Assembly: GCA_020846435.1 (NCBI GenBank) | Contig: JADLDY010000064.1 | Coordinates: 1-40,387 of the forward strand | Length of the DNA stretch: 40,387 bases | Source of the DNA: Deltaproteobacteria bacterium | GTDB taxonomy: Bacteria > Desulfobacterota > GWC2-55-46 | Reading direction: 5' to 3' | Shown: piece after piece, positions 1 to 40,387 of the stretch | Numbering within the stretch: position 1 is the first letter of the stretch | How the letters are laid out: each line of letters starts with the position of its first letter | The notes under the pieces: model-generated | The model's input: only the letters and a program-made list of their open reading frames with translations | What the model was told of the DNA's origin: nothing | Databases searched by the model: none | Translations under genes and position numbers: made by a program

Positions 1-3
1 CTG

Positions 4-9
4 TATAAT
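4..9 (+). promoter_or_regulatory. -10 element of the typA promoter
   Basis: TATAAT lies at the very left edge of the window. Any -35 element falls outside. Transcription from here would begin near position 15 and give a leader of about 40 nt that ends in an AGAAGGAAG ribosome-binding site. Confidence 0.4.
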
Positions 10-53
10 GTCTGATTCTATAAAATCTTTTTACACCATACAGAAGGAAGAAT

Positions 54-1853
54 ATGCTGAATCTCAGGAACATCGCAATCATCGCCCACGTCGACCACGG
101 CAAGACGACCCTTGTCGACGCCATGCTCAAGCAGGCGGGCACTTTCCGCACAAACGAGAAGGTCCAGGACAGGGTCATGGACAACATCGACCTCGAGAGA
201 GAGCGCGGAATCACCATCATGGCCAAGAACACGGCCGTGAAGTACAACGACACGAAGATCAACATCGTAGACACACCGGGTCACGCCGACTTCGGCGGAG
301 AAGTCGAAAGGACTCTCAAGATGGTCGACGGCGTCCTTCTTCTTGTCGACGCTTCCGAAGGCCCGCTCCCGCAGACGAGGTTCGTGTTGAAGAAGGCCCT
401 CGAGCTCTCGCTGACCCCTATCATAGTCATCAACAAGATAGACAGGCCTGACGCGAGGATCCAGGAGGTCATAAACGAGGTCTACGACCTGTTCATCGAC
501 CTCGACGCCAATGAAGACCAGCTCGAGTTCCCGATAGTCTACACCAACGCCAAGAAAGGCACGGCAACGACCGACCTCGCAGTCGAGGGGCAGGACTTGA
601 AGCCCCTCTTCGAGCTCATCATAAAGACCGTCCCGGCCCCGAAGGGCGACCCGAACGCCGTATTGCAGGTGCTCGTCACCAACATAGACTATAACGACTA
701 CGTCGGACGCCTCGCCGTCGGCAGGGTATTCGCCGGCACGATAAGGAACGCGGACAACGTCGCCATGATGCACATCGACGGCAAGATAGTAAAGACAAAG
801 ACCACCGCCCTGTTCGTATTCCAGGGTCTTGAGCGCGCGACCGTCGAAGACGCTTCGGTCGGCGAGATTATCGCGCTGGCCGGCATGGAAGGCATCTCCA
901 TAGGAGACACCATCACCTCGGCCGAAACGCCAGTTGCCCTGCCCAGGATAACCGTCGACGAGCCGACCATATCAATGGTCTTTTCCGCCAACACCTCGCC
1001 GTTCGCCGGCAAAGAGGGCAAGTTCGTAACCTCCAGGAACCTCAGGGAGCGCCTTGAAAAAGAGCTCCTCTACAACGTCTCCATAAGGGTCGACTTCGAG
1101 AAGGCAGACGCCTTCAAGGTCATGGGCAGAGGCGAGCTTCAGCTCGCCATCATCATCGAGATGATGAGAAGGGAAGGCTACGAGCTTTCGGTCTCCATGC
1201 CTGAGACCATCACCAAGACGATAGACGGCAAGCTGCATGAGCCGATGGAGCACCTCGTAATAGACATACCCGAAGAGTTCATCGGCGTCGTCACCCAGCA
1301 GGTCGGCGGCCGCAAGGGCAAGATGCTCAAGATGCAGAACAACGGGCACGGCAGGGTAAGGCTCGAGTTCAGGATACCGTCCAGGGGCCTTATCGGCTTC
1401 AGGTCGCAGTTCCTCACCGACACCAAGGGAACCGGCCTGTTGAACCACCTCTTCGACGGCTACGAGCCGTGGCACGGCACCATCTCCAAGAGGCAGAACG
1501 GCGTTCTTGTATCAGACAGGTCGGGAGTGACCACCATATACGCGCTCTTCGGCATACAGCCCAGAGGCACGCTGTTCACAAAGGAAGGCACGCCTGTTTA
1601 CGAAGGCATGCTCATCGGCGAGAACTCGAGGGAAAACGACATGGACGTCAATGTCGTCAAGGAAAAGAAGCTCACGAACATGAGGGCCTCTGGCTCTGAC
1701 GATTCCATGTTCCTGTTCCCGCCCCGCCAGATGACCCTTGAGCAGGCCTTGGAGTTCATACAGGACGACGAGCTCGTCGAGGTGACGCCCCAGTCCATAA
1801 GGCTCCGTAAGAAGATACTCGAAGCAGGGAAGAGGCCGAAGAAGAAGGACTGA
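54..1853 (+). CDS. typA: Ribosome-associated translational GTPase TypA/BipA
   Basis: The 599-residue product has the usual TypA/BipA length and is related to EF-G. The family binds the 70S ribosome and helps large-subunit assembly and stress adaptation. GTPase motifs are visible in order: G1 AHVDHGKTT (about residues 11-19), G2 around RGITI (51-55), G3 DTPGH (73-77) and G4 NKID (127-130). Translation-factor domains follow, and the C-terminal part has the family motif [18 protein letters not shown]. The ATG follows AGAAGGAAG at a good distance. A strong hairpin terminator follows the stop codon. Family assignment is secure; the physiological role is known from other bacteria only. Confidence 0.97.
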
Positions 1854-1885
1854 AGTCCGGCCTTACAGCAAAACAATACAAACAG

Positions 1886-1918
1886 AAAAGCCGCAGGCTC
1901 AACGCCTGCGGCTTTTTT
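1886..1918. terminator. Intrinsic terminator after typA
   Basis: Stem GCCGCAGGC (1890-1898), a 5-nt loop, then GCCTGCGGC (1904-1912) and six T. The A-rich left flank also lets it act on the minus strand. It is nearly identical to the hairpin at 2077-2112. Confidence 0.88.
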
Positions 1919-1949
1919 ATATAAGAAGATTCAAAACTCCAGAGAACAA

Positions 1950-2072
1950 CTGATTGCTCAAAAAGTTCCAGATGCGAGGAGACGAAAAGCGAGGAGTGAG
2001 GCGTACTTTTTTGTACGCCGCAATGACGAGCTTTGATGACGACAAAGCAGATGGGACTTTTTCAGCAATCAG
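1950..2072. repeat. Palindromic repeat family R1, copy 1
   Basis: This is a 123-bp imperfect palindrome. CTGATTGCT (1950-1958) matches AGCAATCAG (2064-2072) as a perfect 9-bp inverted end, and the pairing continues inward through the AAAAAGT/ACTTTTT arms. In the middle lies a hairpin GGCGTAC-TTTTTT-GTACGCC. The second copy is at 16426-16548. The element lies between two almost identical terminator hairpins. No ORF is visible, so it resembles a REP- or MITE-like non-coding element. Confidence 0.8.
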
Positions 2073-2076
2073 AAGA

Positions 2077-2112
2077 AAAGCCGCAGGCGTTACATAACGC
2101 CTGCGGCTTTTC
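2077..2112. terminator. Bidirectional intrinsic terminator of nhaD
   Basis: The stem is AAAAGCCGCAGGCGTT, loop ACAT, then the full complement ending in TTTT. It lies downstream of the minus-strand nhaD and can end transcripts from both sides. With the terminator at 1886-1918 and repeat R1 it accounts for the 348-base gap between typA and nhaD; nothing else is visible there. Confidence 0.85.
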
Positions 2113-2201
2113 TTTTATTCCTCCGGGAAGGTTTGGGCCCTTACAGGAGGATGCCCGAAAATGCCCTCCCCTCCCCGGAGCGCCCCTGTGAGGGCAGCCT
2201 T

Positions 2202-3497
2202 TCAGTGGCTCATGCCTTTTACGATGAACCACCACGCGACAATGCCGCCGATGTAGCCAAGGGCAATTACCGGCGTCCACTTGAGATGAGACATGAAGGT
2301 GTAAAGATCGCGCCTTACGCCCATGACGGCGACCCCCGCGGCTGAACCTATGGAAAGAAGGCTTCCGCCTGTGCCTGCAGTAAGGGTTATGAGGAGCCAC
2401 TCGTCAAGGCCCATAGCCGGGTTCATCTGCAGCACGGCGTACATGACCGGGATGTTGTCGATGACCGCAGAGATGACGCCGACGGCTATGTTCGCGTTGG
2501 TCGGCCCGAACCCTCCGTACAGGTTCGCGCTCAGGAGAGCGAGGTAGCCTATGTACTGAAGCGCGCCCACGGCCGTTATTATGCCGAAGAAGAACAGGAG
2601 CGTGTCGAACTCTGCCCTCTCTATCTTCTTGAAGATATTGAAATTATCGCTAATTTCAGAGTTGTTAGAGTCTTTTTTCTTCAGGTAATAGCCCATGAAC
2701 ATCAGAAAGCCCAGGCCTGTCATCATGCCGAGGAACGGCGGCAGGTGAAGGAACTGATGAAAGCTCACCGCCGTGGCTATGGTTAGGAAGCCGAGTATTA
2801 TGACCCTTCTGGCGCCGGGCTTCATCCTTATGGTCTCTGTCGAGCCTTCGGGCCTACCCTTGGGCAGGAAGAAGAACATTATGATAGCCGGAATGAACCA
2901 GTTGACAACCGACGGGATGAAGATGTACATGAACTCCAGCGTGCTTACCCTGCCGGCTGTCCAGACCATGAGGGTCGTTATGTCTCCGAAGGGGCTCCAC
3001 GCTCCTCCGGCGTTGGCGGCGATTATGACATTGATGAAGGCCGGGACGACGAAGGCCCTGTTTGAGCTCACCGCCGCGACGACCGTCGCCATGAGGAGCG
3101 CGCTGGTGAGGTTGTCGGCGACCGCTGAAAGGAAGAAGGTTATTATGCCGGTTATCCAGAACAGCTGGCGAAAGCCGTAGCCCTTCCTGAGGAGCCACGA
3201 TTTGAGCGAATCAAAGACCATCCTTTCCTGAAGGGTGTTGATGTAGGTCATGGCCACCAGGACGAAGAAGAAGAGCTCGGCTATCTCTCCTATCATGTGC
3301 TTTACATGCTCTTCAGCGTGCCCGCCGCCGATTGTTGCCTCGTACCCCGCCACAAGCGCCCAGATGAGGCAGCCTATCAATATTACAGGCTTGGACTTGC
3401 GCAGGTGCAGCTTCTCCTCGAGAATAACAAGCGCGTACGCCAGAATAAACGCGGCGACGCTGACATAACCGACCCATGAAGCTGTAAGCGAATCCAT
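2202..3497 (-). CDS. nhaD: NhaD-type Na+/H+ antiporter
   Basis: The 431-residue polytopic membrane protein belongs to the NhaD branch of the ion transporter superfamily, which exports Na+ in exchange for H+. Family sequence is visible: SAVADNLTSALL near residue 125, then NAGGAWSPFGDITTLMVW with its conserved acidic and polar residues, and near the end SAVIDNIPVMYA and TAGTGGSLLSIGSAAGVA. The reading frame is open 24 codons further upstream, but the ATG at 3497 is chosen because GGTGGGGAG lies just before it and the protein then begins directly at the first membrane segment. The leader contains an intrinsic terminator on the same strand (3570-3616), so expression may be attenuated. Confidence 0.93.
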   Translation of the reverse strand: MDSLTASWVGYVSVAAFILAYALVILEEKLHLRKSKPVILIGCLIWALVAGYEATIGGGHAEEHVKHMIGEIAELFFFVLVAMTYINTLQERMVFDSLKSWLLRKGYGFRQLFWITGIITFFLSAVADNLTSALLMATVVAAVSSNRAFVVPAFINVIIAANAGGAWSPFGDITTLMVWTAGRVSTLEFMYIFIPSVVNWFIPAIIMFFFLPKGRPEGSTETIRMKPGARRVIILGFLTIATAVSFHQFLHLPPFLGMMTGLGFLMFMGYYLKKKDSNNSEISDNFNIFKKIERAEFDTLLFFFGIITAVGALQYIGYLALLSANLYGGFGPTNANIAVGVISAVIDNIPVMYAVLQMNPAMGLDEWLLITLTAGTGGSLLSIGSAAGVAVMGVRRDLYTFMSHLKWTPVIALGYIGGIVAWWFIVKGMSH

Positions 3498-3552
3498 GAA
3501 ACTCCCCACCTTTTTTACTCTGTATGAGTGTTTTACATATGCTGAAAAACTT

Positions 3553-3640
3553 GCGCCCGGCTCAGGCACAAAAAAAGGCCGACAAAAGGGTGTAAACTAA
3601 AACCCCTTTATCAGCCTTCTCTCCCGTCGAAACCGGGCGC
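3553..3640 (-). promoter_or_regulatory. Structured leader of nhaD with long-range stem
   Basis: CCGGGCGC (3633-3640) and GCGCCCGG (3553-3560) are complementary and enclose the intrinsic terminator. The upstream arm can also form a small local CCCG/CGGG hairpin. This is what a riboswitch or attenuator expression platform would look like. I cannot match it to a named Rfam family from memory; a Na+- or pH-responsive element would fit the gene it precedes. The rest of the 3498-3882 gap holds the GGDEF/EAL promoter and leader. Confidence 0.45.
3570..3616 (-). terminator. Leader terminator upstream of nhaD (candidate attenuator)
   Basis: Read on the minus strand, the arms 3616-3602 and 3591-3577 form 15 consecutive pairs (three are G-U wobbles) around a 10-nt loop, followed by seven T. 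There is no T-tract on the plus strand. The only minus-strand gene downstream is nhaD, and the neighbouring gene on the other side is divergent, so this terminator is not the end of a known gene. Confidence 0.82.
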
Positions 3641-3754
3641 GTCCGTCCGCTACAAGTTTGACATATCTATGCCATTAAAAAGAAATGAAGTCAACGGAGA
3701 AAAAACCTGTTCAGGGACGGCCCTATTTGCCGATATTAAAGAAGGGTGAAAGAC

Positions 3755-3783
3755 TTGCCTTTTTCAGTGGTTACGGATATATT
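3755..3783 (+). promoter_or_regulatory. Candidate promoter of the GGDEF/EAL gene
   Basis: TTGCCT (3755-3760), 17 bases, TATATT (3778-3783). Transcription would begin near 3790, exactly where the left arm of an 8-bp GAGCCCGG/CCGGGCTC stem begins. Confidence 0.5.
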
Positions 3784-3789
3784 TACCAA

Positions 3790-3869
3790 AGAGCCCGGCC
3801 ACAGAAGACCGCAAGTACCCTCACCCAGTGAAAATACATCACAGGCCCCCATTCAAACCCCCGGGCTCC
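3790..3869 (+). promoter_or_regulatory. Stem-closed 5' leader of the GGDEF/EAL gene
   Basis: GAGCCCGG near 3791 pairs with CCGGGCTC near 3861, enclosing about 60 nt. The right arm occupies the place where a Shine-Dalgarno sequence would be expected, and no purine-rich site is visible before either candidate start. The loop does not show the conserved core of the c-di-GMP riboswitches that I can recall. Confidence 0.35.
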
Positions 3870-3882
3870 AGTGTCTTTAAAA

Positions 3883-6800
3883 ATGCGCAAGTTCAAATTC
3901 TCTCTTCTCAATAAGGCCGTAGCAGCGACCCTCCTCATCCTGCTGCCGATAATAATCACCTTCGGCGTGAGCTACTGGAACAACCGCAAGGTCCTCGAGA
4001 AGCACCTCCTCGAGGACCTTACCATAATATCCGACGGTTTCGAGAGCCAGGCGTATCAGTTCCTTGAGATGACCAAGCGCCGGGCGATTGACTTCGCCAC
4101 AGACGGCTCAGTCATCTCAATCCTCAAAAGCGGCCAGACGAGCTCGCCGTCTCTTTCAGAACACCTGCGCAAGAACAAACTGCCGATCGACAAAAAAATA
4201 CACGCCATCGCCGTCATCTCGGCCGACGGCAGGGTCGTCGCCTCAACCGGCCAGATGCTCCACGCCGCAGACTTCAGCGCGAGCCCTGTCTTCCTTTCCC
4301 CTGAACACGCTCCCGTGATAGTGGAGCTCAAGCACGGCGCGGACGGAGGCCCGGAGCTGGCCGCTTACGCGCCGGTCAAAGGCCCTGACAACGAGTTTTT
4401 AGGGGTTGTCGCGAACTTCATCATGCTCTCCGAGCTCGAACATGTCTTCACCGGAGAGATAGCGAAAGAACTTGGCGCCATAACAGCCGGGACAGGCCCG
4501 AGACAGACGCTCGACGCGTACATAGTGAACAGGGACGGCCTGATGCTGACCGGCTCCAGGTTCATAAAAGACGCGCCGCTCAAACAAAAGGTCTCTACAA
4601 AACCTGTCGCGGCGTGCCTTGAGCGCAGGCAGGAGACAACCGGGTTCTATACGGATTACAGGGGCGTTGAAGTCGCCGGAGCCTCGATGTGCATGCCGGC
4701 GTTCGGCTGGACGCTGCTTGTCGAGATAGACGCCGAGGAAGCGCTCTACCCTGTCACGGCCACGGGAAGAGGCGCCATTGTGGGCGCCGCCGCCGTAGCG
4801 CTGCTCGTCTGCGTCCTGCTTTTCATTTTTTTCAAAACGATAATCACCCAGCTCCGCGACATTTCCTCCGCCGCGCTCAGGATCTCAGAGGGTGACTACG
4901 GCGCGCTTATCCCTGTGAAGAGCTCCGACGAGATTGGCTGGCTCGCCGAGACCTTCAACATCATGTCAGGCCAGATAAAGGAGCGCACCGGCGCGCTCAC
5001 CCTGAGCGAGGCGCGCCTCAGGAAAGCCCAGAAAATAGCGCGCATGGGGAGCTGGGAGTGGGACATCGCTAACGACAGGCTCTGGTGGTCTGAAGAGATA
5101 TTCGCCATATTCGGCCTTGAACAGAGCAAATTCGGCGCGACCTACGAATCGTTCATAAAATCAGTCCACCCCTCTGACAGGGAGTTTGTCGAGTACTCGG
5201 TACATCAGGCGCTCTACTTCAGGAAACCCTACTCCATCGACCACAGGATAGTGCTGCCGGACGGCGAGGAAAAGATAGTCCACGAGAACGGCGACATCAT
5301 CTTCAACGACGCTGGCCATCCCGTACACATGACGGGCACTGTTCAGGACATCACGGAAAGGAAAAAATCGGAGTTCGAGCTCAAGAAGCTCTCGACCGTC
5401 ATTGAGCACAGCGTCAACATCGTCTTCATAACCGACCGCAAAGGCACGATAGAGTACATAAACCCAACCTTCGAGCTCTTAACCGGCTACACAAAGGCCG
5501 AGGCACTCGGCCAGAACCCGAAGATACTCGCATCCGGCGAGGTGACTGACGCCCAGTACCAGCATATGTGGAAGACCATCCTCTCAGGCCAGACCTGGAG
5601 GAACACCATAAAGAACCGGAACAAGACAGGCGGCTTTTACTGGGTCGACTCGGTCATAACACCCATCAGGGACGAGCAGGGCGACATAACCCATTTCCTC
5701 GCCGTACAGGAAGACGTGACGGCAAAGATGATGTCGGATGAGCGGATAAAATACCTTGCCTACTATGACGAGCTCACGGGACTTCTCAACCGCACCAGGT
5801 TCATAGAACTGGTCGAGGAATGGACGAACATGGCGGCTGGCCTCGGGAAAAGAGCGGTAATGTGCCTCATGGACACCGACCAGTTCAAGCTCCTTAACGA
5901 CAGCTACGGCCACGGCACCGGAGACGAGTACCTCCGCCGCCTCGCCAGGGTCCTCAAGGAGTGCGTTGCCGGATTATACGCGAAGGAGCGGGCCTCGTTT
6001 GACGGCGAGCCTGTCCTTTCGAGGCTCTCAGGAGACGAGTTCGCCGTGTACCTGCCAGGGCTCACGGAAGCCGGGGGAATTGAGGCCGCCGAAGAGATAA
6101 GAAAGACAGTAGAGGCATTCTACTTCAACGAATCGGCGAGCAGCTTTACGATTAGCCTGGGGACTGCCACCTTCCCCGGCAACGGAACCAATGTAAAGGA
6201 GCTACTCACAAAGGCCGACGCCGCCATGTACAGGGCAAAGGAGCGCGGCAGGAACAGGGTGCACGCCTACCGCGACGAGGACCATGACCTCGAGAAGATG
6301 CACTCGAGGCTCGCGTGGAAGGAAAAGATCACGCACGGCCTCAAGGAGGACCGCTTCACCCCGTGGTTCCAGCCCATCCTCGACCTCGAGACAGGGACGG
6401 TCCACCATTACGAGGCGCTTGCAAGGCTCGTCGGCGAGGACGGCAAGATAATCCTTCCCGGCTCGTTCATAGACATAGCCGAGAGGTTCTGCATAGTGGG
6501 GCTCATCGACAGGATGATCATAGAAAAGACGATGCGCAAGCAGTCCGAGATGATGAAGAAGGGCGTGCCCTTGAGCTTCGCCATGAACCTCTCCGGAAAA
6601 GACCTCGGGGACACGGACCTGCTTGACTTCATCAAGGTCAAGATAACCGAGACCAATGCCGACCCCAGGTCCCTCGTCTTCGAGATAACCGAGACCGCGG
6701 CCATAGGCGACCTTGAGAAGGCGACAAGGTTCGTGCGGGCTCTCAAGGAGCTCGGCTGCCACTTCTCGCTCGACGATTTCGGCGTGGGCTTCACCTCGTT

Positions 6801-7095
6801 CACCTATCTCAAGGAGCTCCAGGTCGACTTCATAAAGATAGACGGCTCCTTCATAAAAAAACTGCACGAGAGCCACGAGGACCAGGTCTTTGTAAAGGCC
6901 ATCACAGACCTCGCCAAGGGCCTCAGGATAAAGTCCGTCGCCGAGTTCGTGGAAAACGAGAAGAGCCTCGCCATCCTCAAGTCCTTTGGCGTGGACTTTG
7001 CCCAGGGCTACTTCATCGGGAAGCCTTCACCCAACCTCGAGTTCGCTGGCGGGAAACTCATCCTGCCCAAAAAAGAACAAAGGGCCGCGTCCTGA
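3883..7095 (+). CDS. Membrane sensor with HAMP, two PAS, GGDEF and EAL domains
   Basis: The product is about 1070 residues and would make and/or degrade c-di-GMP in response to an extracytoplasmic signal. Order: membrane segment (about 10-30), periplasmic Cache-like sensor (to about 295), second membrane segment (about 298-320), HAMP (about 325-375), PAS with KIARMGSWEWD (about 385-490), second PAS (about 500-620), GGDEF with the signature SGDEF near 718, and EAL from about 825. The EAL domain keeps YEALARL, the Asn of NLSG, ITET, DDFGVG, FIKIDGSF, AEFVEN and AQGYFIGKP, so phosphodiesterase activity is likely. No RxxD inhibitory site is seen just before SGDEF. The start is uncertain: ATG 3883 is used, GTG 3871 is in frame, and neither has a clear ribosome-binding site. 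Confidence 0.93.
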   Translation: MRKFKFSLLNKAVAATLLILLPIIITFGVSYWNNRKVLEKHLLEDLTIISDGFESQAYQFLEMTKRRAIDFATDGSVISILKSGQTSSPSLSEHLRKNKLPIDKKIHAIAVISADGRVVASTGQMLHAADFSASPVFLSPEHAPVIVELKHGADGGPELAAYAPVKGPDNEFLGVVANFIMLSELEHVFTGEIAKELGAITAGTGPRQTLDAYIVNRDGLMLTGSRFIKDAPLKQKVSTKPVAACLERRQETTGFYTDYRGVEVAGASMCMPAFGWTLLVEIDAEEALYPVTATGRGAIVGAAAVALLVCVLLFIFFKTIITQLRDISSAALRISEGDYGALIPVKSSDEIGWLAETFNIMSGQIKERTGALTLSEARLRKAQKIARMGSWEWDIANDRLWWSEEIFAIFGLEQSKFGATYESFIKSVHPSDREFVEYSVHQALYFRKPYSIDHRIVLPDGEEKIVHENGDIIFNDAGHPVHMTGTVQDITERKKSEFELKKLSTVIEHSVNIVFITDRKGTIEYINPTFELLTGYTKAEALGQNPKILASGEVTDAQYQHMWKTILSGQTWRNTIKNRNKTGGFYWVDSVITPIRDEQGDITHFLAVQEDVTAKMMSDERIKYLAYYDELTGLLNRTRFIELVEEWTNMAAGLGKRAVMCLMDTDQFKLLNDSYGHGTGDEYLRRLARVLKECVAGLYAKERASFDGEPVLSRLSGDEFAVYLPGLTEAGGIEAAEEIRKTVEAFYFNESASSFTISLGTATFPGNGTNVKELLTKADAAMYRAKERGRNRVHAYRDEDHDLEKMHSRLAWKEKITHGLKEDRFTPWFQPILDLETGTVHHYEALARLVGEDGKIILPGSFIDIAERFCIVGLIDRMIIEKTMRKQSEMMKKGVPLSFAMNLSGKDLGDTDLLDFIKVKITETNADPRSLVFEITETAAIGDLEKATRFVRALKELGCHFSLDDFGVGFTSFTYLKELQVDFIKIDGSFIKKLHESHEDQVFVKAITDLAKGLRIKSVAEFVENEKSLAILKSFGVDFAQGYFIGKPSPNLEFAGGKLILPKKEQRAAS

Positions 7096-7200
7096 AACCC
7101 TGCCCCGAGGCAGACCTCCCCGGCTCCATCGCTCATTCCAATTGAAAAAAGCCGCCTTCTGAGTTTTAATGTGCCCGGATTTGAAAACGGGGAGAGACTA

Positions 7201-8574
7201 TTGAAAGAGCGTCTCACAGATACGATAGCGGCCATCGCCACGGCGCAGGGCGAAGGCGGGGTCGGCATAATACGCCTCAGCGGGGTTGAAGCGCTCGAAG
7301 TCGCGTTGAAGTGTTTTCGGCCGACGGGCCCGATCGAGGAAAGGCGCCTCGTCTACGGCAGCATCATCAGCCCTTTATCCGGGAGGCTCGACGTGGGCTT
7401 TCTCGCGTACATGCCCTCCCCCAGGTCCTATACAGGAGAGGACGTAGTCGAGCTCCACTGCCACGGCGGCCCGCTCCTACTGCGCGAAGTCCTCTCAGCC
7501 GTCGTAGACTCCGGCGCGAGAGCGGCCGGAGCTGGCGAGTTCACGAAGAGAGCCTTTCTCAACGGCAAGCTCGACCTCAGCCAGGCCGAGGCTGTAATCG
7601 ACCTCATAAGAGCTCAGACCTCGCTTTCGCTCTCATCGGCAAGGGGCAGGTTAGAGGGCGGCCTCTCAAGGAGAGTCGGGTCGATCAAGGCCCCGCTGTT
7701 GAGCCTCCTCGCCCACATGGAAGCGGAGCTCGATTTCACGGAAGAGGAGATCGACGGCCTCCCCTCTGAGGCGATAGCCCTTAAAATCTCGGAAGCGGCA
7801 GAGGCCGCAGGCAAACTCCTGTCCACCTTCAACGAAGGCAGGGCCCTGAGGGAAGGCGTAGCCACGCTCATACTCGGGCGGCCCAACGCAGGTAAATCAA
7901 GCCTCCTCAACGCGCTTCTCCAGGAGGAGCGCGCCATAGTGACGCCTCTTCCCGGCACGACGCGCGACGTCATAGAAGAGACCCTTGAAGTAAGGGGCAT
8001 GCCAGTGCGCCTCATGGACACGGCAGGCCTGCGCGAGGCCGCTGACGAGGTCGAGGCCATAGGCGTGCGCCTTGCCATGGAAAAGGTCGGCACAGCCGGC
8101 CTCATCATCTATGTCGTTGACCTTACCGCTGACTTCAGGGAGGATATCGAAATACTCTCAGGCCTGCCGGAAGACAAGACGATAATCGCCGCGAACAAGA
8201 TGGACAAGGACGCAGGCAGGCTGGGTGAAGCCCTCACTGCCTTCGAGCGTTTTTCAATCGCTCCTATCTCGGCGATAAAAGAGGACGGCCTCGAAGCTTT
8301 GAAAGACCTCATTTTCGAAAAAGCGACAGGCGTTAAAACCGCGATGGAAACTCCAGTCGGAGAGCTTATCAGTTCAGTGCGCCACAGGGACTGCCTCGTA
8401 AAATGCGTTGAAGCCCTCCAAAGGGCCTCCTCCGCTCTCTCGACAAGACTGCCGAGGGAGCTTGTCGCGTCCGACATACGCGCCTCGATAGACGCTCTCG
8501 CTGAGATAACCGGCGAGACGACGAGCGAGGACATACTCGACATAATCTTCAGCTCATTTTGCGTGGGCAAATGA
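7201..8574 (+). CDS. mnmE: tRNA modification GTPase MnmE
   Basis: With MnmG, MnmE places the (carboxymethyl)aminomethyl group on U34 of tRNAs reading two-codon boxes. The N-terminal formyl-THF-binding-like domain starts with DTIAAIATAQGEGGVGIIRL. The inserted G domain has GRPNAGKSS near residue 226, PGTTRD near 251, DTAG and NKMD. The extreme C-terminus is FCVGK, keeping the conserved Cys. TTG 7201 is preferred (457 residues) because GGGGAGAG sits about 5 bases before it and the family starts near this point; a GTG at 7171 is the in-frame alternative. MnmE here is not next to yidC/jag, its common location, although its partner mnmG is in the window. Confidence 0.95.
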   Translation: MKERLTDTIAAIATAQGEGGVGIIRLSGVEALEVALKCFRPTGPIEERRLVYGSIISPLSGRLDVGFLAYMPSPRSYTGEDVVELHCHGGPLLLREVLSAVVDSGARAAGAGEFTKRAFLNGKLDLSQAEAVIDLIRAQTSLSLSSARGRLEGGLSRRVGSIKAPLLSLLAHMEAELDFTEEEIDGLPSEAIALKISEAAEAAGKLLSTFNEGRALREGVATLILGRPNAGKSSLLNALLQEERAIVTPLPGTTRDVIEETLEVRGMPVRLMDTAGLREAADEVEAIGVRLAMEKVGTAGLIIYVVDLTADFREDIEILSGLPEDKTIIAANKMDKDAGRLGEALTAFERFSIAPISAIKEDGLEALKDLIFEKATGVKTAMETPVGELISSVRHRDCLVKCVEALQRASSALSTRLPRELVASDIRASIDALAEITGETTSEDILDIIFSSFCVGK

Positions 8575-8654
8575 GTTTTATTGCCTTGCGGCCGTCTGCC
8601 CCGCCTTTTTATGCTATATTGAAAATCTGAAATAGTGACAACGGACTGACGCTC

Positions 8655-10091
8655 ATGCCTTTCGAATACATCCTGCTTGGCGCGACGACCCTGCTGGTCA
8701 TCTGCATCTTCGCGAGCAAGGCCTCCAGCATCCTCGGCATACCGACCCTGCTCATATTCCTCGGCGTTGGCATGCTCGCGGGCTCTGACGGGCCGGGCGG
8801 CATACACTTCGACGACCCTGTGCTCGCCCAGTCGATAGGCATCGTCGCGCTCTCCTTCATCCTGTTCGCCGGAGGCCTCGACACCCGCTTCGAGAGCATA
8901 AAGCCGGTGTTGTGGCAGGGCGTTGCCCTGTCCACCTTCGGCGTCATCTTTACGGCGGCGCTTGTCGGGTTGTTCACGGTGACGGTCACGGGCTTCAACC
9001 TGAAAGAAGGCCTGCTCCTCGGCGCGATAGTCTCTTCCACCGACGCGGCCGCGGTCTTCTCCATATTGAGGTCAAAGAACGTAAGCCTCAGGAGCCCCCT
9101 GAAGCCGCTCCTCGAGCTCGAATCAGGAAGCAACGACCCTATGGCGGTCTTCCTGACCCTCGGCTTCATGAACCTGCTCATCACGCCGGGCTTTTCCGTC
9201 GAGAGCATGGTCCCCCTTTTCATCTGGCAGGTCGCGCTCGGCGCCCTTGTAGGCTACGGCATGGGCAAGGCCACGGCGGCGCTCATCAACTGGCTGCAAC
9301 TCGATTACGACGGCCTGTACCTGGTGCTCTCTCTCGCGCTGGTGCTCTTTACATACAGCCTTTCCTACGCGCTCGGCGGCAACGGTTTTCTTTCGGTCTA
9401 CCTGGCGGGCATAATCCTCGGCAACACCGAGTTCCTCAAGAAAAAAAGCATAATGAACTTTCACGACGGCCTTGCCTGGCTCATGCAGATCACCATGTTC
9501 CTCGCCCTCGGCCTGCTCGTCTTCCCTTCCCGCCTTGTCCCGATTATTGGTGTAGGGTTGCTCATATCCTTTTTCCTCATCTTCATCGCCCGCCCGGCGA
9601 GCGTCTTCCTGACGCTGGCCATTTTCAGGGTCCCGTTCAGGGCCAGACTCCTCATCTCGTGGGTGGGGCTTCGCGGCGCGGTGCCGATAGTGCTGGCCAC
9701 TTTCCCTTTCGTCGCCGGGATGACTGAGGCCGACCTCATCTTCAACATTGTCTTCTTCATCGTCCTAACCTCGGCCCTTGTGCAGGGGTCGACTATACCG
9801 CTGGTCGCGCGCCTCCTCAAGGTGGCGGAGCCCTTTGCGCCGGAAAAGGTCCAGGACATAGCGGAGCAGCTCAGGGACGAGCTTACCCCGGTTGAAATAC
9901 TGCCGGGCTCGAAGGTTATAGACAAAAAGGTGGTCGAGGCAAGGCTTCCAAAGGGTACTTTGATAGTGTTCATATGGAGGGACGGAAAATTCATCGTCCC
10001 TGATGGAAGAACGGTTTTCGCGGAGCGGGACAAGCTGTTCGTGCTGACTGATAAAAAGTCTTTTGACCAGGTGCTCGAAGCGCTCAGGTGA
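8655..10091 (+). CDS. nhaP2: NhaP2/CvrA-type cation (K+ or Na+)/H+ antiporter
   Basis: The 478-residue CPA1-type antiporter has about 12 membrane segments followed by a cytoplasmic RCK_C/TrkA-C-like domain (about residues 400-478). Signatures include LFAGGLDTRFESIKP (about 75-89), GAIVSSTDAAAVFSILR with the conserved Asp, ELESGSNDPMAVFLT with the ion-binding Asn-Asp pair, and SWVGLRGAVPIVLATFP. This layout matches NhaP2/CvrA proteins, which mainly exchange K+ for H+, but specificity cannot be read from sequence alone. It follows mnmE by 80 bases and converges with the stress-protein gene 18 bases downstream; no intrinsic terminator is visible in between. Confidence 0.92.
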   Translation: MPFEYILLGATTLLVICIFASKASSILGIPTLLIFLGVGMLAGSDGPGGIHFDDPVLAQSIGIVALSFILFAGGLDTRFESIKPVLWQGVALSTFGVIFTAALVGLFTVTVTGFNLKEGLLLGAIVSSTDAAAVFSILRSKNVSLRSPLKPLLELESGSNDPMAVFLTLGFMNLLITPGFSVESMVPLFIWQVALGALVGYGMGKATAALINWLQLDYDGLYLVLSLALVLFTYSLSYALGGNGFLSVYLAGIILGNTEFLKKKSIMNFHDGLAWLMQITMFLALGLLVFPSRLVPIIGVGLLISFFLIFIARPASVFLTLAIFRVPFRARLLISWVGLRGAVPIVLATFPFVAGMTEADLIFNIVFFIVLTSALVQGSTIPLVARLLKVAEPFAPEKVQDIAEQLRDELTPVEILPGSKVIDKKVVEARLPKGTLIVFIWRDGKFIVPDGRTVFAERDKLFVLTDKKSFDQVLEALR

Positions 10092-10109
10092 AACAGGCGG
10101 CTCCTTTCC

Positions 10110-11048
10110 TTACAGGACTACCGGGCTAACGAAGCCCTCGGGCTTGACCGCGAGCACCGAGGAGGAGAGCGTGTTCAGTATCTCTTCGGCCGTATTCCCC
10201 ATTATCAGCCCGTGAAGCCCGGTGCGCGCAACCGTGCCCATGACCACAAGGTCGGCCTTCCTGTCCTTTTCGAGCTCCGGGATTATCTTCCACGCCTTTC
10301 CCTTTAATAGGTGCGCCTCATGCTCGATGCCAGTGAGGTCGAAACTTGAGATGAGCTCCTTGAACCTTTTCCTGTGCGCTCCGTGAGTTTCGTTAAGGTA
10401 GGATTCAAGGTCAGCTTCAGAAACAAGGCCCCTTGCGCGCATCAGGTTCTCCGGTGCCAGGTCCCACGCGTGCGCTATCAGGAGCTTCGCGTTCTCGGTC
10501 CTCGCAACCGAGACGGCAAGCTCCATTATCCTGATGTTGAGCCCGTCCCTCTCCTCGTTGAACGGGTCAGGGTCAACGGCAGCAAGCACCCTTTTGAACC
10601 TGCCGCGATGCGCCGGCCTCACGACCCACAACGGGCACGGGCATTTGCGCAGCAGGTGCATATCGCTGCTGCTTGGAAGCGCCAGCGACTTGAGGCGCGC
10701 CCGGCCTTCATGATTTTTTACCACGAGGTCATGGCCGCCGCGCAAAACTTCGCGTATTATCTCGATGAACTCGGCCCCAGTGGCCACTTTGGCGTCGGCG
10801 TCGAGCCCTTTGTCCCTCAGGCCGCTGACAATGGAATCAAGCTCCGCGCCGATCGAGCTTAACGCCTCGTTCCAGAGCCCGACAAGCGACGGGTCCCTGG
10901 CCAGCATCCGCGACGGCAACTCCTCGATCACGCTCATTACGGTGAGCCGGCTCTTGTGTGCGGCAGCCACCCTCACGGCGCACTGAAGCGCACCTTCCGG
11001 GCCTGCCCCGGCAGGCTGCACAACGAGTATGTTCGAAAACTGCGGCAT
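10110..11048 (-). CDS. Tandem-domain universal stress protein (UspE-like)
   Basis: The 312-residue cytoplasmic protein consists of two Usp domains (about 1-145 and 155-305). The second keeps the ATP-binding pattern G-x2-G-x9-G-N/S as VMGTVARTGLHGLIMGNTAE (about 271-290). The first domain has a poorer site, as in UspE-type tandem proteins. The ATG at 11048 follows GAGAGGTTCTGCC. UspE-like proteins support survival under starvation, oxidative or membrane stress; the exact role here is unknown. Confidence 0.88.
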   Translation of the reverse strand: MPQFSNILVVQPAGAGPEGALQCAVRVAAAHKSRLTVMSVIEELPSRMLARDPSLVGLWNEALSSIGAELDSIVSGLRDKGLDADAKVATGAEFIEIIREVLRGGHDLVVKNHEGRARLKSLALPSSSDMHLLRKCPCPLWVVRPAHRGRFKRVLAAVDPDPFNEERDGLNIRIMELAVSVARTENAKLLIAHAWDLAPENLMRARGLVSEADLESYLNETHGAHRKRFKELISSFDLTGIEHEAHLLKGKAWKIIPELEKDRKADLVVMGTVARTGLHGLIMGNTAEEILNTLSSSVLAVKPEGFVSPVVL

Positions 11049-11068
11049 GGCAGAACCTCTCGATTTAT

Positions 11069-11106
11069 TTTTTTAGAAGTATATCACAAAGCCGTTTGCA
11101 TCCAAA
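11069..11106 (-). promoter_or_regulatory. Candidate promoter of the universal stress protein gene
   Basis: On the minus strand a TTGGAT-like -35 and a TATACT-like -10 with a spacer of about 16 bases lie roughly 30-60 bases before the start codon. Assigned by eye; moderate support. Confidence 0.35.
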
Positions 11107-11180
11107 AGCCGCCCCGCTTCCAAAGCGCGCCATGAAATGATAAAATGCGTCTGCTACAAAATCCCCCTGTGCGAGGGCGT

Positions 11181-11570
11181 ATGCTGAGGATAACACTGGC
11201 GGCTTTCATGTTCTGCTTTCTCACCGCGCTGGCCGCTTTCGCGCCAGTTTCCCACGCATCTTCCTGGGCCGCCACAGCCCGGTCGATCGAGCCTCTGAAA
11301 CACTCTGATGTGTGCATGGTCCAGAACAGATACGGCACCATGAAGATGATACCAGTCGAGGTGGACAAGAAGATGTACTACGGCTGCTGCGCCGGGTGCG
11401 TGGGCAAGCTCAAGTTCAACCCGGCAGTGAGATACGCGAAAGACCCTGTGACAGGCCGCGACATCGACAAGTCAAAGGCCTTCATCGTGGGCAACGCAGA
11501 CAGCACGGTTATCTACTTCGAATCGAGAGAGAGCGCTGAGAAGTTTTTTAATCAGAGAAAATCGCTGTAA
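11181..11570 (+). CDS. Secreted TRASH/YHS-like Cys-rich protein
   Basis: The product is about 129 residues from ATG 11181, which follows GAGGGCG; an ATG at 11145 is in frame but lacks a ribosome-binding site. The N-terminus is a signal peptide (hydrophobic stretch to about 22, likely cleavage after SHA). The mature part has one Cys (HSDVCMVQ), then YYGCCAGCVGKL, then RYAKDPVTGRDIDKSKAFIV. This Cys spacing and the DPVTG motif resemble TRASH/YHS metal-binding proteins, so a periplasmic soft-metal-binding role is plausible. No metal transport gene is next to it. Partner and substrate are unknown. Confidence 0.7.
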   Translation: MLRITLAAFMFCFLTALAAFAPVSHASSWAATARSIEPLKHSDVCMVQNRYGTMKMIPVEVDKKMYYGCCAGCVGKLKFNPAVRYAKDPVTGRDIDKSKAFIVGNADSTVIYFESRESAEKFFNQRKSL

Positions 11571-11581
11571 CGACTCGCATA

Positions 11582-11620
11582 AAAAAGCCCCGCCCGTTTC
11601 AAACGGGCGGGGCTTTTTTT
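11582..11620. terminator. Bidirectional intrinsic terminator
   Basis: GCCCCGCCCGTTT pairs with AAACGGGCGGGGC, flanked by A6 and T7, so it works in both directions. It ends the TRASH-like gene on the plus strand and fbp on the minus strand. Confidence 0.92.
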
Positions 11621-11639
11621 ATTCCTGTCAGCGCAACTT

Positions 11640-12629
11640 TCAGACCGATGCCGTCTTCCAGAAAGAGACAGCCTCTTCAACGTCAGCCTTGCTGCCGATG
11701 ATGAGCGGCGTCCTCTGGTGCAGTTCGCCAGGGACGACATCCAACACTCTCTCGTCTCCGGTCGACGCCGCGCCTCCGGCCTGCTCGACTATGAAAGAGA
11801 GCGGGTTGGCTTCATAAAGAAGCCTCAGCTTGCCCTTGTGCGATTTCTTATCAGCCGGATAAAGAAAGACGCCTCCCCTCAAAAGGTTCCTGTGGAAGTC
11901 AGCGACAAGAGAGCCGACATATCTCGCGGTCTTCTCAGAGCCGTTTGATTTCACCTTCTCTATGTAGCTGGAGGTCCCTGGCAGCCAGTGGCGGCTGTTC
12001 CCCTCGTTGATACTGAAGATCTTGCCCTTCTCAGGTATCCTTATGTTCTCGTGCGACAAAAAGAACTCGCCGACTGACGGGTCGAGCGTGAAGCCGTGAA
12101 CGCCGTGGCCTGTCGTGTAAACGAGCATGGTCGAAGAGCCGTAGAGTATGTAGCCCGCGCATACCTGCTCAACTCCGGGCTTGAGGAAATCCTTAACCGT
12201 GACTTCGCTCCCCTTCCCGGCCTTGAGTATCGAGAAGATCGTGCCGACCGAGATGTTGACGTCGATGTTCGACGAGCCGTCAAGCGGGTCGAACATTATG
12301 ACATAGTTGCCCTTGGGGTATTTGCTGTCCACATGGATTATGTCGTCCATCTCTTCAGAGGCCATGGCGGAGAGATGCCCTCCGTGCTCCATCGTCCTTA
12401 TGAAAGTATCGTTGGCAAGCTCGTCGAGCTTTTGCACCTCTTCGCCGTGCACGTTCTGCGTGCCTGCCGCGCCGAGTATGCCGCCAAGCCCCGCGCGCCT
12501 CACCTGGCTCGAGATTATCTTCGCCGCTATGACGAGGTCTGAAAAGAGCGCGGTGAAGCTGCCCGAAGAGCTCGGATAGCGCCGTTGCTCTTCGTGAAGG
12601 AACTTCGTGAGGGTCATCCCGACTGGCAT
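11640..12629 (-). CDS. fbp: Fructose-1,6-bisphosphatase class I
   Basis: This enzyme hydrolyses fructose 1,6-bisphosphate to fructose 6-phosphate in gluconeogenesis. The 329-residue length matches class I enzymes. The metal and substrate site is visible as IMFDPLDGSSNIDVNISVGT. Further family blocks are SMATEEMD-like SAMASEEMDD and YVGSLVADFHRNLLRGGVFLYP. ATG 12629 has AAAGGAGT at the right distance. The frame is open for 33 more codons upstream, but those codons lie partly in repeat R2 (12670-12798), and the same extra N-terminus precedes parA, so that extension is not the real protein start. Confidence 0.95.
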   Translation of the reverse strand: MPVGMTLTKFLHEEQRRYPSSSGSFTALFSDLVIAAKIISSQVRRAGLGGILGAAGTQNVHGEEVQKLDELANDTFIRTMEHGGHLSAMASEEMDDIIHVDSKYPKGNYVIMFDPLDGSSNIDVNISVGTIFSILKAGKGSEVTVKDFLKPGVEQVCAGYILYGSSTMLVYTTGHGVHGFTLDPSVGEFFLSHENIRIPEKGKIFSINEGNSRHWLPGTSSYIEKVKSNGSEKTARYVGSLVADFHRNLLRGGVFLYPADKKSHKGKLRLLYEANPLSFIVEQAGGAASTGDERVLDVVPGELHQRTPLIIGSKADVEEAVSFWKTASV

Positions 12630-12669
12630 GAGGACTCCTTTTGGACGGACGGATTTTAACCTGAGACAG

Positions 12670-12798
12670 CCTCTAAAAATTGCTCTTTTTCCTGACCTCT
12701 GCGTCAGGTCGTAAATAAAAATGCTCACATATTCTCATATATGCTGCGCTTTTTATTTCCGCCCTTCCTTGACTTCAGAAAAAATATCTAATTTTTAG
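12670..12798 (-). repeat. Palindromic repeat family R2, copy A (leader of fbp)
   Basis: About 110 core bases match copy B (30534-30665) with roughly four differences when read on the minus strand. It folds as one long imperfect hairpin with CATAT/ATATG at the tip. It ends 40 bases before the fbp start codon, in the same orientation relative to the gene as copy B has to parA. A weak promoter (TTGTAA-N16-TAAGTT, minus strand) lies just upstream, so the repeat would make up most of the fbp leader. The remaining intergenic bases to 12858 show nothing else. Confidence 0.85.
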
Positions 12799-12858
12799 TG
12801 ACTGCCTTGAACTTATGAGGCGGAAAACCTGTTACAAAAAAAACAGCTCTCTCTCTTT

Positions 12859-13530
12859 TTAATAAGCCGACGCCTTTGTCTGCGGAAACTTGAAGTCCTT
12901 GAGCTCGGTGAGTTCAAAGAGGCCCGGGTACTCTTCGTCCTCAAGAAGTATCCTTCTCACGTTGCCCTGCCACAAGGAGTAGAAGAGCTCTTTTTGCTCC
13001 TTTGTGGCGCTCCCGCGCATGACAAGCGGGATGACGTCGTTCATCCTCGGGTCTCCGGGAAGGGCCTGCGGATTGTAGACGACCTGCACGGTTTTGCCGG
13101 TATCCTCCCTCTGGAAGATGAAGGTGTTGAACTGGACATCTTCTGAATCGAAAAAGAGCCTGTTGTTCCTGCCCCACCTGCCGCCCAGACCCTTGAAGCC
13201 GGTAGCGCCCGCCGCCCCGGTAATGAGCGAGATGACATGGGCCTGCGGGCCGTAGGCCAGGTCTTCCGGGCCGCCCTTCAAGAGGACCCTTATCTGCCCT
13301 CTTACAGGTATCTCGCTGCCGTAGAGCGCCTTGAGCGCTTTTTGAGTAAGCCTGTACGCGCCGGAGACAGCAGGGCACGAATGCCCGGCCACAAGGACGG
13401 CATCTGTGTAGTTTATGACGAAAAGTTCGTCTTCATCTTGCGCGCCGAGCACATAGGCAAGCGGCTCTTTGAGCCTTATGGGCTCCACCCTCTCGAAGAA
13501 CTCCTGACGCCAGACTGTCCTGTTTTCCAT
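12859..13530 (-). CDS. FmdE-like domain protein
   Basis: The 223-residue product has no signal peptide or membrane segment. Residues about 48-72 (AGHSCPAVSGAYRLTQKAL) resemble the GHxCP...G block of the formylmethanofuran dehydrogenase subunit E (FmdE/FwdE) family. A second block, VISLITGAAGATGFKGLGGR, also fits. The C-terminal zinc-binding part of classical FmdE is absent. No other methanofuran or C1 genes are nearby, so a role in molybdenum or C1 chemistry cannot be assumed. ATG follows GAGGTACAG. Cys 52 and His 50 are candidate ligands. Family assignment is moderate; function unknown. Confidence 0.62.
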   Translation of the reverse strand: MENRTVWRQEFFERVEPIRLKEPLAYVLGAQDEDELFVINYTDAVLVAGHSCPAVSGAYRLTQKALKALYGSEIPVRGQIRVLLKGGPEDLAYGPQAHVISLITGAAGATGFKGLGGRWGRNNRLFFDSEDVQFNTFIFQREDTGKTVQVVYNPQALPGDPRMNDVIPLVMRGSATKEQKELFYSLWQGNVRRILLEDEEYPGLFELTELKDFKFPQTKASAY

Positions 13531-13580
13531 CTGTACCTCTTTTAAAGCGCTTCCTTAACTTATCGGACGCGCAAGTTTAA

Positions 13581-13608
13581 AGTGTAACAAAAAGGGCTTG
13601 AAAGTCAA
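13581..13608 (-). promoter_or_regulatory. Promoter of the FmdE-like gene
   Basis: On the minus strand TTGACT (13608-13603), 16 bases, TACACT (13586-13581). The -10 lies inside TACACTTTAAAC, which recurs at the parA promoter (30512-30523). The leader is about 45 nt. Confidence 0.6.
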
Positions 13609-13626
13609 ATTTTTTAGCCCTTTTCA
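13590..13626. other. Hairpin AAAAGGGCT/AGCCCTTTT
   Basis: A 9-bp stem with a 17-nt loop overlaps the -35 region of the FmdE-like gene promoter. On the plus strand it ends in CCTTTTC, so it could be a weak terminator, but no plus-strand gene lies before it. An operator is equally possible. The rest of 13627-13880 is AT-rich and shows no gene. Confidence 0.3.
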
Positions 13627-13885
13627 ACCATTGTCAACGCGGGAATACCTTGGCGCGCATATTACCTATTAGATATTTAATCCACCTCCTGAGCTGTTTT
13701 TAAAGCAAAAACAGTCTCATTTTATACTTTTTACTACCAAAGTCACTGATATATATCCTATTTCTGTGTTTTTAATAAAAGCAGGAAAGAATTAGAAAAA
13801 TAAATTCAGACTTGAGCCGCTCTCTGTCGAATTTTCTTTCCTGACCTGGAAAGTTTTTTAAAATCAGACCCTTTGATGTTTTTTC

Positions 13886-13951
13886 ACTTGACAAGTTTGT
13901 ATTTATTTGTAAAATTAACTTTAAACTTGTTATAAGATTAACTTTAGACTT
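13886..13951 (+). promoter_or_regulatory. Promoter and candidate operators of merR-kamA
   Basis: The palindrome ACTTG-A-CAAGT (13886-13896) is followed by two direct repeats, ATTAACTTTAAACTT (13914-13928) and ATTAACTTTAGACTT (13937-13951), 23 bases apart, about two helical turns. A promoter TTGTAA (13907-13912), 18 bases, TATAAG (13931-13936) places one repeat in the spacer and the other just after the -10. This is a good layout for autoregulation by the MerR-type protein encoded next. Confidence 0.5.
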
Positions 13952-13995
13952 AAAAATGCTCTCTCTTTCAACAACCGACAGGAGTAAACGACCGG

Positions 13996-14271
13996 GTGGG
14001 CACAAGAACTCCAGACCTGCTTGCGAAGATAGATATTCCCAGGCAAAAGCTCTATTACCTTGAGCAGAAGGGGTTTATCAAGCCTCAGAAGATTACTATT
14101 GGCGACAAGGAATTCAGGGAATATTCAGACGAGGACGTAAGAAAAGTAGAGTTCATCTGGAAGTACCTGAAAAAGGGATTCAAGTACAAGATAGCCTATG
14201 AAAAGGCTATGGAAGAGATACAGAACCCGCAGCTGAGCCTGGCAAAAGCCGAAAAACCCGCGTCAAGTTAG
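13996..14271 (+). CDS. Short MerR-family DNA-binding regulator
   Basis: The 91-residue protein is almost only a MerR winged-helix domain: IPRQKLYYLEQKGFIKP (about 14-30), YSDEDVRKVEFIW (about 44-56) and LKKGFKYKIAYEKAMEEI. It lacks the long dimerisation helix and effector domain of typical MerR proteins. The GTG start lies about 11 bases after AGGAG, a longer spacing than usual; no better start is visible. It precedes kamA by 10 bases and very likely shares its transcript. The direct repeats in its promoter are candidate targets. Ligand, if any, is unknown. Confidence 0.8.
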   Translation: MGTRTPDLLAKIDIPRQKLYYLEQKGFIKPQKITIGDKEFREYSDEDVRKVEFIWKYLKKGFKYKIAYEKAMEEIQNPQLSLAKAEKPASS

Positions 14272-14281
14272 GAGGAGCCGA

Positions 14282-15444
<1,163 letters not shown>

Positions 15445-15448
<4 letters not shown>

Positions 15449-15687
15449 GAGTGATGACACCTGATAACCGGCCCTCCGAAGCCCCGGAGAACGATATCTT
15501 TGAGGCGGCCCAGACAAAGCGGCTCACCGACAAGCAGAACTACCTTTTGAGCTGGCTTACCGCGACCCCTTCACAGTTGAGGTGCGGCGAGATAGACGCT
15601 GAAAAGAGGTTCGAGACGGTCCTCGCCGTCCTACTCAAGGAGAGGAACAGGAACATTCTGCCGTTCAAGCCCCGGCCCAGAAAATAG
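15445..15687 (+). CDS. Small hypothetical protein overlapping kamA
   Basis: The 80-residue ORF overlaps the kamA stop by ATGA, which indicates translational coupling; an ATG at 15454 is an alternative. The sequence is charged and soluble, with no Cys cluster (one Cys) and no membrane segment; the C-terminus is basic (FKPRPRK). I do not recognise the family. Its position suggests a function tied to KamA or to the merR-kamA transcript. Confidence 0.6.
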
Positions 15688-15705
15688 CCCTCCTCGCCGT
15701 TGCCC

Positions 15706-15753
15706 TTGATTTCATGGCCTGTTGGTACTATATTATCAAGGTTATACCATAAC
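15706..15753 (+). promoter_or_regulatory. Promoter of pyrE with a small inverted repeat
   Basis: TTGATT (15706-15711), 17 bases, TATATT (15729-15734). GTTAT-ACC-ATAAC (15741-15753) lies at the expected transcription start and could be an operator. The ribosome-binding site AAAGGAG follows. Confidence 0.6.
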
Positions 15754-15771
15754 AGGCAAAGGAGCGGCACA

Positions 15772-16425
15772 ATGGAAGATTTCTCCCATCAGATAATGGA
15801 GGAGGACTATAAAAAAGACCTCCTCAATGTCCTTTATTCCAACTCATTCAAGTACAGCGAAGAGGGATTTACCCTCTCAAGCGGCAAGAAGAGCAACGTC
15901 TACATAGACGTCAAGAAGACGGCTCTCGCGGCCGTGGCCATGGAACCCATCGGCTACGCCTACTTCCAGAAGTTGAAGCTCGCGCCGATCGACGCCATCG
16001 GCGGCATGACCCTCGGGGCAGACCCGATAGCCTACGCCGCGGCGTTCATGTGCACGTTGAGAGGCAAGTACCTTGACGTCTTCATCGTAAGGAAAGAAGT
16101 GAAGGGGCACGGCACGCAGGCCGCCATCGAAGGCCCGGTCAAGCCTGACGCCAACGTGGTCATTGTCGAGGACGTAGTCACGACCGGCGCTTCCACCATA
16201 AAGGCCGTGAACAGGGCCAAGGAAGCGGGCTTCAACGTCCTTCGCGTCATCCCCCTTGTCGACAGGGAAGAGGGCGGGGCAGAGGCCATTGAAAAGGAGA
16301 CCGGAGTCAAGGTCGACCCTATCTTCACCATGACCGACCTCATGGAATTCCACAAGAAGAAACAGGAAGAAGACGAGAAGGAAAAGAAGAAGGAAGACGC
16401 GGCTAAGAACAAGCCTGATTTCTGA
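15772..16425 (+). CDS. pyrE: Orotate phosphoribosyltransferase
   Basis: PyrE joins orotate and PRPP to form OMP, the fifth step of pyrimidine synthesis. The PRPP-binding motif is VVIVEDVVTTGAST (about 124-137), and the family's flexible loop region is RKEVKGHGTQ. ATG 15772 has AAAGGAG before it; an in-frame ATG at 15700 lies upstream of the promoter and is rejected. The last 25 residues form an unusual Lys/Glu-rich tail (FHKKKQEEDEKEKKKEDAA) beyond the usual fold. pyrF, the next enzyme, lies 247 bases downstream, beyond a repeat and a terminator, so the two are separately transcribed. Confidence 0.93.
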   Translation: MEDFSHQIMEEDYKKDLLNVLYSNSFKYSEEGFTLSSGKKSNVYIDVKKTALAAVAMEPIGYAYFQKLKLAPIDAIGGMTLGADPIAYAAAFMCTLRGKYLDVFIVRKEVKGHGTQAAIEGPVKPDANVVIVEDVVTTGASTIKAVNRAKEAGFNVLRVIPLVDREEGGAEAIEKETGVKVDPIFTMTDLMEFHKKKQEEDEKEKKKEDAAKNKPDF

Positions 16426-16548
16426 CAGGCTGGTCAAAAAGCACCATATGCGAGGCGTCGAGGAGCGAGGAATGAGGCGTACTTTTTATGTACGCCGCAA
16501 AGACGAGCAACGAAGACAACGACGCAGATGGGCTTTTTCAACAGCCTG
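16426..16548. repeat. Palindromic repeat family R1, copy 2
   Basis: It begins at the base after the pyrE stop codon. CAGGCTG at the left pairs with CAGCCTG at the right, and the body (GAGGAATGAGGCGTAC...GTACGCCGCA, ...GCAGATGGG) closely matches copy 1. The outermost arms differ in sequence from copy 1 but remain complementary to each other. Confidence 0.82.
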
Positions 16549-16560
16549 ATACGGACCACA

Positions 16561-16592
16561 AGGCCCGGCCCCATGAGGGCCGGGCTTTTTTT
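16561..16592 (+). terminator. Intrinsic terminator of pyrE
   Basis: GCCCGGCCC (16563-16571), loop CATGA, GGGCCGGGC, then seven T. It lies after repeat R1, so R1 is probably transcribed as part of the pyrE 3' untranslated region. Confidence 0.9.
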
Positions 16593-16602
16593 GACTGAAG
16601 CA

Positions 16603-16632
16603 GGGTAGGGTGGGCTGCGCCCACCATGCAGC
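16603..16632. repeat. Short REP-like palindrome
   Basis: GGTGGGC-TGC-GCCCACC (16609-16625) with the flanks GGGTA and ATGCAGCC. It resembles short GC palindromes scattered through many bacterial genomes. One copy only in the window. Confidence 0.4.
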
Positions 16633-16672
16633 CACAAAAGTTTTTACAAATAAGTTTCCAAGGTGACACTCG

Positions 16673-17386
16673 ATGAGCAGCATCTCCCCGAAAGACCGCA
16701 TCATATTCGCGCTCGATGTCTCGAGCGTCAATGAAGCCGCAAGGTTCACGGCCCTACTCAAAGACCATGTCGGGATGTTCAAGGTCGGGCTCGAACTCTT
16801 TGTGGCGGCAGGGCCCGCGATTATAAAGGCCGTACGCGAGAACGGGGGCAGGGGGATATTCCTTGACCTCAAGTTCCACGATATACCCGAGACTGTCAAA
16901 GGCGCGATGCGGTCTGCGTCAACTCTCGGCGCTGACCTCGTGACAGTCCACACATCAGATGGACAGGCCATGATGAAAGCGGCGGTGGAGGCGGCAGGCG
17001 CCTCGAGAGTCTTGGGAGTCACCGTCCTTACGAGCCTTTCCGCGGACGCCTTTCCAGAGGCCGGGATAGACAAAAACTTCACGCCTGCTTCGCTCGTCCT
17101 TCACAGGGCAAAGTCAGCGAAGGAAGCAGGCTGCGCTGGAATTGTCTGCTCGGGGCAGGAGGCAAGGGCAATAAGAGATGAGTACGGCCCTGACTTTCTC
17201 ATAGTGACGCCGGGCGTGCGCTTGGCTGACGACGCGATCGGCGACCAGAAGAGAGTTGTGACCCCGTTCGAGGCCGTTAAAAACGGGGCTGACTATATAG
17301 TAGTAGGAAGGCCCATAAGAAAAGCGGCTGACCCAATTGAGGCGGCAAAAAGGATTGCAGGAGAGATAGAAAAAGCGGTTCGTTAA
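16673..17386 (+). CDS. pyrF: Orotidine-5'-phosphate decarboxylase
   Basis: PyrF decarboxylates OMP to UMP, the last step of de novo pyrimidine synthesis. The catalytic tetrad region reads FLDLKFHDIPETV with Asp65, Lys67 and Asp70; Lys37 in FKVG also fits. The phosphate-binding end is GRPIRKAADP. At 237 residues it is a standard bacterial (group I) enzyme. The ATG follows AAGGTGA. It follows pyrE but is separated by a terminator. Confidence 0.95.
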   Translation: MSSISPKDRIIFALDVSSVNEAARFTALLKDHVGMFKVGLELFVAAGPAIIKAVRENGGRGIFLDLKFHDIPETVKGAMRSASTLGADLVTVHTSDGQAMMKAAVEAAGASRVLGVTVLTSLSADAFPEAGIDKNFTPASLVLHRAKSAKEAGCAGIVCSGQEARAIRDEYGPDFLIVTPGVRLADDAIGDQKRVVTPFEAVKNGADYIVVGRPIRKAADPIEAAKRIAGEIEKAVR

Positions 17387-17394
17387 TCCATCTC

Positions 17395-17518
17395 CTTCCC
17401 CCTCTCCAGAAAAGGGGAACGAAAGAATGTCATTATGAGCGGATTACGCAAACAACCGAGATTCTTCGGTCGCTCCCTCAGAATGACAGATTTGAGTCCC
17501 CCTTTAAAAAGGGGGAGG
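17395..17518. repeat. Cluster of nested palindromic repeats downstream of pyrF
   Basis: Two CCCC/GGGG elements (17400-17418 and 17498-17516, the second CCCCCTTTAAAAAGGGGG) flank an inverted element beginning GTCATTATGAGC (17429) and ending CTCAGAATGAC (17487). The inner element is related to 19613-19698. A single CCCC/GGGG element recurs at 29537-29553, upstream of rsmG. No coding potential is visible. Confidence 0.65.
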
Positions 17519-17524
17519 TTCAGC

Positions 17525-17965
17525 TCACTTCCAGAAGTACGCTTCCTTTTTCTCAGCGTCAACAAAAGCCTGTCCGTCGCTGCATTTGTAGAATGTGCCA
17601 GCAATCGACCCGCCTTTTCCAGTAAGCCCGTCAGGCCACCAGAGCACGACCCTTTCAGCCGGAAGAACAGCCTCTGAAAGCGGCGCTTCCTTGCAGGCGC
17701 TGAGATCGACTCTGCCCTCGAACTTGAAGGAAGCGAGAGACGACTTCTGGTCGGTATTGTTGATGACCTTTATGAAAGTCGCGCTCTCAGGCAGGAATGA
17801 CGGCAGCCACCCATTTTCAAGCTCGCCAGCGGCTTTCGCGGTATTGAAATCCGCGAACTCCCTTTCCATGTACGCCATCTTGCCTGAGACTATTATCCAC
17901 GCGCTCACGGCCGACACCACGCTGAGCAGTATCCATATTAGAATATGTTTTTTCCGCTGTTCCAT
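17525..17965 (-). CDS. Membrane-anchored hypothetical protein
   Basis: The 146-residue protein has one N-terminal membrane segment (about 8-27) preceded by RKK, so the rest is probably periplasmic. The outer part includes WLPSFLPESATFIKVINNTD and VVLWWPDGLTGKGGS; it has two Cys (about 91 and 129). I do not recognise the family. It starts 6 bases after the stop of the M23 peptidase gene and is the last gene of the minus-strand ubi operon, so it may act with that peptidase at the envelope. Confidence 0.65.
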   Translation of the reverse strand: MEQRKKHILIWILLSVVSAVSAWIIVSGKMAYMEREFADFNTAKAAGELENGWLPSFLPESATFIKVINNTDQKSSLASFKFEGRVDLSACKEAPLSEAVLPAERVVLWWPDGLTGKGGSIAGTFYKCSDGQAFVDAEKKEAYFWK

Positions 17966-17971
17966 ATCGCC

Positions 17972-18883
17972 TTAGTTTTTGATCGTTTCGTTCATGACAG
18001 GGACCTCGCCGTTGAATCTTATGGCGACGGCCTTGTCCGCCTTGTCTATCTTCCACGCCTGTATGTGCAGATGCGGCTCCATCGTATCCCCTGAGTTCCC
18101 AACCCGGGCCATGACCGTGTTGACTTTCATGAACTGCCCAGCCTTGACCGTAATACTGCCCTTCATGAGGTGGGCGAGCAGGACCCTTGTCTCACCGCAG
18201 TCCAGGACTATGTGGTTGCCTGCCGGATTTTTCCTGTCGGCCTCTCTCGGCGGATTATCAGGCAGGCCGTCGGCCGCTCCAGCGACGACTCCGTTGCACG
18301 GGCTGTAAACGACCTCTCCGAAGGCCTTGTACCTTGAGAGCTCATCCGGGAAAAACCCGTTCGCCCTGTTGCCGAGGCTGTTGAGCTTCACTATGTCGAG
18401 GGCGAACTTCTGCGAGGGGTCGCTGTTATGAAAATAGTTTGTTATGGGGCTTGCCCCGCCCTGCGCGATGAGGAACCTGCCGTCCCTCAACGGGAAGTTC
18501 AAGTCTATCGTCTCTCCCTTATAAAAGCCGCCCTTGATGACGAGGAAGTCGAGGAAGAGGAAGACCGCTAACACCGCTATGCGGCCGTTGTAGCTGACCT
18601 TGCCCTTGCTGTCCCTCTTGCCGAATATTTTCCTGTCCTCGAGCCTGGGAAAAGTTTTTATCGCGGCGAAGATGAAGAGCGCCTTGACTGCGTACTTGAG
18701 CCAGATGCTTACAAACGCCCACGTGCCGCCAAGCAGAAAAAAGACTATCACCGCGACAGACACAAGGACCCTCAGGAGCCAGTCGACCCTGCTCTTGTAC
18801 TTGCCCTTCCAAAGCCACGCGGTAAAAAGGAGCGGGACGGCGACTGTAAGGAAGGTCACTATGACGGAGAGCGCGAGGAACAT
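17972..18883 (-). CDS. M23-family (LytM-like) peptidase with N-terminal membrane segments
   Basis: The 303-residue protein has three or four membrane segments in the first 135 residues, then a LytM/M23 domain (about 165-290). The C-terminal zinc motif is intact as EPHLHIQAW, and GNHIVLDCGETRVLLAHLMKGSI matches the core fold. The first zinc motif is unusual: QKFALDIVK has Lys where HxxxD would place His; the nearby His in NYFHNSDP may substitute. Activity on peptidoglycan is therefore plausible but not certain. It starts 11 bases after ubiG, in the same operon. Confidence 0.78.
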   Translation of the reverse strand: MFLALSVIVTFLTVAVPLLFTAWLWKGKYKSRVDWLLRVLVSVAVIVFFLLGGTWAFVSIWLKYAVKALFIFAAIKTFPRLEDRKIFGKRDSKGKVSYNGRIAVLAVFLFLDFLVIKGGFYKGETIDLNFPLRDGRFLIAQGGASPITNYFHNSDPSQKFALDIVKLNSLGNRANGFFPDELSRYKAFGEVVYSPCNGVVAGAADGLPDNPPREADRKNPAGNHIVLDCGETRVLLAHLMKGSITVKAGQFMKVNTVMARVGNSGDTMEPHLHIQAWKIDKADKAVAIRFNGEVPVMNETIKN

Positions 18884-18894
18884 CAGAGAAAATT

Positions 18895-19578
18895 TTACCC
18901 CTTTATTGCGTAACCCAGATAATTGACCGCAGTATCGTTTGATATCCTGAACTCGAGCTTCAACGGGTCGTAGCTCATGCCCTTCAATTCCCTCATCTCA
19001 ACGCCGTTTTCTTCGAGGAGCTGCTTTAATATGGACGGCTTCACGAACCTGTTGTAGTCGTGCGTGCCGCGAGGGACCATGCCGAGGAGGTCCTCGGCGA
19101 CAAAGAGCGCGAAGAAGCGCGCCTTTATGGTCTTGTTTATCGTCCCGAAGAAAAACAGGCCGCTTGGCTTGAGCATGGAAAGGGTGTCCTTGAGAAATGA
19201 CGCGAGGTCGTCGACGTGCTCCAAAACTTCAGCGCACACGATGATGTCAAAGGCCTGCTGTTCTTTCACGAGGGAGAGCGGCGAGCCGACTTTGTAATCA
19301 ATAGAGAGGCCGGACTCTTGCGAATGCCTTTTGGCCGCCTCTATCGCGACAGGCGAGAGGTCTATTCCTGTCACAGCGGAGCCGGCCTTGGCGAACTCTT
19401 CAGCGAGAAGGCCCCCTCCGCAGCCGACATCGAGGACTGTCTTTCCGGCAAGAACCCCGGCGGCCTTTGAGAAGTACTCGAAACGCAGCGGATTTATCCT
19501 GTGGAGCGAGAAGAGCTTTCCAGCCGGGTTCCACCACTCGCGGCCCCACTGGTCGAATTTTTCAGCGTCTGTTGTCAT
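18895..19578 (-). CDS. ubiG: UbiG-like quinone O-methyltransferase
   Basis: UbiG uses SAM to methylate hydroxyl groups on the ubiquinone ring. SAM motif I is VLDVGCGGGLLAEEFA (about 49-64). The N-terminus EKFDQWGREWWNPAGKLFSLHRINPLR and the later GTHDYNRFVKPSIL are typical of UbiG. ATG 19578 is chosen for AGGGG 8 bases before it; the longer frame runs into the repeat at 19613-19698. It lies in line with ubiC, ubiA and ubiD. In organisms with other benzoquinones the same family can act on different intermediates, so the exact substrate is inferred. Confidence 0.88.
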   Translation of the reverse strand: MTTDAEKFDQWGREWWNPAGKLFSLHRINPLRFEYFSKAAGVLAGKTVLDVGCGGGLLAEEFAKAGSAVTGIDLSPVAIEAAKRHSQESGLSIDYKVGSPLSLVKEQQAFDIIVCAEVLEHVDDLASFLKDTLSMLKPSGLFFFGTINKTIKARFFALFVAEDLLGMVPRGTHDYNRFVKPSILKQLLEENGVEMRELKGMSYDPLKLEFRISNDTAVNYLGYAIKG

Positions 19579-19612
19579 AGGTATCCCCTGGTATTTCATG
19601 CGGCTACATTCT

Positions 19613-19698
19613 GTCATTCTGAGCGCAGCGAAGAATCCAGTATTTATTATTCCTGCAAACTATGAGATTCTTCGGCAGCTCCGCTGCCTCAGAATGAC
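19613..19698. repeat. Palindromic repeat between ubiD and ubiG
   Basis: It begins GTCATTCTGAGCGCAGCGAAG and ends CTCAGAATGAC. Inner arms GAATC and GATTCTTCGG also pair. Related to 17429-17487. It interrupts an otherwise tightly spaced operon. Confidence 0.7.
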
Positions 19699-19703
19699 AA
19701 AAC

Positions 19704-21155
19704 CTAAAACCCGTAGTCCTTCCACTTCCTGTCGACAAGTTCGACTATCGCCTTGTCCATCTTCATCGTCTCGCCCCACTTCCTCGTGACTTCCGGCGGG
19801 TACTTGTTCGTCGCGTCTATCCCCATCTTGCTTCCGAGGGAATCGAGCGGGGAGGAGAAGTCGAGATAGTCTATCGGAGTGTTCTCGACAAAGAAGGAAT
19901 CCCTCTTCGGGTCGACCCTCGTTGAGATGGCCCAGATGACATCCGCCCAGTTGTGAACGTCTATATCTTCGTCTACGACGATTATGTACTTCACATAAGT
20001 GAACTGCTTCAATACTCCCCAGAGGCCCATCATTATCCTTCTGGCGTGCCCGGGGTATTCTTTTTTTATGGAGACGACGGCTATCCTGTACGAGACAGCC
20101 TCCATCGGCAAACTGAAGTCAACGACCTCTGGGAACTGAAGCTTGAGCGAAGGCAGGTATAACTTGTTGAGGACTGTGCCTATTACGGCGTCCTCCTTTG
20201 GCGGCCTTCCCGTAATGGTCGTGAGATAAAGCGGGTCTTTCCTGTGCGTTATGGCCTTCACATGGAAAACCGGAAATGGCTCTGCCGCGTTGTAATATCC
20301 GGTATGGTCGCCAAAGGGGCCTTCCATCGCGAGGTCATCATGCCTTATCTCGCCTTCTATGACTATCTCGGCTGTGGCTGGGACTTTCAAGGGGACTGTC
20401 TTGCACTCGACGAGCTCTATCGCCTTTTTCCTCAGCACTCCGGCGAAGTGATATTCTCCAACATTTTCCGGCACAGGCGTCACGCCCGCGATGATAGTTG
20501 CAGGGTCACAGCCTATGGCGATGGCAACTGGCATGGCTTTGCCTTGCGCCTGCCATTGCCTCTGGTGTGTTGCCCCGCCCCTGTGAGCGAGCCAGCGCAT
20601 GATGGCGCGCTTCGGGTCGAGGTACTGCATCCTGTAGACGCCGACGTTATACGGCCCGCCGTCAGGGGATTGCGTCACTACGAGCGGCCACGTGATAAGA
20701 GGGGCCGCGTCCCCGGGCCAGCATTTTATAATCGGTATCTTCGAGAGGTCTGCGGTGTCGGTGTGCACCACGTCCTGGCACGGCCCGCTCCTGACGGTCT
20801 TCGGGCCGAGCGTCAGGATCTTGCCGAAGAACGGGATCTTTTTAACCGCGTCCCAGAGCCCCTCAGGAGGCTCCGGCCTCTGGAGCATCGCTATGAACTG
20901 GCCTATCTCGCCGAGGTCTTCCTCAGAAACGCCGAGCCCGAGCGCGACTCTCTCCCTCGTGCCGAAGAGGTTTCCGACTATCGGCATTGAGTGCCCCTTG
21001 ACCTTCTCGAATATCACGGCGGGCCCATTGCTTTTCACGAGCCTGTCCTGTATCTCTGCGACCTCGAGGTTTGGGTCGACCTCTGTCCTTATCCTCTTGA
21101 GGAGCCCTTTTTTCTCGAGCTCTTCCAGATACTCCCGCAGGTCAGTGTACGCCAT
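19704..21155 (-). CDS. ubiD: UbiD-family prenylated-FMN decarboxylase
   Basis: The 483-residue protein matches 3-octaprenyl-4-hydroxybenzoate decarboxylase in length and begins DLREYLEELEKKGLLKRI. The family block EGPFGDHTGYYN (about residues 285-296) carries catalytic residues. It needs prenylated FMN made by a UbiX-type enzyme, which is not in the window. ATG 21155 follows AAGGGTGG. The gene lies 9 bases after ubiA, which supports a quinone substrate over other aromatic acids. Confidence 0.93.
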   Translation of the reverse strand: MAYTDLREYLEELEKKGLLKRIRTEVDPNLEVAEIQDRLVKSNGPAVIFEKVKGHSMPIVGNLFGTRERVALGLGVSEEDLGEIGQFIAMLQRPEPPEGLWDAVKKIPFFGKILTLGPKTVRSGPCQDVVHTDTADLSKIPIIKCWPGDAAPLITWPLVVTQSPDGGPYNVGVYRMQYLDPKRAIMRWLAHRGGATHQRQWQAQGKAMPVAIAIGCDPATIIAGVTPVPENVGEYHFAGVLRKKAIELVECKTVPLKVPATAEIVIEGEIRHDDLAMEGPFGDHTGYYNAAEPFPVFHVKAITHRKDPLYLTTITGRPPKEDAVIGTVLNKLYLPSLKLQFPEVVDFSLPMEAVSYRIAVVSIKKEYPGHARRIMMGLWGVLKQFTYVKYIIVVDEDIDVHNWADVIWAISTRVDPKRDSFFVENTPIDYLDFSSPLDSLGSKMGIDATNKYPPEVTRKWGETMKMDKAIVELVDRKWKDYGF

Positions 21156-21164
21156 TGGCCACCC

Positions 21165-22040
21165 TTAGTAGTTCATGTCGATTATTATGAAAAGCAAAAG
21201 AAGCCCGCCTATGAAGGCGTTTGCGATAAAGCCCGTATTCGCGCTATTCCTCGCCGGGCTTGCCTTCACCATGCCTACGACGCCTAAAAAAAGCGCGAGG
21301 CAGACCGAAAGACCGGCAAGATATACAAGGCCGAGCCCTTCGATTATCCCGGCCGCGCCGAGGGCGGCGCACATGAGAAAGTAGAGCGCTACAAGCGCTT
21401 TGAATACATTATCGCCGAAGAAGATGGCAGTCGATTTGACGCCTATCTTCAAGTCGTCTTCCTTGTCCATGAGGGCGTATATGGTGTCATAAGCCGTCGA
21501 CCAGAATATGTTGCCCAGGAATATCAGCAGGGCGACGATCGAGACTTCAGAGCGCACGCTGCTCCATGCCATGACAGAGCCCCAGCCGAACGCCATGCCC
21601 AGGACGACCTGCGGGAAGTGGCTCACCCTTTTGACAAACGGGTAGACAGCCGCCAGGGCGAAACCAACGAGGGAAAGGACGATGGTGAGCCTGTTGAGCT
21701 GCAGGACAAGCGCGAAAGCGAGAAGCGAGAGCACGATAAAGACGGCGAGCGCCTCTATCGGCTTCAATCTTCCGCTCGCCAGAGGCCTTGTCCTGGTCCT
21801 TTCTACCTCAGGGTCGAACTTTCTGTCAGCCAGGTCGTTTATCGCGCAACCGGCGCTCCTCATGAGAAAGGTGCCGAGGCAGAAGATGACGAGGTGCGTT
21901 AAAGAAGGCCGCCCGTTCGAGGCTATGAAAAGCGACCACAGTGTCGGCCACAGCAAAAGGAGCGTACCCTGCTGTTTCGGGAGGCGCACAAGGTCTGATA
22001 TGGCAGAGAGCTTGCCGCTCCCAGGGGCAAAGACGCTCAT
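21165..22040 (-). CDS. ubiA: 4-hydroxybenzoate polyprenyltransferase
   Basis: UbiA attaches the isoprenoid tail to 4-hydroxybenzoate in the inner membrane. The first diphosphate motif is NDLADRKFDPEVERTRTRPL (about 68-87) and the second is YDTIYALMDKEDD. Eight or nine membrane segments are visible over 291 residues. The start overlaps the end of ubiC by ATGA, a sign of translational coupling. Confidence 0.95.
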   Translation of the reverse strand: MSVFAPGSGKLSAISDLVRLPKQQGTLLLLWPTLWSLFIASNGRPSLTHLVIFCLGTFLMRSAGCAINDLADRKFDPEVERTRTRPLASGRLKPIEALAVFIVLSLLAFALVLQLNRLTIVLSLVGFALAAVYPFVKRVSHFPQVVLGMAFGWGSVMAWSSVRSEVSIVALLIFLGNIFWSTAYDTIYALMDKEDDLKIGVKSTAIFFGDNVFKALVALYFLMCAALGAAGIIEGLGLVYLAGLSVCLALFLGVVGMVKASPARNSANTGFIANAFIGGLLLLFIIIDMNY

Positions 22041-22618
22041 CCACGGGCACCCTGGCCGCCGATGAGCTCGGGGCTGAAGACCTCGGTCACCGCCGCCTTT
22101 ATGACCCAGCCTTTTGCCCCCCTGTTATAAAGGATGTAGCGCCTCGCGTACAGGGAGCTTTCAACGTCCATTTCCAGGTCAGTTGATGCGGCTTCGCATC
22201 TGACAATCCCTGCCTCAAGCCTTTCCTTGGCAAAGAGTATGCCCTTGGAAGTGAGCACCCTTCCCAGAGGCTCGGAGCTGTTCTCGTCAAGGGCCTTTCT
22301 TACTTCGGCGTCAAGGCATCCGAGCGGGATGAGCGTGTGCGCGTAAAGGAGCTTTGTCCCGGCCGCTACCAGCCAGACCTCCCTTTCCATGGCAGGGGAG
22401 GCAGGCTCTACTCCGAGGAATTCCGCTTCCTCCCCGGAAAGGGCTCTCTCGCCCATGAATCTGAGCTCGACGTCAACCCGCTTGCCGGTGAGGAGCTCGA
22501 GCTCGAGGGTCATCGACCCCTCGGAGAAAAGAAGGAGCTTCTCATGTGCGAGCAGTTCTGAGAGCAGAGCCGTCCGAGCGGCGCTCAAAGGGCTGAACCA
22601 GCCAGCCAGGAGACTCAT
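22037..22618 (-). CDS. ubiC: Chorismate lyase-like protein (UbiC)
   Basis: UbiC converts chorismate to 4-hydroxybenzoate and pyruvate, the entry to ubiquinone-type quinones. The 193-residue sequence is divergent, but the pattern fits: SMTLELELLTG, REVWLVAAGTKLLYAHTLIP with the conserved Arg, EPLGRVL, and AVTEVFSPE with the catalytic Glu. ATG 22618 is chosen: AAAAGG precedes it, and the two upstream ATGs (22636, 22654) lie at or before the predicted transcription start. The overlap with ubiA strongly supports the call. Confidence 0.8.
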   Translation of the reverse strand: MSLLAGWFSPLSAARTALLSELLAHEKLLLFSEGSMTLELELLTGKRVDVELRFMGERALSGEEAEFLGVEPASPAMEREVWLVAAGTKLLYAHTLIPLGCLDAEVRKALDENSSEPLGRVLTSKGILFAKERLEAGIVRCEAASTDLEMDVESSLYARRYILYNRGAKGWVIKAAVTEVFSPELIGGQGARG

Positions 22619-22644
22619 CGAGAAGCCTTTTCCCATAAGTGGTG

Positions 22645-22673
22645 AAATTAACATATAGATTCAGTCCGGTCAA
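22645..22673 (-). promoter_or_regulatory. Promoter of the ubiCADG operon
   Basis: On the minus strand TTGACC (22673-22668), 17 bases, TAATTT (22650-22645). Expected start near 22638. It lies after the terminator of the preceding regulator gene. Confidence 0.6.
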
Positions 22674-22700
22674 CAATGGCAAGCGGGCGTTTCTGAAATG

Positions 22701-22735
22701 AAAAAAGGCCGCGTCCTGAAAAGGACGCGGCCTTT
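22701..22735 (-). terminator. Intrinsic terminator of the CI-like regulator gene
   Basis: AAAGGCCGCGTCC pairs with GGACGCGGCCTTT around a 6-nt loop; on the minus strand it ends in TTTTTT. It separates this gene from the ubi operon. Confidence 0.88.
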
Positions 22736-22746
22736 GAGTCTTTTGC

Positions 22747-23238
22747 TTAGTTCTTGTTTACGGCTTCCTTCTCAGGCTCATAAGCCTCGACAGGCAGCTC
22801 GGAAGCCTTGAGGAAGGCGTCGACGCTGTACTTTATGGCGGCGGCGGTGCTCTTGTTGTTGGAGCGCAGGATCTTCAGGAGCTTGCCGACGTAGATTATC
22901 TCGTCCGGGGAAAGAGAGGCAAAATCAGGCGGCCTGAACTCCTTGCCTTCCTTGCCGTAGGCGCTCGACTCTTCGGCTGCTACATGATAGCCCTTGGCCG
23001 CGAACTCGCCGCCCCTGCCGGGCTTGAACATCTCACCCTCGCCGGAGATGAGCCAGTCGACGGAGAGGCCATAGATGTTCGCGAACCTCAAAACCAGGTC
23101 GGTCGGCATCTCGCCCCTTTTCTTATAGTTAGAGAGGGCCTGGGGGGTTACACCTAACACCCTGGCAACAGCCGAGTCGTTCTTGAGCTTCCCGGCCCAT
23201 CTCATCCTTTCGATTATATCAGTGTAGCTGACGCCCAT
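22747..23238 (-). CDS. Phage CI-repressor-like HTH regulator
   Basis: The 163-residue protein has an N-terminal helix-turn-helix (about 5-68): DSAVARVLGVTPQALSNYKKRGEMPTD, then FANIYGLSVDWLISGEGEMF, typical of the bacteriophage CI repressor HTH family. The C-terminal half is charged and helical (SPDEIIYVGKLLKILRS) and has no LexA-type peptidase motif, so RecA-triggered cleavage is unlikely. No phage genes are nearby; it looks like a chromosomal regulator of unknown targets. It is read from a consensus promoter about 210 bases upstream, with an inverted repeat beside it. ATG follows AAGGAGAG. Confidence 0.83.
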   Translation of the reverse strand: MGVSYTDIIERMRWAGKLKNDSAVARVLGVTPQALSNYKKRGEMPTDLVLRFANIYGLSVDWLISGEGEMFKPGRGGEFAAKGYHVAAEESSAYGKEGKEFRPPDFASLSPDEIIYVGKLLKILRSNNKSTAAAIKYSVDAFLKASELPVEAYEPEKEAVNKN

Positions 23239-23457
23239 TTTACTCTCCTTCGCTCAAATTATCTTGATGTGTCATCCAGCTGAGGTTCTCACGATAACCG
23301 GTCCTGAAACTTTTTCCGCGTTCTCAGGAGAGTGGCAAAGGGGGCATTTCAGCAAGAGAGCGGAGCTTTTGAAAAGCCTGCGGCTGCGGAATGCTTGCCG
23401 AGGCACCTTGTCACCCGGTGTTAATCAATGGCTGGATGGACTGACCATACTTAACAA

Positions 23458-23486
23458 ATTATAGACCTTTTAAAAAACTGTGTCAA
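23458..23486 (-). promoter_or_regulatory. Consensus sigma-70 promoter of the CI-like regulator
   Basis: On the minus strand TTGACA (23486-23481), exactly 17 bases, TATAAT (23463-23458). The expected start near 23450 gives a leader of roughly 210 nt (23239-23450), in which I see no recognised riboswitch or gene. Confidence 0.85.
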
Positions 23487-23490
23487 TACG

Positions 23491-23508
23491 AATAAACAAC
23501 CGTTTATT
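23491..23508. promoter_or_regulatory. Candidate operator AATAAAC-N4-GTTTATT
   Basis: A perfect 7-bp inverted repeat with a 4-base centre lies 4 bases upstream of the -35 element. Its symmetry suits a dimeric HTH protein such as the one encoded downstream. Confidence 0.55.
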
Positions 23509-23592
23509 TAATAATAACGATTACAGGTCTATTCACGTGTAAAATCAAGGGAAAAAGCGGGAATATGGCTTTTTAAGGGAATCAAGAAAAAG

Positions 23593-23667
23593 TGGTGGGC
23601 GGTACAGGATTTGAACCTGTGACTTCCACCGTGTGAAGGTGGCACTCTGCCGCTGAGTTAACCGCCC
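23593..23667 (-). tRNA. tRNA-Val(CAC)
   Basis: On the minus strand the acceptor arms GGGCGGT and ACCGCCC pair, followed by A and an encoded CCA. The anticodon arm CCACC-TTCACAC-GGTGG has anticodon CAC (plus-strand bases 23633-23635), which reads GUG. The T arm contains GGTTCAAATCC. The length is 75 nt including CCA. Confidence 0.95.
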
Positions 23668-23688
23668 GGGGGGTCCGGAAGTCTTCGT

Positions 23689-23717
23689 ATTTTACAGGTA
23701 CGCAAAGACCGAGTCAA
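23689..23717 (-). promoter_or_regulatory. Promoter of tRNA-Val
   Basis: On the minus strand TTGACT (23717-23712), 17 bases, TAAAAT (23694-23689), about 22 bases before the mature tRNA 5' end. Confidence 0.7.
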
Positions 23718-23780
23718 GAAATACCTTGAAGATGCGAGCCGTTAGAGGTTATATTTCATCAGTGGGGCCGCGCACGTAAG

Positions 23781-23816
23781 GACCTTTTCCGCTTCGCGAA
23801 AAGGCCTTCCGGCCTT
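23781..23816. other. Hairpins upstream of ruvX
   Basis: CCTTTT...AAAAGG around CCGCTTCGCG and then AAGGCC-TTCC-GGCCTT form two adjacent hairpins. They may be a repeat remnant or leader structure. There is no T-tract, so they do not form a clear terminator. Confidence 0.3.
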
Positions 23817-23837
23817 ATCAGGGATGATAGATCTTTC

Positions 23838-24266
23838 ATGGCTGTAAGGATACTCGGGCTCGACATAGGCAAAAAGACCATTGGGGTAGCCTTGAGCGAC
23901 GAGGCAGGGATCACCGCTCAGCCGCTCCTGCTCATCAAGAGGTCTTCCCTGGCAAAAGACCTCGAAGACGTCCTCAGGATCGCCAGGGAGAATTCCGTCG
24001 GCAGGATAGTCGCAGGCCTGCCGCTCAACATGGACGGGACCGAGAGCTCCACGACCGGGTTTGTTTTAAAGTTCGTTGAGCTGCTCCGGGCAAAAAGCCC
24101 TGTCCCCGTTATCACCTGGGACGAGCGGCTCTCGACCGCCGCGGTCGAAAGGGTCCTCATAGAAGGGGACGTCAGCAGAAGCCGCAGAAAGGAAGTCATA
24201 GACAAAATGGCCGCCTCCTACATACTCCAGGGCTACCTCGACAGCGGCGCACCCGGCTCCCTGTAA
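23838..24266 (+). CDS. ruvX: RuvX/YqgF-family RNase H-fold nuclease
   Basis: The 142-residue protein has the YqgF fold: GLDIGKKTIGVALSD (about 7-21) with the first catalytic Asp, IVAGLPLNMDGTES with the family GLP block, and TWDERLST (about 93-100) with the conserved acidic pair. Family members process the 16S rRNA 5' end and/or Holliday junctions. It is followed 14 bases later by mltG, a pairing seen in many genomes. Confidence 0.92.
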   Translation: MAVRILGLDIGKKTIGVALSDEAGITAQPLLLIKRSSLAKDLEDVLRIARENSVGRIVAGLPLNMDGTESSTTGFVLKFVELLRAKSPVPVITWDERLSTAAVERVLIEGDVSRSRRKEVIDKMAASYILQGYLDSGAPGSL

Positions 24267-24280
24267 CCATTCACGCCATC

Positions 24281-25351
24281 ATGAAAAAACACTTTCAAAA
24301 AACCATCCTTATCCTCAGCGCGGCGCTCCTGCTTGCCGCCACTCACCTGTATATTACCTTCTACACCCCCCCTTCGGAGGCGCCCGAGACCCGCACAGTT
24401 GTCATAGAGCGCGGCTCAAGCTTCAGGATGGTCGCGGAAAAGCTCGAAAAAGCCGGGGTCGTCCGCAGCGCTGACAGCTTCAGCCTCGCCGCGCGCCTTC
24501 TCGGCGCCTACACAAAAGTCAAGGCCGGCGAATACGAGTTCACGACCAACATGCCGCCCATGGAGGTCATCGACTACCTTGTCAAGGGCAGGGTAAAAAA
24601 GTACATGGTGACAGTGCCCGAAGGGTTCAGCGTAAGGGAGATAGCCGCCGCCCTGGAAGCGGCAGGACTCGTACAGAAGGACATCTTCATAGCCCGCGCG
24701 CTCGACCCGGCCCTTGCCAGGTCGCTTGGCCTCGAAGGGCCGACGCTCGAGGGTTATCTCTTCCCGGACACTTACGCGTTCAACAAGGGCATGAGCGCAG
24801 ACGAATTGATAGCCAGGATGGTGGAGCGGTTCAGGAAGGTATTCGCAGAGTTCGAGTTCGACGTGGAAGCGAGCGGCATGTCCATGAGAAAGATAATAAC
24901 CCTCGCGTCGATAATCGAAAAAGAGACAGGGGCGCCTTCGGAAAGGCCGCTCATCTCGGCGGTCTTTCACAACAGGCTCAAAAAGGGGATAAAACTCCAG
25001 AGCGACCCGACGGTCATCTACGCCGTCCCGTCCTTCGACGGCAACTTGAAACGCAAGCACCTCTCCATGAAGTCCCCCTACAACACCTACGCCAACTTCG
25101 GCCTGCCTCCCGGCCCGATAGCGAGCCCGGGAAGGGATTCAATAGTCGCGGCCCTGAAGCCCGCGAAGGCCGACTACATCTACTTCGTCTCGAAAAACGA
25201 CGGCACGCACCAGTTCTCAAAGACCCTTAAAGAACATAACATCGCGGTAAACCGTTTCCAGAGGGATGTGAAGGTATCGAAGAAAGTCGAAGCCGTGGAA
25301 GAAAATGCCGTAACGATCGCGCCGCCCGTTGCAGGCGAGCCCAAGCCCTGA
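24281..25351 (+). CDS. mltG: Endolytic murein transglycosylase MltG
   Basis: MltG cuts nascent glycan strands near the inner membrane and limits their length. There is an N-terminal membrane anchor (about 8-26), a LysM-like subdomain, and the YceG catalytic region LASIIEKETGAPSER with Glu213 as the likely catalytic residue. The later FHNRLKKGIKLQSDPTVIYA and YNTYANFGLPPGPIASPG are diagnostic. The 356-residue length is normal. It converges with apbE with one base between the stop codons. Confidence 0.95.
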   Translation: MKKHFQKTILILSAALLLAATHLYITFYTPPSEAPETRTVVIERGSSFRMVAEKLEKAGVVRSADSFSLAARLLGAYTKVKAGEYEFTTNMPPMEVIDYLVKGRVKKYMVTVPEGFSVREIAAALEAAGLVQKDIFIARALDPALARSLGLEGPTLEGYLFPDTYAFNKGMSADELIARMVERFRKVFAEFEFDVEASGMSMRKIITLASIIEKETGAPSERPLISAVFHNRLKKGIKLQSDPTVIYAVPSFDGNLKRKHLSMKSPYNTYANFGLPPGPIASPGRDSIVAALKPAKADYIYFVSKNDGTHQFSKTLKEHNIAVNRFQRDVKVSKKVEAVEENAVTIAPPVAGEPKP

Positions 25352-25352
25352 G

Positions 25353-26387
25353 TCAGTATATCTTTCCCTGAAACCCGCTCGACACTGTTACCCTGCCGTT
25401 TTCATCGACTATCACGCCCTCCACATCCTTGAGCTTCTCGATCAACGCCATACCCTTTTCAGGGCCGAGCACAAAGACCGCGGTCGAGAGGGCGTCGGCC
25501 TCTGTCGGGTCTTTGGCCATGAGGGTCACGCCCTGTACGCCTTTTGACGGAAAGCCCGTCCTGGGGTCGAGGATGTGGTGGTACCTAACATTGTCCTTGA
25601 TGAAAAACCTCTCATAGTCTCCCGAGGTCGCGACAGCGCCGTTGTAGACACGCGCCTCTCCAAGGAGCTTTTTTTCTCTCGGGTGCTGTATGCCGATTAT
25701 GAACGGCTTATCGCCGTTTCTCTGGAAGACGAGCATATCGCCTCCGGCGTGGATGATGGCCTTTGTGACCCCCTTTTTCTCCAGGACAGAGGCCGCCTTT
25801 GAGACGATATATCCCTTTGCAACTCCTCCCAGGTTTATCGCCATCCCTTTTCTCTTGAGCCCGGCCTGTGATTCATGCTCCCTGAGAAGGACTCCGGCAA
25901 GGTCCACATAGGGGAGCAGTTTTTTTATCTCATCGGCCGGGGGCACCTCGCCCTTTTCGCCTGAATGGCCCCAGACCTTTCCGAGGGCGCCGATCGCGGG
26001 GTTGAACGCGCCGTCTGAAATAGACCCGACAAGCAAAGCCTCTCTCAAGACCTCGATCGTCTCAGGCCTGATATCGACAAGGCCCTCTCCAGCGGCGGCG
26101 TTGATGCGGGCGACGTCGCTGTCATCCCTGTAAGAGCTGAAGATCCCTTCCAGCCTCGATATCTCGCTGAAGGCGGCCTCAGCCGCCTCGTCGAACCTCG
26201 CCGCCTCGCCGTCCATGAGGGTGAGCTCGACGACAGTGCCCATGAGCTGCCTCGTATAGACAACGCTCTCTGCTTCTCTTCTGGAATAGAAAAAGGAGAC
26301 GGCAAGCAGGACAAATACAGTTGCCGCGACAAAGGCGTATTTGACTGCCTTCAAGCGGGATTCCTTATTTTTCAGTATAGATTCCAA
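25353..26387 (-). CDS. apbE: FAD:protein FMN transferase ApbE
   Basis: ApbE attaches FMN covalently to Thr or Ser of exported flavoproteins (for example NqrB/NqrC and RnfG/RnfD). The 344-residue protein has a membrane anchor (about 17-34) instead of a lipobox. RQLMGTVVELTL, SDGAFNPAIGALGKVWG, INLGGVAKGYIVSK and HHILDPRTGFPSKG are visible. No flavoprotein substrate gene is in the window. The start overlaps the upstream 120-residue ORF by 23 bases. Confidence 0.93.
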   Translation of the reverse strand: MESILKNKESRLKAVKYAFVAATVFVLLAVSFFYSRREAESVVYTRQLMGTVVELTLMDGEAARFDEAAEAAFSEISRLEGIFSSYRDDSDVARINAAAGEGLVDIRPETIEVLREALLVGSISDGAFNPAIGALGKVWGHSGEKGEVPPADEIKKLLPYVDLAGVLLREHESQAGLKRKGMAINLGGVAKGYIVSKAASVLEKKGVTKAIIHAGGDMLVFQRNGDKPFIIGIQHPREKKLLGEARVYNGAVATSGDYERFFIKDNVRYHHILDPRTGFPSKGVQGVTLMAKDPTEADALSTAVFVLGPEKGMALIEKLKDVEGVIVDENGRVTVSSGFQGKIY

Positions 26388-26727
26388 GGATGGCGCCTGT
26401 TGTTGAATCTATGAAGACGGCGAGCGCGCCGTCCCCCTTTTTGCGGTCTTTGGGAAGGTAGTGGACGCCCCAGTAGGTGTGGTTTTCAAGGTTGCGCCTT
26501 ACGCGCTGCGCAGTCTCGGAACCCGAGGCCGGGAGTATGCCGTTATCAGGGACGCTGAACAGGGTAATGGTCCTGTCGTACTTATTGACGTCATAGTCTA
26601 CGGCTATGGCCGTGTTGTCCCCTATCTGGGAGGCCCCAAGCTCGCTTATCCCGTTCGCCGCCGCGTTTGAGGAGACGAAGATGAACAGGACAGCCAGAAG
26701 CGCCATGAAAAATCTGAGTACTCTCAT
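26365..26727 (-). CDS. Exported hypothetical protein upstream of apbE
   Basis: The 120-residue product has a signal peptide (hydrophobic to about 18, likely cleavage after NAAA). The mature part has no Cys and contains TYWGVHYLPKDRKKGDGALAV and FIDSTTGAILGIYTEK. ATG 26727 has AAAGGTGG before it; a GTG two codons upstream is less likely. The 23-base overlap with apbE points to coupled translation. I do not recognise the family. Confidence 0.65.
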   Translation of the reverse strand: MRVLRFFMALLAVLFIFVSSNAAANGISELGASQIGDNTAIAVDYDVNKYDRTITLFSVPDNGILPASGSETAQRVRRNLENHTYWGVHYLPKDRKKGDGALAVFIDSTTGAILGIYTEK

Positions 26728-26752
26728 ATCCACCTTTTAAGATGCTCAAAAC

Positions 26753-26780
26753 AAAAAGCCGGACCTTTACGGCCCGGCTT
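26753..26780 (-). terminator. Intrinsic terminator of the DksA/TraR-like gene
   Basis: On the minus strand GCCGGGCC-GTAAA-GGTCCGGC with one G-U pair, then TTTTT. It separates this gene from the exported-protein/apbE pair. Confidence 0.82.
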
Positions 26781-26805
26781 GAAATGCCTCATTGCGGAAG
26801 GGCTC

Positions 26806-27420
26806 TCAGAACTCCTCTTCCTCGGATTCGGTCCTTTCAAGGATGCCGAGCCCGGTATCCTCTTCGTAGCCTCTTCCCTTTATCTTGAGCTCTTTTTCCA
26901 TCTTGGACATGCACTCTACGCAGACCCTTGTCGAGGGCAGGGCGCGGAGCCTGTCCTCGGCAACCGGCTCGCCGCACTCCTCGCACGTGCCATAGGAGTT
27001 GTCCTTGAGGCGCTCGAGGGCGTCTTCTATCTCGGCGAGCTTTTCCCTGTCGCGGTCGCCCAGCGAGAGGGTCAGCTCCCTTTCCCTCTCGTTGCTGGCT
27101 ATGTCATATATGTCGCCTATCTCGTGCTTCAGGACATTGGACTCGCTCCTGACCTTCTGCGAGACCTCCTGGAGTATCTTGTTCTTCGCGTCCTGGAGCT
27201 TTTGCGTTATCTCGGTCTTGAAAGGGACCTTGCTCTTGGGCTTCTCAGCCTTCTTTACAGGGGCGGCTGCCTTGGCGGCCACTGGCTTTGCCATCTGCTT
27301 TGTTTCCTTTGCGGTTGAAACTGCGGCCTTCTTGACTGGGCGCTTGGGCGCCGAGGCGGCCTGTTCCTTTTTCTTTGGAGCGCTTATCGGTTTTTTTGTC
27401 TTGTTGGCTGTTTTTGGCAT
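26806..27420 (-). CDS. DksA/TraR-family protein with Lys/Ala/Pro-rich N-terminal tail
   Basis: The C-terminal half is a DksA/TraR module. A coiled coil carries DIYDIA, matching the DxxDxA tip motif that enters the RNA polymerase secondary channel. A four-Cys zinc finger follows (CEECGEP near 137 and VCVEC near 160) and the tail is acidic. The first 65 residues are low-complexity Lys/Ala/Pro (histone H1/AlgP-like). The ATG at 27420 has no ribosome-binding site. The ATG at 27294 (residue 43) has AAAGGA 10 bases before it and is a serious alternative giving 162 residues. Confidence 0.85.
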   Translation of the reverse strand: MPKTANKTKKPISAPKKKEQAASAPKRPVKKAAVSTAKETKQMAKPVAAKAAAPVKKAEKPKSKVPFKTEITQKLQDAKNKILQEVSQKVRSESNVLKHEIGDIYDIASNERERELTLSLGDRDREKLAEIEDALERLKDNSYGTCEECGEPVAEDRLRALPSTRVCVECMSKMEKELKIKGRGYEEDTGLGILERTESEEEEF

Positions 27421-27428
27421 AAGTGGGA

Positions 27429-27457
27429 AGTATACAGTTTTTTTTTTTCGAAGTCAA
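27429..27457 (-). promoter_or_regulatory. Promoter of the DksA/TraR-like gene, adjacent to the start codon
   Basis: On the minus strand TTGACT (27457-27452), 17 bases including a run of A, TATACT (27434-27429). Only 8 bases separate the -10 from ATG 27420, so the transcript would be leaderless for that start. A second TATAAT-like -10 lies at 27523-27518. Confidence 0.65.
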
Positions 27458-27558
27458 TCGAATTTGGATTTCCGGTCAGCCGGAGGCGTCCTCGCCCCAG
27501 CATCCCAGCGCCCTCTGATTATAACAAAAACAGCCCTTCGCATAAACATTAAAACAGG

Positions 27559-27588
27559 TTGACACCATTTTTGCCCGCAAGATAGAAT
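27559..27588 (+). promoter_or_regulatory. Promoter of mnmG
   Basis: TTGACA (27559-27564), 18 bases, TAGAAT (27583-27588). The leader would be about 28 nt and contains AAAAGGA. Confidence 0.65.
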
Positions 27589-27622
27589 ACCCTCTCAATT
27601 ACGCTTCAAAAGGACTCTCTGA

Positions 27623-29512
27623 TTGTATTCCGGCAGATACGACATAATCGTCATAGGCGCGGGGCACGCCGGGTGTGAAGCGGCGTTAGCCGCGAGCCGC
27701 ACAGGGCTCTCAACGCTCATCGTCACGCAAAACCTCGACACCATCGGCCAGATGTCCTGCAACCCGGCCATCGGCGGGATCGCCAAGGGCCACCTCGTAA
27801 AGGAGATAGACGCGCTCGGCGGCGAGATGGCCCGGGCAATAGACGAGACCGCCATACAGATGAGGACCCTGAACGACAGCAAGGGCCCGGCTGTCCGGGC
27901 AACGCGCGCCCAGGCTGACAGGGCCCTTTACAGGGCGAGGATGAAGAGGGTCCTCGAGCACACCCCGGGCCTCCACCTGAGGCAGGCAACTATCGACTCT
28001 CTCCTTACGGAGAACAGGGCAGACGGCCGCCTGAAGGCTGCCGGCGTCAGGCTTTCAACCGGCGAAAAGTTCTCATCCAAAGCGGTCATAGTCACGACAG
28101 GCACGTTTTTAAAGGGTCTCATCCACATTGGCCTCGTCAACTTTCCCGGGGGCAGGGCAGGCTGTCCGGCAAGCTCTGGCCTTTCTGACTCTCTAATGTC
28201 CCTGGGGTTCTCTCTCGGCAGGATGAAGACAGGCACCTGCCCGAGACTTGACGCGCGCTCTATCGACTACTCGAAGACCATCATGCAGGAGCTCCAGAGG
28301 CCGGATGAGTTCAAGCCTTTTTCCTTCACCTCCGCCCCTTTCACAAGGGAGCAGGTCCCCTGCCACATTACCTATACGAATGAGGAGACTCACCGGGTCA
28401 TAAGAGAGAACCTCGGGAGCTCTCCATTATACAGCGGCGTCATTGAAGGCATCGGCCCGAGGTACTGCCCGTCCATCGAGGACAAAGTGGTGAAGTTCCC
28501 GGAGAGGACCAGACACCAGGTATTTCTCGAGCCTGAGGGGCTCGACACCGTCGAAGTCTACCCTAACGGACTGTCGACCTCATTGCCGATAGAAGCGCAG
28601 AGGCTCTTTTTGAAAACTATCCCCGGCCTCGAAAATGCCGAGATATTGAGGCCCGGCTACGCCATTGAGTACGATTATGTCGAGCCGACCCAGCTGGCGC
28701 TGACCCTTGAGACAAAGGCTGTTTCAGGGCTTTATCTTGCCGGCCAGATAAACGGCACATCAGGCTACGAGGAGGCCGCGGCCCAGGGACTTGTCGCCGG
28801 TATAAACGCCTCGCTCTCTTTGCGCGGCCTGCCGCCCCTTATCCTCGAGAGGTCTGACTCATACATCGGCGTCATGATAGACGACCTGGTAACGCTTGGC
28901 ACAAAAGAGCCGTACAGGATGTTTACCTCGAGGGCCGAGTACAGGCTGATACTGAGGGAAGAGAACGCTGACATGAGGCTTCGGGAAAAAGGCCATGGCG
29001 CCGGGCTTGTCAGCGATGACATTTACGCCAACTTTCTCAATAAAGTCAATAGAATCAAGGAGTTAGATGAGCTCATAGACTCGGAGAAGATAAACCCGAC
29101 AAAGGAAGTCAACAGCAGGCTCATGGAAAAAGGCGGCGTGGAGTTAAGAAAGTCCGTAACGCTCAGGGAGCTTCTCAGAAGGCAGGATATGACGCTCAAG
29201 GACCTGTTCTCGATTGTTGGACGCCCTTTTAATATCGACCTTGAGGCTGCCGAGGCCGTAGAGATAGAGACAAAGTACGAGGGCTATATAAAAAGGCAGC
29301 TTGAGGAGATCCAGCGTTTCAAAAAAATCGAGGAAATCCGCATACCTGAGCTGAATTTCAGCGAGGTGCAGGGCCTGTCGACCGAAATAAGGGAAAAACT
29401 TGAAAAAGTAAGACCAGCGTCGATCGGCCAGGCCAGCAGAATATCCGGCGTGACCCCGGCCGCCATCTCGATGCTCATGGTCCACCTCAAGAAGACCGGA
29501 GCGTACAGGTAA
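27623..29512 (+). CDS. mnmG: tRNA uridine-5-carboxymethylaminomethyl modification enzyme MnmG
   Basis: MnmG is the FAD partner of MnmE. The dinucleotide fold is [19 protein letters not shown] (about 8-26), followed by [25 protein letters not shown]-like [14 protein letters not shown] and [15 protein letters not shown]. The C-terminal helical domain binds MnmE and tRNA. The start is TTG, with AAAAGGA about 10 bases before it. The 629-residue length is normal. rsmG follows after 69 bases, the usual gidA-gidB order near origins. Confidence 0.96.
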
Positions 29513-29536
29513 GGCCGCGGAGTGATTTAATAAAAT

Positions 29537-29553
29537 TCCCCCTTTCTAAAGGG
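29537..29553. repeat. CCCCTTT/AAAGGGG palindrome before rsmG
   Basis: CCCCCTTT-CT-AAAGGGG lies in the mnmG-rsmG spacer and resembles the elements at 17400-17418 and 17498-17516. Confidence 0.5.
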
Positions 29554-29581
29554 GAAGATTGGACGAAAAACGCCAAAAACC

Positions 29582-30235
29582 ATGACAGACACGCAACTCA
29601 TTGAAATTCTTAGGAAAGGCTCCCTTGAGCTCGGCCTCAGCCTCACCGACAGCCAGACAGGGGCCTTCATCAAATATCTAAGGGAGCTCCAGGCCTGGAA
29701 CAAGAAAATCAACCTCACCTCCATAACCGACGGAAAAGAGATAATTATCAAGCACTTCCTCGACTCCCTCACACCTGTTCGCCTTCTTTCAGGCGTCCAG
29801 ACCCTCCTTGATATAGGCTCTGGCGCTGGGTTTCCCGGCCTGCCACTTAAAATAGCCATTCCAGCCCTGAAAGTGACCATGCTCGACACAGTCGAAAAAA
29901 AAGTCCACTTCATACGCCACATGATAAGGACGCTCGATCTTGAGGGGGCAAAAGCCCTCTCAGGCAGGGTAGAGTCGCCAGAGCTCATCGAGAGCCTCGC
30001 CTCTTCCTTTGATTGCGTCACCTCAAGGGCCTTTACCGAACTCAAGGCTTTTGTTACCCTCGCAAGGCCGTATGTCAGGCAGGGGGGCATGCTTCTGGCG
30101 ATGAAAGGCCCGGCTGTTGAGGGTGAATTAAAAGAAATGGGCCATGTAGAGGGCTTTTCAGAGCCTGAGGTCCACCACATGGATGTCCCTTTCTCGGACA
30201 GGACCACCAGCCTTGTCATAATGAGACGGCTCTGA
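29582..30235 (+). CDS. rsmG: 16S rRNA (guanine527-N7)-methyltransferase RsmG
   Basis: RsmG methylates N7 of G527 in the 16S rRNA 530 loop. SAM motif I is LLDIGSGAGFPGLPLKIA (about 78-95); before it, AWNKKINLTSITD is the family signature. The length of 217 is normal. The ATG has no clear ribosome-binding site, possibly because of coupling with mnmG. The first parS site begins one base after its stop codon. Confidence 0.95.
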   Translation: MTDTQLIEILRKGSLELGLSLTDSQTGAFIKYLRELQAWNKKINLTSITDGKEIIIKHFLDSLTPVRLLSGVQTLLDIGSGAGFPGLPLKIAIPALKVTMLDTVEKKVHFIRHMIRTLDLEGAKALSGRVESPELIESLASSFDCVTSRAFTELKAFVTLARPYVRQGGMLLAMKGPAVEGELKEMGHVEGFSEPEVHHMDVPFSDRTTSLVIMRRL

Positions 30236-30236
30236 G

Positions 30237-30252
30237 TGTTCCACGTGGAACA
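30237..30252. promoter_or_regulatory. parS centromere site 1
   Basis: The perfect palindrome TGTTCCACGTGGAACA matches the conserved ParB-binding parS sequence. It begins one base after the rsmG stop codon. Confidence 0.93.
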
Positions 30253-30284
30253 TCTTGCTTTTGTATTGTCCTTAACAAACACCC

Positions 30285-30403
30285 GTAACAGGGCGGAGCG
30301 CGCATAAGGGAGGAAGGGTGCCCGACGGGGCTGTGGGAACGAAGCGACCTAAGGGGCTCGGTTCACGGGTGGGAGAGGAGGAAAGCGCGCAGAGCCCTGC
30401 TAC
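30285..30403. repeat. Palindromic element between the two parS sites
   Basis: The ends GTAACAGGGC (30285-30294) and GCCCTGCTAC (30394-30403) are complementary with one mismatch, and GCGCGC arms lie inside them. GCGGC-GTAA-GCCGC (30408-30421) forms a separate hairpin directly after. No ORF is visible. The 452-base gap 30236-30687 is filled by parS sites, this element, the parA promoter and repeat R2. Confidence 0.6.
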
Positions 30404-30453
30404 AAAAGCGGCGTAAGCCGCGCTACAAGGTTTTTTGACCGAATTCCCTTAAA

Positions 30454-30469
30454 TGTTCCACGTGGAACA
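30454..30469. promoter_or_regulatory. parS centromere site 2
   Basis: TGTTCCACGTGGAACA, identical to site 1 and 201 bases from it, about 20 bases upstream of the parA promoter. Confidence 0.93.
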
Positions 30470-30488
30470 TTCAGGAGCATCATTTCCC

Positions 30489-30517
30489 TTGAATACCTCA
30501 CCCCGATGTTTTACACT
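30489..30517 (+). promoter_or_regulatory. Promoter of parA
   Basis: TTGAAT (30489-30494), 17 bases, TACACT (30512-30517). Transcription would begin near 30524, ten bases before repeat R2 copy B. Confidence 0.6.
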
Positions 30518-30533
30518 TTAAACACAAAAGCTG

Positions 30534-30665
30534 CCTCTAAAAAACAGCTATTTTTTCTGAAGTCAAGGAAGGGCGGAAATAAAAAGCGTAGCATATATGA
30601 CAATATGTGAGCATTTTTATTTACGCCCTGACGCAGAGGTCAGGAAAAAGAGCGATTTTTAGAGG
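30534..30665 (+). repeat. Palindromic repeat family R2, copy B (leader of parA)
   Basis: CCTCTAAAAA at the left and TTTTTAGAGG at the right are perfect 10-bp inverted ends, and most of the element pairs along its length (GGGCG-GAAATAAAAA with ATTTTTATTT-ACGCCC), closing on CATAT/ATATG. It ends 22 bases before the parA ATG and would form nearly all of the parA leader. Copy A lies at 12670-12798. Confidence 0.85.
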
Positions 30666-30687
30666 TAGCCTGAATAAACGGAGCCAC

Positions 30688-31449
30688 ATGGGCAAGATAA
30701 TAGCCATAGCAAACCAGAAGGGCGGGGTAGGCAAGACAACTACCTCTGTGAACCTTGCCGCTACATTAGCGGTAGCGGAAAAAAAGGTACTTTTGATCGA
30801 TTTCGACCCCCAGGGCAACGCCACGAGCGGCCTCGGGCTCGACAAGAGGGGCTCTACCGGCATTTACCACGCCATGATAGGCGAGCAGCCGATAAAATCC
30901 CTGTTGCAATCGACAGCCTTGAAGTATCTGAAGATTGTCCCGTCTTCCATAGATCTGACAGGGGCTGAAGTCGAGCTCATAGACGACCCTGCCCGCGAAT
31001 ACAGGCTCAAAAACTGCCTGAACGAGATAAAAGACCTCTTTGATTACATATTCATAGACTGTCCGCCATCTCTGAGCCTCCTGACGGTCAACGCCCTTGT
31101 CGCCGCGGACTCGGTCCTCATTCCTCTCCAGTGCGAGTACTACGCGCTCGAAGGCATAAGCGACATAATGAGGACCATAGAGCTCATAAAGGCCAAGCTC
31201 AACCCGGCCCTCCACATAGAGGGCATACTCCTTACAATGTACGACGCGAGGAACAACCTCACGCGCCAGGTCGAAGAAGACATAAGGGCCCATTTCGGGG
31301 CAAAGGCCTTTATGACCGTAATACCGAGGAACATAAAGCTCTCGGAGAGCCCTTCCTTTGGTAAGCCGGTCATCCTCTATGACATACAGTCAAAAGGCGC
31401 GGTCAGCTACATGGAGCTGGCTAAAGAGCTGGCAAAGGCCTCAAGCTAA
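30688..31449 (+). CDS. parA: Chromosome-partitioning ATPase ParA (Soj)
   Basis: ParA binds DNA non-specifically in its ATP form and moves ParB-parS complexes. The deviant Walker A motif is KGGVGKTTT (about 11-19), with FIDCPPSLSLLTVNA downstream. The 253-residue product lacks the N-terminal HTH of plasmid types. ATG 30688 has GGAG before it. The frame is open to GTG 30607, but that extension is encoded by repeat R2 and the same residues appear upstream of fbp, so it is not part of ParA. Confidence 0.96.
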   Translation: MGKIIAIANQKGGVGKTTTSVNLAATLAVAEKKVLLIDFDPQGNATSGLGLDKRGSTGIYHAMIGEQPIKSLLQSTALKYLKIVPSSIDLTGAEVELIDDPAREYRLKNCLNEIKDLFDYIFIDCPPSLSLLTVNALVAADSVLIPLQCEYYALEGISDIMRTIELIKAKLNPALHIEGILLTMYDARNNLTRQVEEDIRAHFGAKAFMTVIPRNIKLSESPSFGKPVILYDIQSKGAVSYMELAKELAKASS

Positions 31450-31492
31450 ATTATCCTTAAAAATCAAGCACTTAAGATAAAAAGGAAAGCAT

Positions 31493-32356
31493 ATGCTCAA
31501 CAAGAAGAAGGTCCTCGGCAGGGGTCTTGGCGCGCTCATAGGGGAGGCTTCCGTTGAAAGGGCCGTACCTTCAGCAAAATCCGAGAAATTCTTTTTATGC
31601 CCGGTCGCCGAAATAAACCCCAACCCGGCCCAGCCGAGAAAATTTTTTGAAGAGACGGCGCTCGTCGAGCTCTCTGACTCAATAAAGGAAAAAGGGGTCA
31701 TAGAACCGCTCGTCGTAAGGCGCGCTCCCGGCGGCTACGAGTTGATCGCGGGCGAGAGGAGATGGAGGGCCTCGAAAATGGCCGGCCTGACCGAGGTGCC
31801 GGTCGTCGTCGTCGAGGCCTCTGACGAAGAGAGCCTCGAGCTCGCCATAATCGAGAACATACAGAGACAGGACCTCAACGCAATGGAAGAGGCTGAATCT
31901 TACAGGTCCCTCATGGGCTTCGGCCTCACGCAGGACGAGGTGGCCAAAAAGGTCAGCAAGGACAGGGCGACCGTCGCCAATTACCTGAGGCTGCTGAAGC
32001 TCCCGCACGAAGTAAGGGAAGAGATCGTAAAGGGAAGCATTACAATGGGACACGCCAGAGCGCTCCTTTCCATAGAGGGACACGCCAGACAGACCGAACT
32101 TTGCAGGCAGATAATAACAAAGGGGCTCTCCGTCAGGGAGGCAGAGGCACTCGCGACAGGCGAGAAGAAAACAAAGCCCGCAAAGCCCGGGGCATCCGAC
32201 AGCGTAAAGAGCCCTATCGAGGACGAACTGCGCACCATCTTCGGCACGAAAGTGGCCCTGAAGGATAAAAAGAACAGGGGCACCATAGAGATAAGCTATT
32301 TTTCAGCCGATGAGAGAGAAAGGCTCCTCGAGCTCCTGAGGACGATTTCATCGTAA
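31493..32356 (+). CDS. parB: Chromosome-partitioning protein ParB (Spo0J)
   Basis: ParB binds parS, spreads as a CTP-dependent clamp and stimulates ParA. It begins KKKVLGRGLGALIGE, the family N-terminus that contacts ParA. ELIAGERRWRASKMAG carries the CTP-binding GERRxRA box, and LTQDEVAKKVSKDRATVANYLRLL is the HTH. A short C-terminal dimerisation domain ends the 287 residues. ATG follows AAAAAGGAAAGC. It lies 43 bases after parA. Confidence 0.96.
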   Translation: MLNKKKVLGRGLGALIGEASVERAVPSAKSEKFFLCPVAEINPNPAQPRKFFEETALVELSDSIKEKGVIEPLVVRRAPGGYELIAGERRWRASKMAGLTEVPVVVVEASDEESLELAIIENIQRQDLNAMEEAESYRSLMGFGLTQDEVAKKVSKDRATVANYLRLLKLPHEVREEIVKGSITMGHARALLSIEGHARQTELCRQIITKGLSVREAEALATGEKKTKPAKPGASDSVKSPIEDELRTIFGTKVALKDKKNRGTIEISYFSADERERLLELLRTISS

Positions 32357-32435
32357 AAAGTGACCTGGATTCTTGTTTGAAAGAGCCTTTTCCCCTTAAG
32401 ATGGACCTCTGCGGATATCTGTAAAGGAGGTCTGA

Positions 32436-32855
32436 ATGTTTGGCAAGGACAAGGAAGAGAAGAAAACCGGCGCGGCCGTAGCGGGCTTCATAGGCAAGGG
32501 CATGGCAATAGAGGGCCATCTCTCCTTTGAAGAGACGGTAAGAATAGACGGGAGCTTCAAGGGCGAGATATCGGCAACAGGCACGCTCGTCATCGGGGAC
32601 AGCGGCCATGTCGAAGGTGAGATAGCGGCCGGAAGCGCCATAATAACCGGCACTGTAAAGGGGAACCTCTCGGCGACGACAAAGGTCGAGCTGAGGCGTC
32701 CGGCGAAATTCACCGGCGACATAAAGACCCCCACCCTGATAATCGACGAAGGGGTCGTCTTTGACGGCAGCTGCGTCATGGTAAAAAAAGAGAACACCCC
32801 GTACGAAACAGTCCAGTACGGAGAGGCTAAGCGGGAAGACCCCATTGCTCAATGA
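32436..32855 (+). CDS. Bactofilin
   Basis: Bactofilins are cytoskeletal beta-helix proteins that polymerise without nucleotide. The 139-residue product has the DUF583 domain (about 18-115) with repeating hydrophobic-Gly turns: IEGHLSFEETVRIDGSFKGEI, GTLVIGDSGHVEGEI, GTVKGNLSATTKVEL. Short charged tails flank it. The start has a strong AAAGGAGG site. Its place right after parAB suggests a role in positioning the segregation machinery, as known for some bactofilins; this is inference here. Confidence 0.92.
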   Translation: MFGKDKEEKKTGAAVAGFIGKGMAIEGHLSFEETVRIDGSFKGEISATGTLVIGDSGHVEGEIAAGSAIITGTVKGNLSATTKVELRRPAKFTGDIKTPTLIIDEGVVFDGSCVMVKKENTPYETVQYGEAKREDPIAQ

Positions 32856-32875
32856 ATCGATGAAAAAAATAATGT

Positions 32876-32913
32876 AAAAAGAAAGGGCCTCGTGAGAGGC
32901 CTTTTCTTTTTTC
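32876..32913 (+). terminator. Intrinsic terminator of the parAB-bactofilin transcript
   Basis: AGGCCTC-type stem GGCCTC-GTGA-GAGGCC extended by A-rich and T-rich flanks, ending TTTTCTTTTTT. It separates the bactofilin gene from the ClC gene. Confidence 0.82.
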
Positions 32914-32950
32914 CGGCTGAGAAGTGCTATAATATCGGAATACGCCCCTT

Positions 32951-34303
32951 ATGAAAAAAGAGCTCACCGAACAGACCGTCATATTCATAAGCGTCGCCAA
33001 ATGGGTCCTTCTCGCGTCCGTTGTCGGGATTGCGACAGGCGCGTCGACCACGATATTCGTCGAGACGCTCAACTGGGGCGCTCGCGCCGCCTCGAACTTC
33101 AGATATTATTTCCTCGCCATGCCGCTGGGCCTTCTCATAAGCGCCCTCATAATCAAACATGTCCTTCCCGGAGCAAAAGGCCACGGCGCGAACCAGGTCA
33201 TAGATTCCATACACAGGACATCCGGGAAGATAAAGCCGGTCGCTATCGTCGCGGAGTTCTGCCGCTCTTTCGTAACGCTCACATCAGGAGGGTCTGCCGG
33301 GAAAGAGGGGCCGAGCGCGCAGATAGGCGCGGGCCTTGCCTCCCTCATAGCTGACCTGCTCAGGTTTACGGGAAACGACAGGAGAAAGCTCGTCATCTGC
33401 GGCATAAGCGGCGGCTTTGCCTCTGTCTTCGGGACGCCGCTTGCCGGAGCGATCTTCGGCATGGAGGTCCTATTCGTCGGCTCCATCCGCTACGATGTCC
33501 TTCTGCCATCGTTCGTTGCCGGGATAATAAGCTTCCAGGTCTCTTCATGGCTGGGCCTTACATATTTTTACAACCCCATAACCTTCATCCCGGTCTTTAC
33601 CGAAGCGTTTTTCATAAAGGTCATGGCCGCCGGGGTCTTTTTCGGCCTCTGCTCTGTGCTGCTCGTCGAAACATTGAGAGCAGGCAGGAAACTCTCGGAC
33701 GCGATAAAAGCTCCTCTTGAAGCAAAAGCAATAATTGCGGGGCTGGCGCTCGTCGGCCTGACATTCGTCTTCACCGAAGACTACCTCGGACTCGGCCTCA
33801 ACACGATCCAGTCGAGCCTTGAAGGAAAGGATGTACCGTGGTATGCGTTCATCATGAAGTCCGTCTTTACCTCCGTGACCCTCTCCTTCGGAGGGCACGG
33901 CGGCATAGGCACGCCGATATTCTTCGTGGGAGCGACAGCGGGTTCCGCGTTGAGCAATATCCTCTCAATCGACCCTGCCATGCTCTCGGCCATAGGGTTC
34001 GTAGCCCTTCTTGCCGGAGCCGCGAACACGCCGATCGCGGCGTCGATCATGTCGGTCGAACTCTTCGGAGCCGAAGTCGCCCCTTACGCGGCAATTGCCT
34101 GCGTCATAAGCTTTGTCATATCAGGACACAGATCAGCCTACCCAGCGCAGGTGCTGGCAGTGAAAAAATCCTCTTCGATTTCGGTTCAGGAAGGCAGTGG
34201 ACTTGAGAGCACAGGTGAATCCGGGCTCGAGTACAGGGACAGGAGCGTCATCAAGGCGCTAAAGGCTCTAATTAACTGGTTCGACAGACAAGATAAAAAA
34301 TAA
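32951..34303 (+). CDS. ClC-family chloride channel or Cl-/H+ antiporter
   Basis: The 450-residue membrane protein has the ClC selectivity motifs: GGSAGKEGPSAQIGAGLAS (the GREGP motif with the gating Glu), GFASVFGTPLAGAIFGME, and GGHGGIGTPIFFVGATAGS. The C-terminus is a short charged tail without CBS domains. A Glu at the gate fits both exchangers and channels, so the transport mode is not decided. It converges with the next gene with 13 bases between stops. Confidence 0.93.
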   Translation: MKKELTEQTVIFISVAKWVLLASVVGIATGASTTIFVETLNWGARAASNFRYYFLAMPLGLLISALIIKHVLPGAKGHGANQVIDSIHRTSGKIKPVAIVAEFCRSFVTLTSGGSAGKEGPSAQIGAGLASLIADLLRFTGNDRRKLVICGISGGFASVFGTPLAGAIFGMEVLFVGSIRYDVLLPSFVAGIISFQVSSWLGLTYFYNPITFIPVFTEAFFIKVMAAGVFFGLCSVLLVETLRAGRKLSDAIKAPLEAKAIIAGLALVGLTFVFTEDYLGLGLNTIQSSLEGKDVPWYAFIMKSVFTSVTLSFGGHGGIGTPIFFVGATAGSALSNILSIDPAMLSAIGFVALLAGAANTPIAASIMSVELFGAEVAPYAAIACVISFVISGHRSAYPAQVLAVKKSSSISVQEGSGLESTGESGLEYRDRSVIKALKALINWFDRQDKK

Positions 34304-34316
34304 TTCCTGAAAAGAC

Positions 34317-36089
34317 CTATTCGAGCCTCTCGAGCTTTTCCGTAAAATCAACGTCCCCCGGATAAAGCGAGAGCGCTTCCCTGAAAATCTCTTTCGCGCG
34401 CTCCCGCTCGCCCATCAAAAAATATGCTTCGCCGAGACCCATCAGGCTCTCCTTGACCTGGGAGCGGCTTGTGGCAACGAAGCTCGCCTTCTCATAAAGC
34501 CTGACAGCCTCTCCATAATTCCCGGCCTGAAGATAAAGGCCGCCGAGGTCGCTGTTGGAATCAAAATCATCAGGCTCGACCCCGAGGGCTAAAGTGTACT
34601 CCCTTATCGCGTCCTGCGGGCGGCCCGTGCGCGAGTAGACTACGCCGAGCGCCTTGCGCGACCTCAAGAGGATTATCCTGTCAGGGTGCGGCCTCGCCGA
34701 GTTGAGAGCGGCCGAACGCTCGATCTCGACGGTGCCTTCATCAATGCTTCCTGACCTCAGTTGCGCTACCCCGAAAAAATGACGTGCAAAGTAATTATCC
34801 GGCATGGCCTCGGCTGTCTTCTGCCAGAGCGAAAGGTCGCTCTCCCAGTATCTGGCGCGCTCCATTGACTCAGCCGAGAAAACAAAGACCACAAGCGCGC
34901 TCAAAACTGCCGCGGTGGCCGCGACTGCCTTCGGCACGAAGCGGCGCAAGGCCGCGGCTATCAGTACTGAAACACCGACGGCAAGCCCGAAGGCCGAATA
35001 GTAAAGGTACCTGTCAGCCTGGGGCGTCGGGCTCAAGTTTATGACAAGCAGAGCCTTCAATATCGGAAAGAGCATGATGACGAAGGCAAGGGCAGCCATT
35101 CGATTGAGAGAGCGCCTGAAGATGAAATAAAGGGCGGCGATTGAAAATATCGCGATGGCAGAAACAAAAACCCTCGGCTCGGATATCGAGGCGGCCGTCT
35201 CCCAGACCCTGAACGGCGCATAGGAAAAGGGCAAAAAGAGCATTAGCAGGTAGTCGGCGGCCAGGGGAAAGAGATTGAGGAAATACTGGCCGAGGCTCAA
35301 GTACGGGTAAAACTTATCCATCGGAGGCACCTCGCCAATGGCGAGGCCCCTTATGAGTACATAGGCTATGGCAACTGCCGCATAGGGCGCGTACCAGAGG
35401 AGGGATTTAAATGATTTAAGCCTTCCGGCCGCCCAATCAAAGGTAAAGAGAAAGGCCGGAAGGACAATGGCTGTCTCCTTGGCGAAGTTCGAAAGAAAAT
35501 AAATCAGCACGGACAAAGCGACCAGAAGGAAGCGCGCGGCCGTTGACGAAGACTCGCGTCCCCTGCCGTAAAGGTAGAATGCCGAGAGCGAAAAGAGCGT
35601 GAAAAGGAGCTCGGGCATGCAGGCCGTCCACGCGACGACCTCGCTTCCAGCCGGGTGGACCGAGAATATGGCCGCCCCTGCCAGGGCCGGGAGCGAAGCC
35701 CCTGGGCCCTCTCCCAATCCGGCGGTCCTCAGGATAAGACGGATAAGGAAAAAGACCAAAACGGCGTTGAGAAAATGGATGAGTACATTAACGAGGTGCC
35801 AGCCCATAGGCTCGAGCCCGAACAAAGAGTACTCAATGGTGTATGCCGTGAAATGGAGCGGCCGGTAGTACGGGGCGCGCCGGGTCTTGTCGACTTTGCC
35901 GATGCCGGTTGTGAAGATCTCCGGCAGATTGGAGTAGTCCGTTATGAGACGGTTGCTTACTATCTGCGTCTGGTCGTCGTAGACAAAACCGTTCTTGAGC
36001 GAACCGTTATAGACGGCCATGTTGAGGACAAAAAGGATGATGATGGAAGAGGCGATGAGTAATGCCCGTCTTGTCAGGATGCCGCCCAT
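34317..36089 (-). CDS. GT-C-like multi-pass membrane protein with C-terminal TPRs
   Basis: The 590-residue protein has about 10-11 membrane segments (8-425), then TPR repeats (about 445-590, e.g. YEKASFVATSRSQVKESLMGLGEAY). The first outer loop contains FVYDDQTQIVSN, the acidic DD motif of GT-C/TMTC-type O-glycosyltransferases, so polyprenyl-linked sugar transfer to exported proteins is plausible. The donor and acceptor are unknown. ATG 36089 is preferred over the longer frame to 36224 because AAGGAAGGGCGG precedes it and the first membrane helix begins at once. It lies downstream of yidC but behind a terminator. Confidence 0.78.
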   Translation of the reverse strand: MGGILTRRALLIASSIIILFVLNMAVYNGSLKNGFVYDDQTQIVSNRLITDYSNLPEIFTTGIGKVDKTRRAPYYRPLHFTAYTIEYSLFGLEPMGWHLVNVLIHFLNAVLVFFLIRLILRTAGLGEGPGASLPALAGAAIFSVHPAGSEVVAWTACMPELLFTLFSLSAFYLYGRGRESSSTAARFLLVALSVLIYFLSNFAKETAIVLPAFLFTFDWAAGRLKSFKSLLWYAPYAAVAIAYVLIRGLAIGEVPPMDKFYPYLSLGQYFLNLFPLAADYLLMLFLPFSYAPFRVWETAASISEPRVFVSAIAIFSIAALYFIFRRSLNRMAALAFVIMLFPILKALLVINLSPTPQADRYLYYSAFGLAVGVSVLIAAALRRFVPKAVAATAAVLSALVVFVFSAESMERARYWESDLSLWQKTAEAMPDNYFARHFFGVAQLRSGSIDEGTVEIERSAALNSARPHPDRIILLRSRKALGVVYSRTGRPQDAIREYTLALGVEPDDFDSNSDLGGLYLQAGNYGEAVRLYEKASFVATSRSQVKESLMGLGEAYFLMGERERAKEIFREALSLYPGDVDFTEKLERLE

Positions 36090-36169
36090 GAGAGTCCGCC
36101 CTTCCTTCCGGAGATAATAGGGGAATTTTAATACACAAGAGGGCAGGGCGCAACGCATATGTGAGGGCG

Positions 36170-36206
36170 AAAAAAAGCCCCTCTCCATGTCAACGGAAAG
36201 GGGCTT
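36170..36206 (-). terminator. Intrinsic terminator of the yidC operon
   Basis: On the minus strand a 12-bp stem AAGCCCCTTTCC/GGAGAGGGGCTT with one G-U pair and an 8-nt loop, followed by a run of T. Confidence 0.92.
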
Positions 36207-36232
36207 TGATAACTGGTGGAGCAATAAAAGCC

Positions 36233-37801
36233 TTACGCCTTCGCCGGGGTCTTGTACACGAAGTACTGCTGGCCTATGGAAAGGACGTTGTTCACGAGCC
36301 AGTACAAGACGAGCCCTGCCGGGAAGCTCAGGAACATGAAGGTAAAGATTACCGGCATCAGCATCATTATCTTCTGCTGGGCCGGGTCGACAGCCGAAGG
36401 GGTCATCTTCTGCTGAAGGAACATTGTCGCGCCCATGAGGACCGGCGTGATGTAGTACGGGTCCTTTGCCGACAGGTCGGTTATCCAGAGGAAGAACGGC
36501 GCGTGCCTGAGCTCTATGGCGACATAAAGGACTTCATAGAGTGCGATGAAGACCGGTATCTGGAGGACCATGGGAAGGCACCCGCCAACAGGGTTCAACT
36601 TGTGGCGCTTGTAGAGCTCCATGAGCTCCTTGTTCATCTTTTCCTTGTCGCCCTTGTACTTCTCCTTCAAGGCCGCCATCTGGGGCTGCATCTTCTGCAT
36701 GTCCCGCATGGAGTGGAGGCTCTTTTTCGTTAGCGGGTAGAAGAGCACCTTTATTATCACGGTGAGGACGATTATGGCTATTCCGTAGTTGCCGATGTAC
36801 CTGTTGAAGAAGTTCAAGACCACGAGGAAGGGCTTGGCCATCCAGTCGAACCAGCCGAACTCGATCGCCTCTTCAAGGCCGTTCTTCTGGCCCAGGAGAG
36901 TGTCATACTCCTTGGGGCCGAGGAAGGAGGTGAACGCGACCCTTGTTACTCCGTTGGGCGCGAGGTTCACCGGGAACTGGAGGGTTGCCCTGGAAGAGCC
37001 GGCCGAGGGCACTTCAGTCACCCATGAAAACTGCACCTCTGTCACTGGGATGATGGCCGCGAGAAAGTACTTGTCCTCAAGACCGAGCCACCTGAGCTTG
37101 CTGCTGCCGGTAAGGGTTTTGTCGTCTTCGTCCTGCCTTGTGAGCTCCTTGGCTGTCTTGACGATCGGGCCCTGATGATATCCAGTGTCGTCCTTGCCTG
37201 AGACAGGCGCGCTGAGCACAAGATCAGACCTTACCGAAACGGCGGTCGCGGTTTTGTTAAGGGCCGAGACCTCGGTCTGCATGAAATACGCGTCAGCGGA
37301 GAAGACGAACTTCTTTTCTATCACGAGGCCGTTTGAAAGCGTCCCGGTGTATACGAGCTCGGCCTTTTCAGCGCCGGTGATGTTGAACGACTTTTTCGTA
37401 GAGCTCAATACAGGGGTCTCGACAATGCCGTTGATGTCGAACTGGCTCTTGAAAGAATTAAGCACCGCGACCTTCTGAACGACGTTCACGGCAACAGGGT
37501 CATTCTGGCCCCTGCTGTAATTTTTAAGCTCCAGGCTCTTTATCGCCCCTCCAGCGTTGGTAAAGACCGCCTTGTAAAGGGGCGTCTCGACAGTTGTCAG
37601 CTCTTCGGCAATTGTCGCGGGCATTGCTTCCCTGGAAGCGGCTCCAGTGGCTCCCTGCTGAGCGGCGGGCGCGGCGGCGTCAACCGGCGCCTGTTGAACC
37701 GCGACCGGCTCCTGCTGCGGGTAGTACCACTTTATAAGATAGGGGTAGAAAAAAATCACCACAACCGAGAGGATGAGCGCTATCCAGACTTTCTTGTCCA
37801 T
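36233..37801 (-). CDS. yidC: Membrane protein insertase YidC
   Basis: YidC inserts and folds inner-membrane proteins, alone or with SecYEG. The 522-residue length and large periplasmic domain (about 60-330) after an N-terminal anchor (5-23) are typical of Gram-negative YidC. The conserved core is at the C-terminus: YPLTKKSLHSMRDMQKMQPQ, NPVGGCLPMVLQIPVFIALY, and FSFPAGL-like MFLSFPAGLVLYWLVNN. The start has AAGGACC. It follows yidD by 17 bases in the standard rpmH-rnpA-yidD-yidC operon. Confidence 0.97.
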   Translation of the reverse strand: MDKKVWIALILSVVVIFFYPYLIKWYYPQQEPVAVQQAPVDAAAPAAQQGATGAASREAMPATIAEELTTVETPLYKAVFTNAGGAIKSLELKNYSRGQNDPVAVNVVQKVAVLNSFKSQFDINGIVETPVLSSTKKSFNITGAEKAELVYTGTLSNGLVIEKKFVFSADAYFMQTEVSALNKTATAVSVRSDLVLSAPVSGKDDTGYHQGPIVKTAKELTRQDEDDKTLTGSSKLRWLGLEDKYFLAAIIPVTEVQFSWVTEVPSAGSSRATLQFPVNLAPNGVTRVAFTSFLGPKEYDTLLGQKNGLEEAIEFGWFDWMAKPFLVVLNFFNRYIGNYGIAIIVLTVIIKVLFYPLTKKSLHSMRDMQKMQPQMAALKEKYKGDKEKMNKELMELYKRHKLNPVGGCLPMVLQIPVFIALYEVLYVAIELRHAPFFLWITDLSAKDPYYITPVLMGATMFLQQKMTPSAVDPAQQKIMMLMPVIFTFMFLSFPAGLVLYWLVNNVLSIGQQYFVYKTPAKA

Positions 37802-37818
37802 GCTGGTCCTTGAGTACG

Positions 37819-38070
37819 TTATTTTTTCGTGCAGCTTTTCCCGTGCCAGTGAAAAGAATCAGGCACAGGGTCAAAGCCGCCGTCATGGTACGGGTGGCAC
37901 TTCAGGAGCCTCCTCAATGAAAGATAGGACCCACGCAAAACGCCGTGGGCCTCTATCGAGGAGCGTGCGTAATCAGAACAGCTCGGGTAGAATCTGCAGG
38001 ACGGCGGCAGGACCGGCGAGATAATGGTCTTATAGAATGAAATCAGCAGAATGAATGACCTTTTGATCAC
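37819..38070 (-). CDS. yidD: Membrane protein insertion efficiency factor YidD
   Basis: The 83-residue protein carries the family signature PPSCRFYPSCSDYA (about 22-35) and LLKCHPYHDGGFDPVP. It aids YidC-dependent insertion. Its ATG overlaps the rnpA stop by four bases. Confidence 0.95.
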   Translation of the reverse strand: MIKRSFILLISFYKTIISPVLPPSCRFYPSCSDYARSSIEAHGVLRGSYLSLRRLLKCHPYHDGGFDPVPDSFHWHGKSCTKK

Positions 38071-38429
38071 TTGCCTGACCTCGCGGGCCTGAGGGCGCCG
38101 CCTATCTCTCCTGTCAGGTCAGAGAGCCCCGATATGTGCGTATGGGACTTTACCGTGACAAGCACGTCGGCCGATTCAGGGAACAGAAGAGTATTGAGCC
38201 TGAAAAACTCCCTGAGGAGCCTCTTTATCCTGTTTCTTTTCACGGCATTGCCGGTCTTCGCGCTGACAGAGAGGCCGAGCCTGGTCCTGCCAAGGCCGTT
38301 CGCAAGAATATAAAGGGTAAAACCCCTGGTAACAAGCCGCCTGCCGCCTTTTCTGACCCTGGCAAACTCTTCAGGCTTCAAAAGCCTGTCTTCCTTTGAA
38401 AAGGAAAGATCTTCTGCTGGCTCTGTCAT
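38067..38429 (-). CDS. rnpA: Ribonuclease P protein component
   Basis: RnpA supports the RNase P RNA in cutting tRNA 5' leaders. The RNR motif is visible as GNAVKRNRIKRLLREFFR (about 60-77), preceded by FTLYILANGLGRTRLGLSVS. At 120 residues it is normal. It starts 27 bases after rpmH and overlaps yidD. Confidence 0.96.
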   Translation of the reverse strand: MTEPAEDLSFSKEDRLLKPEEFARVRKGGRRLVTRGFTLYILANGLGRTRLGLSVSAKTGNAVKRNRIKRLLREFFRLNTLLFPESADVLVTVKSHTHISGLSDLTGEIGGALRPARSGK

Positions 38430-38456
38430 GAAAGGCAGCTCTGAGCGCCTGTCCGC

Positions 38457-38612
38457 TTACTTGCTCGTGCTGATAGTGACTGAAAGGCGCTTTCTGCCCT
38501 TCGCCCTTCTCCTGTTGATGACGGCTCTTCCGGACTTGGTGGCCATCCTCACGAGAAAACCGTGGGTCCTCAATCTTCTTTTCTTGCTGGGCTGGAATGT
38601 TCTTTTCGGCAT
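38457..38612 (-). CDS. rpmH: 50S ribosomal protein L34
   Basis: This 51-residue gene is easily missed because of its size. The protein reads [20 protein letters not shown], followed by [21 protein letters not shown], matching L34. Seven extra residues (VTISTSK) extend past the usual RKRLSV end. The ATG has AAAGGA about 8 bases before it. It heads the rpmH-rnpA-yidD-yidC operon. Confidence 0.96.
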
Positions 38613-38673
38613 GGCTTTTTCCTTTATGACTCCTGTTTTTTTCTTTTAAAGGCCTTTTTCTGGCCGCGTAGAC

Positions 38674-38746
38674 AAAAAGCTAACCCCTGGTCAAACGTCT
38701 ATTTAGACACAGGGGCCCGATAAAAGTCAATATTTTTTATGACTTT
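38674..38746 (-). terminator. Tandem hairpins ending dnaN
   Basis: On the minus strand, first AAAGTCA/TGACTTT (38745-38723) just after the dnaN stop, then CCCCTG/CAGGGG (38715-38684) with an inner GTCTA-TAGAC stem, followed by TTAGCTTTTT. Together they probably end the dnaA-dnaN transcript before rpmH. Confidence 0.6.
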
Positions 38747-38754
38747 GGCTTCTG

Positions 38755-39858
38755 TCAAAGCCTCATCGGCATTATTATGTAAGTGTAGTCCTCTCCGTTC
38801 GTGGGCCTCAACACTCCGGGGCTGAGCGGGTCTTTAAGAGAGATCCTTACCTTCTCGTCGTTCAGGGCTTCCAGCATGTCGACAAAGTATCTCGCGTTGA
38901 AAGCTATCTCAAGTTCTCCGAACGGGTACTCCACGTCAACCTCTTCAGTCGCTTCCCCTATGTCAGGGCTCGAGGATGAAAGCACGAGCTTCGAGTTTGA
39001 GAAACTGAACTTCACGCCCTTTATCTTGTCTGTTGAAAGGAGAGAGACCCTCTTGAGGGAAGACAGGAGGTCAGCCCTTACGGCTATGGCGTCCTTATCG
39101 TTATCCTTCGGTATGACCCTCGTATAATCAGGGAACTCGCCCTCGAGGAGCCTGATCATTATGACGGTATTTTCCCTTTTCATGACGGCGTTCTTCTGGG
39201 TGATACCGAGAAGGAAAGAGCCTCCCTTCTCATCGAGCACCTTTTTCATCTCCATGACGCCCTTCCTCGGAAGAAGGACCCCTTCCTTGCTGCCGGAGTC
39301 TATGGAGACGCCTTCGCGCGTTATGAGGGCGAGCCTGTGGCCATCGGTCGCGACCATCTTAAGTCTTCCAGAAGAGCTTTCAAGGAGAAAGCCGTTTATG
39401 TTGTACCTTGTCTCGTCGGTCGATACCGCAAACGAGGTCTTTTCTATAAGCTCCCTGAAGACCGCCGAGTCCATCTCCTTCATGGCGCTCTCGTCTATGG
39501 CAGGGAATACCGGGAAGTCTTTGGAAGGAAGGCCCATGATATTGAACCTTGCCTTTCCAGCCTTGAGAGTAACCTTGTCGTCCTTGCCTGAAGAGATGTC
39601 CATGGTCTCCCCGGGGAGCTCTTTGGCTATCTCGAAGAGCTTTCTGGCATTTACCGTTACTGAACCGTCTTCAATGACTCTGGCAGGGGACGAGTCTTTT
39701 ATGAAGACCTCAAGGTCGGTCGCCATTATGTTTATTTTTCCGTCAGAGACGTCAAGAAGGACGTTCGCGAGAATAGGCATTGTATTCCTTTTTTCCACTA
39801 TGCCCTGGATCCTCTGGAGGACCTTTATGAAATCTGATTTCTCGATTGTGAACTTCAT
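38755..39858 (-). CDS. dnaN: DNA polymerase III beta sliding clamp
   Basis: The 367-residue clamp starts MKFTIEKSDFIKVLQRIQGIVEKR after an AAAGGAG-rich site. Three similar domains are visible; ATDGHRLALI (domain 2) and the C-terminus YTYIIMPMRL are family signatures. It holds the polymerase on DNA and binds partners through its hydrophobic pocket. It follows dnaA in the same direction, with 268 bases between them that appear to contain origin elements. Confidence 0.97.
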   Translation of the reverse strand: MKFTIEKSDFIKVLQRIQGIVEKRNTMPILANVLLDVSDGKINIMATDLEVFIKDSSPARVIEDGSVTVNARKLFEIAKELPGETMDISSGKDDKVTLKAGKARFNIMGLPSKDFPVFPAIDESAMKEMDSAVFRELIEKTSFAVSTDETRYNINGFLLESSSGRLKMVATDGHRLALITREGVSIDSGSKEGVLLPRKGVMEMKKVLDEKGGSFLLGITQKNAVMKRENTVIMIRLLEGEFPDYTRVIPKDNDKDAIAVRADLLSSLKRVSLLSTDKIKGVKFSFSNSKLVLSSSSPDIGEATEEVDVEYPFGELEIAFNARYFVDMLEALNDEKVRISLKDPLSPGVLRPTNGEDYTYIIMPMRL

Positions 39859-39880
39859 CCTTCTTTCTCCTTTGTATTAT

Positions 39881-40080
39881 TTAAAAGAAGTAGTAGATAG
39901 CAGTAGGGCCTGTTGAGATGTTGATAAGCCTTCAATCATCCGCAACCATTGAGTTTAAGGGCGCCAGAGCGTGTTGATAAACTCAGCCGTCTGCCAACAC
40001 TTCGCACAGCTTCCTTTTTTAATCCACACCCGGGCCTGTTCTATCCACTTTAAAATGCTCCGTCCAACAGCTTATGAACA
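39881..40080. other. Candidate origin of replication (oriC unwinding region)
   Basis: DnaA-box-like sites lie at 39919-39927 and 39972-39980 (TTATCAACA on the minus strand), 40020-40028 (TAATCCACA) and 40072-40080 (TTATGAACA). Left of the first box is a GC cluster GGGCC (39906-39910), then trinucleotides read 3'-GAT-GAC-GAT-A-GAT-GAT-GAA-GAA-5' (39906 down to about 39884), then an AT-rich stretch (39871-39885). Box, GC cluster, DnaA-trio and AT-rich DNA in this order, with boxes nearer dnaA and unwinding DNA nearer dnaN, match the basal unwinding system described for Bacillus subtilis. Confidence 0.62.
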
Positions 40081-40126
40081 GGGTACGGCGCGAGCCTGTT
40101 GGCAAATGGCACAAGTAGCCGGTTTG

Positions 40127-40387
40127 TCACTTCAAACCGAGATTTTGCCTCAGGGATCTCAAGGCCTGCCTCATCTCGGGGTCTTCCTTTAATTCGCGCT
40201 CTATTTTCCTGCACGCGTGTATAGCCGTCGAGTGGTCCTTGCCGCCGAAGGAAGAGCCTATCTCCGGGTATGAAAAGCCGCCGAACTCCCTTGACATGTA
40301 CATGGCTATCTGGCGGGGCAGGGCGATGTTCCTCTGCCTCTTTTTGCTCTTTATGTCGGAGAACTTGATGTCGTAATACGACGAGAC
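40127..40387 (-). CDS. dnaA: Chromosomal replication initiator DnaA (3' end only)
   Basis: The last 86 codons are in the window; the rest lies beyond the right edge. It is the DNA-binding domain IV: IALPRQIAMYMSREF, then FSYPEIGSSFGGKDHSTAIH, the DnaA signature that contacts the DnaA box, followed by CRKIERELKEDPEMRQALRSL. The frame is open to the window edge. Confidence 0.95.
   Translation of the reverse strand, partial: VSSYYDIKFSDIKSKKRQRNIALPRQIAMYMSREFGGFSYPEIGSSFGGKDHSTAIHACRKIERELKEDPEMRQALRSLRQNLGLK

Follow-up and report, generated by a model that had tools for sequence, protein, structure and literature searches.

A box-and-trio module between dnaA and dnaN as the probable unwinding half of the chromosome origin in a deltaproteobacterium

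Does the spacer between dnaA and dnaN hold the site at which this deltaproteobacterium begins to unwind its chromosome, and does that site follow a known plan? The window, that is the whole stretch of 40,387 nucleotides analysed here, is an entire contig (C71) whose right end shares 127 bp with a second contig, C40, on which the remainder of dnaA lies. The spacer, its parts and the flanking genes are as follows:

38755-39858, minus strand: dnaN, DNA polymerase III beta clamp
39859-40126, read from dnaA to dnaN on the minus strand: dnaA-dnaN spacer, 268 bp
39867-39887, minus strand: AT-rich DNA, probable unwinding or loading stretch
39888-39896, minus strand: second trio block CTA CTA CTT
39897, minus strand: single base T, which shifts the trio register by +1
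39898-39906, minus strand: first DnaA-trio block CTA CTG CTA (3'-GAT GAC GAT-5' on the bound strand)
39907-39910, minus strand: GC cluster GGCC in the interval between box and trios, 4 nt and G/C-rich in most relatives
39911-39919, minus strand: weaker tandem box ATCTCAACA, with a one-base overlap with the main box
39919-39927, minus strand: main DnaA-box TTATCAACA of the unwinding module, a perfect match in the role of B. subtilis box 6
40127-40387, minus strand: 3' end of dnaA (domain IV; Bac_DnaA_C, 7e-27), with the stop at 40127

From dnaA to dnaN the sequence reads TTATCAACA-TCTCAACA-GGCC-CTACTGCTA-T-CTACTACTT-CTTTTAAATAATACAAAGGAG, followed by dnaN. The preliminary description had proposed that boxes, a GC cluster, GAT/GAC-type trios and AT-rich DNA follow one another here in the same order and direction as in B. 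subtilis, with the boxes on the dnaA side and unwinding on the dnaN side, and the layout bears this out. It had also described the boxes as mostly non-canonical; both perfect sites indeed read TTATCAACA, and TTATCCACA was not found among the eight box sites of the spacer. As for the run of trios, CTA/CTG trios are present but they are not continuous, since the T at 39897 puts the tract out of register past the third trio. The trios and the AT-rich DNA lie 48 bp ahead of dnaN. The 30-mer of lowest stability in the spacer (39870-39899) ranks among the 0.05% least stable in the window and shares positions with both the second trio block and the AT-rich run. We consider the spacer very probably to be that half of the chromosome origin (oriC) where unwinding takes place, with a module of the basal unwinding system (BUS) type.

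According to the published definition, a BUS comprises a DnaA-box with at most two mismatches to TTATCCACA, a distance of 0-16 bp from box to trio with a peak at 10-13, at least three consecutive trios with a central A on the bound strand and, optionally, a second tandem box with at most four mismatches and a gap of at most 3 bp (PMC8287927). The main box TTATCAACA has one mismatch to TTATCCACA, the distance from box to trio is 12 bp here, within the published peak, and likewise in most relatives, and exactly three trios stand in register, followed by the +1 slip and three more. The second box ATCTCAACA, whose counterpart in close relatives is ATATCAACA, has three mismatches to TTATCCACA and a 1-bp overlap with the first box instead of a gap. 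This overlap and the restriction of strict register to three trios are points against reading the spacer as an oriC with a BUS.

Layout, uniqueness, conservation, fixed spacing, box clustering, skew and conserved DnaA residues were all computed here. The spacer contains eight sites with at most two mismatches to TTATC[A/C]ACA, two of them perfect; in 268-bp windows along the contig the mean is 0.94 and the maximum of eight is the spacer itself. For sites with at most one mismatch the spacer has four against a mean of 0.10, and its box counts were reached in none of 2000 dinucleotide shuffles. The box cluster is richer here than elsewhere, as expected of a bacterial oriC. Three of the 14 perfect boxes in the closed genome G008 and four of 23 in G023 are located at dnaA-dnaN.

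The permissive published BUS rule is passed by 13% of shuffled spacers and a stricter rule by 0.25%, and therefore it is the conservation across genomes that carries the argument. The pattern TTATMAACA-N12-YTACTRCT occurs once in the organism's own 2.4-Mb genome and, with 14 relatives, in 15 of the 59 genomes searched, among which the reversed control gave no match. All matches with a mapped dnaN lie directly upstream of it, and a second match in G018 adjoins a dnaN fragment. A slightly wider pattern was found in four of 395 genomes of the phylum, all from the family of the source genome, with two matches for the control. More loosely, the layout recurs in the family, order and class of the source organism: the 12-bp distance was kept in 26 upstream regions with a looser pattern, and a permissive search assigned a BUS-like layout to 44 of 47 regions, with wrong placement in some. 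Among three genomes of the same genus 39 of 46 bases are identical in the BUS compared with 93 of 200 in the upstream spacer. The preliminary description had named loss of the trio tract in close relatives as evidence against it; instead, the tract and its 12-bp distance from the box are kept in relatives whose spacers have otherwise diverged. The element is absent from three Nitrospirae loci (L015, L016, L037) with a very short dnaA-dnaN gap. Divergent second dnaN-like genes with 34-50% identity to the DnaN of the window were seen in G012 (L143), G027 (L141) and G033 (C318).

Boxes and conserved DNA directly upstream of dnaN could also form an operator or leader through which DnaA controls dnaN transcription, with the origin located elsewhere. 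DnaA does regulate transcription at its boxes. Nevertheless, the distance from the trios to dnaN varies from 34 to 281 bp whereas that from box to trios is mostly 12 bp, a scan of the spacer gave no sigma-70-like promoter, we know of no role of trios in transcription, and the skew turns near the spacer in three genomes. Such an operator is thus a very unlikely explanation of the conserved elements. The largest of these distances comes from G011 (L073), where more than 200 bp of extra DNA separate the trio tract from dnaN and the unwinding module is about 281 bp away from the gene.

GC skew was computed on stretches of partly sampled genomes. A skew minimum away from the spacer had been named as a further point that would speak against the proposed origin, and here the outcome was mixed. 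The cumulative minimum lies 3-4 kb from dnaN in G001, about 8 kb in G023 and about 10 kb in the organism's own genome (C40 plus window), where it forms a shallow trough at about 30,070 of the window. In contrast, the closed genome G008, sampled at 42%, has a flat skew from 20 to 100 kb and a best two-arm fit at about 130 kb, about 100 kb off dnaN at 28 kb and 6-7 log units better. At this sampling the skew does not place the G008 origin sharply, even with gene direction separated; the fitted terminus at 1.32-1.38 Mb lies nearly opposite dnaN. The preference of the G008 fit for 130 kb is a point against the oriC reading, and so is the own-genome minimum, which is nearer to parA and parS than to the spacer. 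Two parS-like sites are found between rsmG and parA:

30237-30252, no strand assigned: second parS-like palindrome TGTTCCACGTGGAACA
30454-30469, no strand assigned: parS-like palindrome TGTTCCACGTGGAACA, about 9.5 kb from the spacer, an origin-proximal marker outside the unwinding module

The skew minimum and the two palindromes at 30,237-30,469 could suggest that the true origin is the rsmG-parA region near 30.2-30.5 kb. parS, however, normally marks origin-proximal DNA and not the start site, and the region has no box within one mismatch. Moreover, G008 and G023 carry TGTTCCACGTGGAACA roughly 30 kb away from dnaN (31 kb in G023), and in G023 the skew minimum is separated from dnaN by 8 kb and from parS by 40 kb. 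We rejected this region as the origin on the missing boxes and the G023 positions, and regard it as an extremely unlikely start site. A chance match of the motif order to a degenerate rule, for which the 13% of shuffled spacers would speak, is contradicted by uniqueness, cross-genome conservation and the fixed distal spacing and has next to no probability.

Some further elements were observed in the window. A 139-nt repeat is present in two inverted copies (30527-30665 and 12670-12808, 92% alike), the repeat overlaps the called start of the parA frame, and the genome holds roughly 20 to 30 more copies, complete or partial. It has a weak self-match on the other strand and therefore may be a palindromic mobile or REP-like element. 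A 57-nt direct repeat (1955-2011 and 16431-16487, 84% alike) ends in ATGAGGCGTACTTTTT or GTGAGGCGTACTTTTT. An Rfam search of the window gave nothing beyond one tRNA:

23593-23667, minus strand: tRNA-Val (cac)

The DnaA protein, read over the two contigs, has 454 aa, and its best solved match is PDB 8btg (E 1.6e-135), in our reading the B. subtilis complex of DnaA with the BUS described in PMC10721633. With the trio-binding residues of B. subtilis DnaA taken from that study (PMC10721633), the alignment to 8btg showed that most of them, namely E183, N187, I190, R202, K222, E223 and E228, are kept together with the arginine finger, while I193V and N196Q differ. Changes in the recognition helix do not go along with the altered box: KDHST also occurs in relatives whose boxes are TTTTCCACA.

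By homology with B. subtilis we infer binding, unwinding, looping and use as an origin. In this mechanism domain IV of DnaA would bind the tandem boxes at 39927-39911, and bound DnaA would load more DnaA-ATP across the GGCC cluster onto a single strand of the CTA/CTG trios via domain III. The resulting filament would capture the trio bases and open the AT-rich DNA beside dnaN for helicase loading. Looping and dnaA autoregulation are the likely functions of the distal boxes, which are phased and start at 53 bp, and of a cluster of three boxes upstream of dnaA. The distal boxes of the spacer are:

39972-39980, minus strand: distal box TTATCAACA, oriented like the unwinding box and exactly 53 bp upstream of it
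40020-40028, plus strand: distal box TAATCCACA, oriented opposite to the unwinding box, at a distance of 101 bp
40072-40080, plus strand: distal box TTATGAACA, oriented opposite to the unwinding box, at a distance of 153 bp

Counting from the unwinding box, 20 of 40 genomes have a distal box in the same direction, at 53 bp in 13 and at 54 bp in seven, and 20 of 40 have one in the opposite direction at 72 or 73 bp. In B. subtilis a distal box is functional from 44 bp outward on one helical face over three turns, and the 53-54 bp found here correspond approximately to its 55-bp position, one helical turn past the 44-bp minimum (PMC6669920). The natural fixed spacing agrees with the helical phasing seen in the B. 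subtilis constructs.

The three-box cluster is located on C40, some 100 bp upstream of where dnaA probably starts (C40:83474), and reads TTATCAACA-TC-TGTGTATAA-CCC-TGTGAATAA; its boxes are also given as TTATCAACA, TTATACACA and TTATTCACA, with gaps of 2 and 3 bp. The unit or two of its boxes recur in six relatives (L003, L004, L005, L007, L010, L012). Box clusters thus flank dnaA on both sides, in the spacer and on C40, which points to a likely bipartite origin like those of B. subtilis and C. difficile (PMC7561715); its two parts may be joined by looping. A pair of TTATCCACA sites on C40 near 29 kb was dropped as it lies inside a long, membrane-protein-like coding frame (28706-30178).

As far as can be judged from its sequence, the origin is ordinary in kind and built on the known Bacillus-type plan. 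It is alike in position, order and direction to the incC BUS of B. subtilis between dnaA and dnaN, and tandem boxes, GC step, trios and AT-rich DNA are common to both; the boxes here are TTATCAACA instead of TTATCCACA, the second box overlaps the first, and the trio tract slips one base after the third trio. The origin of H. pylori differs in box sequence and gene context. It is bipartite, as the present one probably is, with two box regions flanking dnaA and trios beside a box pair (PMC8235120, PMC7561715). In C. difficile oriC1 lies upstream of dnaA and oriC2 between dnaA and dnaN, so that clusters occur on both sides, and only the dnaA-dnaN part has a clear trio tract, as here (PMC7561715). 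Its trios (CTACTACTATTACTACTA) stand in one register, unlike the slipped tract described here (PMC7561715), and its unwinding was shown by experiment whereas ours is predicted from sequence.

Three features go beyond the preliminary description, namely the slip in trio register, the constant spacing of the distal boxes and the box cluster upstream of dnaA on the other contig. The second trio block is one base out of register with the first, and among 37 genomes scored its register was +1 in 20, +0 in nine, +2 in none and unclear in eight; shuffles gave about two genomes at each register. Left out of this count were seven relatives mis-set by the automatic BUS finder, namely G037, G035 and G038 and, with regard to the frame, G011, G018, G034 and G058; these seven were set by eye or are unlabelled on the tree. 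On the DnaN tree the register state changes at least seven times by parsimony, of which well-supported branches force only one. Because the labels were set partly by eye and the relatives are not independent, we treat the slip as a lead and not as a result. In the order of the source organism the tract may often consist of two blocks with a one-base offset (3+1+3, period 10 between CTACTA units) kept by selection, with +1 and +0 allowed and +2 not, which we regard as possible rather than probable.

Among the papers searched, none names both DnaA-trios and Deltaproteobacteria, and the spacers assembled here form an aligned, many-genome BUS collection from an uncultured deltaproteobacterial lineage. 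If the offset is real, the DnaA filament would have to flip one base out, or skip it, where two units of three trios join, and the uninterrupted three-base lattice seen in the B. subtilis structure contains no such step. How strictly DnaA keeps to three-base steps can be tested directly on this slip.
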